From: Pelosinus propionicus DSM 13327
GTDB taxonomy: Bacteria; Bacillota; Negativicutes; DSM-13327
Assembly: GCF_900114615.1 (NCBI RefSeq)
Contig: NZ_FOTS01000036.1
Span: forward strand, 1-53,894
Length of the DNA: 53,894 nt
Reading direction: 5' to 3'
Numbering within the stretch: position 1 is the stretch's first letter; the number at the start of each line of letters is the position of its first letter. The translations under genes and the position numbers were made by a program. The notes beneath the pieces were generated by a model, which saw only the letters and a program-made list of their open reading frames with translations, made no database searches and was not told the origin of the DNA. This document shows, in pieces, positions 1 to 53,894 of this stretch.

Positions 1-1
1 C

Positions 2-169
2 GTTATCGTATCCACAAATTTAAAATTCTCGGATTGGATTACGATGTTTGAAAATACAACAATGGTAACAGCCTTAATTGATCGTTTGACATTTAGATCC
101 CATGTATTAAACATGAACTCTGACCATTCTTACAGAGCAGATTATTCTAATCAAGGAAATGAAAATTAA
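2..169 (+). CDS. istB: IS21-family IstB helper ATPase, C-terminal end (partial)
   Basis: The frame is open from the window edge to TAA at 167-169 and encodes about 55 residues. It contains STNLKFSDW followed by a MFENTTMVTALIDRL segment and FRSHVL, which match the end of IstB, the AAA+ helper of IS21 transposases (the TTN..FSEW, ALIDRLTHR and H-x-L-x-M pattern). The ATPase core lies outside the window. It is followed within 60 bases by an array of terminal repeats, as expected for the istB end of an IS21 element. Whether the element is intact cannot be judged here. Confidence 0.75.
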   Translation, partial: VIVSTNLKFSDWITMFENTTMVTALIDRLTFRSHVLNMNSDHSYRADYSNQGNEN

Positions 170-220
170 CTATAGGGGAAATACTGCATCATCAGTGTTT
201 CCCTATATGTAAGAGCAATG

Positions 221-329
221 TGGTAAACTTTTTCACTGTCAAAACTACATCGGTGGTAAACTTTTTCGATATCACTACTGGTAAACTAATTCAGTATCAA
301 GTGGTAAAGAAATTCATTGACATTCACAG
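221..329 (+). repeat. IS21-type multiple terminal repeats (copy A)
   Basis: Four 14-bp direct repeats of the form TGGTAAAnnnnnTC lie at 221-234, 254-267, 279-292 and 302-315, followed by CATTGACATTCACA. Multiple terminal repeats that bind transposase are typical of IS21 ends. The probable element boundary is the CA near 329. Confidence 0.65.
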
Positions 330-656
330 CATAACACCAACTACAGAATTTAGGTCGGTCACATATCCTCGTATCTGTTGCTGGAGACAACTGTTGATAC
401 GATCCGGAAAGACGCCTGCCCTTGCAAGATCGTTTGCAGTGGTCTTTCGCTTTGGAAACCGCCACTTGAGATTTTCTACGAACATCCCAGCAGTTATCGT
501 ACTGACCGGCGAATACCAGGGCTTAAAACTCCTCACAACGCAGCCACCAAAGAAGGCCTCTGCCGGCAAAGCGGGCTCTTTATTCTTTATCCCTGCTTCG
601 ACCTGATCAGCTGCAGCCAGTATTGACGAAGCCTGCACATAGAAAGTCGCTGCCGG
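330..656. other. Stretch between two IS21 ends, no gene recognised
   Basis: Both strands hold open frames of about 80-130 codons here, but none has a convincing ribosome-binding site or a recognisable domain. The stretch lies between the end of one IS21 element and the decayed IstB of another. It is most simply older IS or host debris. I see no intact gene. Confidence 0.4.
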
Positions 657-814
657 TTTATTTTTCTCGTGCTCACATCAAACAAGGGGTTTGCTGAGTG
701 GACTGGCTTTCTTGGTGATGAGGCTATCACAACAGCAATTCTGGATAGACTGAAATTTTCAATATGATAGGCGATGGCTACCAACTGAAAAACAGGAGAT
801 TCATCTTAATCTAA
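657..814 (+). pseudogene. istB: Second IS21 IstB remnant, C-terminal part
   Basis: From about 669 the plus strand reads [18 protein letters not shown] followed by an AILDRL segment, a clear IstB C-terminal signature. A frameshift follows near 768, after which another frame supplies [12 protein letters not shown] and stops at 812-814. The N-terminal two thirds are missing. This IstB is more diverged from the copy at 2-169 than expected for duplicates, so it comes from a different IS21 element. It is not functional. Confidence 0.7.
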
Positions 815-820
815 CAGAAA

Positions 821-876
821 TGGTAAACTAATTCAGCATCAAGTGGTAAAGAAATTCATTAATATTGACATTGACA
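821..876 (+). repeat. IS21-type terminal repeats (copy B)
   Basis: Repeats TGGTAAACTAATTC at 821-834 and TGGTAAAGAAATTC at 844-857, followed by ATTGACATTGACA. The block is nearly identical to 279-324 of copy A apart from a C/T change and a short insertion. It marks the outer end of the second, decayed IS21 element. Confidence 0.6.
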
Positions 877-941
877 AATAAATTCCATATGAAAATTTAA
901 CTGAGTTCTTCGCCATAAGTTTTAACACACTTACAGTAACT

Positions 942-1754
942 CTAACGTAATAATTTAAAATATATAACTCCCCTTAGATTATTTGGCATTAACCTTATAA
1001 GACTTCGTAATATTACATTTGTAATAAATTCAAATATATTGACAAAACCTATACTTAAAAACTTACATTGTAAATTAACTTCACTTCGTACATATTGCAA
1101 ACCACCCCGTCTCCGAAACATCTCTTTTCCAGTTCTAGCAAGAACCAAACTTTCACTAATATTCATCATCTTACATCTTTTCATAATCATTCGAACCCAC
1201 AAATAATAATCTTCGCACCATAAAAAAGGCTGATAATTCCCCGCTTCAAGAACTGCCGTCTTTTTATACATCACAGTCACATGATTAAAGGGATTTCTTC
1301 TTTTAGCTGCTTTATAAATACTATTTTGTGTAAGAGGAACAACTCTACTAGATAAAATATTATCGGGTGCTCCTTCAAATTCTTCAATATACGTACCTAC
1401 TAAATCAATTTCTTTATTATCAGAAAATTTTTTCAATTGCTTTTCAAATCGCTCTGGCTTCGCAATATCATCAGTATCCATTCTAGCAATTAACTCATAA
1501 CTACATTCTATTATCCCTGCCTGCAAAGATAATCCTAATCCACGATTTTCAGGCAATATAATAATTTTAAATAATCCTGGAAACCGCATCTCAAAATTCT
1601 CAATTATTTGATCTAGCTCATATGTCAGAGCTCCATCTTTTACTATGACTATTTCTGTAGGTATACATGTCTGATTTATAACACTTTCTAACGCAATTTT
1701 AAAAAACATAGGATTCTCTTTACAATAAATAGATATCAACACAGAAAACTTCAT
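942..1754 (-). CDS. Family 2 glycosyltransferase (AmsE/WcaA-like)
   Basis: Predicted cytoplasmic or membrane-associated glycosyltransferase of about 270 residues that would add one sugar to the lipid-linked repeat unit. The GT-A fold starts with SVLISIY and has the nucleotide-binding IVIVKDG segment, ENRGLGLSL and the metal-binding DTDD at about residues 93-96. A WCEDYYLWVRM segment later in the protein resembles the usual acceptor-side ED motif. The start is ATG at 1754, chosen over an ATG 21 bases upstream because GGGGGAGGG sits just before it. It is the last gene of the minus-strand polysaccharide operon, next to the IS21 debris. Donor and acceptor cannot be told from sequence. Confidence 0.85.
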   Translation of the reverse strand: MKFSVLISIYCKENPMFFKIALESVINQTCIPTEIVIVKDGALTYELDQIIENFEMRFPGLFKIIILPENRGLGLSLQAGIIECSYELIARMDTDDIAKPERFEKQLKKFSDNKEIDLVGTYIEEFEGAPDNILSSRVVPLTQNSIYKAAKRRNPFNHVTVMYKKTAVLEAGNYQPFLWCEDYYLWVRMIMKRCKMMNISESLVLARTGKEMFRRRGGLQYVRSEVNLQCKFLSIGFVNIFEFITNVILRSLIRLMPNNLRGVIYFKLLR

Positions 1755-1775
1755 TAACTGCCCTCCCCCATCCAT

Positions 1776-2876
1776 TTATACCTCGGCAATTCGAAAGTAT
1801 AATTCACCATATTTTCGTGACATTTGCTCGACAGTAAATTTCTCTAGATACACTTGATGAGCCTTCTGCGCTAATCTCATTCTATTAGATTCATTCATCA
1901 TTTTTATAATTGCCTCATAGTACTCATTTTCATCTAATGCATTGCATAAATATCCCTCAGAATCATTTTCTACAATTACACCCATAGCTGGAATATCACT
2001 AACTATTACTGCTCTTTGCATCATCATTGCTTCAATAACCGACAATGGTAATCCCTCACTTAAGGAAGGAACCAAAACACAATCTGCCATTTTCAAATAC
2101 GAAAAAACCTTTTCACGAGGTTGCTTACCTAAAAAATGAACCACTTTATCGAGTTCATTATCATTAACATATTGAGTTAGAAGCTTCTTTTGTTTTCCAT
2201 CGCCTAAAATATAATAATTTAAGATAAACCCTTCTTGAATTAGTTTATTAACAGTCTTTAAGGCAGTTAATATATTTTTTCGTTGAATTAAAACCGATGC
2301 TGATACTACTACTAATTGAGTATTATTTTCGACCTCTATTTTGATAGAATCATTTCTATTTTCAATGCCATTATAAATAATTTCACACTTTTCTTCTATT
2401 TTGAAATTGCCATGTACCTCTTTAACATATTCAGAAATCGCTATAACCCTATCAAAATATTTTAAAGCTTTTTTCATAGTGACACACATGAAATAACCAA
2501 TGCTTTTTCCATATTCAAAATAAAAATCTTCATAAGGATTATTATGTAAGGTCACTACTTTTATATAATTTTCTAAAGAGCACGCTGTTAAAATTGTTGG
2601 CCAAAAACTATGGGCATGAATAATATTAGGTTGGATATCTTCAACTTTTTCTTTTAAAACTTTAATAGCTATATACGTGGGGAACTTGCCCATTCCAACT
2701 TCGACGAATTTTAATCCTAATTTATTAAAACGCTCTCTATCTTCCGCACTATTATTACGAAGAGAAACAAAGATAAATTGAATATCTCCGTGTAGGTTAA
2801 ACTTTGCTATATTCTCTGCAACAATAACTGGCCCTTTCTCTTGCAAACTAGGCACTATAACAGCTACTTTCAGCAT
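1776..2876 (-). CDS. Family 4 glycosyltransferase
   Basis: A 366-residue GT-B enzyme of the GT4 family, which uses a nucleotide sugar with retention. The N-terminal domain begins VAVIVPSL and the C-terminal domain carries the family signature EGLPLSVIEAM at about 274-284, with the catalytic glutamates of the E-x7-E motif. The ATG has GAGAGGT just upstream. It sits between the polymerase gene and the terminal GT2 gene, so it most likely builds the same repeat unit. The specific sugar is unknown. Confidence 0.88.
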   Translation of the reverse strand: MLKVAVIVPSLQEKGPVIVAENIAKFNLHGDIQFIFVSLRNNSAEDRERFNKLGLKFVEVGMGKFPTYIAIKVLKEKVEDIQPNIIHAHSFWPTILTACSLENYIKVVTLHNNPYEDFYFEYGKSIGYFMCVTMKKALKYFDRVIAISEYVKEVHGNFKIEEKCEIIYNGIENRNDSIKIEVENNTQLVVVSASVLIQRKNILTALKTVNKLIQEGFILNYYILGDGKQKKLLTQYVNDNELDKVVHFLGKQPREKVFSYLKMADCVLVPSLSEGLPLSVIEAMMMQRAVIVSDIPAMGVIVENDSEGYLCNALDENEYYEAIIKMMNESNRMRLAQKAHQVYLEKFTVEQMSRKYGELYFRIAEV

Positions 2877-2920
2877 ATACTACCTCTCATCTTTTATTTA
2901 ATAAAGGCTCATTAATTAAA

Positions 2921-4012
2921 TTATAATACTGATTTATATGGGATAAATAATTGATACATATCATTTTGCATAAATTTTGCATATAATAAACTAAGACCAA
3001 ATAGTAAAATCAATATATAATTTAGAAATTTTATATTTTGATTATTTCTAATTAATAAGAATGAGGGAATTATAAATATTTCAATAGTTGCTAACATCGT
3101 TGAAATTCTCCCTGCAATAATACCTAAATCATTGAATATAATTAACCAAAATGTCGAAAAGGCATACATATTTAATATCGTATTATATCCATATATTTTT
3201 TTTTGTAATTTCTCCTTAAAATAAATAAAGATTAGTAAAATGGCTGTTTGTAATAATGTAACAGGATTCAACATACTTAGTGATTCTCCGTATCCCGAAA
3301 AAATATAATTTATAATTGAGCCACCAATATCGCCTAAATATTCCATAATCAATTCCTTAAAGGGGAAAAAAGCACCTATAATAATCGCAATAAATAAGCT
3401 ATAACAATAAACCCTCTTTTTAAATCTATAGGAAGAAATAAAATATATAGGAAAAGCAATTAACGCCGCACTATGGAAAGAAGCAGCTAAAGCAATTAAT
3501 ATAATAAACCTTATAAATAATCTTTTCTCAATTGCTTCTATACTATAAAGAATAATAGCACATGCAACAGCAGTACGAATTTGCCCCATATCCCTAACAA
3601 AGAAAAATCTTGTAACATATAAAAACATAGATAAAAAGAAAAATTTTGAATATTTATAGCATGAGTAAACGATAAAGCCTAGTCCAATAAAAGACATACT
3701 TAAGATTACAAATGAAAAATCATCAAAAAAGCTCTTCAATATCGAATTTAATAATAAATAGCCATATTCACCATGAATATCAGCATAATTAGATTCACCA
3801 GATATAACATTCCAAAAACCAGTAACGTCATTGTATATCTCGTTATATCCCGAATAGTCAAGTCCTGTTTCATATCTTAATCCTGCAAGAAAGGCTAAAC
3901 TAAAATATATTATACATATTATAATATACTTTATATATTGCTTCTGGTTTAAGTTAATAAAATCCATCATTGTAGAAAACATAATCAGCACGACTAATAT
4001 AAAGTAACTCAT
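2921..4012 (-). CDS. EpsG-family polysaccharide polymerase (Wzy role)
   Basis: A 363-residue, very hydrophobic polytopic membrane protein with about ten predicted segments. The loop after the second segment reads GLRYETGLDYSGYNEIY (about 45-60), which matches the conserved GLRY-x2-G-x-DY motif of the EpsG family. Members polymerise lipid-linked repeat units in the periplasm. No other polymerase candidate is seen in the locus, whereas a flippase is present at 9737-11023, so this is the likely Wzy of the Wzx/Wzy system. The ATG is preceded by AGAGAGG. Confidence 0.8.
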   Translation of the reverse strand: MSYFILVVLIMFSTMMDFINLNQKQYIKYIIICIIYFSLAFLAGLRYETGLDYSGYNEIYNDVTGFWNVISGESNYADIHGEYGYLLLNSILKSFFDDFSFVILSMSFIGLGFIVYSCYKYSKFFFLSMFLYVTRFFFVRDMGQIRTAVACAIILYSIEAIEKRLFIRFIILIALAASFHSAALIAFPIYFISSYRFKKRVYCYSLFIAIIIGAFFPFKELIMEYLGDIGGSIINYIFSGYGESLSMLNPVTLLQTAILLIFIYFKEKLQKKIYGYNTILNMYAFSTFWLIIFNDLGIIAGRISTMLATIEIFIIPSFLLIRNNQNIKFLNYILILLFGLSLLYAKFMQNDMYQLFIPYKSVL

Positions 4013-4338
4013 ATAACCTCTCTAGAAACATATTTAATAAAATAGGATTTGCTAGCAAATTCCTCTCTATCTTAGGCAACAAAAACGATGTTATTTGAAG
4101 TTCAATTAAACTGCTCAAGCTTTGAACAAAAGAATCCTGGGGTCATTTTCAAAATTCGTCATCAATAACTGTATAACAACCATCATTCTGCAGCTTCCTT
4201 TAGACGAGCAATATCGCGATTCGACTAGATTACCGGATTTATTCCTAAGAAACCCACGATATTTTTTCGATTCGATGTCCCCCCCCCCCCCAAAGATCTA
4301 TCACAGCTGAAGTTATATCAAGGATTAGGTTCCTTGGC
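4013..4338. other. Gene-free gap with a 13-base C homopolymer
   Basis: No convincing gene is seen in this gap. On the plus strand 4122-4278 is open and reads LPLDEQYRDSTRLPD and LFLRNPRYFFDSM. It then enters 13 consecutive C at 4279-4291. A one-base shift after the tract continues KDLSQLKLYQGLGSLAYLF. This could be a broken gene or transposase fragment, but I do not recognise it. On the coding (minus) strand the tract is G13, about 270 bases upstream of the polymerase gene. Confidence 0.4.
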
Positions 4339-5463
4339 TTATTTATTTAACATTCCTCTTTGCCAAATTTGCATTATAAATTCAATACGTCTCTTTTCCG
4401 TAGATTTAATGTCAATTATAGAACATTCATTCTTGTCAATTATTTTATCTTTTACTTGTTTTGCAAATTCGACAATTTTATCCACTGAATCTTTAACATT
4501 ATTTTCACAATTAGAAAGCTGCAATACCCATTCAGGCAACATCTTCAAAGAATTAAATGCGCTATCTTTATATCCAATAATAATGGGTAAACCATAGGAT
4601 AAATATTCTCTGACTTTCAATGGACAAGCTTCATTCATTTTATTCCGATGTAATGCCAATGTGCCAATGCCAACATCAGCTTTTTTTAAAACTTTTTCAT
4701 ATTCGTCTTTACTTAAATATCCATAAAAAGTTACATTTTCAGACTTTCTCCCTTTCTCTTCTAGACCGATAATATGAAACTCAAGTTTTCCAATAGTCTT
4801 TTTAGCCAAATAAAGAATTTTATCGACACCATGCCAAGATTGTCCTGGTGTCCCCATAAAGACTAAATGAGGAATTTCATTAGATTGGCGCAGTTGCTTT
4901 AATAATGGAAATTTTAGTGTATCTATCCCATTGGGTACATCAATTGCTGGTTTCTCGTATTTTTCTATACTTGCTAAATGTATTAACTCTGATGTGACGC
5001 CTACAATACCAGATACATTGCGAAATAAATAACCTCTTGTTAATAGATTATAATAATAATTTATTTTATACTTACAATTTCTTTGTGCTACTAATCTTAT
5101 TTCAGCAATATCATTTGTATTAATTTCTACAACTGTCGGAATAATATTAATTAACTTATATATATATAGTTTAAATGTTTCAAAACGTAAATACATAATA
5201 TCCGGCTGAAAATCTAAGATAGATTTAATCAAATTCCCTGGTCCAATAAATTTTAAAAAAATTGTATTATTAAGCAATTCATATATATTAGAATTCAATT
5301 TGCATTTTTCATTTTGCTTATTCTGTTGATTATTCTTTGGTAAGACGCAAAAAATTTCTATTGTATGTCCTAGATTTCTCCATTCTTTTACTTGCTGATT
5401 GACTTTCTTCGTAACACCATCATTAGAATAGATATCCCATGTTAATAAATATGCAATTTTCAT
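4339..5463 (-). CDS. Family 4-like glycosyltransferase
   Basis: A 374-residue predicted GT-B glycosyltransferase. It starts MKIAYLLTWDIYSNDGVTKK, the usual Rossmann strand plus a glycine-containing loop, and has the C-terminal donor-binding segment VREYLSYGLPII (about 284-295). The start overlaps the end of the epimerase gene upstream by four bases (5460-5463), implying translational coupling. Sugar specificity cannot be assigned. Confidence 0.82.
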   Translation of the reverse strand: MKIAYLLTWDIYSNDGVTKKVNQQVKEWRNLGHTIEIFCVLPKNNQQNKQNEKCKLNSNIYELLNNTIFLKFIGPGNLIKSILDFQPDIMYLRFETFKLYIYKLINIIPTVVEINTNDIAEIRLVAQRNCKYKINYYYNLLTRGYLFRNVSGIVGVTSELIHLASIEKYEKPAIDVPNGIDTLKFPLLKQLRQSNEIPHLVFMGTPGQSWHGVDKILYLAKKTIGKLEFHIIGLEEKGRKSENVTFYGYLSKDEYEKVLKKADVGIGTLALHRNKMNEACPLKVREYLSYGLPIIIGYKDSAFNSLKMLPEWVLQLSNCENNVKDSVDKIVEFAKQVKDKIIDKNECSIIDIKSTEKRRIEFIMQIWQRGMLNK

Positions 5464-6581
5464 TTTAACACCACTTCAACTATCTTCTGTATAATTTTGT
5501 CCCCTGCCGTCCCATCTCCATAGAGCTTAATTGAAAAATCAAGCTGTTTAGCTGATGATTCTTTTTGAGCTTGCAAAATTTTATCATAGTCAGCACCCAC
5601 AAGCACATTGTAGCCATGTTCAACTAATTCAACCCATTCAGTTTCATCTCGCAGTGTAATACAAGGCTTACAGAAGAAATATGCTTCCTTCTGTACTCCA
5701 CCACTATCTGTTAACACGCCTTGACATTGTTCCAACAAAGTTATCATATCAAAATAGCCAACAGGATCAATAACTTTTATATTATCCAGCTGTATATTAT
5801 ACTGTTGAATAATATTTCGTGTCCTGGGATGAAGAGGCAATATTACAGGAATATTTCTGGAGATACATTCCAATGCTTTTATGATATTCTTTAAACGAAC
5901 CATATCGTCAGTATTTTCAGCTCTGTGAATAGTTGCTAGATAAAATTTATAATTTACTTCTTTTAAAACATTAGATAATGTTTCACTTGGTTGAGCTATA
6001 TCTTTATAAAACAATGCAGCATCATACATTACATCGCCAACATTTTCTATCAGATACTTTCCTGTCATTTCTTTCCTCATAAACCCTTCACCCTGTAAAT
6101 TATTTACTGCCTTTTTTGTAGGACAAAACAACCATGAGGAAATACGATCCGTCAAAATACGATTGACTTCTTCAGGCATTCTCATATTAAAAGAACGAAG
6201 TCCAGACTCAACATGAGCCACAGGAATATGAAGCTTCACAGCAGCTAAAGCACCAGCTATTGTTGAATTAGTATCACCATAAACTAATACCACATCTGGT
6301 TTTTCTTCTAACAATATTTCTTCAATTTTAGCTAACATCTGTCCCGTCATAACCCCATGATATCCCCCTCCCATATGAAGATTATAATGTGGCTTTGGTA
6401 TTTGCATTTCTGCAAAAAATATGTCAGACATATTAGTATCATAATGCTGACCTGTATGTACTATTACTTCATTAATTTGTTTATTCCTATGTCTCTCAGC
6501 AAAAAAATCTAGTGCCCGCGATACAACTGCAGCTTTGACAAATTGTGGGCGAGCACCAATGATGGTAACTATTTTCATCAT
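5460..6581 (-). CDS. wbpI: UDP-sugar 2-epimerase, WecB/WbpI type
   Basis: A 373-residue non-hydrolysing UDP-N-acetylglucosamine 2-epimerase family protein. Visible motifs are the IIGARPQFVKAAVVSRAL N-terminus, the VYGDTNSTIAGALAA segment, HVESGLRS, TIHRAENTD and TDSGGVQKEAYF. The GARPQF form of the first motif is the one I associate with WbpI/WlbD, which converts UDP-GlcNAc(3NAc)A to UDP-ManNAc(3NAc)A, rather than the GTRPEAIK form of WecB. The four upstream steps of that pathway are encoded at 11036-15280, which supports the WbpI role. Plain UDP-GlcNAc 2-epimerase remains possible. AGGAG precedes two adjacent ATG codons, and either could be used. Confidence 0.85.
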   Translation of the reverse strand: MMKIVTIIGARPQFVKAAVVSRALDFFAERHRNKQINEVIVHTGQHYDTNMSDIFFAEMQIPKPHYNLHMGGGYHGVMTGQMLAKIEEILLEEKPDVVLVYGDTNSTIAGALAAVKLHIPVAHVESGLRSFNMRMPEEVNRILTDRISSWLFCPTKKAVNNLQGEGFMRKEMTGKYLIENVGDVMYDAALFYKDIAQPSETLSNVLKEVNYKFYLATIHRAENTDDMVRLKNIIKALECISRNIPVILPLHPRTRNIIQQYNIQLDNIKVIDPVGYFDMITLLEQCQGVLTDSGGVQKEAYFFCKPCITLRDETEWVELVEHGYNVLVGADYDKILQAQKESSAKQLDFSIKLYGDGTAGDKIIQKIVEVVLK

Positions 6582-6718
6582 TATTTCTCCTAGGTATTAA
6601 TCGTTAAGTCTACTCAATGTCACAAATTTCAGTGCCACCAATACTTCTAAAAAGTTCCGTCGTGCATGCATTTTTTTAAAATTTTTCATTATTATCTAAT
6701 CTAAGTTATATATTACCA

Positions 6719-8119
6719 CTAAGCTCGAACGATTTTCTTATACAACTCTACTTCCTTTTCATCCACAAACCTATTATTATGCCATAATATTATAAAATCG
6801 CCATAATATTTTCTACAAATATTCTTCAATCTAATAATTCTTTGCAAAGCCTCAATATGCGATAAATTCATATATTGATTATCTATTGCACTACATTCCA
6901 TCACAATCAATGGACGTTCTTTTAACTTTAGTGCATGTCTTGTTCTTAAATTAAATACGGAATATTCATAGCACACACCACAACGGAAACCAATATGGTC
7001 GGCATAGCTTACTGATGTATCGTAAGTTAGTCCCGCATCTTCATAATGTTGCCATGTATCTGGACACTGCCAGCGCAAAAAATGTTGACGCCCCCCCATT
7101 TGAAGTTGCTTGATACCACTATCTTGATATATAGAATGTAACCGTTCAGTTTCACGCTTAACTTCTTGTCCATCTTTATAACTCACATAAGAAGGGTGTA
7201 AACCCATTTCGTGCCCTCTGCTATGAATAGTTTTCATCAAGTTAATAACATAAGGATGATCAATAGGGTAATTACCATCCATTTCTGATAAACTTTGTGC
7301 CTCCATCATATAAAAACAACTAATTAAATTATGTTTTTCACTAATATCCATAATTAAATCAAAGGTATAGTTCTCATCTGCCAAAACATTACCTGTTCTA
7401 ACTTGATAAGCACTAGTTGTCCTACGAATAAATGTTTTTATGCTTTTTCTTTTGATTATATCTCCTGCCAGAGTACGTACTAAGTCATATGGCGATAAAA
7501 ATAGTATTCCAAATGGCGAATCTACATCATGGGTAGGAATAATACGAAAGTCCCTCTGTTTTCGTTGCAAGCCTGGCCAAAGCTTTTTGAGTGCCCACCA
7601 TAATATTTCTACATATTCATTAATTATTGGTCTTTCTAAAAAATCTTCTTGAAATGCCAATGATGCGCTGGCCGGAAAACGGTTATGCTGGTCACGCTCA
7701 CCTTTAACTACTTCCTCATACCTTGTCAGCATGAAGAAAGCTGAGCCGAATATATCAATACTAAGCTTTATGGCATGTTCATCACAGGATAAATACGTAT
7801 TGGATTCCAGCTTATTACCATATATAATTGGCATTTTTTCTTGTACTACGAGTTCGGTTATTTCTTTTTGTTCTATGTGCCATATTGATAATGGTTGTAC
7901 TGGCAATGAAAAGATCGTCAGCCACTTACTCTGCAAAGTTGCAAATAACTCATCTGAAATAAACAAGTTTTTTTTATTATCATACTCAGATTGAATGCAC
8001 ACATTCTGCCTATCTTCAACAACAGTACGATAATCCACTCCTAAAAACTCACGAAATATAACATCATATATATATTTTCGTTCATTTTCATAAAAAGGTG
8101 GATGATAAATAAATAGCAT
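6719..8119 (-). CDS. Polysaccharide deacetylase-family protein
   Basis: A protein of about 466 residues with an N-terminal domain of roughly 190 residues of unknown function, followed by a CE4/NodB-like deacetylase fold. The metal-site motifs are PTHDVDSPF (about 195-203), then GHEMGLHPS for the HxxxH-type element, and LTYDTSVSYADHIGFRCG. It probably removes acetyl groups from, or otherwise trims, a cell-surface polysaccharide. The start is taken as ATG 8119, with GGAG 12 bases upstream. An in-frame TTG at 8137 would overlap that site. It lies with an N-acyltransferase-like gene and a hexapeptide acetyltransferase, suggesting a modification module. Confidence 0.75.
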   Translation of the reverse strand: MLFIYHPPFYENERKYIYDVIFREFLGVDYRTVVEDRQNVCIQSEYDNKKNLFISDELFATLQSKWLTIFSLPVQPLSIWHIEQKEITELVVQEKMPIIYGNKLESNTYLSCDEHAIKLSIDIFGSAFFMLTRYEEVVKGERDQHNRFPASASLAFQEDFLERPIINEYVEILWWALKKLWPGLQRKQRDFRIIPTHDVDSPFGILFLSPYDLVRTLAGDIIKRKSIKTFIRRTTSAYQVRTGNVLADENYTFDLIMDISEKHNLISCFYMMEAQSLSEMDGNYPIDHPYVINLMKTIHSRGHEMGLHPSYVSYKDGQEVKRETERLHSIYQDSGIKQLQMGGRQHFLRWQCPDTWQHYEDAGLTYDTSVSYADHIGFRCGVCYEYSVFNLRTRHALKLKERPLIVMECSAIDNQYMNLSHIEALQRIIRLKNICRKYYGDFIILWHNNRFVDEKEVELYKKIVRA

Positions 8120-8149
8120 TGAGAACACACGCTCCAAACATACAAAATA

Positions 8150-9115
8150 CTATCCTTTCAGTAAAGCTTTACCTAAATCCCTAACTGCTTGGCACACACG
8201 CATTTTCCTATTTGCCTTGCTTATCGAGAAGTATGGCTTTTGTACTGCACCAAAGGCACGAAAAAAGCGTTCAACCGGCTCAATCATACTACCCTCAAAG
8301 TCGAATTTCTTAGTTACGGTAGCGGCAAATTGAATCGCTTTCCATAATAATAAGCTGGTCGCACCACTACTACGAAGTTCAGGGTGGCCACCACCCATTA
8401 AGTAATAAGCACTCTGCTCATCCCAAATAATATAAATCGCTGCATGTATTCGTCCTTGCTCATCTTGTGCATAGAAAATTTTACGACATTCACGTTTACT
8501 GCATGCAGCATCTAGCCTTTTCAGAAACTTTATATCATACGGCATTTGCATTCTTTGCCGCTCAAAAGTTAATCTATTAGTATTAAAAAATTTATCAATA
8601 TCACTGTCAAAATAGCAGTTAACCGTCCTTTGTGCCTTTTTTATATCGGTTTTTATATTTGATTGAAAATTATTATATACTTTTACTAAATCAGTTATAT
8701 CTTCAATTACATAAGTATATCTTGTAGCCTGCTGAAAACCACTCCAATAAAGTGGCAGCCAATTGGTTATAGAATAATGAAAATTCTGAGAGAACATATC
8801 AACTTGTGGTAATCTTCCAATCAAATCCGTAAAAATTTTTTTTTCATACGCTAATCTTTTCGTATATTTCTGTCCATTAGGATAACTAATCCAGATGCCC
8901 ATTGCCTGGGTAAGTCTAGGCATGGCAATCACATTAAATCCACTTTTTTTTATATAAAACGGCCAACTAGCAACAATTTCTCCGTCTTTTTCTATGATTA
9001 CTACATCCCAATTATCATCACCGCATACTGCATCCAGCCACCAGTCTTTTGAAAAAATAGGTATTATTTTTTCAATTTCACATAAATCACGATATTTTTG
9101 TTTATTATCATCCAT
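8150..9115 (-). CDS. GNAT/FemAB-like acyltransferase
   Basis: A 321-residue protein from ATG 9115 that resembles the GNAT_6/BioF2-like family found in polysaccharide loci (CelD/FemAB fold). It has two related halves. The second contains YAQDEQGRIHAAIYIIWD followed by a YYLMGGGHPE segment and a conserved SGATSLLLWKAIQFA stretch, then FDFEGSM. Proposed role: transfer of an acyl or aminoacyl group to a sugar amino group of the repeat unit. The start overlaps the end of the next upstream gene by eight bases. No catalytic residue can be named with certainty. Confidence 0.7.
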   Translation of the reverse strand: MDDNKQKYRDLCEIEKIIPIFSKDWWLDAVCGDDNWDVVIIEKDGEIVASWPFYIKKSGFNVIAMPRLTQAMGIWISYPNGQKYTKRLAYEKKIFTDLIGRLPQVDMFSQNFHYSITNWLPLYWSGFQQATRYTYVIEDITDLVKVYNNFQSNIKTDIKKAQRTVNCYFDSDIDKFFNTNRLTFERQRMQMPYDIKFLKRLDAACSKRECRKIFYAQDEQGRIHAAIYIIWDEQSAYYLMGGGHPELRSSGATSLLLWKAIQFAATVTKKFDFEGSMIEPVERFFRAFGAVQKPYFSISKANRKMRVCQAVRDLGKALLKG

Positions 9116-9737
9116 TATAAAAAGTATCACTTTCTTTTAATTTATCTTTTCTCGTATAGCCAACATATTCATGTTCATGTTTATATTCAATACATTTATC
9201 TCTATCTAAATATTTCACAACTTTAGCTGGGTTTCCAGCAACAACGCAGTATCCATCTGGAAAAGATTTTGTCACAACAGCACCTGCACCCACAATTGTA
9301 TGATCACCTAAAATAACATTTGGTAAAATAGTACATCCAATTCCTAACCAACAATATCTTCCTATTAAAATTTTTCCCTCTATATGTTCACGGTGGTCAT
9401 ATATGTTATGATTTGAACACAGCAACCTAGAATACGCTGCAATTCTCGTGTAATCACCAATTTCAATTTTTCCTATGGCCTGTACATATATTTCTTTATT
9501 ATCACCTAATGAACTCCCTACTCCCATCTTTATATTTTGTACTCCACCAATATACATTGTATGATGTACTGGCCAAGGAACATTTCTATGAATACCAATA
9601 ACTTTTTGTATAAACCACATTTTTAAACTAATTTCGTGAGTAGTTCCCCTTGTCTCATAAATTGGCCTTAAAAACCAAATATGTTTTAAAATAAATAAAT
9701 AAATAATCCTCAATATTACTTTTAGGATTTTTTTCAT
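9108..9737 (-). CDS. Hexapeptide-repeat acyltransferase (WbbJ-like)
   Basis: A 209-residue left-handed beta-helix O-acetyltransferase. An N-terminal hydrophobic segment (about 5-20) is followed by hexapeptide repeats such as IGDYTRIAAYSRLLCSNHNI, which includes the catalytic-type histidine, then ILIGRYCWLGIGCTILPNVI, and the typical closing AVVTKSFPDGYCVVAGNPAK. It uses acetyl-CoA to O-acetylate a sugar, most likely of the polysaccharide made here. Its ATG overlaps the stop of the flippase gene (TAATG), with GGGAG upstream, so the two are translationally coupled. Confidence 0.87.
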   Translation of the reverse strand: MKKILKVILRIIYLFILKHIWFLRPIYETRGTTHEISLKMWFIQKVIGIHRNVPWPVHHTMYIGGVQNIKMGVGSSLGDNKEIYVQAIGKIEIGDYTRIAAYSRLLCSNHNIYDHREHIEGKILIGRYCWLGIGCTILPNVILGDHTIVGAGAVVTKSFPDGYCVVAGNPAKVVKYLDRDKCIEYKHEHEYVGYTRKDKLKESDTFYNG

Positions 9738-11023
9738 TACAAATCTCCCTTACTCCAAATGCTAGACATATATAAACTCAACAGATATATTAAGCAATAC
9801 CCTAAACAAAAAAATACTATTGTAACCTCTGCAATAGTAAACAATGTCTTCCCTAAAGACATGGAAAATACTAAGACACTGATAATAAATACTTGAAAAA
9901 ATAAATCTATCTTTTGTTTTTCTGCAATTAAAGCCATGCTACTTAAAGGACTTGCAATACATCTCAAATAATACATTGGTACCAATATTTGCGTATATAC
10001 ACCCGCAATTCGCCATTCTTGTCCAAAAATGAACTGAAATAAACTTGGCGCAGCCACTAACAAAATTATAAATGGAAAAATTGCAATAACTGCTAATTTT
10101 TTCATTGTCTTATTAAATAAATTTTTACATTCACCCTTGTCAGTATATTCCATCGCAGCACGTTGCCTGAATACATCTCCCACCGATTGGGTAATCAAAT
10201 TCAACGGCATATTTATACACCTCTGTCCTAAAGAGAAATAACCTACAACAGAAGTACCATAAAATATATTCAATAGAAGCACTGGTAATTGTTGGGAAAT
10301 ATTTCCAATCGCATGTCCTACCATCAAATACCTTGGGAAATCCACATATCTTTTTGCTTGATAAACAACAGCTTTATAATTAACAAATTGCATATTATTT
10401 TCATAAATAAACAAATATGTCATATAGATTCCAACTACGGCTTGAGCGATAAATGGCGCTATGATAAGCCCCCATGGAGAATACCAATACATACCTATTA
10501 TTATACTGATAAATATATTGATTAATGAAACTATTATTCTTGATTTTGACATAACATCATATCTTTTCTCACGGTTGAACCAATAATAAAATGCCTGGTA
10601 TATTGCCAGTAAAAAAACATAAAACGGAGAAATCCAAAAATATGGTAACATAGCAGATTGGTTAAAATAGCGAAGCATTGATTCTCCACATATGAAAAAA
10701 ATTCCTAATAAAAAAAATACAGTCATTCCTGACAAATAAATACATAAGAAAAGAAGATTCGCGCTATCACATTTTTCCTTTGGCAAAATAATAGCTAGTT
10801 CATATCTGCCTGTCGCCATAACAGAGATAATGCTTGTAGCCGATATAAAGACAGCATATATCCCAAAATCTTCAGGAGAATAAATACGCGTAAGAACAGG
10901 CATTGATAAAACCATAATGATTTGTGAAAAAATCGTTCCTGACATCAGAGTAAGTACGTTCTTTAGAAAATTCCTGTTTTTTATATAAGCTATTAGTTTT
11001 ACATACAAATTCTTAAATATCAT
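9737..11023 (-). CDS. Oligosaccharide flippase (Wzx family)
   Basis: A 428-residue membrane protein of the MOP/PST flippase superfamily with about 12 predicted segments. The N-terminal part reads NVLTLMSGTIFSQIIMVLS and then VLTRIYSPEDFGIYAVF, the characteristic Wzx loop between helices 1 and 2. Role: movement of undecaprenyl-diphosphate-linked repeat units to the periplasmic face of the inner membrane. It sits between acetyltransferase and sugar-nucleotide genes in the same operon. Confidence 0.9.
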   Translation of the reverse strand: MIFKNLYVKLIAYIKNRNFLKNVLTLMSGTIFSQIIMVLSMPVLTRIYSPEDFGIYAVFISATSIISVMATGRYELAIILPKEKCDSANLLFLCIYLSGMTVFFLLGIFFICGESMLRYFNQSAMLPYFWISPFYVFLLAIYQAFYYWFNREKRYDVMSKSRIIVSLINIFISIIIGMYWYSPWGLIIAPFIAQAVVGIYMTYLFIYENNMQFVNYKAVVYQAKRYVDFPRYLMVGHAIGNISQQLPVLLLNIFYGTSVVGYFSLGQRCINMPLNLITQSVGDVFRQRAAMEYTDKGECKNLFNKTMKKLAVIAIFPFIILLVAAPSLFQFIFGQEWRIAGVYTQILVPMYYLRCIASPLSSMALIAEKQKIDLFFQVFIISVLVFSMSLGKTLFTIAEVTIVFFCLGYCLIYLLSLYMSSIWSKGDL

Positions 11024-11035
11024 CTATTGAAACCC

Positions 11036-12130
11036 TTATCTGCAATCATCTTTAAGTACTTTAACTACCATATTCATCTGGTCATCATTCACCCATGCAC
11101 TCATCGGCAGACTCATTACTCTCTTAGCAATTTTCTCTGCTATCGGAAAACTACCTTCCGGCTGATTCAAATAAGCAAATACCGATTGCAAATTAAGAGG
11201 TATCGGATAATGCACCGCAGTAGGAACGCCTGCTTCCTTCAGTTTAGCCTGCACTTGTTCACGATTATCCACCTGAACAGTGTATTGAGCATACACGCTT
11301 GTATTATAGTCTGCAATATAAGGTGTAACCACTACATTTTTTAAAGTTTCGGTATATCTTGCTCCTATTTCTGCTCTTAGTTTAACTTCTTCATCAAAAA
11401 TTTCTAACTTAGCTAAAAGTATAGCTGCTTGCATAGTATCAAGTCGTCCATTAACACCCACGACAGGGTGATGGTAGCGACGATCTTGACCATGTAAGCG
11501 AATTTGACTCATTTTTTTTGCTAGTTCATCGTCATCAGTAAAGCAAGCACCGCCATCGCCATAGCAACCAAGTGGTTTAGTTGGGAAAAAGCTGGTGCAG
11601 CCGATAGTAGACAGTCCACAAGATTTTCTGCCTTTGTAAGTAGCCCCAAAACTTTGGGCAGCATCTTCAATGACTGGTATGCTGTATTTATCTGCAATTG
11701 CATTAATAGCATCCATATCAGCACATTGTCCGTATAAGCTGACAGGCATAATCGCTTTAGTCTTTGATGTAATAGCTTGTTCAAGTTTGTTCGGATCTAA
11801 GTTATAAGTTTTAGGATCTATATCCACAAATACTGGCGTAGCCCCTAAAAATGCTGTTACTTCGGCAGTAGCGATAAAAGTAAATGGGGTAGTGATAACT
11901 TCATCACCTGACTTTATATCTAATGCCATGAGAGCAATCATTAAAGCATCAGTGCCGTTGGCTATTGTAATACAATATTTTATACCTACATATTGAGCTA
12001 GTTTTTCTTCTAGTTCTTTTACTTCAGGTCCCATGATGTATTGACCGTGTTCTAATACATTAGCAATACGCTCGTCTATGGATTTACGGATTTTTTGTTG
12101 TTGGGTTTTAAGATCTATAAAAGGTATCAT
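11036..12130 (-). CDS. wbpE: DegT/DnrJ/EryC1/StrS aminotransferase, WbpE-like
   Basis: A 364-residue PLP-dependent sugar aminotransferase. It begins MIPFIDLKTQQQ, has NGTDALMIALMAL, IEDAAQSFGATYKG and the Schiff-base lysine in FFPTKPLGCYGDGGA (about 185). In the Wbp pathway WbpE aminates the 3-keto intermediate of UDP-GlcNAcA to give UDP-GlcNAc(3N)A. Assignment to that step rests on the neighbours: WbpD, WbpB and WbpA homologues follow upstream in the same direction. SD GAGG lies before the ATG. Confidence 0.88.
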   Translation of the reverse strand: MIPFIDLKTQQQKIRKSIDERIANVLEHGQYIMGPEVKELEEKLAQYVGIKYCITIANGTDALMIALMALDIKSGDEVITTPFTFIATAEVTAFLGATPVFVDIDPKTYNLDPNKLEQAITSKTKAIMPVSLYGQCADMDAINAIADKYSIPVIEDAAQSFGATYKGRKSCGLSTIGCTSFFPTKPLGCYGDGGACFTDDDELAKKMSQIRLHGQDRRYHHPVVGVNGRLDTMQAAILLAKLEIFDEEVKLRAEIGARYTETLKNVVVTPYIADYNTSVYAQYTVQVDNREQVQAKLKEAGVPTAVHYPIPLNLQSVFAYLNQPEGSFPIAEKIAKRVMSLPMSAWVNDDQMNMVVKVLKDDCR

Positions 12131-12161
12131 ATCATTACCTCACAATGCTTTTTTGTAACGC

Positions 12162-12206
12162 AAGGGACATACCCCGTCACTTTGCGCCCCCCTTCTCTAG
12201 AAAGAA
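12162..12206. repeat. Short intergenic repeat, copy 1
   Basis: The spacer between wbpD and wbpE holds a GC-rich block, GGGACATACCCCGTCACTTT followed by GCGCCCCCC and TCTCTAGA. Related blocks occur at 12811-12855, 18280-18327, 20586-20635 and 48300-48336, always between genes. Likely a small dispersed (MITE-like) repeat of this genome. Confidence 0.5.
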
Positions 12207-12208
12207 TT

Positions 12209-12781
12209 TCACTTGATTGTAAGATGCGTACCGCAACGATTACAATCAAGTTCCGCTGCTTCCCTTTTTACCATTACTTCACCACAAGCACAAGCCCACC
12301 CTTCTACTCTTGCCGGATTGCCGTAGACCATGGCATAATCAGGTACATCCTTTGTTACTACGGACCCAGCCCCAATGAAGGCACGTTGCCCGATAGTTGT
12401 ACCACATACTATCGTAGCATTGGCACCAATGCTGGCACCTTTTTTGACTAAAGTTGTCAGATAGTCGTTTGATGTATTACGTGGATATTCACAGCGTGGC
12501 GTTTTCACATTGGTAAAAACCATACTAGGACCACAAAATACATAGTCTTCTAGAATAACACCCTCATAAACGCTAACATTGTTTTGTATCTTTACATTAT
12601 TGCCAATTTGTACATTACTGGCAACAACTACATTTTGTCCAATATTGCATTTTTGTCCGATTTTCACATTCTTAGAAATATGAGAAAAATGCCAAATCTT
12701 TGTGCCTTCACCAATTTGTGCTGGTTCATCTACATAAGATGATTCATGTAGAAAATATTTTTTATTGTCTTGCTCTAGCAT
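12209..12781 (-). CDS. wbpD: UDP-2-acetamido-3-amino-glucuronate N-acetyltransferase, WbpD-like
   Basis: A 190-residue hexapeptide-repeat acetyltransferase. It opens with a [20 protein letters not shown] segment, typical of WbpD/WlbB, followed by repeats [20 protein letters not shown], and an [15 protein letters not shown] stretch. The C-terminus carries a CxC...CxxC zinc-ribbon-like tail (about residues 169-186). It would acetylate the 3-amino group to give UDP-GlcNAc(3NAc)A using acetyl-CoA. GAGAGG precedes the ATG. It lies between wbpE and wbpB homologues. Confidence 0.88.
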
Positions 12782-12810
12782 ATTACTAACCTCTCTTTTA
12801 TTAAGATATA

Positions 12811-12855
12811 GAACACCCCGCCACTCTCCCCCCTCCTCTCAAGAGGGGATCCTCA
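12811..12855. repeat. Short intergenic repeat, copy 2
   Basis: ACACCCCGCCACTCTCCCCC followed by CTCCTCTCAAGAGGGGATCC. It contains the CCCCTCT/AGAGGGG palindromic core of the same family as 12162-12206. It lies at the junction of the wbpB and wbpD homologues and may reach the last bases of wbpB. Confidence 0.45.
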
Positions 12856-13908
12856 TTCTAATCCTAAGCCAATGGTAAACTCTTCATTTAATGGGAAGGT
12901 AATCTCTTTTTTGTATTTTACCGAATGGTAAATGGCTAAAATGATTTCTAAGGCCTTGCGCCCTTCTTCGCCACTAATGGCAGGCTCTCTATCATGGGTA
13001 ATAGCTGCCATAAAGTCTTTGATAATATCAGCATGTCCAAAACCGTATACATTTGGAGGTTCTTTGTCTTGTTCTGATAGGGCAGCAGCCTCATTTTCTC
13101 CATCAAAGCGCCATGCTTCTATTTTATTCACAGCAATTCCACCTATACAGACAGTACCAGCACTTCCAAATATATTCAAGGTTTCTTCCAAGTTTTCAGG
13201 ATATATGGTCGTAGCTGCTTCAATAATCCCTAATGCACCACTTTTAAATTTTAAAACGACAGCGCCCACATCTTCTCCTTCAATCTTACGCATATTAGTC
13301 GCTGTATAGGCGAATAAAGAATCCACAGGTCCCATCATCCACTGTAAGAGGTCAATGTTGTGAATGGACTGGTTCATAAGACAGCCACCATCTTGTGTCC
13401 AAGTACCACGCCACGGTGCTTGACTATAATATTCATCATTTCGATTCCAACGCAAAACAGCTGATGCATGAGTTAGTTGACCAAATTTATCAGTATCAAT
13501 GGCACTACGTAGTTTTAAAATTGCATTATTAAAGCGATTTTGATGAACGACTCCAATCTTAACTTTCATTTCTTTGGCAGTCGCAATCATAGCATCAGCC
13601 TCGGCTATAGACATCGCCATTGGTTTTTCTACTAATACATGTTTTCCAGCCTTCATGGCATCAATAGCAATTCTCGAATGCAATCCACTTTCGGTGCAGA
13701 TATTGATAATCTGCACATCTGAATTGGCAAGTAATTCCTGATAATCGTTATATCCCTGACAATGATATTTTTCAACAGTATTAGTTAAAATTACTTCCTT
13801 GCTTTCAGCTACTGCTACCAACCTTGCTCCTGGTACCTTCTTTATTGATTCCAGATGATTTTTAGAAATACGTCCACATCCTATTACACCAAACCCATAA
13901 GCTTTCAT
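12853..13908 (-). CDS. wbpB: Gfo/Idh/MocA oxidoreductase, WbpB-like
   Basis: A 351-residue NAD-dependent sugar dehydrogenase. The Rossmann segment is FGVIGCGRISKNHLES, followed by HVLVEKPMAMSIAEAD with the conserved EKP motif (about 93-95) and NQSIHNIDLLQWMMG with the catalytic-type histidine. In the Wbp/Wlb pathway this enzyme oxidises UDP-GlcNAcA at C3 for amination by WbpE. AAGGAG lies nine bases before the ATG. The gene is 13 bases downstream of wbpA, clearly one operon. Confidence 0.88.
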   Translation of the reverse strand: MKAYGFGVIGCGRISKNHLESIKKVPGARLVAVAESKEVILTNTVEKYHCQGYNDYQELLANSDVQIINICTESGLHSRIAIDAMKAGKHVLVEKPMAMSIAEADAMIATAKEMKVKIGVVHQNRFNNAILKLRSAIDTDKFGQLTHASAVLRWNRNDEYYSQAPWRGTWTQDGGCLMNQSIHNIDLLQWMMGPVDSLFAYTATNMRKIEGEDVGAVVLKFKSGALGIIEAATTIYPENLEETLNIFGSAGTVCIGGIAVNKIEAWRFDGENEAAALSEQDKEPPNVYGFGHADIIKDFMAAITHDREPAISGEEGRKALEIILAIYHSVKYKKEITFPLNEEFTIGLGLE

Positions 13909-13921
13909 TCGTAAGTACTCC

Positions 13922-15280
13922 TTATATCTTGGTTATCTTATACTTTAATTGTGCATTAATATTTTTACATGCATTTCTAGTATCCACGACTGCTTGGGCA
14001 TGTTCTACTATATGTTCATAATCAATCTCACTATGCTTAGTCGTAATAACAATACAATCTGCATTTGCAATAGCTTCATCCGTTAAATCAATGCTCTTCA
14101 TATTATAAGTATATGGTGCATGTGATTTTATTTCGGGTACAAAAGCATCATGATAAGTAACTTGTGCATTTTCTTTTAACATCAAATCAATAATTTTTAA
14201 TGCTGGTGATTCACGACAATCATCAATATCATTTTTATAAGCTACTCCCAAGACAAGTATGTTAGCACCACTAAATGATTTTTTATGGCTACTCAATACC
14301 CTGTTAACTTTATGAATCACATGATAAGATGCCTGAATGTTTACCTCACCCGCTAGTTCAATAAATCTAGTATGAAAATCATATTCTCTAGCTTTCCACG
14401 TTAAGTAAAAAGGGTCAATAGGAATACAATGTCCACCCACACCGGGACCGGGATAAAAGGTCTGAATTCCAAATGGTTTCGTTCCAGCCGCATCTACGAC
14501 TTCCCATATATCAATCCCCATACGATCACATAATAGCATCATTTCATTTACTAAAGCAATATTCACAGCCCTATATGTATTTTCAAATACTTTGGTCATT
14601 TCAGCCACTGCAGTAGAAGAAACAGGTACTATATTCAAAATGGTCTGTTCATAAAAATTTTGAGCAATACTCAAGCACGCTGGCGTTATACCGCCAACTA
14701 CCTTCGATGTATTTTTCGTCGTATATCTTAAATTACCTGGATCAACACGTTCTGGGGAAAAGGCTAAGAAGAAATCTTGTCCAACTTTCAACCCAGTTGC
14801 TTCTAATTTCGGTAAAATGACTTCTGATGTTGTGCCAGGATAAGTTGTACTCTCTAATGTTACAAGTTTTCCCGGTTTAATATATTTTGCAATTTCTTTG
14901 GTTACATTTACAATATACGAAATATCAGGATCACGAGTAATGGTAAGCGGTGTTGGGACACAAATAACAATAACATCTACTTCCGCTATTTTGGAAAAAT
15001 CAGCGGTTGCTATGATTTTCTTTTTAGCTACTAACTCTTTCAGTTCATCGTTCTTCACATCTTTGATGTAATTCTCACCATGATTCACTTGTGCCACACG
15101 AGAAACATTGCGGTCAAAGCCAATCACCTGAAAGCCCACTTTGGCTTTTTCAACAGCTAAGGGTAACCCTACATACCCTAAGCCAATTACTCCTACTGCA
15201 GCATCTTTATTCATCAGCTTTTTTTTCAATAGTTCTTTGTACTCCATTGACTGCTGGTCGGTATTGTTCTGTTTACTCAT
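13922..15280 (-). CDS. wbpA: UDP-N-acetylglucosamine 6-dehydrogenase, WbpA-like
   Basis: A member of the UDP-glucose/GDP-mannose dehydrogenase family, about 452 residues from ATG 15280. That ATG has GAGGAG seven bases upstream, so I prefer it to the longer frame from 15304. Motifs: VGVIGLGYVGLPLAVEKA (NAD binding), VICVPTPLT, LESTTYPGTTSEV, and the catalytic cysteine in GPGVGGHCIPIDPFYL. The GHCIPIDP form is the one found in UDP-HexNAc dehydrogenases, unlike the GSCFPKD of the UDP-glucose enzyme at 30847. It starts the UDP-GlcNAc to UDP-ManNAc(3NAc)A route. Confidence 0.9.
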   Translation of the reverse strand: MSKQNNTDQQSMEYKELLKKKLMNKDAAVGVIGLGYVGLPLAVEKAKVGFQVIGFDRNVSRVAQVNHGENYIKDVKNDELKELVAKKKIIATADFSKIAEVDVIVICVPTPLTITRDPDISYIVNVTKEIAKYIKPGKLVTLESTTYPGTTSEVILPKLEATGLKVGQDFFLAFSPERVDPGNLRYTTKNTSKVVGGITPACLSIAQNFYEQTILNIVPVSSTAVAEMTKVFENTYRAVNIALVNEMMLLCDRMGIDIWEVVDAAGTKPFGIQTFYPGPGVGGHCIPIDPFYLTWKAREYDFHTRFIELAGEVNIQASYHVIHKVNRVLSSHKKSFSGANILVLGVAYKNDIDDCRESPALKIIDLMLKENAQVTYHDAFVPEIKSHAPYTYNMKSIDLTDEAIANADCIVITTKHSEIDYEHIVEHAQAVVDTRNACKNINAQLKYKITKI

Positions 15281-15425
15281 TGCACTTCTCCTCTTCAGTA
15301 ACATCCTATGTCTTCGTCGCTACACACTCCAGCAACCTGAGCTACTTATCCCTGGATTGCCCTTATAAACTTGATTGGTATACAGCTTTCTCTGAATCAA
15401 TTTGATCTGAACGACAATTTTAATA

Positions 15426-16802
15426 TCATCCTACACGATCAATTTCAAATTTTGACAAATCAAAGTTTTGTGAATTAACAATAACCCCTTCAGTACTACT
15501 CTTGGTTACTAAAACTCTTGTAGTTTGCAGCATAATAACTAAATCTGTGATTACATTGCATTTTTGTATATAAAGCAAATCATAAATCAGCTTATTATAT
15601 GGCGTAGTATTATACTTTCCATACACTTGTGCCATCCCTGTAATACCTGGTTTTACGTTATGACGATATACATATTCAGGTATTTTTTCTTTAAACTGCT
15701 TAACAAAATATGGACGTTCTGGACGAGGTCCTACAATACTCATATCTCCCAGTATTACGTTAAATAACTGTGGCAGCTCATCCAAACGAGTAGCGCGCAA
15801 AAATTTCCCCACCTTCGTAATACGAGGATCATTTTCACCAGCTAATACAGGTCCTGTAGCTTTCTCGGCGTCAAGAAGCATACTACGGAATTTGTATATT
15901 TTAAATTCCCGTTCATCACGACCTACACGTACTTGACTATAGAAAATAGGACCAGGGCTATCCAGTTTTACAGCCAAGGCCACGAAGATAAAAATTGGCC
16001 AAAAAAGCAACAGAGTTGTTCCTGAAACCAAGATATCAAGAGTACGTTTCAAGGATCGTTGCTCTAAAGCAGGCTTTAAATAGGATGGACGCAATACAGG
16101 AATATCATCAATTTTGTCTAATTCTACACCACTGCAAAATATCTCATATACTGCTGGGATCAAGAATACTTGTTTACCATTGATATTGCAAAAATGTACA
16201 ATTTCTTCTTTATCCTTAAGACTTAAATCAGCACATACTATCATTAAATCAATGTCTTCATTCACTTTTTTCCACGATTCATTCTCGCAATCTGTACAAA
16301 CGTAGCGTACATTGTAATACAACTGAGGTTGAGCCTGCAAACGAGCTATAACACGAAAACAGTCGATTTGACTTCCTATGAGTAGCGCATTTTTGGGTGA
16401 AAGTAAAGTTTGTTCAGTTTGCCAAAAGATATACTTCCAGGCAGCCAACATCATAAACTGTAGTACCATCGTAAGAATCAATACACTACGCGGATAGCTA
16501 AATTCTCGCAAGAAAAAACTAGCTGCCATCATAATTATAAATAAGTTAAATAATGCGACTGCCAAACTTAATAAAAGTTCACTATATCTTTTTCTCACTA
16601 AAGAAAAAAGCCCATTAATGTTAAATAAAATACCTGCTGTAACAACCATAATTGGTGCCATGTTGTAATATATCGAGAAACTAGGTTGAGACATTCTATC
16701 ATTAAAGACTATAATTACAGCAAAATACGTCGCTAATAGCAATAATCCTATATCACCAACCAGCAATATCAATTTTCTTAACATGGGAAATCTTCTTTGC
16801 AT
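15426..16802 (-). CDS. Polyprenyl glycosylphosphotransferase (WbaP/WcaJ-like)
   Basis: A 458-residue initiating sugar-phosphate transferase. Four to five N-terminal membrane segments (about 10-115) and a CoA-binding-like cytoplasmic domain precede the bacterial sugar-transferase domain (about 245-458). That domain begins KRTLDILVSGTTLLLFWPIF and contains KIYKFRSM, TRLDELPQLFNVILGDMSIV, GPRPERPYFV and the PGITGMAQV signature. It moves a sugar-1-phosphate from a UDP-sugar to undecaprenyl phosphate and so starts each repeat unit. GAGGCGG precedes the ATG. Confidence 0.92.
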   Translation of the reverse strand: MQRRFPMLRKLILLVGDIGLLLLATYFAVIIVFNDRMSQPSFSIYYNMAPIMVVTAGILFNINGLFSLVRKRYSELLLSLAVALFNLFIIMMAASFFLREFSYPRSVLILTMVLQFMMLAAWKYIFWQTEQTLLSPKNALLIGSQIDCFRVIARLQAQPQLYYNVRYVCTDCENESWKKVNEDIDLMIVCADLSLKDKEEIVHFCNINGKQVFLIPAVYEIFCSGVELDKIDDIPVLRPSYLKPALEQRSLKRTLDILVSGTTLLLFWPIFIFVALAVKLDSPGPIFYSQVRVGRDEREFKIYKFRSMLLDAEKATGPVLAGENDPRITKVGKFLRATRLDELPQLFNVILGDMSIVGPRPERPYFVKQFKEKIPEYVYRHNVKPGITGMAQVYGKYNTTPYNKLIYDLLYIQKCNVITDLVIMLQTTRVLVTKSSTEGVIVNSQNFDLSKFEIDRVG

Positions 16803-16872
16803 ATATTCACCGCCTCATGTTCATATTTTCATTGAACATAATTCAAATATTATTATTCTTATGTATGTATGA

Positions 16873-18237
16873 TTACATGATCATTCCATTTCTTTTAGAT
16901 TCACGATTATACAACACCATCACATACATAAAGCTCAACATTACTCCCAGTACTCCGCCAATTGCAGTAATCAGTAATTTCCTAGGTCCAGATGGACGCT
17001 TTGGCAAATCTGCTTCATCTACGATTTGGATATCCATACTTTCCATAGCTTCTTGAATACGGGTTTGCTCATAGTTTTTCACCAGCACTCCATATACTTC
17101 TTGAGTAATTCGCACTTGGCGCTCCAATCCTATATAGGTAATACTACCTGCAGATAATTTGCTGATTTCTTTTTCATTTTCAGCTTGCAATCTTTTCGCC
17201 GTATCAAAAGCAGCCTGTCCCACTAATAATTCTGTTTCGGTCTCTACCTTTTCTTTCAACAACCCACCATGAATCGGATTCAGGGTATTAGCTCCTGATT
17301 GAATAGAATTTTTTACTTCTTGGCTGAGTTTAGCATTGAGTTCATTAAGTTCGCTTTGCAGTAATACTACATTAGGATGCTTATCAGTATAACGTTGCTG
17401 CATTTCTATAAGTGACATTTGTTTTTGAATAATGTTACTTCGAATTTCCTGAATGCCTGGATTATCAGCAATATTATAGCGAGAAATTGCTACATTTTGT
17501 TTATTTAATTGCGCATTAACACCTTGTAATTTCGCTTGATTAGTGTCATTTTGTACTTGTAATTCAGCAATTTTTTTATCAAATTCCACAACCTTCTGAA
17601 TAATTGCTTTTGCCTGCTCATCAGGTATGTAAATTTTTTCCTGTTGACGGAATTTCTCCAAATTTTGTTCTGCTTGCTCCATATCTTTTTTTGTTTCTAT
17701 AATACGAGTATTTAAAAATTGAATCATTAATGATTGTTCTGACTGATTCAGTTTGGTTAATAAACGTTGAAAATTTATAACTACATCCTTTGAAATTGCT
17801 TGTGCCTCTTCTGGAGTACGCCCAATTGCTGTCACTTCAATTAAATCCGTATTTTTAGTATTTTGTATTTTAAGACTGCTCTTCGCAAAGCCTTCTGCAT
17901 CCATTTTTACTTTCTTCTCATCAGGTAAATCCAACCCGGCAATAATAGGCTCAAGAACACTACGGCTTTTCATCAATTCGATATAAGCTTGGGTTGGAGT
18001 AGATATACTGCCTGCCCCTAACATAGCCAATGCAGATGCTGCTTGTATCGATATGCCGCCATTTTGTTTTGGACTTTTCGCTCGCAAGAGCGTAGCTGAT
18101 TCATACGATTTTGGCAGCATAAAGGCTATTGACATAGCCAATAATGTGCAGCTAACTACAATAGTTATCAATTTTTTCTTATACTTTATAACAATTTCTT
18201 TTATTGCTTTCAAGTCAATAGTATCCTGACCGTCCAC
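16873..18237 (-). CDS. Wzz/GNVR chain-length determinant, no kinase domain
   Basis: A 454-residue polysaccharide co-polymerase. The Wzz domain starts IDLKAIKEIVIKYKKKLITI, the first membrane helix lies at about 22-42, and a long periplasmic coiled coil (about 180-380) ends in the GNVR-type segment ITYIGLERQVRITQEVYGVL. The second helix is at about 420-440, followed by PxG-type proline-rich RPSGPRKLL. The protein stops a few residues after the second helix, so it lacks the tyrosine-kinase domain of Wzc. The start is GTG 18237 with AAGGAG ten bases upstream. It should act with the OPX protein encoded just upstream. Confidence 0.9.
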   Translation of the reverse strand: MDGQDTIDLKAIKEIVIKYKKKLITIVVSCTLLAMSIAFMLPKSYESATLLRAKSPKQNGGISIQAASALAMLGAGSISTPTQAYIELMKSRSVLEPIIAGLDLPDEKKVKMDAEGFAKSSLKIQNTKNTDLIEVTAIGRTPEEAQAISKDVVINFQRLLTKLNQSEQSLMIQFLNTRIIETKKDMEQAEQNLEKFRQQEKIYIPDEQAKAIIQKVVEFDKKIAELQVQNDTNQAKLQGVNAQLNKQNVAISRYNIADNPGIQEIRSNIIQKQMSLIEMQQRYTDKHPNVVLLQSELNELNAKLSQEVKNSIQSGANTLNPIHGGLLKEKVETETELLVGQAAFDTAKRLQAENEKEISKLSAGSITYIGLERQVRITQEVYGVLVKNYEQTRIQEAMESMDIQIVDEADLPKRPSGPRKLLITAIGGVLGVMLSFMYVMVLYNRESKRNGMIM

Positions 18238-18279
18238 TAGAACAACTCCTTTTATTATGTATGATATAGGCCTTCAACA

Positions 18280-18327
18280 GCGACAGCACATTCTGTCGTC
18301 ATTTGGCCCCCTCTGTAGAATGGAATT
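18280..18327. repeat. Short intergenic repeat, copy 3
   Basis: GCACATTCTGTCGTCATTTG followed by GCCCCCTCTGTAGAATGGAA. It aligns well with copy 1 (GTCACTTTGCGCCCCC and TCTCTAGAAAGAATTT). It lies in the spacer between the OPX and Wzz genes. Confidence 0.45.
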
Positions 18328-18330
18328 TTA

Positions 18331-19023
18331 TTAGTCAGTTATATTTTTCAATAAATATGTCCCTGTAAAAATCGGCATGATATCCTCTGTAAAAACAATT
18401 TTGTTAGATTTAGGTATATAGACCATATCCCCATCTTGTAATCGAACATTCTGGGCTGCATCTTGTTGTTTTACAAATTTATCAAAATTCACTTCCTGCA
18501 TTTGCACCTTTCCATCTACCATACGTACTACAGCAATATGCTTAGGGCGACCACGTTTCGTAATACCACCAGCACTCGATATGGCTGCAAAAACATTCAT
18601 GTATTCAGAACCTAACGAATATATCCCCTGTTTTGCTACTTCTCCCATCACATACACTTGACGGGGTCCATATTGTTTAATCATAACTGCCATACTAGGA
18701 ATCTTAATATATTCCCCTAGTTTTTCTCGTAATAGTTCTGTTGCTTCGGGAATTGTAAGTCCAGCGAGCTTTACAGTTCCAGCATAAGGTAAATTGGCAT
18801 AACCATCTGGCCCCAACATAATATCACTAAAACCAGCACTATTTTCTGGCATACCAATGACTACTACATTGATTACATCATATTTACTTAAACGATATTT
18901 TTCCATAACATTACTACGACCTATTTCTAATGGAACTGCATTTGTCAAATTGGAAGCAGATATAGGGACAAATGTACTAAGACAAACCAATAATACACAG
19001 CTTATTATTTTCCTTAAACACAC
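18331..19023 (-). CDS. Wza-like polysaccharide export (OPX) protein
   Basis: About 230 residues from GTG 19023. It has a signal peptide (CLRKIISCVLLVCLSTFVPI), a Poly_export domain starting YRLSKYDVINVVVIGMPENS, and an SLBB-like segment around RQVYVMGEVAKQGIYSL with an AISSAGGITKRGRPKHI stretch. It ends at LKNITD with no C-terminal amphipathic helix domain like that forming the E. coli Wza outer-membrane pore, and no clear lipobox cysteine. GGAG lies 11 bases before GTG 19023. The upstream in-frame TTG at 19071 has no site, and its product would hide the signal peptide behind 16 residues. The gene is first in the operon from the 19257-19285 promoter. Confidence 0.87.
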   Translation of the reverse strand: MCLRKIISCVLLVCLSTFVPISASNLTNAVPLEIGRSNVMEKYRLSKYDVINVVVIGMPENSAGFSDIMLGPDGYANLPYAGTVKLAGLTIPEATELLREKLGEYIKIPSMAVMIKQYGPRQVYVMGEVAKQGIYSLGSEYMNVFAAISSAGGITKRGRPKHIAVVRMVDGKVQMQEVNFDKFVKQQDAAQNVRLQDGDMVYIPKSNKIVFTEDIMPIFTGTYLLKNITD

Positions 19024-19071
19024 TAGCGACTTCACTCCATTTCTGTAGATAATATTAAATGAAACACCCAA

Positions 19072-19256
19072 AACTACATGTTAACGATTACATTATTTGA
19101 TTTTAGATCAAATTCATAATTATTTAATTTCTACAAGTGCAGCAATAATCCTGTAAATATTATCTTTTTTTGTAATATTAACTCAGATAATTTTGATCTT
19201 CTTAAATTTAATTGTGCATATAAACTTGCAATTATTTGAATTTCCTTTGACTATTT
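19072..19256 (-). promoter_or_regulatory. Long AT-rich 5' leader of the exopolysaccharide operon
   Basis: With transcription starting near 19249, the mRNA would have about 225 untranslated bases before GTG 19023. The stretch is very AT-rich and has no gene. It holds a short palindrome TTTGATTTTAGATCAAA around 19098-19114. I see no known riboswitch. Confidence 0.35.
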
Positions 19257-19285
19257 ATTATAACGCCACAGCTAAATAATGTAAA
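19257..19285 (-). promoter_or_regulatory. Sigma-70-type promoter of the exopolysaccharide operon
   Basis: On the minus strand TTTACA (19285-19280), a 17-base spacer and TATAAT (19262-19257). This is five of six and six of six matches to consensus with ideal spacing. The predicted start is near 19249. It faces the OPX-Wzz-WbaP-wbp genes. Confidence 0.7.
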
Positions 19286-19327
19286 CAAATACATAATATT
19301 CATATGCATTTTTTTACATTTAAACGA

Positions 19328-19353
19328 CAAAAATCGCAGCAATCATGCTGCGA
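19328..19353 (-). terminator. Rho-independent terminator after the beta-barrel gene
   Basis: Stem TCGCAGCA (19334-19341) with TGCTGCGA (19346-19353) and a four-base loop, followed on the minus strand by TTTTTG. It lies just past the stop at 19372 and separates that gene from the exopolysaccharide promoter. Confidence 0.7.
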
Positions 19354-19371
19354 CTTTTGTCTTTAATTTAT

Positions 19372-20562
19372 CTATTTTTTATAAAACTGATAGGTCACTT
19401 TCTGACTCAGCTGCGCTGGCCCTTGGCGATCACGCTCCCATGTTTTGATTCCTTCTGAGAACTTATGCGGGCTGACGAGTGCTTCTGTTTGCAGGTACCA
19501 TGGTTCTTCTTTCATAACCACAATCAGATCATTGCCGCCAGTTTCGCCCCAAGAGGAAATACGATGTTCATAGTAATTGCGAGCCTGTCCGTTCTGCCAG
19601 TAGGTACGCAGGCGTTCAGCTTTGACTTCACCTACTAAGACGGCGTTTTCTGGTACTTTTCTCTCTATACCGCCAATTCTACCTGAAACCAATGGTATTT
19701 GCATTGCAAATCCTTCAGGAGTACGATCGTAGTCAAAGGCTACTTTCCCCATGGCTTTCGTTGTATGATTCATCGGGAAACTCACCATGACACCTGTGTA
19801 AGCAGGCTGATGCTGTAATTTTTCATAGAGTAACCCTACTGTATATCGGGTGCCAGTGGTCCCCAAATAGACGTTATAACCATTTTCCTTGCGTCCTAAA
19901 GGTTCTGGCCTTACTGCTAGTCCCCCTACATGGGTTTCAAAGTGCAATTTTCCGAAGTTCTGGCGATAGAAGACATAATCTTCTAAGATCTTGGAGCCAC
20001 CCTCTCTGCCAAAATCCCAGTTGATCCCGCTTACATGCAATCCTAGACCTGTTTTGTGTGCATAATCCAATGTCAAAAGCTCTCCGCTATAACCAGTTTT
20101 TGCTCCACCGGTTAAATCACTAATCCCTGGCACTTGATCAAATACCGCAATGGAATCAGGATAAGGAAAATGCAGATATCTCATGTTACCAATGCGCAAA
20201 CTGGCACTTAAGGTACCATTCTGACTTTCATGAAATCCGTAGCCCTCCAGATAGTTCTCATCAAAATGAGGATGAAAGCCACGCAGAGTATCTTGTTCAC
20301 GATTGGAACGAACCACGGTGTGCCAACGCAAACCTGGAGCTAAATCCATATCTCCTCTGAGCTGCAAATTACGGGTATGAAAGGTATCAGTCCAAAAAAA
20401 GACCCCCACGCTAGCATCCCAAGTGCCTTTGCCTTGGCCTAGATAGGGAAAGTACCAGCCTGAGTCTTGTCGTGGGGTTTCTGAGTTTTCAGCATAGATG
20501 TTTGTAGAAGGTATGATGAATAAAACCAATAGAGCGATGATCATTTTAATGCTAAAATTCAT
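19372..20562 (-). CDS. Predicted outer-membrane beta-barrel protein of unknown function
   Basis: 396 residues with a clear signal peptide (IIALLVLFIIPSTNIYA, about 8-24). The rest is rich in alternating hydrophobic/polar stretches with aromatic ends, for example TWDASVGVFFWTDTF, LSASLRIGNMRYLHF, LTLDYAHKTGLGLHVSG and YTVGLLYEKLQ, and it ends VTYQFYKK, as expected for a barrel of roughly 16-18 strands. I recognise no named family. It lies directly upstream of the OPX gene, with a terminator and promoter between, so a role in polysaccharide secretion or surface retention (a Wzi- or Wzp-like partner) is an inference from position. GGGAGG precedes the ATG. Confidence 0.7.
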   Translation of the reverse strand: MNFSIKMIIALLVLFIIPSTNIYAENSETPRQDSGWYFPYLGQGKGTWDASVGVFFWTDTFHTRNLQLRGDMDLAPGLRWHTVVRSNREQDTLRGFHPHFDENYLEGYGFHESQNGTLSASLRIGNMRYLHFPYPDSIAVFDQVPGISDLTGGAKTGYSGELLTLDYAHKTGLGLHVSGINWDFGREGGSKILEDYVFYRQNFGKLHFETHVGGLAVRPEPLGRKENGYNVYLGTTGTRYTVGLLYEKLQHQPAYTGVMVSFPMNHTTKAMGKVAFDYDRTPEGFAMQIPLVSGRIGGIERKVPENAVLVGEVKAERLRTYWQNGQARNYYEHRISSWGETGGNDLIVVMKEEPWYLQTEALVSPHKFSEGIKTWERDRQGPAQLSQKVTYQFYKK

Positions 20563-20585
20563 TTTCTTATTTCCTCCCTATTATT

Positions 20586-20635
20586 TAGAGGGGGACACAT
20601 CCCGCCCTGTGAGCACCCCCTCTCTAGAGAGGAGT
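20586..20635. repeat. Short intergenic repeat, copy 4
   Basis: GGGGGACACATCCCGCCCTG followed by GAGCACCCCC and TCTCTAGAGAGGAG. Same family as 12162-12206. It lies in the 160-base spacer between rfbC and the beta-barrel gene. Confidence 0.45.
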
Positions 20636-20722
20636 TGTAAAGACAATTAGCCAACTCCATATATTTTTTTATTGATTATCCTCAAACATTTAACAATTAC
20701 ATATTATTCCATCAAAAACATA

Positions 20723-21256
20723 TTACGTTATTATATCGCGCAGCCGTACATTTTCTTTGTCTTTTGCCGATAAAATAGGCGCTACCATCGGCCACTGAAT
20801 TCCAATATCAGGATCATTCCACATAATACCCATCTCTGCCTGGGGATTATATCTATCAGTACATTTATATGCAAATAACGCCGCTTCGCTTAATACGCAA
20901 AAGCCGTGAGCAAAACCTTCCGGGACGTAAAACTGCTTTTTATTTTCACTAGAAAGAATAACCCCTTCCCATTGACCAAAGGTTGGTGAGCCTGCTCGAA
21001 TATCTACTGCGACATCAAATACTTCCCCTTGGAGAACGTAGACCAATTTCCCCTGAGGATTTGGATTTTGAAAATGCAATCCGCGCAGTACGCCTTTTGT
21101 TGAAAAGGATAAATTATCTTGCACAAAATGAAAAGGCAAGCCTGCCTTTTCGTACTTTTCTTTATTCCAGGTTTCCATAAAAAAACCACGATTATCGCCA
21201 AATACTTTTGGCTCAATAATCACTGCACCTTGCAATTTCGTCTCAATGATATTCAT
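20723..21256 (-). CDS. rfbC: dTDP-4-dehydrorhamnose 3,5-epimerase
   Basis: 177 residues, the normal length. Cupin-fold epimerase that converts dTDP-4-keto-6-deoxyglucose to dTDP-4-keto-rhamnose. Motifs: [36 protein letters not shown] with the catalytic histidine in RGLHF (about 61), [13 protein letters not shown], and [15 protein letters not shown]. The ATG overlaps the end of rfbA by four bases. Confidence 0.95.
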
Positions 21257-22140
21257 AGTTTTACACCGCCTTGCAGGAGATTTAATAAATATTGACCATA
21301 TCCGTTCTTTTTAAGAGGATCTGCTAATTGAAATAGTTGTTCGTTATTAATGAGCCCCATACGATAAGCGATCTCTTCCGGACACGCAATCATGAGTCCT
21401 TGGCGCTGTTGTATGGTTTCAATATAGTTGGCAGCTTGTAATAAGGACTCATGAGTTCCTGTATCCAGCCAGGCAAAACCACGCCCTAAGGTCTCTACCC
21501 GCAATTTGTTTTGTTCTAAATAGAAACGGTTGACATCTGTAATTTCCAATTCACCACGCACTGAAGGCGTTAAATCTTTAGCGATATTTATAACATGATT
21601 ATCATAAAAATAGAGTCCTGTAACAGCATAATTGGATTTTGGTTTGTCAGGCTTTTCTTCAATGCTTACTGCTTGCTTACGATCATCAAAAGCGACTACA
21701 CCATAACGTTCAGGATCTTTCACCCAATAGGCAAAAACAGTAGCTCCTTCTTTTTGGCTGGCAGCACGGCGTAAGCTATCCGTCAGGCTATGTCCATAAA
21801 AAATATTATCACCTAATACTAATGCGCAACTGTCTTTACCAATAAAATCTCGTCCAATGATAAAGGCTTGGGCAAGTCCATCAGGACTAGGCTGCACTGC
21901 ATAATTCAAATTGATCCCCCATTGACTGCCATCATTCAACATTGCTTGAAAAAAGGGCTGATCCTGGGGAGTCGTAATAATCAAAATATCTTTGACACCA
22001 GCCAACAGCAGTGTACACAAGGGATAATAAATCATTGGCTTATCATAAATCGGCATCAATTGTTTGCTGACTACGGTAGTCAATGGATATAACCTGGTAC
22101 CAGAGCCACCTGCTAAAATAATTCCTTTTGTAATTGCCAT
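21253..22140 (-). CDS. rfbA: Glucose-1-phosphate thymidylyltransferase
   Basis: 295 residues. Makes dTDP-glucose from glucose-1-phosphate and dTTP. The N-terminus is [16 protein letters not shown], the nucleotide-binding GGxGTRLxP loop, followed by [19 protein letters not shown] with the metal-binding aspartate, and [27 protein letters not shown] precedes the ATG, which overlaps the rfbB stop (TAATG). Confidence 0.95.
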
Positions 22141-23204
22141 TATTTCTCCTCCGCTATAAGACCGAGTCGTTCCCCCTGATAGCTGCCATCACAAACATGT
22201 TGGCACCACTCTGCATTGTGTAAATACCATTGTATCGTTTTCTCTATACCGCTCTCAAAGGTTTCTGACGGTACCCATTCCAGCTCATTTTGGATTTTGG
22301 ATGCATCAATGGCATAACGTCGATCATGCCCAGGGCGATCCTTCACATAGGTAATCTGCCCGCGATATGATTTTCCCATATCCCTTGGTCTTGCTTTATC
22401 TAGTAAATCACAAATCTTATAGACAATTTCCAAATTCGATTTTTCATTATGCCCGCCAACATTATAGGTTTCACCAATTTTTCCCTTTTCCAATACTGAT
22501 AAGATGGCACTACAATGATCTTCTACATACAGCCAGTCCCGAACATTCTTCCCATCTCCATAGATAGGCAATGATTTACCAGCTAATGCATTTAATATCA
22601 TTAATGGAATTAATTTTTCAGGAAATTGATAGGGTCCATAATTATTGGAGCAATTTGTCGTTACTACGGGAAGTCCATAGGTATGATGATATGCTCTTAC
22701 CAAATGGTCAGAAGATGCTTTGGAAGCGGAATAGGGGGAATTCGGAGCATAGGGTGTTTCTTCTGTGAAATATCCAGTCTCCCCTAAAGAGCCGAATACT
22801 TCATCCGTTGATACATGAAGAAAACGGAACTTAGTTTTGCCTGCTTCTGCCCGCTTCAGCCAGTATTTCTTTACGGATTCTAACAAAGAAAATGTACCAA
22901 CAATATTGGTTTGAATAAACGCAGCAGGGCCTTCGATGGAACGATCCACATGGGATTCGGCTGCAAAATTCACAACCGCATCTGGAGAATACTCTGCCAG
23001 CAACTGATCTACTAATAAGCCATCACCAATGTCGCCTTGAACAAAGCTATAACTAGGATTGTCCACAATTGCCTGTAACGATTCTAAGTTTCCAGCATAA
23101 GTAAGGCTATCCAAATTGATCACTTTTTTCCCTTGGGCGATTGCCATATGTACAAAGTTACTACCAATAAAGCCTGCGCCGCCTGTAACGAGTATCGTAT
23201 TCAT
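22140..23204 (-). CDS. rfbB: dTDP-glucose 4,6-dehydratase
   Basis: 354 residues, extended SDR family. NAD-binding [15 protein letters not shown] near the N-terminus, [20 protein letters not shown], the catalytic [10 protein letters not shown] and the [20 protein letters not shown] segment with the YxxxK pair (Y158, K162 region). It performs the second step of dTDP-rhamnose synthesis. GAGAGG lies before the ATG. Gene order here is rfbD-rfbB-rfbA-rfbC in the direction of transcription. Confidence 0.95.
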
Positions 23205-23246
23205 AATTTTATCATCCTCTCCCTCATAGCTGCTTATTCTTTTGAT

Positions 23247-24092
23247 TTAAAGTTGCTGGCACTCATGTTCCAAGTAATCCTTTAACGCTTCCTGCCACGG
23301 CCTCATCGTATTAAGTCCACGAAGTTTTAGCATTCTGTTTTCCATTACGGAATTCATAGGGCGTTTTGCCTTTACTGGATATTCGGCGGTAGTTAAGGAT
23401 TTTATGATGGTCTTGCATTTGGCAGCAGTCATAATTTCCTTTGCAAACTCATACCAGCTGCAGCTTCCTTCATTAGAAGCATGATAAACGCCATAAAATG
23501 TAGTACACATAGCTTTCTCAATCGCCCAGCATAAGTCTTTGGTATAGGTAGGCGTGCCGTATTGGTCCCCCACTACGGATATTTCACTTTTTTCTCTAGA
23601 CAAGCGCAGCATCGTACGAACAAAATTATTTCCATCACCATATAACCAGGATGTACGCAAAATGAAATATTTTCCACCAACTTGCTCAATTAGTTTTTCA
23701 CCCAAAGATTTACTCCGGCCATATATCGAAAGAGGGTTGTGCAGATCAAATTCTTCATATGGTTTATCCTTCGTTCCATCAAAAACATAGTCTGTACTAA
23801 TATGCACCAGCTTACTATCGTGCTTTTTGCAACTTGTCGCTAGGTTTTCAGCTCCTATTGCATTTACTTGAAACGCATTATCACAATCTTCTTCGGCCTT
23901 TTCTACATTGGTATATGCTGCTGCATTGATTACAACGTCTGGTTTTACTTTGGCAATAGCAGTATCAACAGCGTCACTATTCGTGATATTCAGCGTATCT
24001 GTACCATGCAAAAACAGTTCATATTTATCCTGGAATTGGCGCTTAATTTCCCTGCCAAGCTGGCCATTCGCACCCACTACAAAGATTTTCAT
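23247..24092 (-). CDS. rfbD: dTDP-4-dehydrorhamnose reductase
   Basis: About 281 residues from ATG 24092, which has AAGGAG ten bases upstream. The frame stays open further up, but the extra residues do not fit the family. Motifs: KIFVVGANGQLGREIK (NADPH binding), VINAAAYTNVEKAEED, HISTDYVFDGTKDKPY and YGRSKSLGEKL with the YxxxK pair. Last step to dTDP-L-rhamnose. First gene of the rfbDBAC unit. Confidence 0.95.
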   Translation of the reverse strand: MKIFVVGANGQLGREIKRQFQDKYELFLHGTDTLNITNSDAVDTAIAKVKPDVVINAAAYTNVEKAEEDCDNAFQVNAIGAENLATSCKKHDSKLVHISTDYVFDGTKDKPYEEFDLHNPLSIYGRSKSLGEKLIEQVGGKYFILRTSWLYGDGNNFVRTMLRLSREKSEISVVGDQYGTPTYTKDLCWAIEKAMCTTFYGVYHASNEGSCSWYEFAKEIMTAAKCKTIIKSLTTAEYPVKAKRPMNSVMENRMLKLRGLNTMRPWQEALKDYLEHECQQL

Positions 24093-24113
24093 ACTATAAA
24101 TTCTCCTTATGTT

Positions 24114-24142
24114 TTTACATACTCTTAAAATAGTGATAGAAT
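24114..24142 (+). promoter_or_regulatory. Promoter of the divergent deacetylase gene
   Basis: TTTACA (24114-24119), 17-base spacer, TAGAAT (24137-24142), giving a start near 24150 and a 30-base leader. A 17-base palindrome (TAGAATAAATTATTCTA, 24137-24153) overlaps the -10 box and the start and could be a regulator site. Confidence 0.55.
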
Positions 24143-24181
24143 AAATTATTCTATTCATACAACAGAAAGGATTTTTCATTC

Positions 24182-25057
24182 ATGGTGATCTTACTTATTA
24201 TAATACTATTATTTTTAATCTATCAACATATAAATAAGCAAATCCCTATTTTAATGTACCATCGAATTGCTGATATACCAAATGATCGCAATACAGTATC
24301 ACCCATTATGTTTGAGCAGCAGCTGCAATATTTAAAGAAATATGGGTATACTACGATTTCTTTACAAGACCTGTATCATCATTTTACCCTGAAGTCTCCT
24401 CTTCCGTCAAAACCAGTTCTCCTCACTTTCGATGATGGCTATGAAGACAATTTGATTAACGCTTTACCATTATTAAAGAAATATGGTATGACCGCTACGG
24501 TCTGCATCATTAGTAATTGGATTGGGCAAGAAAATAATTGGGAAGATTACAAGAATAAACCAAGCTGCCGAACAATGGATTTGGCACAACTCCAGGAGTG
24601 GTTAAAGCAAGGAATGTTGATTTGTGCCCACACTGTCAGCCATCCCTTTTTATCTAGGTTGAATAATGAAGAAATCCTCCATGAGCTAGCAAGCTGCAAG
24701 AGTACCCTAGAAGAGCAACTACATATCCCTATCGAATTTTTATGTTATCCTTATGGTGATTTTGACGATAGAGTAAAAAGTCTAGCTAAGCAGGCAGGAT
24801 ATAAAGCAGCCTTGGGTATTTTCAAAGGCACAAACTTTTGGAGAAATGATTTATTTTCTTTAAAGCGAGTCGTTATCTCATCACGACAGCCCTTATGGGA
24901 GTTTTCCTTAAAGGTTTCTTCACTGCATATGCTATTTATTGGAATGAGAATTCTAGAATACCGAATAAAGCAATGCCGTGATTTGTCCCTTACCACCTTA
25001 CTACAATGTATTTTCTCAAAGCAGGGTAACAAAAAAGATATAAATAAAAGCAATTAA
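24182..25057 (+). CDS. Membrane-anchored polysaccharide deacetylase (CE4)
   Basis: 291 residues, the only substantial intact gene on the plus strand. An N-terminal membrane anchor (about 2-15) is followed by a NodB-type domain with PILMYHRIAD, the metal- and acid-bearing LLTFDDGYEDN (about 80-90), AHTVSHPFLS carrying the HxxxH pair (about 151-158), and FLCYPYGDFDD. Such enzymes remove N-acetyl groups from peptidoglycan, poly-GlcNAc or capsule at the outer face of the membrane. AAAGGA lies ten bases before the ATG. It is divergent from rfbD and has its own promoter and terminator, so it is regulated separately. Confidence 0.9.
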   Translation: MVILLIIILLFLIYQHINKQIPILMYHRIADIPNDRNTVSPIMFEQQLQYLKKYGYTTISLQDLYHHFTLKSPLPSKPVLLTFDDGYEDNLINALPLLKKYGMTATVCIISNWIGQENNWEDYKNKPSCRTMDLAQLQEWLKQGMLICAHTVSHPFLSRLNNEEILHELASCKSTLEEQLHIPIEFLCYPYGDFDDRVKSLAKQAGYKAALGIFKGTNFWRNDLFSLKRVVISSRQPLWEFSLKVSSLHMLFIGMRILEYRIKQCRDLSLTTLLQCIFSKQGNKKDINKSN

Positions 25058-25063
25058 GTGTAA

Positions 25064-25103
25064 AGTAAGCCCCGCCTTGAAAGGCAGGGCTTACTGGTTT
25101 TCT
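25064..25103 (+). terminator. Terminator after the deacetylase gene
   Basis: Strong hairpin AGTAAGCCCcGCC / GGCaGGGCTTACT around a GAAA-containing loop, followed by GGTTTTC. It lies between converging genes and may serve both strands. Confidence 0.75.
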
Positions 25104-25122
25104 TTGCGACTACCTGTCCCGC

Positions 25123-26223
25123 TTAGCTTGAAAACTCCCTAATTAAAGAAATAACTTCATTAATATTCTTCGGGAACTTTACCCCAGCCCCTTGCTTAAC
25201 TTCTACATAGGCGGGGTACAACGGTTTTTGGTAAAAATTCACTAGACTGACACTTGTTAGCTTTCTATCAGTAAACTTATCTGGAAGCATTAGTGCCGTC
25301 GACTGATAACTGATAACCGCTCGCAAGTTTTCTTCACCGTAAAATAATAATTCAACTGGCTCTACCGATTCGAAGAATTCTATTTGTGGCAGTTCCTTTT
25401 GATAAAATTTAATCTTATTTGCGTTATCATTCGGATGCGGTTTATAAAAAATATCCGTATTCTCGTCCAAATTTTCAACAATGCTTTTAAGTCTGCCGAA
25501 TTCCTCTGCAAGTGTAAACTTCCCCTGCTCTACTAAAGGTTGACTCAAATATAAAATACTGTTTTTCTTCATAACTTTAAAAAATAGATCACGCCGCTTA
25601 AGATCCAACATCGCTGCCCGAATGATTTCTTGCGTAATTTCATAGGCTTGTGGCGAATATCTTTTGAGAAGCTCTGGTTTATACATGTAATCGCTAATAC
25701 CAGCTTTACTGTCACTGGCAGTAGATGTATTGATATATGGACCATTCTTTATTCCTGCCAACCATTCCATTGCATGTATTTTTAGTTTATGAAATAACAT
25801 GTGCGATATAGGGCGACGACGGATTTCATTATAATAAGAATATAATCCATCTTCATATCTATAGAATTCTCGCTTGCCAAATGTACCAATGAGCAATTGG
25901 TTTTGTACGTCAATATCGCTTCCCAAGAAAACATTCTCAATATTTAGTTTTCCAATGGTGTCTTTTACTTCCTTTGCCTGCTCCCGATAAGACTGTTCTT
26001 TATTCTTTCGTGTCATCCAATTTATAAGAGGAAATACTGCTTTATACCCGCAGTCTTCTGATGATATATAATTCAGGACTTTACTATCTTGCCATTTCTC
26101 ATAGCCATGTGGATGAATCAACGCAAGGTAATTCTCATCATCGCAAAATTTCCCTTTCGTCAAAATAAACGCTGTTAATAGATGAAATGGTGTATTTACA
26201 ATAAATAGATTTTTCTTAGCTAT
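25123..26223 (-). CDS. Glycosyltransferase, family 52/polysialyltransferase-like
   Basis: About 366 residues if read from 26223. It has EKWQDSKVLNYI, a YRYEDGLYSYY segment, IFYKPHPNDNANKIKF and a late SYQSTALMLPD, an arrangement seen in GT52/alpha-2,8-polysialyltransferase-like proteins, where the KPHP and S-S/T pairs bind donor. The first canonical start is TTG 26163, with no ribosome-binding site. The frame upstream encodes NLFIVNTPFHLLTAFIL, a good first Rossmann strand and loop. It begins at ATA 26223 preceded by AGAGGA nine bases away and overlaps the upstream stop. No ATG, GTG or TTG exists there. I take ATA as a mutated or unusual start. The function call is moderate. Confidence 0.6.
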   Translation of the reverse strand: MAKKNLFIVNTPFHLLTAFILTKGKFCDDENYLALIHPHGYEKWQDSKVLNYISSEDCGYKAVFPLINWMTRKNKEQSYREQAKEVKDTIGKLNIENVFLGSDIDVQNQLLIGTFGKREFYRYEDGLYSYYNEIRRRPISHMLFHKLKIHAMEWLAGIKNGPYINTSTASDSKAGISDYMYKPELLKRYSPQAYEITQEIIRAAMLDLKRRDLFFKVMKKNSILYLSQPLVEQGKFTLAEEFGRLKSIVENLDENTDIFYKPHPNDNANKIKFYQKELPQIEFFESVEPVELLFYGEENLRAVISYQSTALMLPDKFTDRKLTSVSLVNFYQKPLYPAYVEVKQGAGVKFPKNINEVISLIREFSS

Positions 26224-27211
26224 CTGTTGTTTTCCTCTCTTCTACCAATGCTTTGACAGCATCCAACATCGCATCTACAGATAACTCCCCACCTGATATT
26301 AAGCGATGTGGATAGAATTCCTTAGGTGCCCAAGAAGTCAAATGCTCTTCTGTATATACATAGAAAAGCGCTAGCAAAGGTATACCTAGTGCACAGATCA
26401 AATGCATAGTTCCTGTATCTACACTTATAGCAACCTTACAGCGTTTTAACACCTCTGCAAGTTGCGCAATCGTTGTCTGATTTGTCAAATTGATGAACTC
26501 TGTACAATTTTGATTATGCAAATCTTCCACATAATCTACAGCAGCTTGACCGACACCAACATAAAGAACTTTTTTTCCTTGTTGATTGAGCGCGGCAATC
26601 AGTTTAGTACAAGCAGCAACTGGCATATCTTTTTCTTTACGCTTTGTTGTCGTACAAACGGCGACAAGCTCATCATCACGCTTAATATTGTATTTCTGCC
26701 ATAGGATATCTACCTCAGCGGCAGCTTCTCGCGGCGGCAGATAGAGCATGGCAATTGACTGTGGTGTTTTACCTGTATATAATTCAAGCAGAGCATTATG
26801 CTTATCTTGAGCATGTGTTCTGCCTTTATAATCAATTGCCCCATTATCCAAAAATAGACGAATTAAGCCTGTATTGTCGCTATAGATTTTCTTTGCACCA
26901 AACAGTTTCGACAATACAATACCGCGCTCATTGCCATAGATGACAAAAGCAACATCAATTTTATTTTTATACTGTACTTTATATGTGTTATAAAAATGAC
27001 AAAAACCAACTAATCCTTGATGTTCGCCGTTTTTGTCATAACAAAGGACTTCATCGACACCATTCATATATCTTGCCACTTCTGCAAACGGCTTATTGAC
27101 CATGAAAAGCACCTTCGAATTTGGATATTCTAGTTTAATATTTCGACACAAAGAACCTGTTAGCAGCGTGTCACCCAAAAAAGAAGTATTTATTATTAAA
27201 AAAGTTTTCAT
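26216..27211 (-). CDS. Family 9 glycosyltransferase (heptosyltransferase-like)
   Basis: 331 residues. The N-terminal FLIINTSFLGDTLLTGSLCR is the GT9 hallmark (LGD followed by a TP/TG helix start). The C-terminal AISVDTGTMHLICALGIPLL (about 270-290) is the matching donor-site motif D-T/S-G-x-x-H. GT9 enzymes add ADP-heptose or similar sugars to LPS core. It stands apart from the other five GT9 genes, inside the glycosyltransferase part of the locus, so it may use another sugar. AAGGTAAAGTG precedes the ATG. Confidence 0.87.
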   Translation of the reverse strand: MKTFLIINTSFLGDTLLTGSLCRNIKLEYPNSKVLFMVNKPFAEVARYMNGVDEVLCYDKNGEHQGLVGFCHFYNTYKVQYKNKIDVAFVIYGNERGIVLSKLFGAKKIYSDNTGLIRLFLDNGAIDYKGRTHAQDKHNALLELYTGKTPQSIAMLYLPPREAAAEVDILWQKYNIKRDDELVAVCTTTKRKEKDMPVAACTKLIAALNQQGKKVLYVGVGQAAVDYVEDLHNQNCTEFINLTNQTTIAQLAEVLKRCKVAISVDTGTMHLICALGIPLLALFYVYTEEHLTSWAPKEFYPHRLISGGELSVDAMLDAVKALVEERKTTDS

Positions 27212-27372
27212 ATCACTTTACCTTTCTTTAAAACTTCGCTGCAACTTGTTCTAATATGGTGCATGCACCAGCCAAGACCTTGAAGACAATCGTCGTTTTT
27301 TTATAAGCATTAGGCATAATTTTTAATTTCATTACGCGTCCTGACTACATAGTCACACTGCCTCATGAAACA

Positions 27373-27397
27373 ATATACTCAGGCTTGCTGAGTATAA
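27373..27397 (-). terminator. Possible weak terminator
   Basis: Perfect nine-base stem TATACTCAG/CTGAGTATA with a five-base loop at 27374-27396, just past the stop of the GT4 gene at 27440. On the minus strand it is followed by TTGTTTC, a poor T-run. The rest of the 228-base gap (27212-27439) shows nothing else. Confidence 0.35.
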
Positions 27398-27439
27398 ACA
27401 AAATAGAGTAATGCCTTTCCATACTCAAAAGAATATGGT

Positions 27440-28546
27440 TTATTCTTTATAATTTTTTACAATTAAATCGTACAATTCGATAATTCTTTTAATCGTTTGT
27501 TGATGAGAGAAATTCTCTACGACTTTTTGACGGCTATTTAAGGATAATTCTTTTCTGAGACTCTTGTTGCTATATAATATGCATAATGCTTTATAAAAAT
27601 TCTCAATATTATTCTTTTCTACTAGAAAACCTGTTACCCCTTCATCGATTACTTCTTTGAGACCACCAACGGCATAAGTTACCACAGGTTTTTCTATTGC
27701 CATTGCTTCAGCTACTGCTAATCCAAAGGTTTCAAATTTCGATGGAAGTGCCATCACATCAATCGCACTTAAGGCTACAGGTATGTCAGTATGATGTCCG
27801 GCAAAAATAATACGATCATATATACCATATTTCCAAGCTTTATATTTTAAAAAGGGTAAGTATTTCCCCTTCCCGATAATGACCAATTTCCAATCTTGTA
27901 TTTCCTTATACTTTGCCAATATATGTAGTAGATCCAGATGACCTTTCATATTGGGCCGGGCTATTCTTGAAACGATACCTAATAGGAAATCACTCTTAGT
28001 TACGCCCCATTCCTCTCGTAGTCGGGCTCCTTTTGTCAAGTTCTCAGGCGTTGACGAATAGGTAGTGGTGTCGATTCCATTGTATATCGTAATAAGCTTC
28101 TGTGGGTCGAGATATCCTTCCGTAAGAAAGCGATTCTTCAAATAGTCACTCACACAGATAATATACTGTGCCTGTGCGATGTTGGATTGCTGCTCTTTAA
28201 AGCTTAACCATCCATGGGCAGTATACACCCAGGGTATATTGGCTCGCATACATGCTAAAGCGGCAACTTGCCCAGCAGCTCCCGAGTTAGCATGTACCAA
28301 TTGTATGTTGTGCCGATGAATGATTTTTTCTAGCATCATAGAAGCGAGACCCTTGTGCAATCGTATGGGTACCTTATAATGCATAATTCCTAAATTATGT
28401 AATTCATCCGCTAATAAGCCTCCCCAAGAAGCCACATATATCGCATACCCCATTGCCTTTAGTTGTTTGGCTAATTGAAAAACATAGGATTCCGCACCAC
28501 CAATATTTAGCCGCGGGACAACTAATAATAGATTAGTAACTTGCAA
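27440..28546 (-). CDS. Family 4 glycosyltransferase
   Basis: 368-residue GT-B enzyme. NLLLVVPRLNIGGAESYVFQ has the GGAE loop typical of GT4, and the C-terminal domain has SKFETFGLAVAEAMAIEKPV (about 284-303), the E-x7-E donor motif. It starts at TTG 28546, preceded by a run of eight G (28559-28552) that serves as the ribosome-binding site. Length variation of that run could change translation. It is likely a repeat-unit or outer-core transferase. Upstream lies an IS5 remnant. Confidence 0.88.
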   Translation of the reverse strand: MQVTNLLLVVPRLNIGGAESYVFQLAKQLKAMGYAIYVASWGGLLADELHNLGIMHYKVPIRLHKGLASMMLEKIIHRHNIQLVHANSGAAGQVAALACMRANIPWVYTAHGWLSFKEQQSNIAQAQYIICVSDYLKNRFLTEGYLDPQKLITIYNGIDTTTYSSTPENLTKGARLREEWGVTKSDFLLGIVSRIARPNMKGHLDLLHILAKYKEIQDWKLVIIGKGKYLPFLKYKAWKYGIYDRIIFAGHHTDIPVALSAIDVMALPSKFETFGLAVAEAMAIEKPVVTYAVGGLKEVIDEGVTGFLVEKNNIENFYKALCILYSNKSLRKELSLNSRQKVVENFSHQQTIKRIIELYDLIVKNYKE

Positions 28547-28599
28547 TTGATCCCCCCCCTTGTTGCGAGTAAGAATGATTACATATCATTGTAAAAGCT

Positions 28600-28961
28600 A
28601 CCCAAAAACTCATCACGACGGCAGGAAGAAAACTCGCTTGAGACGATTTTCAATGAACTGGGTGTAGATGCTGATTCACAGGATTTGAGCATTGACAGCA
28701 AAGCTACAAAGCGCACCAACACAGCACCGGTGCAAAAAATACCGAAAACAGCGATACAAACCAACACATTGGAGTGAGCTAGAGCGGCAAGAATACAAAA
28801 TCCATGGGAATGTGATTGGTGGCAATACAAAGAGCAGCATTTAATTAAATGCTTTTTTCAAAAACTCAAGCAATTTAGTCGGATTGCGACGCTACGAGAA
28901 GCTGGCGAACCGTTTCTTAGCTTTTGTTCATATTGACTGCATTTGTATTCTATTGAAATAA
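28600..28961 (+). pseudogene. Decayed IS5-family transposase fragment
   Basis: In-frame pieces on the plus strand match IS5-type transposases. ETIFNELGVDADSQDLSIDS leads into KATKRTNTAPVQK (28640-28777) in one frame, with AHQHSTGAKK in another. Then LIKCFFQKLKQFSRIATLRE from 28841 and, after another shift, FVHIDCICILLK ending at TAA 28959-28961. The DDE core is mostly deleted and there are several frameshifts. A TTTTTCAACACGCCCTG end-like sequence follows at about 28979-28995. It separates two glycosyltransferase blocks. Confidence 0.65.
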
Positions 28962-29244
28962 CATACAGCTTTTTAGACTTTTTCAACACGCCCTGGTATT
29001 AAATAACACAGAAAATTAGTACGTTCTGTGAATCATCTTCTGATCCACTACATCAATACCAGCTGCCACTGGTATTGATGTACTCTGGCGACCGGAGTCT
29101 GACAAAGGGAAGCAGATTAATAACTAAATCAAACTTGCGATTACAGATATCAGCAATGAGTCTAATGTAAGTCGCCGATTTATTGCGATAGCCTTCTTAC
29201 CAATAAACTCAAATTTTATCACATCATTAACCTTACATCCTGAC
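28962..29244. other. Gene-free spacer with a 12-base inverted repeat
   Basis: No gene is seen. CATCAATACCAG (29051-29062) and CTGGTATTGATG (29069-29080) form a perfect 12-base stem with a six-base loop and no T-run. It may be a remnant of the IS insertion or a weak terminator. Confidence 0.4.
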
Positions 29245-29871
29245 TCAAGCAAATTTGCTTTGTCGGCGACTAGCGACCACACAATATTGATTTGTTAATA
29301 AGTCAGGCCATAATTTATATTGAATACGCTTAGATAAAGTTCTAAGCTTTGACAAGCAAGTCAGCTCAACAATCTCATATTTCCTAAACGCATCAATAAT
29401 ACTTTGCTTCGTAAAGAATCTTAAATGCGTTCTATCTAATATACCTTCATTTGCATATTCCCATTTTCCATGTAACAGTAAATTAGTAATAATTTTATAT
29501 TGGCGAATATTAGGAATGCTACCAATAAACGATCCGGTATCAGATAAATTGTCATAAAGTCTATCAATAACCGCCCAAGGATCTATCAAATGTTCCAAGA
29601 CATCGTTAGCTATTATTAAATCGAACTTACCTAGATGAGAAAAATTATACCCATCAATGGATGTTACAATTACTTCATCTAATTTTGTTTTTGCTTGTTC
29701 TGCAGCAGAAGGAAAGATCTCGAACCCAACAACATAGCAGCCATATATCTCTTTTAATGTAGCTGAGAAGTTCCCAGCACCACATCCTAGTTCAAGTACT
29801 CGTTTAGGTCTATTTGTTATGAATTGGAGAATTTCATTTCTATGGTTTTCATAGTACGATAAATCTATCAT
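29245..29871 (-). CDS. Class I SAM-dependent methyltransferase
   Basis: 208 residues. Motif I is VLELGCGAGNFSATL (about 25-39), motif II VVGFEIFPSAAEQAK, and the IIANDVLEHLIDPW segment is the post-motif typical of Methyltransf_11/23 proteins in O-antigen loci. It probably methylates a sugar or caps a glycan end. The substrate is unknown. GGGGGA precedes the ATG. It is encoded downstream of ugd and uxs in the same direction. Confidence 0.85.
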   Translation of the reverse strand: MIDLSYYENHRNEILQFITNRPKRVLELGCGAGNFSATLKEIYGCYVVGFEIFPSAAEQAKTKLDEVIVTSIDGYNFSHLGKFDLIIANDVLEHLIDPWAVIDRLYDNLSDTGSFIGSIPNIRQYKIITNLLLHGKWEYANEGILDRTHLRFFTKQSIIDAFRKYEIVELTCLSKLRTLSKRIQYKLWPDLLTNQYCVVASRRQSKFA

Positions 29872-29915
29872 CTTATCCCCCTGTTTTTGTAGAAATTTAT
29901 TACAAACAATCAGAT

Positions 29916-30857
29916 CTAATCTACTATCTTACGAAAATATTCAATAGCATGTTTTAAACCATCTTCTAATTGTACCACAGGTTCCCATCCCAAGTTAGCT
30001 TTTGCCAAATGGATATTAGGTCTTCGCAACTTAGGATCATCTTGTGGTAAAGGTTTAAAAACCAACTTTGATTTTGACCCTGTTAGCCTTAAGACGACCT
30101 TAGCTAATTCCAAAACAGTAAATTCATTAGGATTTCCTAAATTTACTGGACCATTGAATCCTTTTTCAGTATTCATCATCAGCATCATGCCTTTAATTAG
30201 ATCCTCAACATAGCAAAATGATCTAGTTTGATTACCATCTCCATAGATAGTGATATCTTGTCCTTTGATGGCCTGTACAATAAAGTTACTGACAACACGA
30301 CCATCATTAATATTCATATGAGGACCATATGTATTAAAAATACGAATCACCTTAATGTCTAAGCCAAATTGTCGATGGTAATCAAAAAACAGTGTTTCTG
30401 CGCCACGCTTCCCTTCATCATAGCAACTACGAATACCAATCGGATTTACATTTCCCCAATATTCTTCACTTTGAGGATGGATTTTGGGATCTCCATAAAC
30501 TTCAGAGGTGGAGGCTTGTAAAACTTTTGCACCCATACGACAAGCCAAATCAAGTACATTAATAACCCCCAATATATTGGTTTTCATCGTCTTAACCGAA
30601 TCATACTGGTAATGTACAGGACTAGCAGGACAAGCTAAGTTATATATTTCATCAACTTCAAAAGAAAATGGAATCGTAATATCATGTGTAATAAATTCAA
30701 ATTTAGGATTTGACATTAAATCAGCTACATTCTCTTTAGAACCAGTAAAACAATTATCAAGACAAATTACAGCATGTGCTTGTTCAAGTAGTTTTTTACA
30801 TAAATGTGAGCCAATAAATCCTGCTCCACCAGTAACTAAAATTCTTTTATTTAACAA
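29916..30857 (-). CDS. uxs: UDP-glucuronate decarboxylase (UDP-xylose synthase)
   Basis: 313-residue extended [22 protein letters not shown], the UXS-specific [34 protein letters not shown], and [20 protein letters not shown] with the catalytic YxxxK, then [10 protein letters not shown]. It converts UDP-GlcA (made by the next gene) to UDP-xylose. The start appears to be TTG 30857 with GGGAG nine bases upstream, overlapping the end of ugd by 11 bases. Confidence 0.93.
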
Positions 30858-32187
30858 AACAATTTCTCCCTATACAATAATATTCAAAACCATTTTCTTT
30901 CATTATATTAGGTTTATACTGATTTCTACCATCAAAGATAATTGGACTCTTCATATGACATTTAAGCTCATTTAAGTCAGGTTGCCGGAATTGTCGCCAC
31001 TCAGTAATCACAATTAGCGCATCAACATTTTGGATAGCTTTCTTACTATCATCTACATATTGGATATGCTGCTCACAATCTGCAAATACTTTCTTTGCCT
31101 GTTCTATTGCCTCTGGATCATAAGCAGTAACAGTTGCCCCCCTAAACAATAATTCTCGAATAATCACAATAGAAGGGGCTTCACGCATATCATCAGTCTG
31201 TGGCTTAAAAGCAAGACCCCATACACCAAATTTTTTCCCTGTTAAATCTTCACCAAAACGTTTTAAAAGCATTTCAACTAAATAATATTTTTGATTTTCA
31301 TTTACTTTTTCAACAGCAGCTATAATATCCATAGAAACGCCATTTTCAGATCCTGTATTGATTATTGCTTTTACATCTTTAGGAAAACACGAGCCACCAT
31401 ATCCAGCACCAGCATACAAAAACGGCATGCCAATACGCCTATCAGTCCCAATTCCTAATCTTACATGTGCAATATCTCCACCCACTTGATCACACAGCCG
31501 AGCCATTTCGTTCATAAAACTAATTCTGGTTGCTAACATTGCATTTGCGGCATACTTTGTAAGTTCAGCAGAGGTTATATCCATAATTAGTATTGGATTT
31601 TGATTGCGCACAAAGGGTTCGTATAACTGTTTCATTAATTCAGCAGTACGAATATTGTCAGTACCAATCACAATACGATCAGGATGCATGAAATCCTCAA
31701 TGGCTGCACCTTCTTTTAAAAATTCAGGATTTGAAACAATATCAAATTCTAAATCTTCTCTTTTGCGTGCTTTTAATTGTTCTTTTATAATATTACGAAT
31801 TTGACTTGCTGTTCCAACTGGAACTGTAGATTTATTAACAATAATTAAATATTTGTCCATGTTAATACTAATTTTATTTGCTACAGCTTGAATTGCAGAT
31901 ATATCAGCTACACCATCTATCCCTGTAGGCGTTCCTACTGCAATAAAACAAAATAACGCATCTTTGATACCATCTTTGATAGCAGAAGTAAATTCCAGTC
32001 TGCCTTCTTGCATATTTTTTGTTACTAATTCTTGCAAACCAGGTTCATAAATAGGAATTTTCCCTTGTTTTAGTTTTTTAATCTTTTGCGCATCAATATC
32101 AACGCACCATACTTTATTTCCCATATCAGCAAAGCATGTCCCTGTTATTAAGCCAACATAGCCTGTTCCAATTACACATATATTCAT
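30847..32187 (-). CDS. ugd: UDP-glucose 6-dehydrogenase
   Basis: 446 residues. [20 protein letters not shown] (NAD site), [51 protein letters not shown], and the catalytic cysteine in [16 protein letters not shown] (about 260). The GSCFPKD form marks the UDP-glucose enzyme. Two-step oxidation of UDP-glucose to UDP-glucuronate. AAGGTGA precedes the ATG. Coupled to uxs downstream. Confidence 0.94.
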
Positions 32188-32200
32188 ATTATCACCTTTT

Positions 32201-33046
32201 TTAAGAATTATTGTCCATTTTATTTACTTCCGAATTTAAGACTTCTTCCCATTCTATTGCTGGTGACAAATATCGATTTTCCATATGAAGAGCTATCGTA
32301 GGGATGGGGACCCACAATTTATAAGCTTTACCAAATAAAATATGTTTCCAGCACCGCCGCCAAGCCTGGCGATAATACCTATATACCCACCGTTCCGAAG
32401 TTCCAGCTTTCACTACAATCGATGGATCAAACATTCTGAGCTTAGTAATGCTTAGCCACAGAGCTGCATCAGAATTACCATGACTATATGTTTGAAAAAC
32501 ACTTGCAGTTTCACCTAATATTTTCTTCGTCGTAAGAAAAGTAAGACAAGTGCTAGAGGCTGTCATCCAATGTCTATCAGCAAAGGTTGTTATTTCTCGC
32601 TTATGATTATGCAAACCACCTGTGTAATAATCTAAATGGTCATATGGTGTAATAAAATCAATTTTTTCATTGGTTTTAATAAAATTAACCATGTTCTCCA
32701 TTTGATTCGAAAAATACAAGTAATCATCCTCAGCAAAATACACATATTCAGCATCAGTTTGCTGTAGTAAGATTTCTATTTGCATACCAAAGGTCGCTAA
32801 ATTACCTACACCAGGCAGATTAATTAGTTCCAAACATTCTGAATCAAAATATTTCTTAAATAATTCTTCATATTCAGCTGGACAATTATCTAATAGTACC
32901 CACATTTTAGTATGTAGTGAGCCTAATGATTCTTTAAACGATTTTAAACATAACTCTGCTAACTTATATTTATTATCACTAAAGACAGGTGGAACTTTTG
33001 AAACTTTTGGGTAAATTCTATATACAACAGCCAAATCATATTTCAA
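32201..33046 (-). CDS. Glycosyltransferase, family 2-like
   Basis: About 281 residues. The AEYVYFAEDDYLYFSNQMEN segment supplies a DxD-like EDD metal site, and HWMTASSTCLTF and YSHGNSDAALWLS appear further on, as in distantly GT2-like enzymes of polysaccharide loci. The start is uncertain. A GTG at 33061 has no ribosome-binding site, whereas AGGTGAG just after it suits the TTG at 33046, giving MKYDLAVVYRIYPKVSK. Family call from the EDD motif and context only. Confidence 0.65.
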   Translation of the reverse strand: MKYDLAVVYRIYPKVSKVPPVFSDNKYKLAELCLKSFKESLGSLHTKMWVLLDNCPAEYEELFKKYFDSECLELINLPGVGNLATFGMQIEILLQQTDAEYVYFAEDDYLYFSNQMENMVNFIKTNEKIDFITPYDHLDYYTGGLHNHKREITTFADRHWMTASSTCLTFLTTKKILGETASVFQTYSHGNSDAALWLSITKLRMFDPSIVVKAGTSERWVYRYYRQAWRRCWKHILFGKAYKLWVPIPTIALHMENRYLSPAIEWEEVLNSEVNKMDNNS

Positions 33047-33124
33047 TGACAATACTCTCACCTATTTTCTAAAAATATAATATATTACTAGTTACGATAA
33101 CCTTGCTTATAACAGAAATTGTAC

Positions 33125-34030
33125 TTACAACTTCCCCTCTTTTCGCCTAAGAAAATCAGACAAACCTTTCATATATGCTTTTCCCAACATTTTTTTAGTA
33201 TCATCTTTATACAAAATTCCGCGCAAAAAATATTTTATAGAAAATAGCACTGTTCTAGCAATAAAATAAGGATAATAATATACTTTATAACGCAATGCGC
33301 CATACCTTTGCATAAAATATAAATTATTACGAATAGAATAATAAAACTGAATGTATGAAGTTTTGCTCACTGAAGAAGATGTTTTATGCCAAACGACTCC
33401 TCCAGGTATAACAATTAGTGGTATTCCAGCTTGATGTAATTTATAACAATAATCAACATCTTCAAAATATAAAAAAAAGTGCTCATCCATTCGATATTGT
33501 TCAAATAATTTAGTTGAAGCAAACATGCTACATCCAGAAATCCATTCAGTATTGCAGGGTTTCTTTACAAAGTTATTATCTTTTAAGTGAATATGCGTAT
33601 GATACGCCTTACCTTTCCACCAATTTATATCACCGCCATCATACCAAATATCAGACTCTGTACCATATTTATATACTTTACCTCCAAGCAAAGCCAATTT
33701 ATATTGGCTGGCACTTTCAACTAATTCCTTTAAACTTTCAGGATGTGCAACTGTATCATTATTAAGTAACCAAATATACGTAGCCCCATTCTTTATTGCG
33801 ATATCAATACCAATATTATTCCCACCAGCAAATCCTAAATTTTCCATGCTATTGATAAGTATCACATCTTTTAGCTTCTTTAATTCAAAAGCACTGTTAT
33901 CAGAGGAGGCATTGTCAACAACAATAATTTTAAATGATCTATATGTCATTTGTTTTAAAGATTCAATGCATTCAACAGTATCTTGCCAACTATTATAATT
34001 TACTAAAATAATATACACCATCTCATTCAT
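33125..34030 (-). CDS. Family 2 glycosyltransferase (WbbL/rhamnosyltransferase-like)
   Basis: About 301 residues from ATG 34030. Motifs VYIILVNYNSWQDTVECIES, IIVVDNASSDNSAFELKKL, NLGFAGGNNIGIDIAI, the metal-binding WLLNNDTV, and FFLYFEDVDYCYKLHQAGI with the catalytic ED(V)D. This set is typical of rhamnosyltransferases such as WbbL and RfbN, and dTDP-rhamnose is made in the window. An ATG three codons later is also possible. Hydrophobic C-terminal stretch about 245-275. Confidence 0.85.
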   Translation of the reverse strand: MNEMVYIILVNYNSWQDTVECIESLKQMTYRSFKIIVVDNASSDNSAFELKKLKDVILINSMENLGFAGGNNIGIDIAIKNGATYIWLLNNDTVAHPESLKELVESASQYKLALLGGKVYKYGTESDIWYDGGDINWWKGKAYHTHIHLKDNNFVKKPCNTEWISGCSMFASTKLFEQYRMDEHFFLYFEDVDYCYKLHQAGIPLIVIPGGVVWHKTSSSVSKTSYIQFYYSIRNNLYFMQRYGALRYKVYYYPYFIARTVLFSIKYFLRGILYKDDTKKMLGKAYMKGLSDFLRRKEGKL

Positions 34031-34043
34031 AAAAAACCCACTT

Positions 34044-35021
34044 TCACAAATGTAATACCTGAGATACTGCTGTACATACCTCAGCCGGAGTGATTTGACG
34101 CACGCAAAGTTTATCATCCTGGCACTCCCGTCCAGTACTATAACAAGGTGAGCATGGTAGAGATTTGGTAATTACTCTACAGTTTCTTTGCGGCGCCCAT
34201 TGAATAGGAGCAGTAGGCCCATAAATGGCCACTTGAGGCGTATCTGTGGTAGCAGCAAAATGCAACACCGATGTACATCCACAAACAATCAGCTTTGCTA
34301 AAGAAATTAAGTATGTAGTTTCCCTTATATTCAGTAATCCGACCATATTGACGCTACCCGATAATTTTTCAGCACGTTCACGATTTTCCTTACCTCCAAC
34401 AATTACAACTACAAATTCCTTTAACACAAGAAAGTCAATTAATTGCTGATAATATTCCTCTGGCCAATCTTTTAAATAGGACAATGAATAGGGCGCTAAC
34501 ACAATAATAGACTTTTCAATTAGATCAATCTTATTTTCTACTAACAACTGCTTGATATGTTGCTTTTCATTCTCGCGGCATGGCGCCATAATAAGCTGAG
34601 TCTTCTTGGTATCAATTCCTGCATACCTTGCAACAGTCAGCGTGTTTTCTGCCTCATAAATACTAGCATTAGGTGTTCCCAAAACTCGATCAGTTAAAAA
34701 CGTTTGCTTCTTAGAACTTCTTCCAATTCGCCGTGGAATACACGCTAGCCAAGCAAACAAACTAGATCGATAATGAAAATCCAAAACCAACGCCAAATCA
34801 GCTCGCCAGATTTTCTTTATGATAGGAAAAATGCTGTCCCCCTTCTCATAAAGTAACAGCTCATCTACAAAGGGATGTCCATCTAGAATTTCTTTAGCCC
34901 CAGAAGATGCCATCATAATGGTACGACTATAAGGATATGTTTCCTTAATAGCTCGTAATGTTGGAGTGGCCAATAAAGTATCTCCTAAGCTAGCTCTATC
35001 AGCTACAAATATCTTTTTCAC
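34044..35021 (-). CDS. Family 9 glycosyltransferase (heptosyltransferase)
   Basis: 325 residues. FVADRASLGDTLLATPTLRA at the N-terminus and LIVCGCTSVLHFAATTDTPQ in the donor domain mark GT9. Note that the usual D-T/S-G of the donor site reads CGCTS here, a departure that may alter donor choice. The C-terminus has the CSPC...C...C cysteine cluster common in these enzymes (about 292-312). GTG start with GGAG ten bases upstream, overlapping the upstream GT9 gene by four bases (GTGA). Confidence 0.87.
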   Translation of the reverse strand: MKKIFVADRASLGDTLLATPTLRAIKETYPYSRTIMMASSGAKEILDGHPFVDELLLYEKGDSIFPIIKKIWRADLALVLDFHYRSSLFAWLACIPRRIGRSSKKQTFLTDRVLGTPNASIYEAENTLTVARYAGIDTKKTQLIMAPCRENEKQHIKQLLVENKIDLIEKSIIVLAPYSLSYLKDWPEEYYQQLIDFLVLKEFVVVIVGGKENRERAEKLSGSVNMVGLLNIRETTYLISLAKLIVCGCTSVLHFAATTDTPQVAIYGPTAPIQWAPQRNCRVITKSLPCSPCYSTGRECQDDKLCVRQITPAEVCTAVSQVLHL

Positions 35022-36082
35022 ACTAAAGCCACTCCTTTAATCGTCTCCATTACTCTATCTACACTAATATGATTCATACACGCATGGTCTGGGCATGCGT
35101 CTGCCACTATCGCACAAGGGCAACATGGCTCATCGGATGAAATTGCTACTGCCCTCTCACTGATAGGATGCCACCGTTTTGGTGATGTACAGCCATAAAT
35201 GACCACCATAGGGACACCTACTGTTGCAGCTATATGAGCTGCTCCCGTATCTACGGTAATAAACAAATCTGATCGTTTTAGTACCGCCGCTACTTCAGGT
35301 AAGTTGGTTTCTCCACAGAAATTTGCTACTGGTATTTTTATCAGGTCAATAACTTGATCTGCATAGTTTCTATCCTCAGGAGCTCCGATGATGAAAAATA
35401 CCGCCTCATATTGAATGGAAAGTTCATCTATTAGTTGGGCAAAACGTTCTTTGGGCCAGTCTTTTAAGGGGAAGGTGCCTTTGACACAAAGAGCGATGCG
35501 ATAAAGGGATTGCTTCGTTTCACTCGCAATGACAGGGAGGGATTGAAGAAGTTTTTCTGCTTTTTGTTCATGCTCAGGCATAATGCGGGACATCATTGGA
35601 ACAGCAGAGCCTGATGTTTTCGTAAAGCCACGTATAATTTCCTGATAAGTTTGTCCCTGAAGAGTATTGACCAAGTCATGCTTGATTGGGATAACATGAG
35701 TATATAAATTAGTCACCCAACTAGGTTTATCATCAAATACTTTTTCAGGCCCCACTCTCACCGGAATTCCAGCAAACAAAGCCAAGAGAGCTGGACGCAG
35801 TTTGCGGTCAAAAGAAACACAACAATCAAATTTTCTTTTACGTAGTTCACCAATCATAGCTAGCATACTTTTGACAGAACGATTTTTCCCTTTATAATCA
35901 TAAATGATAACCTCATCAATCACTGGATTATTAATGACAATTTGAGCTACCGCTGGACGAACCATCATTGTAATCTTAGCCTGAGGATAGATTTGCCGTA
36001 ACAAAGCTACTGCGCTGGTAGATAAAAGAACATCTCCAAGATTGACCATAGAGTGAACTAAAATATTTTTATATTGATCCAT
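35018..36082 (-). CDS. Family 9 glycosyltransferase with inserted repeat peptide
   Basis: 354 residues. NILVHSMVNLGDVLLSTSAV and FITVDTGAAHIAATVGVPMV are clear GT9 motifs, and CCPCAIVADACPDHACM forms the C-terminal cysteine cluster. Residues about 183-193 read PVIASETKQSL, the translation of a widespread palindromic DNA repeat (35508-35535). It lies between the two Rossmann domains, just before RIALCVKGTFPLKDWPKERF, and keeps the frame. The start lies within the 3' end of gmhB (25-base overlap). Function as heptosyltransferase depends on the linker tolerating the insertion. Confidence 0.87.
   Translation of the reverse strand: MDQYKNILVHSMVNLGDVLLSTSAVALLRQIYPQAKITMMVRPAVAQIVINNPVIDEVIIYDYKGKNRSVKSMLAMIGELRKRKFDCCVSFDRKLRPALLALFAGIPVRVGPEKVFDDKPSWVTNLYTHVIPIKHDLVNTLQGQTYQEIIRGFTKTSGSAVPMMSRIMPEHEQKAEKLLQSLPVIASETKQSLYRIALCVKGTFPLKDWPKERFAQLIDELSIQYEAVFFIIGAPEDRNYADQVIDLIKIPVANFCGETNLPEVAAVLKRSDLFITVDTGAAHIAATVGVPMVVIYGCTSPKRWHPISERAVAISSDEPCCPCAIVADACPDHACMNHISVDRVMETIKGVALV
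35508..35535. repeat. Palindromic repeat inserted in frame in a GT9 gene
   Basis: GATTGCTTCGTTTCACTCGC followed by AATGACAG. This is the core of the dispersed bacterial repeat that reads GATTGCTTCGTC...CTCGCAATGAC and, in the other direction, encodes VIASETKQS. No second copy was seen in this window. Confidence 0.65.
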
Positions 36083-36588
36083 GGCACAACCCTCTCCTTA
36101 ATAAATTCATATAGATTGCCACTTTCAAAAAGAAATCCTCGCATACCAGCACTTTCAGCAGCTTCCATATCGGAAGATCGATCACCAATAACAAAAGAAT
36201 TCTCAATATCCACAGACCACACCTGACATGCCCTTCGAATCATACCTGGTGCAGGTTTACGACATGTACAGGCTTTCTGATACTTTGGCACTGTACCATC
36301 TAGATGATGGGGGCAATAATAGAAGGCATCAATATGAGCGCCCTTTTTATGTAACTCGTTATTCATAAATTCGTGGAACAGCATAACATCATCTTCTGTA
36401 TAATAGCCACGAGCAATACCACTTTGATTAGTAATCACGAATACTTGATAGTTATTTTCGTTAAAGAAACGAATGGTTTGGACAGCTCCCGCCATCCACT
36501 CAAGGTCCTGTTTACGAAAAGTATAACCATGATCAACGTTTAGCACTCCATCTCGATCAAAGAATACCGCTGGCTTTTTATCTATCAT
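36058..36588 (-). CDS. gmhB: D-glycero-D-manno-heptose-1,7-bisphosphate 7-phosphatase
   Basis: About 176 residues, HAD superfamily. PAVFFDRDGVLNVDHGY carries the nucleophile DxD, FVITNQSGIARGYYTEDD the second motif, YCPHHLDG and the C-x-C in KACTCRKPAPGMI the zinc-site residues, and VIGDRSSDMEAAESAGMRG the last motif. Third step of ADP-heptose synthesis. Start ATG 36588, with AGGAG seven bases upstream, rather than TTG 36594. Confidence 0.93.
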   Translation of the reverse strand: MIDKKPAVFFDRDGVLNVDHGYTFRKQDLEWMAGAVQTIRFFNENNYQVFVITNQSGIARGYYTEDDVMLFHEFMNNELHKKGAHIDAFYYCPHHLDGTVPKYQKACTCRKPAPGMIRRACQVWSVDIENSFVIGDRSSDMEAAESAGMRGFLFESGNLYEFIKERVVPWINIKIF

Positions 36589-36628
36589 AGACAAACTCCT
36601 ATCTTGATGACAAGATGATTTAACTTGC

Positions 36629-37621
36629 TTATTTATCTCTTGCTAAGGTGGCTAACAATTCCTCACGACTAATGGCATAGGTTCCCACCTTACCAACCAC
36701 TACACCTGCCGCCATATTGGCAAGATAGGCAGCATCACAAGGATCAACCTGTCCAGCAATGGCGGCTCCCAATACAGCAATTACCGTATCCCCCGCACCA
36801 GAAACATCAAAAACCTCTTGGGCTAGCGTAGGAATATGTACGCTACGCCTAGCACCAATCAAACTTAATCCTTTTTCAGAACGAGTAACAACAACATTTT
36901 GTATATGATATTTTCGTCGAATGCTTTGAGCCGCCCGTTTTATTTCGTCATCTTCATTCATAACATCTATGTGAACTGCATCATTTAGCTCCTTCAAATT
37001 AGGAGTAATATAGGAAGCCCCTACATATTTAATCCAGTTATTTCCTTTAGGGTCAACAATTATCGGTATTTCGTAGCTTGTACAGAGCTCGATAATGAAC
37101 TGGCACAAGGATGGAGTACATACACCTTTATTATAATCCGATAATATCACGCAACCTACTTGTTGAGATACAACAGCAGCAATGTATTGTTTAAGTTTCT
37201 CTTCAATCTCCTGCTCAATGTGATTGGTTTCTTCAAAATCCAGGCGTATCATTTGTTGATGACCACCAATGACGCGTAATTTAGTTGTTGTTGGGCCACT
37301 CTTCAAAACTAAGCCCTCATGGCTAATACCTGTGGAAGTTAATAACTGAAGAAGTCCCGTGCGATGTTCATCTTGTCCAACTACCCCTGCTAGTATCACC
37401 TTACAGCCCAGGAGCGCTAAATTATGAGCAACATTTCCTGCACCGCCCAAGGTATTTTTTTCTTTAAGCACATGAGTAATCGGTACAGGGGCCTCTGGTG
37501 AAATGCGCCGAACCTCACCATAATAGTATTTATCTAGCATGATATCGCCCACAATTAAAACGGTGCAATTGTTTATGTTATTCTCCACAAACTCCTTACT
37601 ATATTTGTAATTCCGAATCAT
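36629..37621 (-). CDS. hldA: Heptose-7-phosphate kinase (first HldA/RfaE1 copy)
   Basis: About 330 residues, PfkB family. VLIVGDIMLDKYYYGEVRRI, SPEAPVPI, TLGGAGNVAHNLALLG, VVTRSEKGLSL and the catalytic EVFDVSGAGDTVIAVLG (about 270-286). Phosphorylates heptose-7-phosphate at C1. The ATG overlaps the gmhA stop (TGATG), so gmhA-hldA-gmhB are coupled. A second PfkB kinase of the same type is encoded at 43956-44957. Confidence 0.92.
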   Translation of the reverse strand: MIRNYKYSKEFVENNINNCTVLIVGDIMLDKYYYGEVRRISPEAPVPITHVLKEKNTLGGAGNVAHNLALLGCKVILAGVVGQDEHRTGLLQLLTSTGISHEGLVLKSGPTTTKLRVIGGHQQMIRLDFEETNHIEQEIEEKLKQYIAAVVSQQVGCVILSDYNKGVCTPSLCQFIIELCTSYEIPIIVDPKGNNWIKYVGASYITPNLKELNDAVHIDVMNEDDEIKRAAQSIRRKYHIQNVVVTRSEKGLSLIGARRSVHIPTLAQEVFDVSGAGDTVIAVLGAAIAGQVDPCDAAYLANMAAGVVVGKVGTYAISREELLATLARDK

Positions 37622-38181
37622 CAACTGGTTACCTCATCCATGATCTCACATAGAATATGCCCAATTAGAATGTGGGCCTCTTGAATGCGGGCCGTCACTT
37701 TATCTGGCACCGTTATACATACATCACAAGCTTCTACCATTTTCCCGCCATTCCCGCCGCTCAATCCAATAGTAATAGCCCCTAACTGTTTTGCTTTATG
37801 GATAGCTAAAATCACATTTTGACTATTACCTGAAGTGCTTAATCCAATCAGTACATCTCCTGCTCTCACTAACGCTTCCACTTGCCTGGAAAACATTTGT
37901 TCATAGCCATAGTCATTACTCACAGCTGTTAAAATGGATGTATCTGTTGTTAGAGCGACTGCTGCTAACCCTCGCCGTTCTTTAACAAAACGTCCTACAA
38001 ATTCTGCTGCCAAGTGTTGGCTATCAGCCGCGCTTCCCCCGTTACCACAAAAGAAAACGGTTCTGCCGTTCAGTACAGCTTCTTTACACAAAGAGACCAT
38101 CTTTTCGATACTTGGTATACAATGTTGTCTTACTTGCTCAATTACAGCAAGGTGCTCTCCTATAAGTGTATCAATTTTCAT
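37621..38181 (-). CDS. gmhA: Sedoheptulose-7-phosphate isomerase
   Basis: 186 residues, SIS fold. VFFCGNGGSAADSQHLAAEF and FVKERRGLAAVALTTD, then VLIGLSTSGNSQNVILAI, AITIGLSGGNGGKM and the late QEAHILIGHILCEIM with the catalytic histidine. Converts sedoheptulose-7-phosphate to D-glycero-D-manno-heptose-7-phosphate, the entry to ADP-heptose. AGGAGG precedes the ATG. Confidence 0.95.
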   Translation of the reverse strand: MKIDTLIGEHLAVIEQVRQHCIPSIEKMVSLCKEAVLNGRTVFFCGNGGSAADSQHLAAEFVGRFVKERRGLAAVALTTDTSILTAVSNDYGYEQMFSRQVEALVRAGDVLIGLSTSGNSQNVILAIHKAKQLGAITIGLSGGNGGKMVEACDVCITVPDKVTARIQEAHILIGHILCEIMDEVTS

Positions 38182-38212
38182 TGATTACCTCCTAGTTGTG
38201 ATTTTTCATTCC

Positions 38213-39340
38213 CTATTGTCCAGGAACTATATAACTGCCAGCTGTATAACGCTGAGGATGCTCCAATTGTTCCAAGGTGTATTTCATCACAGTATCCACA
38301 TCAATTTGCCACATACACTCATGTTTTTTGGGGCAGGAGTGTTTGCCACAAGGGTGGCATTCCACAGAAGATTTCAGTACTACACTGGTATTGTTGTAGG
38401 GATAAAAACCAACTACAGGCGAAGGTCCAAAAATTGCTACTACAGGTACTTTCATAGCAACAGCGACGTGCATCGGTCCTGTATCATTAGTCACTAAGAC
38501 GCTAGCCTTCTTCAATAAGGCAGCTAATTCTAATAATGACATCTTTCCTGCAAAATTCTTCAATAAAGTATGTTCTTTATTACGCATAAGATTAATTGTT
38601 TCATTTACGATATCTATATCCATCGGACCACCATAGTATGCGACTCCATATCCCATATCCAGCAATCGATCCGCCAACTCCGTAAAGTACTCTTTTCGCC
38701 AGCATTTGGTAGACCAACTGGCTCCAATATTTAAACCAACGACTTTTATGCACTCCGCCGCTGCTCCCCTCTCCTTCTCAGGATGAGTGTGTATTGGAAA
38801 TGCTTCATTCCATATTTCCCCAGCGCTTTCTTCTGCCTTTTCATCTAGCCACATTTCAAGACCCTGATCATTTATTTTTGTAATATCCAAGGTTTCTCGT
38901 AATACGTCAAAATGGGAATGGACTTGGTGTTTGATGCCCTTTCTATTTTCAATCACCTTATCAAAAAAGAGATGTAAGCCACAGGTGGAATAGCCAACGA
39001 TTTTTTTGCCTCCACTAAAAGCAGCAATGCAAGAGGCTCGCTCATTTTCATGAAGATTTATAACTATATCAAACTTTTTGCTACGGATTTCACTAATGAA
39101 CTGAACGTAATTGGATAATTTATTATGATAACCTTTTTTGTCGATTAGTAACAGTTCATCAATATTTTTATTATATTTTACTAAGTCCTGCAGCTTAGCA
39201 TCTGCCAATAAGGCAATATGAGCCTGAGGATAATGAGTTCTCAAAGCCCTAACTACAGGCGTCGCCAACAATAAATCACCCAGATGCAAAAGATTAATCA
39301 CCAAAATTTTAAAAGACACATCTATTTTTTTTCTTTGCAT
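38213..39340 (-). CDS. Family 9 glycosyltransferase (heptosyltransferase)
   Basis: 375 residues. ILVINLLHLGDLLLATPVVR and VLVTNDTGPMHVAVAMKVPV are the two GT9 signatures, and the C-terminus has CHPCGKHSCPKKHECM. A 10-20 residue low-similarity stretch (HTHPEKERGAAAECIK, about 187-202) sits in the linker. It overlaps the upstream glycosyltransferase gene by 19 bases. One of five GT9 genes in the core block. Confidence 0.88.
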   Translation of the reverse strand: MQRKKIDVSFKILVINLLHLGDLLLATPVVRALRTHYPQAHIALLADAKLQDLVKYNKNIDELLLIDKKGYHNKLSNYVQFISEIRSKKFDIVINLHENERASCIAAFSGGKKIVGYSTCGLHLFFDKVIENRKGIKHQVHSHFDVLRETLDITKINDQGLEMWLDEKAEESAGEIWNEAFPIHTHPEKERGAAAECIKVVGLNIGASWSTKCWRKEYFTELADRLLDMGYGVAYYGGPMDIDIVNETINLMRNKEHTLLKNFAGKMSLLELAALLKKASVLVTNDTGPMHVAVAMKVPVVAIFGPSPVVGFYPYNNTSVVLKSSVECHPCGKHSCPKKHECMWQIDVDTVMKYTLEQLEHPQRYTAGSYIVPGQ

Positions 39341-40482
39341 AATGCTACCAGCCTTTCCGCAAATAGGGTAGGAGAATATGCTTCATAAGCTCTAGCAAGT
39401 TCTTGTTTATAGATAGGATATTTTCCCGAAAAGGTATTAATAAAGCTCGCAATATTGGTGTATAAAGACTGAGAATCGTCACTTTTAAATGCGCAGCCTA
39501 ATTCATACATTTGAAGTACTTCTGGATTAATATCACTACTTAATATCACTGGTTTTTGATAACCAATAGCAGTAAAGAGCATACCAGCCCAATGGTATCG
39601 ATATCGTTCTGCTGAATAGGGCATCAATAATGCATCAACATCCACAATCGCTTGCTGCCACTCCTTACCAAATAATCCTTTGTGTAAAAATTTGATGTGC
39701 TTGTGACCTTGATATTTTTTGATAATCCTCTCGAAATCGCTAGAGTCTTCGGGTTTCATCGTAGCTCCCTGTACCAAAAGTTCTACAGGTTGGGTATATT
39801 CAATAGACAAAAACGCATCTAAGAAAGCATCTAACTTCTTTTCACGACGGTATTGTCCAAAAAAGCCTAATTTAAGTGGTTTCGACTTAAGAGTAGCATC
39901 CTCACCTTGTTTTTTATAATGATCAAGAATATCCCGTGGTATATATGCTGGGGGGTTAGTACAAATTACATTTGAAAATCTTCTTCCCAATACATCACTA
40001 CCAAAAGTAAGTACTACTATTTTGACATTAGGAAAATCCTTTAGTTTCTCTACTGCTTGATAAAAGTGAGAAGCTTCTTTAGGATTTATTCCGTGGACAA
40101 CAAAAATAACTGGCACTGGCGATTTTCTTAATACATTTATGTTGATGGCCCGTAAATATCGATAGGTGGATGTCGGTATAATTATTGCATCAAATTCACC
40201 CTGACAAGCGCGCTGAAACATTTGCCAATACCATCGTTGACGATTGATCTCCCTTTTGCCCGATGATAAAATTTTTTTAAAGCCATGCAATCCAGTGTAG
40301 GAAACACCTTGGCCTGCTAGCTGATGAACAGGTACACCATAGGCAAAATTGAAAACAAATTTTTCAGGAACATAAAAAATAACTTCGTGACCTAAAGCTT
40401 TGCATTCGTCTACTATGATACGATCAAAATCAACTTCATGTCCTCCTGGCGACATAATAGTCTCCATAATTGCCAGCTTCAT
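39322..40482 (-). CDS. Family 4-like glycosyltransferase
   Basis: 386 residues. The N-terminal MKLAIMETIMSPGGHEVDFD has a GGHE loop in the place of the GT4 GGxE loop. The second domain has KLGFFGQYRREKKLDAFLDA, VDALLMPYSAERYRYHWAGM and a weak AIGYQKPVILS donor-side segment. Probably an LPS-core or outer-core transferase because of its position between GT9 and WaaE-like genes. It abuts the upstream GT2 gene with no gap. Confidence 0.75.
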   Translation of the reverse strand: MKLAIMETIMSPGGHEVDFDRIIVDECKALGHEVIFYVPEKFVFNFAYGVPVHQLAGQGVSYTGLHGFKKILSSGKREINRQRWYWQMFQRACQGEFDAIIIPTSTYRYLRAININVLRKSPVPVIFVVHGINPKEASHFYQAVEKLKDFPNVKIVVLTFGSDVLGRRFSNVICTNPPAYIPRDILDHYKKQGEDATLKSKPLKLGFFGQYRREKKLDAFLDAFLSIEYTQPVELLVQGATMKPEDSSDFERIIKKYQGHKHIKFLHKGLFGKEWQQAIVDVDALLMPYSAERYRYHWAGMLFTAIGYQKPVILSSDINPEVLQMYELGCAFKSDDSQSLYTNIASFINTFSGKYPIYKQELARAYEAYSPTLFAERLVALCKEKK

Positions 40483-41238
40483 TTATTCTTTACGCTCCTT
40501 TTGCAAATAATATAACTTTACATATTTGGCCATAGTATAAAACCCATGAAACCCCGCTAAGATAAAGCCTATTTTGCCATCCCGCCAACCTGATTTTGTT
40601 ATATAAAAACGAAAAAAACCTGCTAGCGGATGAAGTATAATATCGATGAAATGCGCCTTTTTTCCCTTCGCTTCCATCTGTTGTGCCATAAGCGTTGTAT
40701 ATTGATTAAACTTAAAAAAATATCGATCCCAACTTGTATAGGTATAGTGAAGCATCCCATTTTTCGTCTTCAAAATGGGTAAGCTTACTTGTGCTTGTTC
40801 ATGGACCACTCCTTGCCATTGAATTGCATTCCTTGGGTATAATCGCAATGAATAGTCTGGGGAATGTCCACCATAACTCACCCGTTCGCCAAATACTACA
40901 TTGCTACGCAAAATATCATAAGCAAATTGCTCATTTCTCTGTACAATTTCTTCTATTTCCATTGCTAATTCAGGAGTAATACGTTCATCTGCGTCTAAAA
41001 ATAATACCCATTCCGCTAAAGTTTGTTTTAAGGCAAAATTACGTTGTCCAGCAAAGCCTTCATCCATGGCATGGTATAGGAATTTCGCCCCCAAAGTTTC
41101 GGCAATTTCACAAGTTTTATCCGTGCTACCAGAATCAATTATAATGACTTCATCAGCAAAAGCAACACTCTCAATACATTCGCGAATATTGTTTTCTTCA
41201 TTAAATGTCAATATTAAAACTGCTATTTTCTTGTCCAT
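40483..41238 (-). CDS. LPS-core GT2 glycosyltransferase (WaaE/KdtX-like)
   Basis: 251 residues. IAVLILTFNEENNIRECIES, ADEVIIIDSGSTDKTCEIAE, GFAGQRNFALKQTLAEWVLF, the metal-binding LDADERITPELA, and an RLYPRNAIQWQGVVHEQAQV segment. This set matches WaaE/KdtX-type beta-1,4-glucosyltransferases that extend from heptose I. GGAAGGT precedes the ATG. Confidence 0.88.
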   Translation of the reverse strand: MDKKIAVLILTFNEENNIRECIESVAFADEVIIIDSGSTDKTCEIAETLGAKFLYHAMDEGFAGQRNFALKQTLAEWVLFLDADERITPELAMEIEEIVQRNEQFAYDILRSNVVFGERVSYGGHSPDYSLRLYPRNAIQWQGVVHEQAQVSLPILKTKNGMLHYTYTSWDRYFFKFNQYTTLMAQQMEAKGKKAHFIDIILHPLAGFFRFYITKSGWRDGKIGFILAGFHGFYTMAKYVKLYYLQKERKE

Positions 41239-41259
41239 ACTATATACCTTCCCAAACTG

Positions 41260-42282
41260 TCATTTATTTTCCAGCATATCCAATGCTGTAGCAGTTACAA
41301 CGTCACTCTTTAATTCTCTCATACAACGATGATGTTGGCATTCTCGAGGTACAATACATGGTACACATTCTAAATCCATTTTTAAAATTCTATCTCGCGC
41401 TGCCCTTGGTCCCCAGACCCTTGAATCAGATCGACCAAATAAGGCTAAAATTGGTACTCCTACAGCAGATGCAATATGCATAGGACCTGTATCTACCGTA
41501 ATGACTAAATTACTTAGAGCTAAAAACGCTGCTAATTCATTAATTGTCAGAGTTCCCGCAAGAACTTGTACACAACCACCAGATTCTTGATTGATTTCTT
41601 CTAATTTTTCTGCTTCAGCCTTACCACCAATTAGATAACAATTTGCAATGGCGGACAAACTTCTCAATACATCTATATATCCTTCAATCTTCCAACTATT
41701 CAAGGGATGGCGACCAAAAGGGCAAATGACTACAATAGGACGTTCTGATGAAAGAGAAACTTTTTTTTGCATGCTCTCTACATCAACTGGATTGTGGCGA
41801 TACGCTAAACTAAAATCAGTTGTATTGATATCCAGAGGCTTCAATACTTCCAATTGATTTTCGGTTTCATGCTTAACGCTTGTCCTCTTTGACGATACCG
41901 TATGAGTCAAAAAAATCCCAGCATGTTGGGCATCATATCCCACTCTATACCTAGCGCCAATAGCTTTTGCCAGCATTGCACCACGAACAGCAAAATTGGC
42001 TGCTATTACTAGATCATATTTCTGCGATCGCAAACTAAAAATTAAATGCCACAAATTCTTTATGCTGCGATGTATCCCTTTTTTATCATATATATACACA
42101 TGATCCGCATAAGGATTCCCACCAACCACTTGCGCTGACCAAGGAACGACTAGCATATCAATCACCGCATCAGGATATTTGTTGCGCAATGCTCGAACCG
42201 TAGGTGTCGACAACACAAGATCGCCAATAAATGCTAAATTGATGTATAAAATCTTATGAATCGCAGCGTGATCAATTGTCAT
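41260..42282 (-). CDS. Family 9 glycosyltransferase (heptosyltransferase II-like)
   Basis: 340 residues. ILYINLAFIGDLVLSTPTVR and LVITVDTGPMHIASAVGVPI are the GT9 motifs, followed by ALFGRSDSRVWGPRA and the cysteine cluster CVPCIVPRECQHHRCM. The ATG overlaps the stop of the next GT9 gene (TAATG). Presumed inner-core heptose transfer; acceptor not determinable. Confidence 0.88.
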   Translation of the reverse strand: MTIDHAAIHKILYINLAFIGDLVLSTPTVRALRNKYPDAVIDMLVVPWSAQVVGGNPYADHVYIYDKKGIHRSIKNLWHLIFSLRSQKYDLVIAANFAVRGAMLAKAIGARYRVGYDAQHAGIFLTHTVSSKRTSVKHETENQLEVLKPLDINTTDFSLAYRHNPVDVESMQKKVSLSSERPIVVICPFGRHPLNSWKIEGYIDVLRSLSAIANCYLIGGKAEAEKLEEINQESGGCVQVLAGTLTINELAAFLALSNLVITVDTGPMHIASAVGVPILALFGRSDSRVWGPRAARDRILKMDLECVPCIVPRECQHHRCMRELKSDVVTATALDMLENK

Positions 42283-43313
42283 TATACTTCACGCCTTTCC
42301 AATAATATTTTCACCTGATTGTGTACCGTCTCTGGTGTGATAACATCTAAGCAGTCAAGCTTTTTAGGACAGCTTCGCTGCCAACATCCAGCACAATCTC
42401 TAGGTGTAATAAGTATCTCATGCCCTTTACCATAAGGCCCATTGCGTGCCGGGTCTGTCGGTCCCATCAAGGCCAGTGTTGGCGTTCCCACAGCGGTGGA
42501 TAGATGCATCGGACCTGTATCACCACCGATAAATGCCTGTGCTTTTTGTATAACATATGCTAATTGTTTTAATGTTGTTTTCCCTGTAAGGTCAATCGGT
42601 GGAATCTTAGTCATTGATGAAATTTGCTCTGCCAGTACTTTATCTCCAGAGCCACCAATCATAACCGGTATTCTATTCGTATCATATAATTTATTACTTA
42701 ATTCTGCAAAATGCTCAAAAGGCCAAATTTTATTCGGCCAATTGGCACCTAATGCCAGAACAACGTAGGGCATTTCTATATTTAATCCTGCTTGAGCAGC
42801 GATACGCCTTGTAAGTTCTTTTTCCTCTAATGTAATCACTACGTTAAACATCGCTTTATCTACTTGACATCCTAATGAGCGAACTACATCTAAATAACGA
42901 TCCACTACATGTTCCTTACTATAAGTACCAATAATGCGTTTACTCAGCAAATGACTCCCTTCACGAGCATTCTCATATACCAATCGCTTGTCAGCACCAC
43001 TCAAAAGACTAATCATGCTGCTTTTAAATAGCCCTTGTAAATCAAGAGCCAAATCAAACTTGTCCTCCCGCAAACGTTTTATGAAGCTAGGAGCATATCT
43101 TATCATCCCAGAAAGTGACTTGAATTTTGGTTTATCAAAAATAAGAATTTCATCAATATCAGGATTATTGGTCAAAAGATCATAAGCTGGTCTTTCTACA
43201 ACCCAAGTAATCCGTGATTTGGGAAAGCATTTTTTTAATGCATGCGCTACTGGCAAAGCATGAATTACATCACCTATTGCACTCAATTTTACAATCAAGA
43301 TATTGTTATACAT
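42282..43313 (-). CDS. waaC: Lipopolysaccharide heptosyltransferase I-like (WaaC)
   Basis: About 343 residues from ATG 43313, which has GAGG nine bases upstream; an in-frame ATG at 43328 sits before that site. ILIVKLSAIGDVIHALPVAH is the form seen in heptosyltransferase I, with LALDLQGLFKSSMISLLSGA, VVLALGANWPNKIWPFEHFA and AFIGGDTGPMHLSTAVGTPT. Probably adds the first heptose to Kdo. Of the six GT9 genes it is the best WaaC candidate. Confidence 0.85.
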   Translation of the reverse strand: MYNNILIVKLSAIGDVIHALPVAHALKKCFPKSRITWVVERPAYDLLTNNPDIDEILIFDKPKFKSLSGMIRYAPSFIKRLREDKFDLALDLQGLFKSSMISLLSGADKRLVYENAREGSHLLSKRIIGTYSKEHVVDRYLDVVRSLGCQVDKAMFNVVITLEEKELTRRIAAQAGLNIEMPYVVLALGANWPNKIWPFEHFAELSNKLYDTNRIPVMIGGSGDKVLAEQISSMTKIPPIDLTGKTTLKQLAYVIQKAQAFIGGDTGPMHLSTAVGTPTLALMGPTDPARNGPYGKGHEILITPRDCAGCWQRSCPKKLDCLDVITPETVHNQVKILLERREV

Positions 43314-43407
43314 AAAATTAAACCTCATTTTTAAAACAGAAATATAAGTAAATTATACTAACCTATTTTTATATCCTTTGCACTCAACAATTTTATTGTC
43401 GTATACT

Positions 43408-43881
43408 TCAATTGTCTAAGACCTGTAATTTTTTTATAATATTACTTGATGATTTGCCAATAACCTCTGGAATGAGGATCGTTTGACCACCATATTGCAC
43501 AACAATTTTAGCTTCAGGCAAGTCTTTGACATTGTAATCTCCACCTTTTACATAAAAAGTTGGTTTTATTTCTGCAACTAATCTTTCTGCAGTATGATCG
43601 CCAAAGATCACCACATAATCAACAGCAGAAAGAGCCGACAATACTTCGGCTCGATCATCTTCACTATTTATTGGACGGGTTGGTCCCTTTAAGCAACGCA
43701 CCGAATGGTCGCTATTAAGTCCTACGATCAGCAAATTACCTAATTCTCTGGCAGCTTGTAAATATCTAACATGCCCAGCATGAAGGATATCAAAACAACC
43801 ATTGGTAAACACAATTTTTTTCCCATCGGCTTTTAGTTGCTCAGCAATATTTTTTATTTCGAGATTATTTACTATTTTCAT
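43408..43881 (-). CDS. hldC: Heptose-1-phosphate adenylyltransferase (HldE C-domain type)
   Basis: About 157 residues from ATG 43881, with AGGTGAG seven bases upstream. Nucleotidyltransferase motifs IVFTNGCFDILHAGHVRYLQ (HxGH at about 33-36) and VGLNSDHSVRCLKGPTRPIN, then VIFGDHTAERLV. Makes ADP-heptose from heptose-1-phosphate. A free-standing protein here, not fused to the kinase as in E. coli HldE. The separate kinase is encoded next to it. Confidence 0.92.
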   Translation of the reverse strand: MKIVNNLEIKNIAEQLKADGKKIVFTNGCFDILHAGHVRYLQAARELGNLLIVGLNSDHSVRCLKGPTRPINSEDDRAEVLSALSAVDYVVIFGDHTAERLVAEIKPTFYVKGGDYNVKDLPEAKIVVQYGGQTILIPEVIGKSSSNIIKKLQVLDN

Positions 43882-43955
43882 ATTGGTCTCACCTACCATT
43901 TTAAAAATTACTACAAGGCGCTTTCTCTATATTTTACAAAAGAACATTCACATCT

Positions 43956-44957
43956 TTATTTGAAATGCTTACCAACTGCTTGCCGCAATTCATTCGGAGT
44001 AGCAGTAGCAGTACCAAATTTCTTTACCACTATTCCAGCAGCAAAATTAGCTAAACGAGCTGCCTCCTCATAACTTGCTCCTGCTGCTAAAGCTAATATC
44101 ATGGTTGCAACGACCGTATCACCTGCACCGGTTACATCATACACTTCACTTTTGTTCGTAACAGAAATTTGAGTTACCTTATTTTGCTTTTCAAACAAGG
44201 TCATACCATCTGGTCCACGAGTAATAAGAACTGCTTTAGCATCTAATTTATCTAGAATAGTCTTACCTGCGGATAGAAGCGTCTCTTGATCTCTAATCTC
44301 ATATCCTACTGCAGCAGCAGCCTCTGATTCATTTTGCTTTACAATAGGAATCCCACTATATTCCATTATATTATACCTAGAATCGACAATACAAGGTATA
44401 TCTTTTTCCCTACAAATTGTAATCACATAATTCATTATATCTGGTGAAACAGTATGACTGCCGTAATCACTTAATACGACACCATGCATATCAGCAATTT
44501 GAATAGCAATATACTCTTTGACCACCTGTTCACTTTCCACACTTAATGCTTCTTTTTTCTCTTTATCAATTCGTACAATCTGCTGGCGAACAGTTGCCTG
44601 CCCCCCTGCCATCACGCGAGTTTTGGTAATGGTCGGACGGCTGTTGTCAACTAACAGACCAGCAGTTTCTGCAGTTTTACTTGCCAGAATACGAGTTAAC
44701 TCTTGACCGGCATAATCCTGCCCGATAACCCCTACTGCATACACTTTACCACTCAATGTAGCTATATTGTGAACAACATTAGCAGCACCTCCAGGAACAA
44801 CTCGTTCTTCTGAGTGTTCTAATATTAATACAGGTGCCTCCCGGGAAATTCGAGATATCTTCCCTTCTAGATAAACATCAGCAACCATATCGCCAATTAC
44901 CATAATATTACGTTCTTTGTTTTTCTCAATAATATTTAATAATGACTTTTCCAACAC
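43956..44957 (-). CDS. Heptose-7-phosphate kinase-like PfkB protein (second copy)
   Basis: 333 residues. IMVIGDMVADVYLEGKISRI, SREAPVLILEHSEERVVPGG, GAANVVHNIATLSG, VLITRGPDGMTLF and the catalytic EVYDVTGAGDTVVATM (about 273-288). All HldA/RfaE1 hallmarks are present, yet the protein differs widely from the kinase at 36629. The gene lies directly upstream of hldC, so this pair reconstitutes an HldE in two pieces. GTG start with GGAG upstream. Either kinase could be the main enzyme, or one may act on another heptose. Confidence 0.87.
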   Translation of the reverse strand: MLEKSLLNIIEKNKERNIMVIGDMVADVYLEGKISRISREAPVLILEHSEERVVPGGAANVVHNIATLSGKVYAVGVIGQDYAGQELTRILASKTAETAGLLVDNSRPTITKTRVMAGGQATVRQQIVRIDKEKKEALSVESEQVVKEYIAIQIADMHGVVLSDYGSHTVSPDIMNYVITICREKDIPCIVDSRYNIMEYSGIPIVKQNESEAAAAVGYEIRDQETLLSAGKTILDKLDAKAVLITRGPDGMTLFEKQNKVTQISVTNKSEVYDVTGAGDTVVATMILALAAGASYEEAARLANFAAGIVVKKFGTATATPNELRQAVGKHFK

Positions 44958-44976
44958 AAATAATCTCCTTCATCGA

Positions 44977-46398
44977 TTACCATTCAATGGCAGATATTTT
45001 AACATTCACATGACCTCGCTTAGCGCGATAGGTAATATCAGCTTGGAGGCAATGTAAATTGCGACGCCAGGTATAATCAAGATCTTTGAAATTGCTAGGA
45101 TCCATTTCATAATTCATCGAGATGCCGATTGAGTTCATTTTGTCCAATTTATACATGAAACCACCATTTATCTCACTATTGCTATCAATTTTATCATATT
45201 CATAGACTGACGTGCCAGATTGACCATGATAAGCATAACCTAGCCAGGCTTCGAGTCTATCGTTGGGCTTTGCCGTCAAATTGGTATTGAAGCTTAATAT
45301 ATTATTGGAAGAGTTATTGTATCCATAATCGATTCGTTCAAAACCTGTACCCAAATTAAGGCTAACGACTTTACTCAGTTGGATCGGATTACGCTTAAAC
45401 GACAAATTATAATCTTGTCGCCATCCAGAGATATTTCCTTCTGTCCACTTACCAGTGCTAGCAGTAAAATACGCCTTAACTTTACCAACTTTAACAGGAT
45501 CTAGTGTAAAGAGCAGCTCTGGTTCTTTCTTAATCCACTCATCATCACTATTTTCTTCCTCACTTTTGTATAGCTCTAATTTATACCCCTTCTGCGTACT
45601 AATAAAGCCATATTTCGGTTTAAATCCATGCTTCGAGTAATATGAAACATCCGCAAAAGCACTTAGTCGATTATCAAAGGGGTATTCCAGATATTGAGAA
45701 ATAGTCAAACCATCTCCAGAATGATAATGAATACGAGGAAACGGACTATTTTGTTCCTTATCTGCCTTCAATGATGTCTGATATTTCGGCATAGAATAAA
45801 TCATCATTTTTTTAATCCAAAATTTGGCATTATAGGCAATCATCTTATCTCCAGGCCAAATCTCTATTTTATCTGCACTCATGTGATAGTCTGGTACAAT
45901 CGCCGGACACCGTGTAGCAGTCGAGTCATGTGCCACTAATTTTTCTGGATAAAACTCAAGATTGTTACTAGTGATATGATCTTTACCTACCAGCCCTGTC
46001 ACATGATTCATATTTCCTAAACGGGTTGTATAGTTGTAATGGGTACCTGTTCCTACTAATTCCCGCTCTGGCTGCTGCAAAGTAGCTTTTCCATCGATCC
46101 AGATTTCTGTATTTTTACTGTTACCGCGCATAGCATCAGTAAGGAGGGTATCTGCATTTTGCTTCACAACTACATTTCCCTTAGCAAATACTTCTCCCGT
46201 CTCTTCACTAAATGACAGCTCATCTCCTTCAATAACAATGGGCACTTTCGCTTCTGACTTAGATGCCGTTTTGTCTTTAGAATCAACTGCAGTATTATCA
46301 ACTTTGTTTTCTTTTTTATCAGCAGCTTGTCCTATGAGGGAACTATTCGAAATCAACATAAATACGGAAATACAAACCATCATTTTCTTTATTTGCAT
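44977..46398 (-). CDS. lptD: LptD-like LPS-assembly protein, short form
   Basis: 473 residues. Signal peptide (about 4-26), a charged linker, then an OstA/LptA-like domain (about 52-150) with IEGDELSFSEETGEVFAKGN and VVKQNADTLLTDAMRG. Next comes the plug/hinge segment TATRCPAIVPDYHMSADKIE and the MIYSMPKY element, and about 230 residues of alternating barrel strands to the C-terminus. It is far shorter than the roughly 780-residue E. coli LptD. Role: insertion of LPS in the outer leaflet. It is first in the LPS operon. AGGAG precedes the ATG. Confidence 0.82.
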   Translation of the reverse strand: MQIKKMMVCISVFMLISNSSLIGQAADKKENKVDNTAVDSKDKTASKSEAKVPIVIEGDELSFSEETGEVFAKGNVVVKQNADTLLTDAMRGNSKNTEIWIDGKATLQQPERELVGTGTHYNYTTRLGNMNHVTGLVGKDHITSNNLEFYPEKLVAHDSTATRCPAIVPDYHMSADKIEIWPGDKMIAYNAKFWIKKMMIYSMPKYQTSLKADKEQNSPFPRIHYHSGDGLTISQYLEYPFDNRLSAFADVSYYSKHGFKPKYGFISTQKGYKLELYKSEEENSDDEWIKKEPELLFTLDPVKVGKVKAYFTASTGKWTEGNISGWRQDYNLSFKRNPIQLSKVVSLNLGTGFERIDYGYNNSSNNILSFNTNLTAKPNDRLEAWLGYAYHGQSGTSVYEYDKIDSNSEINGGFMYKLDKMNSIGISMNYEMDPSNFKDLDYTWRRNLHCLQADITYRAKRGHVNVKISAIEW

Positions 46399-46484
46399 AA
46401 CTTTCTCCTATTTAAAGTATTTACCTATAACATTGTGCCTTCTTAAAAAAGACACAGTTAGAAAAATCCTATTTTCATTCTATT

Positions 46485-46493
46485 ATTATATCA
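46485..46493 (-). promoter_or_regulatory. Extended -10 promoter of the LPS operon
   Basis: TGATATAAT on the minus strand (46493-46485), a perfect TATAAT with the TG extension and only a poor -35. Predicted start near 46478, about 80 bases before lptD. It lies between the 46528-46552 terminator and lptD, as needed. Confidence 0.5.
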
Positions 46494-46527
46494 CTTTTCC
46501 CTCATAACTTCATACGGCAATATGTAG

Positions 46528-46552
46528 AAAAAGCCGTCTTATGACGGCTTTT
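46528..46552 (-). terminator. Rho-independent terminator
   Basis: AAAAGCCGTC/GACGGCTTTT with a TTAT loop, a ten-base stem including the T-run. It lies 23 bases past the stop of the gene at 46575 and insulates it from the LPS operon. Confidence 0.8.
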
Positions 46553-46574
46553 GTAAAAATAAACCTATTCTTGT

Positions 46575-47492
46575 TTATTGTATCCCATAAGCATTGGTTT
46601 CATCTTTGAATTGAACATACATTTCAGCACCAGCTGGGATATTGACATCTTTACCACGTACAAAAGCTCCGCCAACGATGCCAACAGGTCCTAGAATGAC
46701 CATGCCAGCTAGCGAGGCTCCGGCAGCTGTGACTAAGGATTTGTTTTCTTCTTTGGCTTTGTCTCCCAAGATGGTGTTGATTGCGGTTCCATCAATAGCT
46801 TCTATCGTATTAAAGCTTACTTGTAATTCAGCATTACGACCAAAATTTTTGGCACCTTTTACCTTAGTAACGACTCCCTGCCCTTGAGATCCTTTCGGAA
46901 TCACCAAGTGTCCATCTACATAGATATCATCTACTGCTTGAAATATAACTAAATCTCCTTGACGATTCGTACTTGTGCTTAAGGGGGTAACTAACTTGAT
47001 CTTTAATAAGCTGTCTTTATGTAAAGTTACATTGCTAGTAGACACTTCACCGTTTGTATACGCTAATTTTAGTAATTTCATCAGACGATCATTGAGTGAC
47101 CCAGTTACGAGATTTCCTGTTAGGACACGTTCTAAATTTTCAATCCGCGTCTTAGCTGGTTCAATAGTAACTGCATGAGTCAAAGACCATTCAATTGCGT
47201 TTAATTTAATTAGAAAGGATGGCTGATCTATAAAATTCTCATACGTTGAAGAATAAAGAGTATCCGCTCTCGTGAGCAATGGATCTTTGCTCACTTTACC
47301 AAATATGTCTTTCTCCAGTGTAGCAACGCGCTCCACTAGTGCTCCTGTCATTTCTGTGCCATAGAAAAACTTTTCTGTTGCCACCACTTTATCTAGCACC
47401 GTTTTATCTCCAACACTATTTGCAAAAGCAAACCCCATATTTGAACATATAAATAATGTAAGTATTGTTAAACTTATAAATTTACGCCACAT
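46575..47492 (-). CDS. Exported protein with VirB10/TrbI-like C-terminal part, function unknown
   Basis: 305 residues. Signal peptide (about 5-25), then a helical region (about 28-150) with two similar stretches, LVERVATLEKDIFGKVSKDP and TRIENLERVLTGNLVTGSLN, each followed by a helix. The C-terminal half has LKIKLVTPLSTSTNRQGDLV, VIPKGSQGQGVVTKVKGAKN, and a late glycine-rich hydrophobic segment before VNIPAGAEMYVQF. Threshold-like PKG/PAG turns of this kind occur in TrbI/VirB10-type domains. I cannot name a function. It is encoded between LPS and porin genes, so an envelope role is likely. GAGGGGG precedes the ATG. Confidence 0.7.
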   Translation of the reverse strand: MWRKFISLTILTLFICSNMGFAFANSVGDKTVLDKVVATEKFFYGTEMTGALVERVATLEKDIFGKVSKDPLLTRADTLYSSTYENFIDQPSFLIKLNAIEWSLTHAVTIEPAKTRIENLERVLTGNLVTGSLNDRLMKLLKLAYTNGEVSTSNVTLHKDSLLKIKLVTPLSTSTNRQGDLVIFQAVDDIYVDGHLVIPKGSQGQGVVTKVKGAKNFGRNAELQVSFNTIEAIDGTAINTILGDKAKEENKSLVTAAGASLAGMVILGPVGIVGGAFVRGKDVNIPAGAEMYVQFKDETNAYGIQ

Positions 47493-47639
47493 GTACTGTA
47501 TATCCCCCTCTTGGTTTTATATTGTCTATTTAACTATAACTCATTCGCGACAACTGCAAAGATTTCCTGCTGGATTTAATTGTAGGGAGAATAAAAACAA
47601 AAGAATGTATTAACCGCAGAGAAATGATTAAAACAATTT

Positions 47640-47731
47640 GAACCGCGAAGATGCGAAGAAATCCGAAGAACACGAAGGAATGCTAAAAATATCCCTACCT
47701 ATTCTTCCTAGTCTTCGCATCTTCGCGGTTC
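47640..47731. repeat. Inverted repeat with perfect 20-base arms
   Basis: GAACCGCGAAGATGCGAAGA (47640-47659) and its exact complement at 47712-47731, with about 50 bases between. The arms contain the GCGAAG unit that recurs inside the loop (CCGAAGAACACGAAGG). A degenerate ACCGCAGAGAA occurs just upstream at 47612. It looks like a dispersed intergenic repeat rather than a terminator, since it is 36 bases downstream of the 47768 gene with no T-run directly after the stem on the minus strand. Confidence 0.65.
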
Positions 47732-47767
47732 GTTGCTTTTTTACATAACGTTATACACTCATTTTAT

Positions 47768-48199
47768 TTAAATCTTCACATCGATGATGGCTGATACGCC
47801 TACACCGTTGACACGAGAGAAGTTTACAGGGTTTTTACTGTCAATTGGTATTAGCGCTTTTACACGGAATGTCTTTCCGCTAAAGTCGCCTTCAATTTGC
47901 ACAACCGCTTGGGTTCTGTCAATCAAATCCTGTGTCCCAATGACCTGAGCTGCCCCTATGTAACCACCACTGCCAAAGCTAAGAATTGGCACTACTTTGG
48001 TAGCAAAATCAGAGCCGGCGCCATGTTTAAATGTCAAGGTATTAATAAAACCATTCAATTGACCCGCAAATTTATCAATTAAGATGGAGATGCCGCCAAC
48101 TTTTAAAAGATCTCCAAAAATAGCAGCCTGCGTAACTGGTACAACCGCTACGGATAGCATACAGAAAGCCAATAGGCCAATGATAAACTTTTTCTTCAT
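47768..48199 (-). CDS. Small exported protein, function unknown
   Basis: 143 residues. Signal peptide MKKKFIIGLLAFCMLSVAVV to the VTQAA cleavage region (about 26). The mature part is about 117 residues, with KVGGISILIDKFAGQLNGFI, VVPILSFGSGGYIGAAQVIG and a beta-rich end SRVNGVGVSAIIDVKI. It ends without the aromatic residue typical of barrels and looks like a small periplasmic or surface protein. I do not recognise a family. GGTGG precedes the ATG. Confidence 0.7.
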   Translation of the reverse strand: MKKKFIIGLLAFCMLSVAVVPVTQAAIFGDLLKVGGISILIDKFAGQLNGFINTLTFKHGAGSDFATKVVPILSFGSGGYIGAAQVIGTQDLIDRTQAVVQIEGDFSGKTFRVKALIPIDSKNPVNFSRVNGVGVSAIIDVKI

Positions 48200-48299
48200 G
48201 ATTTATCCACCTTTCAAGATGATTTTTATGTTATTATATCTTCGATAGATTACTAGTCATCTCCTGCTGGAAATGATAGGAATCATTAAAAGTTACTCT

Positions 48300-48336
48300 G
48301 CAGAACACACTCTACCTTCCAAGCGCCCTCTCTAGA
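48300..48336. repeat. Short intergenic repeat, copy 5 (weak)
   Basis: CAGAACACACTCTACCTTCC followed by AAGCGCCCTCTCTAGA. It shares the GCGCCC(CC)TCTCTAGA core with 12162-12206 and 20586-20635 and is again between genes. Confidence 0.35.
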
Positions 48337-48344
48337 TGTAAATG

Positions 48345-48379
48345 CAAAATTAAAGCTGCTAACAAATTGTTAGCAGCTT
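48345..48379 (-). terminator. Terminator of the first SLH porin
   Basis: Perfect 13-base stem AAGCTGCTAACAA/TTGTTAGCAGCTT (48353-48379), followed by TTTAATTTT on the minus strand. Similar hairpins follow the other two porins. Confidence 0.8.
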
Positions 48380-48395
48380 CTGATTTGAGCAATTC

Positions 48396-49691
48396 TTAGA
48401 AGAAAAACTCAACTTGTGCTTGATAGAATTTGGTCTTATCACTTTCACCATCGGTGGTTGGTTTGAGATCAGCATATTTAACACGAAGAACCGTATTCAA
48501 TACTGGTGTATAGTTAAACCCAATTTCATAGCCTTTACCACCAGCAAGTTGAAAATTATACGCATATGGACCATCAAAAGTAGTTTTTGGGGCTGCCAAC
48601 GCTTCTAAATGACGATAGTTAACCCATGCGCCATAAGATCCGACTTTCTTCTTATCAGCTCCTTTATACCCAAACTCAGCATAATACGCTTTATTTTCAT
48701 CATCTGCATCGGAAGCACCGTAAGATCCTGTTAAGCTCCAGTCTGAAGTTAATTGAGATTTAAATCCTGCTTCCCAAACATTAGCTTTATCGCTGCTGTT
48801 TCCTGTCATAGCACTCAGAATGCCATTATGATCCTTATCTTTAAACTGATAATATCCACCATTCAGTGAAGTAGCCTTAGACGCTGCATATTTCAGCCCC
48901 ACACCAGTAACTTCCACATATGTCATACCAGTAACATCAGAAACATTGCCCCAAACATCTTTATTATTTTCTTTTCCGTAGAATACATTTGCTTTTAATA
49001 CATTACCCATTTCAAAATTAACACCATTTAACGTGCTATCAATCATCAAGCCATTATTCAGAAAATAATCAAATCGACCGATTGTAGCTGTAGTGCCAAG
49101 CACTTGCCCTTTTACATATGCATTATCCATGGTTACTTTATCGTCACCAGTTTCTCCTCTTAGGTTATTAACTGATTGCAAACGACCATAATATGACCAT
49201 TCATTATTAATCTGTCCATCAAGGTGCACACGAGTACGTAGTTTAAGAGAATTTAGTCCGCCAACTGTATCCGTAGCTGCATCATAAGCACGATTAAAAT
49301 TTTCGTATCTCAAACGAGCTTCGCCAGTTACTTTAATCGTGGAAGAGTTCTTTTCCAATTTCGTTACACGAACATTCAAACCTTCTAGTTCATCAGCGAA
49401 TTCTACGGACAATTTGTCGATAGAAGCTTTTTGCTCCGCAGTTGCCTTATCAGAATGAGCCATTGCTTTTGCAACAATTTGAGCCATTTCATAACGGCTG
49501 ATGGTTTTGTCACCTTTGAAAGTTCCGTCGCCATAACCGTCAACAATACCAGCATTCGCTAGTTTTGTTACCGCATCATAGGACCAATGTTTTGCAGGAA
49601 CGTCTGTGAAAGGGTTCGTTGCGGCAAATGATGTACCAGCTACACCAAGTACCATTGCGGCTGCCAAGGATGCTACGAGTTTCTTTTTCAT
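48396..49691 (-). CDS. SLH-domain outer-membrane porin (OmpM type), paralogue 1
   Basis: 431 residues. Signal peptide (about 1-23), one SLH domain (about 25-82) with TNPFTDVPAKHWSYDAV, IVDGYGDGTFKGDKTISRYE, then a short coiled coil (about 85-118, ELEGLNVRVTKLEKNSS) and a barrel of about 300 residues ending in AQVEFFF. In Negativicutes, proteins of this design bind modified peptidoglycan through SLH and span the outer membrane as porins, so tethering it. The first 115 residues are almost identical in all three paralogues, while the barrels differ. SD AAGGAGAG lies before the ATG and can pair with the leader. Confidence 0.93.
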   Translation of the reverse strand: MKKKLVASLAAAMVLGVAGTSFAATNPFTDVPAKHWSYDAVTKLANAGIVDGYGDGTFKGDKTISRYEMAQIVAKAMAHSDKATAEQKASIDKLSVEFADELEGLNVRVTKLEKNSSTIKVTGEARLRYENFNRAYDAATDTVGGLNSLKLRTRVHLDGQINNEWSYYGRLQSVNNLRGETGDDKVTMDNAYVKGQVLGTTATIGRFDYFLNNGLMIDSTLNGVNFEMGNVLKANVFYGKENNKDVWGNVSDVTGMTYVEVTGVGLKYAASKATSLNGGYYQFKDKDHNGILSAMTGNSSDKANVWEAGFKSQLTSDWSLTGSYGASDADDENKAYYAEFGYKGADKKKVGSYGAWVNYRHLEALAAPKTTFDGPYAYNFQLAGGKGYEIGFNYTPVLNTVLRVKYADLKPTTDGESDKTKFYQAQVEFFF

Positions 49692-49728
49692 GTTAAAATC
49701 TCTCCTTAGGTTTTATTTTTTCGTCTTA

Positions 49729-49882
49729 CTATGAACACAACCTAAGAAAGGACGTCTTTGAGTATCCATGTTTCCTCAAGGTTATCCTTACTTAGTGTAT
49801 CGTTCATATCTATTCACTACTGCTAGAAATTATGTTAATAAAAGAATTTTTTATTAACATATTACTAAGCGGTGAAAGACCA
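49729..49882 (-). promoter_or_regulatory. Conserved structured leader of porin 1
   Basis: Nested pairings (plus-strand coordinates): TATGAAC 49730-49736 with GTTCATA 49802-49808; CTAAG 49742-49746 with CTTAG 49791-49795; AAGGA 49748-49752 with TCCTT 49785-49789; TTGAG 49758-49762 with CTCAA 49775-49779. A second hairpin (CACTACTGCT near 49815 with AGCGGTG near 49868) lies upstream in the mRNA. AACCTAAG (49739-49746) can instead pair with CTTAGGTT (49705-49712) at the ribosome-binding site. Very similar sequence precedes porins 2 and 3. It matches no riboswitch I know. Confidence 0.6.
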
Positions 49883-50001
49883 TTAAATGAATTGGTATTT
49901 ACATAAAGTAAAATACTACATATTTTAAATATCCTGTTTTTTGAAATTTCAACTTATATTTAAGAGTTATAGAAAGCATTTAACAATTTATTACATTTTA
50001 A

Positions 50002-50030
50002 ATTTTACACAATAATAAACAATACGTCAA
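50002..50030 (-). promoter_or_regulatory. Promoter of porin 1
   Basis: TTGACG (50030-50025), 17-base spacer, TAAAAT (50007-50002). The spacer starts TAT and ends GTG. Start near 49994, giving a leader of about 300 bases. The rest of the 49883-50000 stretch is AT-rich with no gene. Confidence 0.6.
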
Positions 50031-50173
50031 GGTAATTTTCTGAATAATCTTTATTTTCTGGATTAATAGATTTATCTCATATATTAGTGGTATTTCCACT
50101 TTTCTATCTCCGTATAACATCACACAAGCACCAAGACTTCCACCCAAGAGTAAACAATCATGCTTGATATTCC

Positions 50174-50210
50174 ATAAAAAAACAGCCGCTAACAAATTGC
50201 TAGCGGCTGT
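50174..50210 (-). terminator. Terminator of the second SLH porin
   Basis: ACAGCCGCTA (50182-50191) with TAGCGGCTGT (50201-50210), followed by TTTTTTT on the minus strand, 16 bases past the stop. Confidence 0.85.
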
Positions 50211-50226
50211 AACTTGTGAGTATTTC

Positions 50227-51504
50227 TTAGAAGAAGAACTCAACTTGTGCTTGATAGAACTTAGTTTTGAGAGCATTTGAAGAATCATTTGCAGTTGCTT
50301 TAACATTGGCGTATTTAAAGCCAAGTACTGTATTTAACTTTGGAGTATAGTTAAATCCTACTTCATAACCTTTAGCACCAAGAGGATAAAGACTGTCAAT
50401 GCCGTCATAATAGCTTTGACCACCTACTGTATATGCTCCATCAAATGTAGTTCTAGGAGCTGCAAACCCTTCTATGTTACGATAATTAACCCACGCCCCA
50501 TAAGAACCTACTTTTGCCTTATCTGCACCTTTATAGCCCAATTGAGCATAGTATGCAGTATTTTCAACATCAATGTCAGATTCGCCATAAGATCCAGCCA
50601 AATTCCAATTAGAATTTAACTGAGTTTTAAAGCCAGCTTCCCAGAAGTCTGTAGTATCTGTGTTATAAATATCTTTAACTTTGTAGTAACCACCATTAAT
50701 GCTTGTAGCCTTTGAAGTTGCATAATCTAATGTTAAGCCAGTTACTTCTGGATGCTCTGCATTTGACCAATTAGAACTACCATTAGCTAAAATATCTTGA
50801 TGATTGTCTTTACCATAGAATACGTTTGCTTTAAGAACATTGCCAAATTCGAGATTAACACCATTGAGTGTACTATCAAACATTAATCCACCATTTGGTA
50901 CGTAGTCAAAGCGACCTACGGTTGCAGTTGCACCAAATAGATTGCCTTTAACATAGGCATTGTCCATAGTCACTTTTCCATCGTCGCCACCACGTAAATT
51001 ATTTTCAGATTGTAAACGACCATAGTATGACCATTGATCATTGATCTGACCATCTAGGTGAATGCGGCTACGAAGTACTAAGCTATTATCGGAAAAATCA
51101 TCAGCAGTTTGATCTTCATATCTCAAACGAGCTTCACCAGTTACTTTAATCGTGGAAGAATTCTTTTCTAATTTGGTTACACGAACATTCAAACCTTCTA
51201 ATTCTGAAGCAAACTCTACTGATAACTTATCAATAGCTGCCTTTTGTTCAGCAGTTGCTTTATCGGAATGCGCCATTGCTTTTGCAACGATTTGAGCCAT
51301 TTCATAACGGCTAATGGTTTTGTCACCTTTGAAAGTGCCATCGCCATAACCGTCAACAATACCAGCGTTAGCTAGTTTTGTTACTGCATCATAGGACCAA
51401 TGTTTTGCAGGAACGTCTGTGAAAGGGTTGGTTGCAGCGAATGATGTACCAGCTACGCCAAGTACCATTGCAGCTGCTAATGAAGCTACTAATTTCTTTT
51501 TCAT
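50227..51504 (-). CDS. SLH-domain outer-membrane porin (OmpM type), paralogue 2
   Basis: 425 residues, built as paralogue 1: signal peptide, SLH domain (about 25-82), coiled coil (LEGLNVRVTKLEKNSSTIKV) and barrel. Its barrel is the most diverged of the three. The loops around QTADDFSDNS, DNHQDILANGSSNWSN and the GGQSYYDGIDSLYPLG insertion differ in length and charge, and the small CFYG-like NVFYGKDN pattern is kept. Strand ends FKYANVKATAND and AQVEFFF are conserved. Differences in surface loops suggest separate selectivity or phage/antibody exposure. Own promoter, leader and terminator, so monocistronic. Confidence 0.93.
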   Translation of the reverse strand: MKKKLVASLAAAMVLGVAGTSFAATNPFTDVPAKHWSYDAVTKLANAGIVDGYGDGTFKGDKTISRYEMAQIVAKAMAHSDKATAEQKAAIDKLSVEFASELEGLNVRVTKLEKNSSTIKVTGEARLRYEDQTADDFSDNSLVLRSRIHLDGQINDQWSYYGRLQSENNLRGGDDGKVTMDNAYVKGNLFGATATVGRFDYVPNGGLMFDSTLNGVNLEFGNVLKANVFYGKDNHQDILANGSSNWSNAEHPEVTGLTLDYATSKATSINGGYYKVKDIYNTDTTDFWEAGFKTQLNSNWNLAGSYGESDIDVENTAYYAQLGYKGADKAKVGSYGAWVNYRNIEGFAAPRTTFDGAYTVGGQSYYDGIDSLYPLGAKGYEVGFNYTPKLNTVLGFKYANVKATANDSSNALKTKFYQAQVEFFF

Positions 51505-51539
51505 GTTAAAATCTCTCCTTAGGTTTTATTTTTGTCTTA

Positions 51540-51687
51540 CTATGAACTCCACCTAAGAAAGGACATCTCTGAGTGTCCATGTTCCCTCAAGGTTATCCTT
51601 ACAAGGTTTATTGTTCATATTTATTCTACTACTTAAACGATCTATATAGATCAATTTACCTCTAGTTATATTTAAGTAGCGAAGACC
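51540..51687 (-). promoter_or_regulatory. Conserved structured leader of porin 2
   Basis: Same design as 49729-49882. TATGAAC (51541-51547) pairs with GTTCATA (51613-51619). The inner CTGAG/CTCAA hairpin carries a G-U change that keeps pairing. ACCTAAG (51551-51557) can pair with CTTAGGT (51518-51524) beside the ribosome-binding site. The upstream hairpin here is CTACTTAAA with TTTAAGTAG, a different sequence with the pairing preserved, which is covariation-like evidence. Confidence 0.6.
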
Positions 51688-51753
51688 ACAATAATTATCA
51701 TATTACCAAAAAGAATCTATTAAGGAAAATTTAACAAATAATTTACCTGTCTA

Positions 51754-51782
51754 ATATTACACAAAAATTCCTAATAAATCAA
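51754..51782 (-). promoter_or_regulatory. Promoter of porin 2
   Basis: TTGATT (51782-51777), 17-base spacer beginning TAT and ending GTG, TAATAT (51759-51754). It aligns with the porin 1 promoter but has a weaker -10, which suggests lower expression. Leader of about 240 bases. Otherwise the AT-rich 51690-51880 stretch shows no gene. Confidence 0.5.
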
Positions 51783-51882
51783 GAAAAATTTGATTTTTCT
51801 TTGAAATGTATTCAATTTTTAAAATATATTATTACTTTATTTTCAATAATACAGGTAATTAAAATATTTTTTCATTAATAGG

Positions 51883-51928
51883 ATATAAAAATCAGAAGCC
51901 GCTAACAAATTTGTTAGCGGCTTCTGAT
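51883..51928 (-). terminator. Terminator of the third SLH porin
   Basis: Perfect 19-base stem (51891-51909 with 51910-51928; core GCCGCTAACAAA/TTTGTTAGCGGC), then TTTTTATA on the minus strand, 12 bases past the stop. Confidence 0.88.
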
Positions 51929-51940
51929 CTCGATCGGTTT

Positions 51941-53212
51941 TTAAAAGAAGAACTCAACTTGTGCTTGATAGAAATCTTGTTTTTCAGTAGGAGCAGTATC
52001 AGCAGTTGGTTTTAAGTTAGCATATTTTACACGAAGAACCGTGTTTAATACAGGGGTATAATTAAAGCCTACTTCATAACCTTTAGCACCATTTTTTAAT
52101 TGACCACGAGAGGTATATGCTCCATCGAAGGTAGTTTTAGGAGCTGCATTTGCTTCTAAATTACGATAGTTAACCCATGCACCATAAGAACCAACTTTCT
52201 TTTTGTCAGCGCCTTTGTAACCAATTTCAGCATAGTATGCTGTGTCTTCAGTATCTGCATCAGATTCACCATAAGAACCACTTAAGCTCCAGTTGGGAGT
52301 GAATTGTGTTTTGAAACCAGCTTCCCAAACTTTCAAGGAATCATCACTAGTAGCGTTGGTTAAATATCCTGAATCATTGTTATCTTTAAACTGATAATAA
52401 CCGCCATTTAAAGTAGTAGCTTTTGAAGCTGCATAACTTAAGCCTAAGCCAGTTACTTCTAGGTAATCAGTCATTACTTTTTTAGAATTACCCCATACAT
52501 CTTTATTATTATCTTTGCCATAGAATGCATTAGCTTTCAATACATTACCAAATTCAAAATTAACACCATTCAAAGTACTATCAATCATTAAACCGTTGTT
52601 TAAGAAGTAATCGAAACGACCGATTGTAGCAGTAGCGCCTGCGATTTGCCCTTTAACAAAAGCATTATCCATGGTTACGTTGGTATCGCCTTCACCTTTT
52701 AAGTTATTTACAGCTTGCAAACGACCATAGTATGACCAGTTGTCATTGATTGTTCCATCAAGATGGATACGAGTACGGAGTTTATAGGAACTATCATGAT
52801 CTGCATATTTATTTGAGTAATCTTCATATCTCAAACGAGCTTCACCACTTACTTTAATGGTGGAAGAATTCTTTTCCAATTTTGTTACACGAACGTTTAA
52901 GCCTTCTAATTCTTCAGCAAATTCTACGGACAGTTTGTCGATAGAAGCCTTTTGTTCAGCAGTTGCTTTGTCGGAATGAGCCATTGCTTTTGCAACGATT
53001 TGTGCCATTTCATAACGGCTGATGGTTTTGTCACCTTTGAAAGTACCATCGCCATAACCATCAACAATACCAGCACTAGCTAGTTTGGTTACTGCATCAT
53101 AGGACCAATGTTTTGCAGGAACGTCTGTGAAAGGATTGGTTGCAGCGAATGATGTACCAGCTACGCCAAGTACCATTGCAGCTGCCAAGGAAGCTACTAA
53201 TTTCTTTTTCAT
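51941..53212 (-). CDS. SLH-domain outer-membrane porin (OmpM type), paralogue 3
   Basis: 423 residues with the same signal peptide, SLH domain, coiled coil and barrel order, ending AQVEFFF. The barrel is closer to paralogue 1 than to 2 (shared MIDSTLNGVNFE, FYGKDNNKDVWGN and NTVLRVKYANLKPT). Its promoter is the best of the three (TTGACT/TATTAT), so it may be the most expressed. SLH motif FTDVPAKHW and the ISRYEMAQ variant of TRAE are intact. Its short plus-strand neighbour is the end of an IS1182-type element. Confidence 0.93.
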   Translation of the reverse strand: MKKKLVASLAAAMVLGVAGTSFAATNPFTDVPAKHWSYDAVTKLASAGIVDGYGDGTFKGDKTISRYEMAQIVAKAMAHSDKATAEQKASIDKLSVEFAEELEGLNVRVTKLEKNSSTIKVSGEARLRYEDYSNKYADHDSSYKLRTRIHLDGTINDNWSYYGRLQAVNNLKGEGDTNVTMDNAFVKGQIAGATATIGRFDYFLNNGLMIDSTLNGVNFEFGNVLKANAFYGKDNNKDVWGNSKKVMTDYLEVTGLGLSYAASKATTLNGGYYQFKDNNDSGYLTNATSDDSLKVWEAGFKTQFTPNWSLSGSYGESDADTEDTAYYAEIGYKGADKKKVGSYGAWVNYRNLEANAAPKTTFDGAYTSRGQLKNGAKGYEVGFNYTPVLNTVLRVKYANLKPTADTAPTEKQDFYQAQVEFFF

Positions 53213-53248
53213 CTTAAATCTCTCCTTAGGTTTTATATTTTTGCCTTG

Positions 53249-53371
53249 CTATGAACTTCACCTAAGAAAGGACGTCTTTGAGTATCCATGTTCCCTCAAG
53301 GTTATCCTTGCCAGGTTCATTGTTCATAATCTATTCACTACTGCTAGAATTTTTCTAAGCAGTGAAAGACC
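53249..53371 (-). promoter_or_regulatory. Conserved structured leader of porin 3
   Basis: TATGAAC (53250-53256) pairs with GTTCATA (53322-53328). The inner AAGGA/TCCTT and TTGAG/CTCAA helices are as in the other copies. ACCTAAG (53260-53266) can pair with CTTAGGT (53225-53231) at the ribosome-binding site. The upstream hairpin CACTACTGCTAGAA / TTCTAAGCAGTG ends at GAAAGACC (53371). Confidence 0.6.
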
Positions 53372-53468
53372 GTAGAAACGTACTCTTAATTAAGTAATTT
53401 ATTTACTACAACATATTAAGAATTTATTAACTGTACATGAAAAATTTAACATAATCTTTACAAGTCTT

Positions 53469-53497
53469 ATAATACATCTAACTGACTGATAAGTCAA
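53469..53497 (-). promoter_or_regulatory. Promoter of porin 3
   Basis: TTGACT (53497-53492), 17-base spacer beginning TAT and ending ATG, TATTAT (53474-53469). Five of six matches in both boxes. Start near 53461 and a leader of about 250 bases. Confidence 0.65.
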
Positions 53498-53581
53498 GTC
53501 ATTTTCCAATTATTTGCTCCAATATTCATTAGATCCTTTTCTGCAATTTAGCCTCGTTTGACAGAATCAACAAATAAAAAA

Positions 53582-53625
53582 GGAGCTGTCTCAAAATAGG
53601 TTTTTAAAACCTATTTGAGATAGCT
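53582..53625 (-). repeat. IS1182-type terminal sequence with hairpin
   Basis: GGAGCTGTCTCAAAATAGG (53582-53600), the characteristic end of IS1182-family elements, continuing into its near complement AAAACCTATTTGAGATAGCTC. The whole forms a long hairpin at the element edge downstream of the transposase stop. Confidence 0.6.
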
Positions 53626-53703
53626 CTTTCTTTGTATCCCTAACCGAATAGGGTATTTTCTCTTTTTTGCGAATTAAGTGGAGTAAAGTAGGCATAGCAA
53701 AGC

Positions 53704-53894
53704 TAGAGGAGCATTATGCCCCTCATAAATTGCTGTGCCTGCAACCTTTTAGGCGGTCTTTTTTTCGTGTAGCATTTTTCCGCACCGTTGTTGCTGTATT
53801 TTGTTATGTAGTTTATTTAAGTTATAGCCCATCGCCAAGAACAAGAATTCAGTCCTAACGCTTTGCTTGCCACGCAGCAAGAATCTTCTAAATC
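53704..53894 (-). CDS. IS1182-family transposase, C-terminal end (partial)
   Basis: Open on the minus strand from the window edge to TAG at 53706-53704, about 62 residues. It contains RFLLRGKQSVRTEFLFLAMG and YNLNKLHNKIQQ, the conserved C-terminal tail of IS1182-type DDE transposases (RRFLLRGxxxVxxEFxLxxxAxNxxKL), then a basic tail. The catalytic part lies beyond the window. Whether the element is intact is not known. Confidence 0.72.

Follow-up and report, generated by a model that had tools for sequence, protein, structure and literature searches.

Each of the three OmpM-type SLH porin genes in a 53,894-nt stretch of the Pelosinus propionicus DSM 13327 genome (the window) is preceded by a structured leader RNA that probably regulates translation of these outer-membrane porins in cis, an anti-SD/SD pseudoknot hiding the ribosome landing site. 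A cis-acting structured leader of OmpM-type porins had been proposed in a preliminary description of this DNA, and it was borne out by the class-wide occurrence of the element, its position directly before porins and the covariation of its stems, P1c excepted. Comparison between leaders shows the set of helices, the complementarity of anti-SD to SD and the association with porin genes.

Results

Porin leaders in the window

Porins A, B and C and their leaders all lie on the minus strand (Table 1). For porin C, the nearest solved relative was 8bys (PDB, E 2.5e-55, query residues 1-423). The near-identical sequence of about 80 bases noted earlier before each porin start proved to be a 79-nt core in all three leaders, and the nested pairings described for it were present: TATGAAC/GTTCATA forms P2, AAGGA/TCCTT forms P3 and TTGAG/CTCAA forms P4, leader B having CTCAG where A and C have CTCAA. 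Alignment of the three leaders also showed the AT-rich flanks to be far less conserved than the core, as had been stated. The second, upstream hairpin was likewise found, with a sequence that differs between leaders (GGTCTTTCAC..GTGAATAGA in A and C, CTACTTAAA/TTTAAGTAG in B). The reduced P1 of leader A was taken as the equivalent of P1 in the longer form described below. The R2 model that matched the leaders was built without sequences from this stretch.

Table 1. Porin genes and leader features in the window (positions 1 to 53,894).
Feature	Position	Strand	Details
Porin A gene	48396-49691	-	Pfam SLH E 6e-14
Porin B gene	50227-51504	-	Pfam SLH E 5e-14
Porin C gene	51941-53212	-	SLH domain + barrel; Pfam SLH E 1.1e-14
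Leader A core P2-P3-P4	49730-49808	-	R2 match 49691-49831, E 1.1e-13
Leader A P4 apical hairpin	49758-49779	-	conserved loop 49763-49774
Leader A anti-SD strand	49740-49746	-	CTTAGGT
Porin A SD region	49700-49713	-	AAACCTAAGGAGAG; complementary to anti-SD
Leader A P1, reduced form with hairpin insert	49809-49881	-	5' strand 49865-49881, 3' strand 49809-49824
Leader B core P2-P3-P4	51541-51619	-	R2 match 51504-51652, E 2.6e-14
Leader B P4	51569-51590	-
Leader B anti-SD	51551-51557	-
Leader B SD region	51513-51526	-
Leader B upstream hairpin	51629-51679	-	CTACTTAAA 51671-51679 / TTTAAGTAG 51629-51637
Leader C core P2-P3-P4	53250-53328	-	R2 match 53210-53371, E 6.3e-12
Leader C P4	53278-53299	-
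Leader C anti-SD	53260-53266	-
Leader C SD region	53220-53233	-
Leader C P1	53330-53371	-	5' strand 53355-53371, 3' strand 53330-53345

Folding was compared with dinucleotide shuffles. Leader A was the most distinct (z -4.55, equalled by 0/200 shuffles), followed by leader C (z -2.68, 3/200) and leader B (z -1.97); as 6/200 shuffles folded as well as leader B, this leader is only modestly unusual. Strong folding, above all in leader A, would suit an element that shields a very abundant porin message from decay, with the SD complementarity secondary. Porins are abundant proteins, and the ompA leader protects its message in Escherichia coli. Such a stability role is improbable here, as it leaves unexplained both the co-change of SD and anti-SD and the fixed sequence of the P4 loop.

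Architecture of the element

The element consists of stems P2 and P3, the apical hairpin P4, an anti-SD strand after P3 and the porin's own SD. The preliminary description had CTTAGGT pairing only inside the hairpin; the strand is also complementary to the porins' SD region, ACCTAAGGAG. The P4 loop, GGAAAC-RW-GG-NN-AC, is almost fixed in sequence while the P4 stem varies; its positions 6-7 (e.g. AT, AA, GT, GA, AC, GC) and 10-11 are variable. In a longer form there are also stems P1/P1b, another anti-SD that covaries, and AAAGGAGGUG, which hardly varies; the latter is fully complementary to the 3' end of 16S rRNA but has no ATG at the usual distance. Many leaders have a short hairpin in place of the entire P1b domain, and the shortest forms retain little beyond P4, anti-SD and SD. 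Judged by comparison between leaders, the element has conserved unpaired residues and an expression platform, as metabolite riboswitches do.

Leaders bound by CsrA present GGA in a hairpin loop, and most P4 loops contain AGGA or GGA. Variants with GGCAAC, GGTAAC, TGGCC or TGGCA occur, some near-matches have no GGA in the loop (L272, L282), and a CsrA target is not the reading we favour.

The P4 loop could also begin a small upstream reading frame (MDTQ.. in the genus), with its translation governing the porin. Many leaders of the genus have GAGG followed by ATG GAY ACT CAR, with third positions varying like synonymous changes, and the triplet is ATG in 46 of 79 leaders, GTG in 18 and TTG in 3. 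Against this, it is AAG in 10 of the 79 and has no counterpart in 2; AAG, ACG, GAG, CAG or GCG occur in further leaders, mostly AAG or GAG in Synergistota, and in L017 the ATG is directly followed by TAG. Although it looked convincing within the genus, the frame fails as a general explanation, since loops lacking a start codon occur, and it is very unlikely to account for the element.

Occurrence across genomes

Matches to the R1 model were found in 140 of 300 class genomes (E up to 0.05; E-values of both R1 and R2 are rough). The conserved loop preceded 40 of 50 class porins chosen by protein similarity alone, compared with 1.8% for shuffled sequence; the strict loop was absent from the remaining 10. 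The element occurs in both Negativicutes and Synergistota, with the P4 loop sequence nearly fixed across the two phyla. In Synergistota the loop lay upstream of 18 of 31 SLH porins by the strict criterion, an occurrence judged by position and loop, not by E-value. As a control, R2 was run on 148 Clostridia genomes; 15 gave matches at E up to 0.01, the strongest at 3.1e-4, and neither the conserved loop nor an SLH porin was seen at the 12 of these loci that were read; R2 matches weaker than about 1e-4 therefore cannot rest on E-value. Phage records held no DNA similar to leader A.

The leader set comprised 71 of the 82 loci L139-L220, after removal of 11 near-duplicates, and 10 loci of the window's genus and family. 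It gave 84 strong matches, of which 81 were used; L147, L151 and L155 each had a second match that was omitted, so that every locus is represented once. The porin start was located in 79 of the 81 (all except L184 and L202), 79-115 nt past the start of the model match; L195, with a doubtful start, was dropped, leaving 78 leaders for the SD/anti-SD test. Among 79 genes checked downstream, four had no SLH start and in five the locus ended too early to tell. The element thus lies upstream of SLH-domain genes and of a few porin-like genes without SLH. Of a set of 30 loci that started from SLH porins, 21 were used, and the nine from the window's own genus and family (L019-L027) were left out. Near-duplicate removal reduced 27 long-form leaders to 23, of which 21 entered alignment A4 (two from Synergistota were omitted).

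Covariation of the helices

Every helix tested except P1c paired better within its own leader than with strands swapped between leaders, a form of test that, like the shuffles, relatedness among leaders can inflate. For SD/anti-SD, the 78 leaders averaged -13.86 kcal/mol with their own strands and -11.31 kcal/mol when swapped, and 0/5000 shuffles were as good. The difference was also seen where the SD departs from the consensus (33 leaders, -12.69 versus -9.56 kcal/mol, 0/5000), although four of these leaders (L165, L168, L193 and L209) pair more weakly than their median swap. Because R1 scores this pairing, leaders found with it were partly selected for it; the set found by protein similarity only, which answers this selection effect with n = 20, gave -10.78 versus -8.81 (0/5000). 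The 18 Synergistota leaders gave -15.28 versus -13.83 (3/5000), a result kept after deduplication (n = 14, 2/5000), and their P4 stem was weaker (42/5000, or 17/5000 deduplicated).

In the 21 long-form leaders, P1, P1b, P2, P3, P4, anti-SD1:SD and anti-SD2:SD each gave 0/5000, compared with 1362/5000 and 4806/5000 for mismatched-strand controls; P1c showed no covariation (851/5000). Pair counts in A4 covered P1 (2 pairs), P1b, P2, P4 and anti-SD1:SD. Pairing was found in 92.6% of 544 cells versus 82.7% (sd 0.8) after shuffling, with 0/500 on all five measures. Both sides changed in 14 of 26 pairs, including only one of the seven aligned pairs of anti-SD1:SD, where L191 and L192 misfit the alignment. 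Sliding the partner strand lowered pairing to 17-47%, a comparison that favours the structure as drawn, since it was drawn on the sequences of the same alignment.

Other genomes preserve the pairings through numerous compensatory changes. Recent triplication of this DNA, raised earlier as a possible full account of the conservation, is ruled out as the whole reason by the class-wide covariation, and is insufficient given the loop before protein-chosen porins across the class and before SLH porins in Synergistota.

SD accessibility in nested folds

The mean unpaired probability of the SD was 0.37 in the whole leader, 0.41 in the last 28 nt only and 0.43 in shuffled leaders. Mean SD pairing to the anti-SD zone was 0.23, and near 0 in leaders A, B and C. 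Nested folding thus gave no strong SD masking by the anti-SD; pseudoknots lie outside what the program can score. At minimum energy, leaders A and C kept the anti-SD within the hairpin, and the end of the SD paired with the 5' end of the same leader (GGUCUUUC), possibly another route to masking.

Relation to described RNAs

No known family matched in the Rfam comparison proposed at the outset: Rfam 15 gave no matches over the whole stretch at gathering score, nothing over leaders A, B and C up to E 10, and nothing credible over leaders of 18 related loci up to E 5. A sub-threshold match to 'sar' (48348-48412, 36.3 bits against a cut-off of 43) lies away from the leaders, over the last part of porin A and the hairpin that follows, and was rejected.

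The preliminary description regarded the leader as undescribed and knew of no riboswitch class with this layout. The first of these views is probably mistaken: Stav et al. 2019 (BMC Microbiol 19:66, PMC6429828) describe an 'SLH motif' riboswitch candidate, from Thermovirga lienii (Synergistota), with 80 examples reported in Synergistaceae, Clostridia and Negativicutes; about 60% lie upstream of SLH-domain genes and the rest before genes of unknown function. Our element shares the taxa (Synergistota and Negativicutes) and the genes, with some targets lacking SLH, which makes both statements doubtful. It is likely, if unproven, that the two are the same, a likeness drawn from taxa and genes, not from the consensus. 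Relative to the text of that paper, the breadth (R1 matches in 140 of 300 class genomes against its 80 examples), the two covarying anti-SDs and the occurrence before non-SLH genes appear to be new; its text on the motif makes no mention of SD/anti-SD pairing. The ldh2 and gltD motifs (PMC8632094), also candidate cis-regulatory RNAs of Negativicutes or their orders, are described before malate/L-lactate dehydrogenase and gltD genes, whereas the present element precedes porins.

Discussion

The comparative data point to an element that would act on translation by masking the SD. The anti-SD that follows P3 (CTTAGGT in this stretch) would pair with the porin's own SD (CCTAAGGAG) and so hide the ribosome landing site; as P2 closes between these two strands, the pairing would be a pseudoknot. 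In a competing state the anti-SD would be held in the P2/P3 hairpin (ACCU/AGGU or CTAAG/CTTAG), unavailable to the SD. SAM-II and preQ1 types are translational riboswitches with an SD-sequestering pseudoknot. The predicted arrangement resembles theirs, an anti-SD in a loop pairing with the downstream SD, and differs in that the leaders have no Rfam sequence match. We infer that the two strands do pair in vivo, with a repressive effect, and that something binds P4. A signal would likely dock at the P4 loop, and we think a trans-acting RNA-binding protein the most likely one, followed by an sRNA or small molecule; the protein is ranked first because of what the shortest forms keep.

The main competing view, itself unlikely, is a metabolite or ion riboswitch in which P4, with the P1/P1b domain in long forms, is the aptamer and ligand shifts the anti-SD/SD balance. 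The large covarying architecture with invariant unpaired stretches fits this, as does the published proposal of the SLH motif as a candidate riboswitch (PMC6429828). The absence of the whole P1b domain from many leaders does not, nor do the genes, porins pointing to no metabolic pathway for a ligand. Somewhat less probable still is a change in porin translation brought about by a conserved sRNA that base-pairs with the GGAAAC loop. Porin mRNAs are classical sRNA targets, MicA/RybB-type sRNAs change porin translation in enterics, and the loop is nearly fixed over two phyla; however, an extended duplex would not tolerate the variable loop positions unless the sRNA matched them.

More speculatively, and with little confidence, SD masking could be extended to an ancient RNA element that predates the split of the two outer-membrane phyla and sets porin translation in both. 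Its long form would measure ribosome supply, AAAGGAGGUG capturing free 30S subunits and so deciding between two anti-SD strands for masking the real SD.

For an orphan riboswitch candidate, these data greatly enlarge the alignment, define the target genes more clearly and supply an output, SD masking, that can be tested. OmpM anchors the outer membrane on the cell wall and also serves, in Veillonella, as the general diffusion pore (PMC10628300); a term search of the main text of that paper returned no passage on control of the OmpM gene. A leader common to many paralogues, many genera and a second phylum offers a single handle on OmpM control.

Architecture of the porin leader

The minus strand encodes all three SLH porins of the window. 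Each of them has a separate leader, and Pfam profile searches found the SLH domain in porins A, B and C. Porin C matched the solved SLH porin 8bys over its whole length (PDB search, E = 2.5e-55). A 79-nt core is common to the leaders. Its outer stem is P2 and its inner stem P3, and at the apex lies the hairpin P4, whose loop is 12 nt long. Every base pair proposed for the leaders in the preliminary description was found, and folding was more stable than for shuffled sequence, most clearly in leader A (z = -4.55; B, -1.97; C, -2.68). The Rfam search proposed there, run on the window, returned no family matching the leaders. A hairpin of one type lies behind each porin, that behind porin B being listed as terminator-like in a sequence scan; porins A, B and C are therefore probably separate transcripts.

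Features of the porin region (forward-strand coordinates)
Feature	Position	Sequence
Porin A	48396-49691	
Porin B	50227-51504	
Porin C	51941-53212	
Hairpin behind porin A	about 48350-48380	CCGCTAACAA..TTGTTAGCGG type
Hairpin behind porin B	about 50182-50210	CCGCTAACAA..TTGTTAGCGG type
Hairpin behind porin C	about 51893-51925	CCGCTAACAA..TTGTTAGCGG type
Sigma-A-like site, porin A	50030-50002	
Sigma-A-like site, porin C	53497-53469	
Long, nearly perfect inverted repeat beyond porin C	53573-53636	GAGCTGTCTCAAAATAGGTTTT / AAAACCTATTTGAGATAGCTC

Elsewhere a long form of about 186-209 nt occurs. In P1, GATCTNTCAC pairs with GTGATAGAT, and in P1b an AGGGC-type strand pairs with a GCCCT-type one. The long form also has a conserved P1c and AAAGGAGGUG, which hardly varies, and then anti-SD1 (ACCUUAGGU, complementary to the porin Shine-Dalgarno sequence, SD) ahead of P2, P3 and P4. 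Past P4 lies anti-SD2 (CUUAGG), from which an A-rich linker leads to the SD (CCUAAGGAGG) and the porin start. In the window the leaders have a reduced form that keeps P1 with a plain hairpin and lacks P1b, P1c, AAAGGAGGUG and anti-SD1. R2, a covariance model built solely from 21 long-form leaders of the class Negativicutes, matched them regardless (E = 2.6e-14, 1.1e-13 and 6.3e-12).

Distribution within the Negativicutes

DNA similarity searches placed the element in 6 of 8 genus genomes, at 18 places, all with CTAAGGAG directly before an MKK.. porin start. In most genus leaders (L001-L016) the P4 loop holds ATG after GAGG, opening a small frame, MDTQ.., which could be translated despite a start not kept elsewhere. 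The covariance model R1, built from the 18 places, matched 10/10 genomes of the order. The class-wide search suggested in the preliminary description gave matches in 140/300 genomes (58/97 genera) at E up to 0.05, where chance would nominally yield about 15/300, E-values being rough. The start was located in 79 of 81 closely examined leaders, 79-115 nt past the beginning of the model match. One genome (G000) carries 13 SLH-porin-like places, where paralogues that have the leader occur alongside others that lack it; R1 detects leaders at 7, and one leader (L092) has a variant loop, ATATTGGAAACAAGGATAACAATAT.

A sample selected without the RNA model was drawn as the best SLH-porin hit per genome in two protein searches. 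One search supplied 21 loci, from the genomes whose porins are most similar among those beyond the window's family; the other supplied 29, from genera in which R1 mostly matched weakly or not at all. The strict loop GNAANNNGGNNAC occurred within 230 nt upstream of 40/50 porins (20/21 and 20/29), as against 182/10000 shuffled upstream sequences. R1 had also matched the genomes behind the 21 loci, so the 29 give the more independent test. Ten loci lacked the strict loop (L241, L251, L255, L257, L262, L271, L272, L275, L276, L277); L272 and L277 were judged by eye to have near-matches.

Four of 79 genes behind the leader (L146, L174, L185, L194) encode a signal peptide without an SLH start; five further loci end too early to judge. 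The four products look like porin barrels. L146 fell just under the cut-off for Porin_4 (E = 6.5e-6) and far under that of a porin subfamily (2.1e-4), as did L185 for the same subfamily (5.5e-4); L174 and L194 had no porin profile match. The leader is found, too, ahead of porin-like genes that lack an SLH domain, with profile support that is weak and partial.

Occurrence in a second phylum

A search centred on a genome (G300) reached through a probe match (L245) covered a phylum taken as Synergistota, where 99/120 genomes have SLH porins. The strict loop was present in 18 of 31 leaders, one per genome (shuffles, 204/6200); in ten more the loop was, by eye, one base longer or otherwise altered, and in L285, L286 and L296 it was absent. 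Run on 13 of the 31 loci, R2 gave good matches to L290 (E = 9e-9), L292 (4.3e-7) and L302 (1.4e-6), intermediate values for L305, L304 and L293 (2.6e-4 to 9.1e-4), values of 0.0044 to 0.38 for six more, mostly to the hairpin alone, and none for L299.

In Synergistota, R2 found 25 matches (E up to 0.1), spread over 20 of the 41 genomes searched. Eighteen, including the ten best, lay at most 65 nt upstream of an SLH porin from the 120-genome search; the loci of the remaining seven, with E = 0.0036 or weaker, contained no SLH porin. As controls, R2 matched 0/6 genomes of other groups and, in the class to which a Clostridia contig belongs, 15/148 (E up to 0.01, the best being 3.1e-4), the conserved loop being absent from all 12 control loci read. 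Taken on their E-values alone, weak R2 matches are thus noise, but the positional agreement with SLH porins in Synergistota is not. Three of the 12 noise matches (L334, L335, L339) lie beside the same gene pair in different genomes and may mark another, unrelated recurring feature.

Covariation and a possible mechanism

With 78 leaders anchored on the loop only, pairs two to five of the P4 stem were paired in 280/312 cells, compared with 242 when 3' strands were redealt (sd 4.4, maximum 258). P1c showed no covariation in a strand-swap test. The anti-SD changes along with the SD across leaders. L205 and L236 have the SD CCTATGG with CATAGG in anti-SD1; anti-SD2 is CCATAGG in L236 and forms several wobble pairs in L205. 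Further combinations are CCTAGGG with CTCTAGG and CCTAGG (L167), TCAAGGAG with CTCCTTGA (L175), CCAAAGG with CTTTGG (L190), and GGGGG with CCCCC in both anti-SDs (L191, L192 and the Synergistota L302, L304).

The most likely mechanism is masking of the SD by the anti-SD, a pairing for which the support is comparative. Pairing would hide the ribosome site, and a putative signal binding the P4 loop would open or close the mask. In nested thermodynamic folding the SD was unpaired with a mean probability of 0.37, versus 0.43 with shuffled leaders, an effect that is small partly because SD/anti-SD pairing is a pseudoknot once P2 has formed. In the minimum-energy folds of leaders A and C the SD end pairs with the leader's own 5' end, which would also mask the SD.

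In the long form a nearly invariant AAAGGAGGTG (AGAAAGGAGGTG in several leaders) was noted in L139, L149, L156, L159, L164, L169, L290, L292, L302 and L305. It can pair without mismatch with the 3' end of 16S rRNA, GGATCACCTCCTTTCT, the latter seen in L245 and L243 only. AAGGAGGTG occurred in 11/50 class and 14/31 Synergistota leaders (shuffles, 21/16200).

The pattern [GA][CA]AGGA[AG]-N13..18-GAAT, which we take to have the shape of a sigma-H promoter, was seen upstream of the element in 27/79 leaders (e.g. L149, L159, L143), most commonly as GCAGGAAT..TAGAAT, and in 21/3950 shuffles. It is absent upstream of all three window leaders. Sigma-A-like sites, as at porins A and C, were no commoner than chance.

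Relation to the SLH motif

Stav et al. 2019 (PMC6429828) describe the SLH motif, a candidate riboswitch first taken from Thermovirga lienii. Of its 80 examples, spread over Synergistaceae, Clostridia and Negativicutes, about 60% precede SLH genes. Compared through that text description, the porin leader agrees in taxa and genes, and the two very probably belong to the same class. The preliminary description had regarded the leader as a candidate undescribed RNA; given this agreement, it is probably the SLH motif. The portions consulted of other open-licence literature, including PMC8632094 and PMC10628300, held no description of the leader. The leader RNA is real, widespread and functional-looking, and it probably rediscovers a candidate that had been named but not explained. 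To that candidate the present analysis adds far more examples, a probable output and clearer porin targets.
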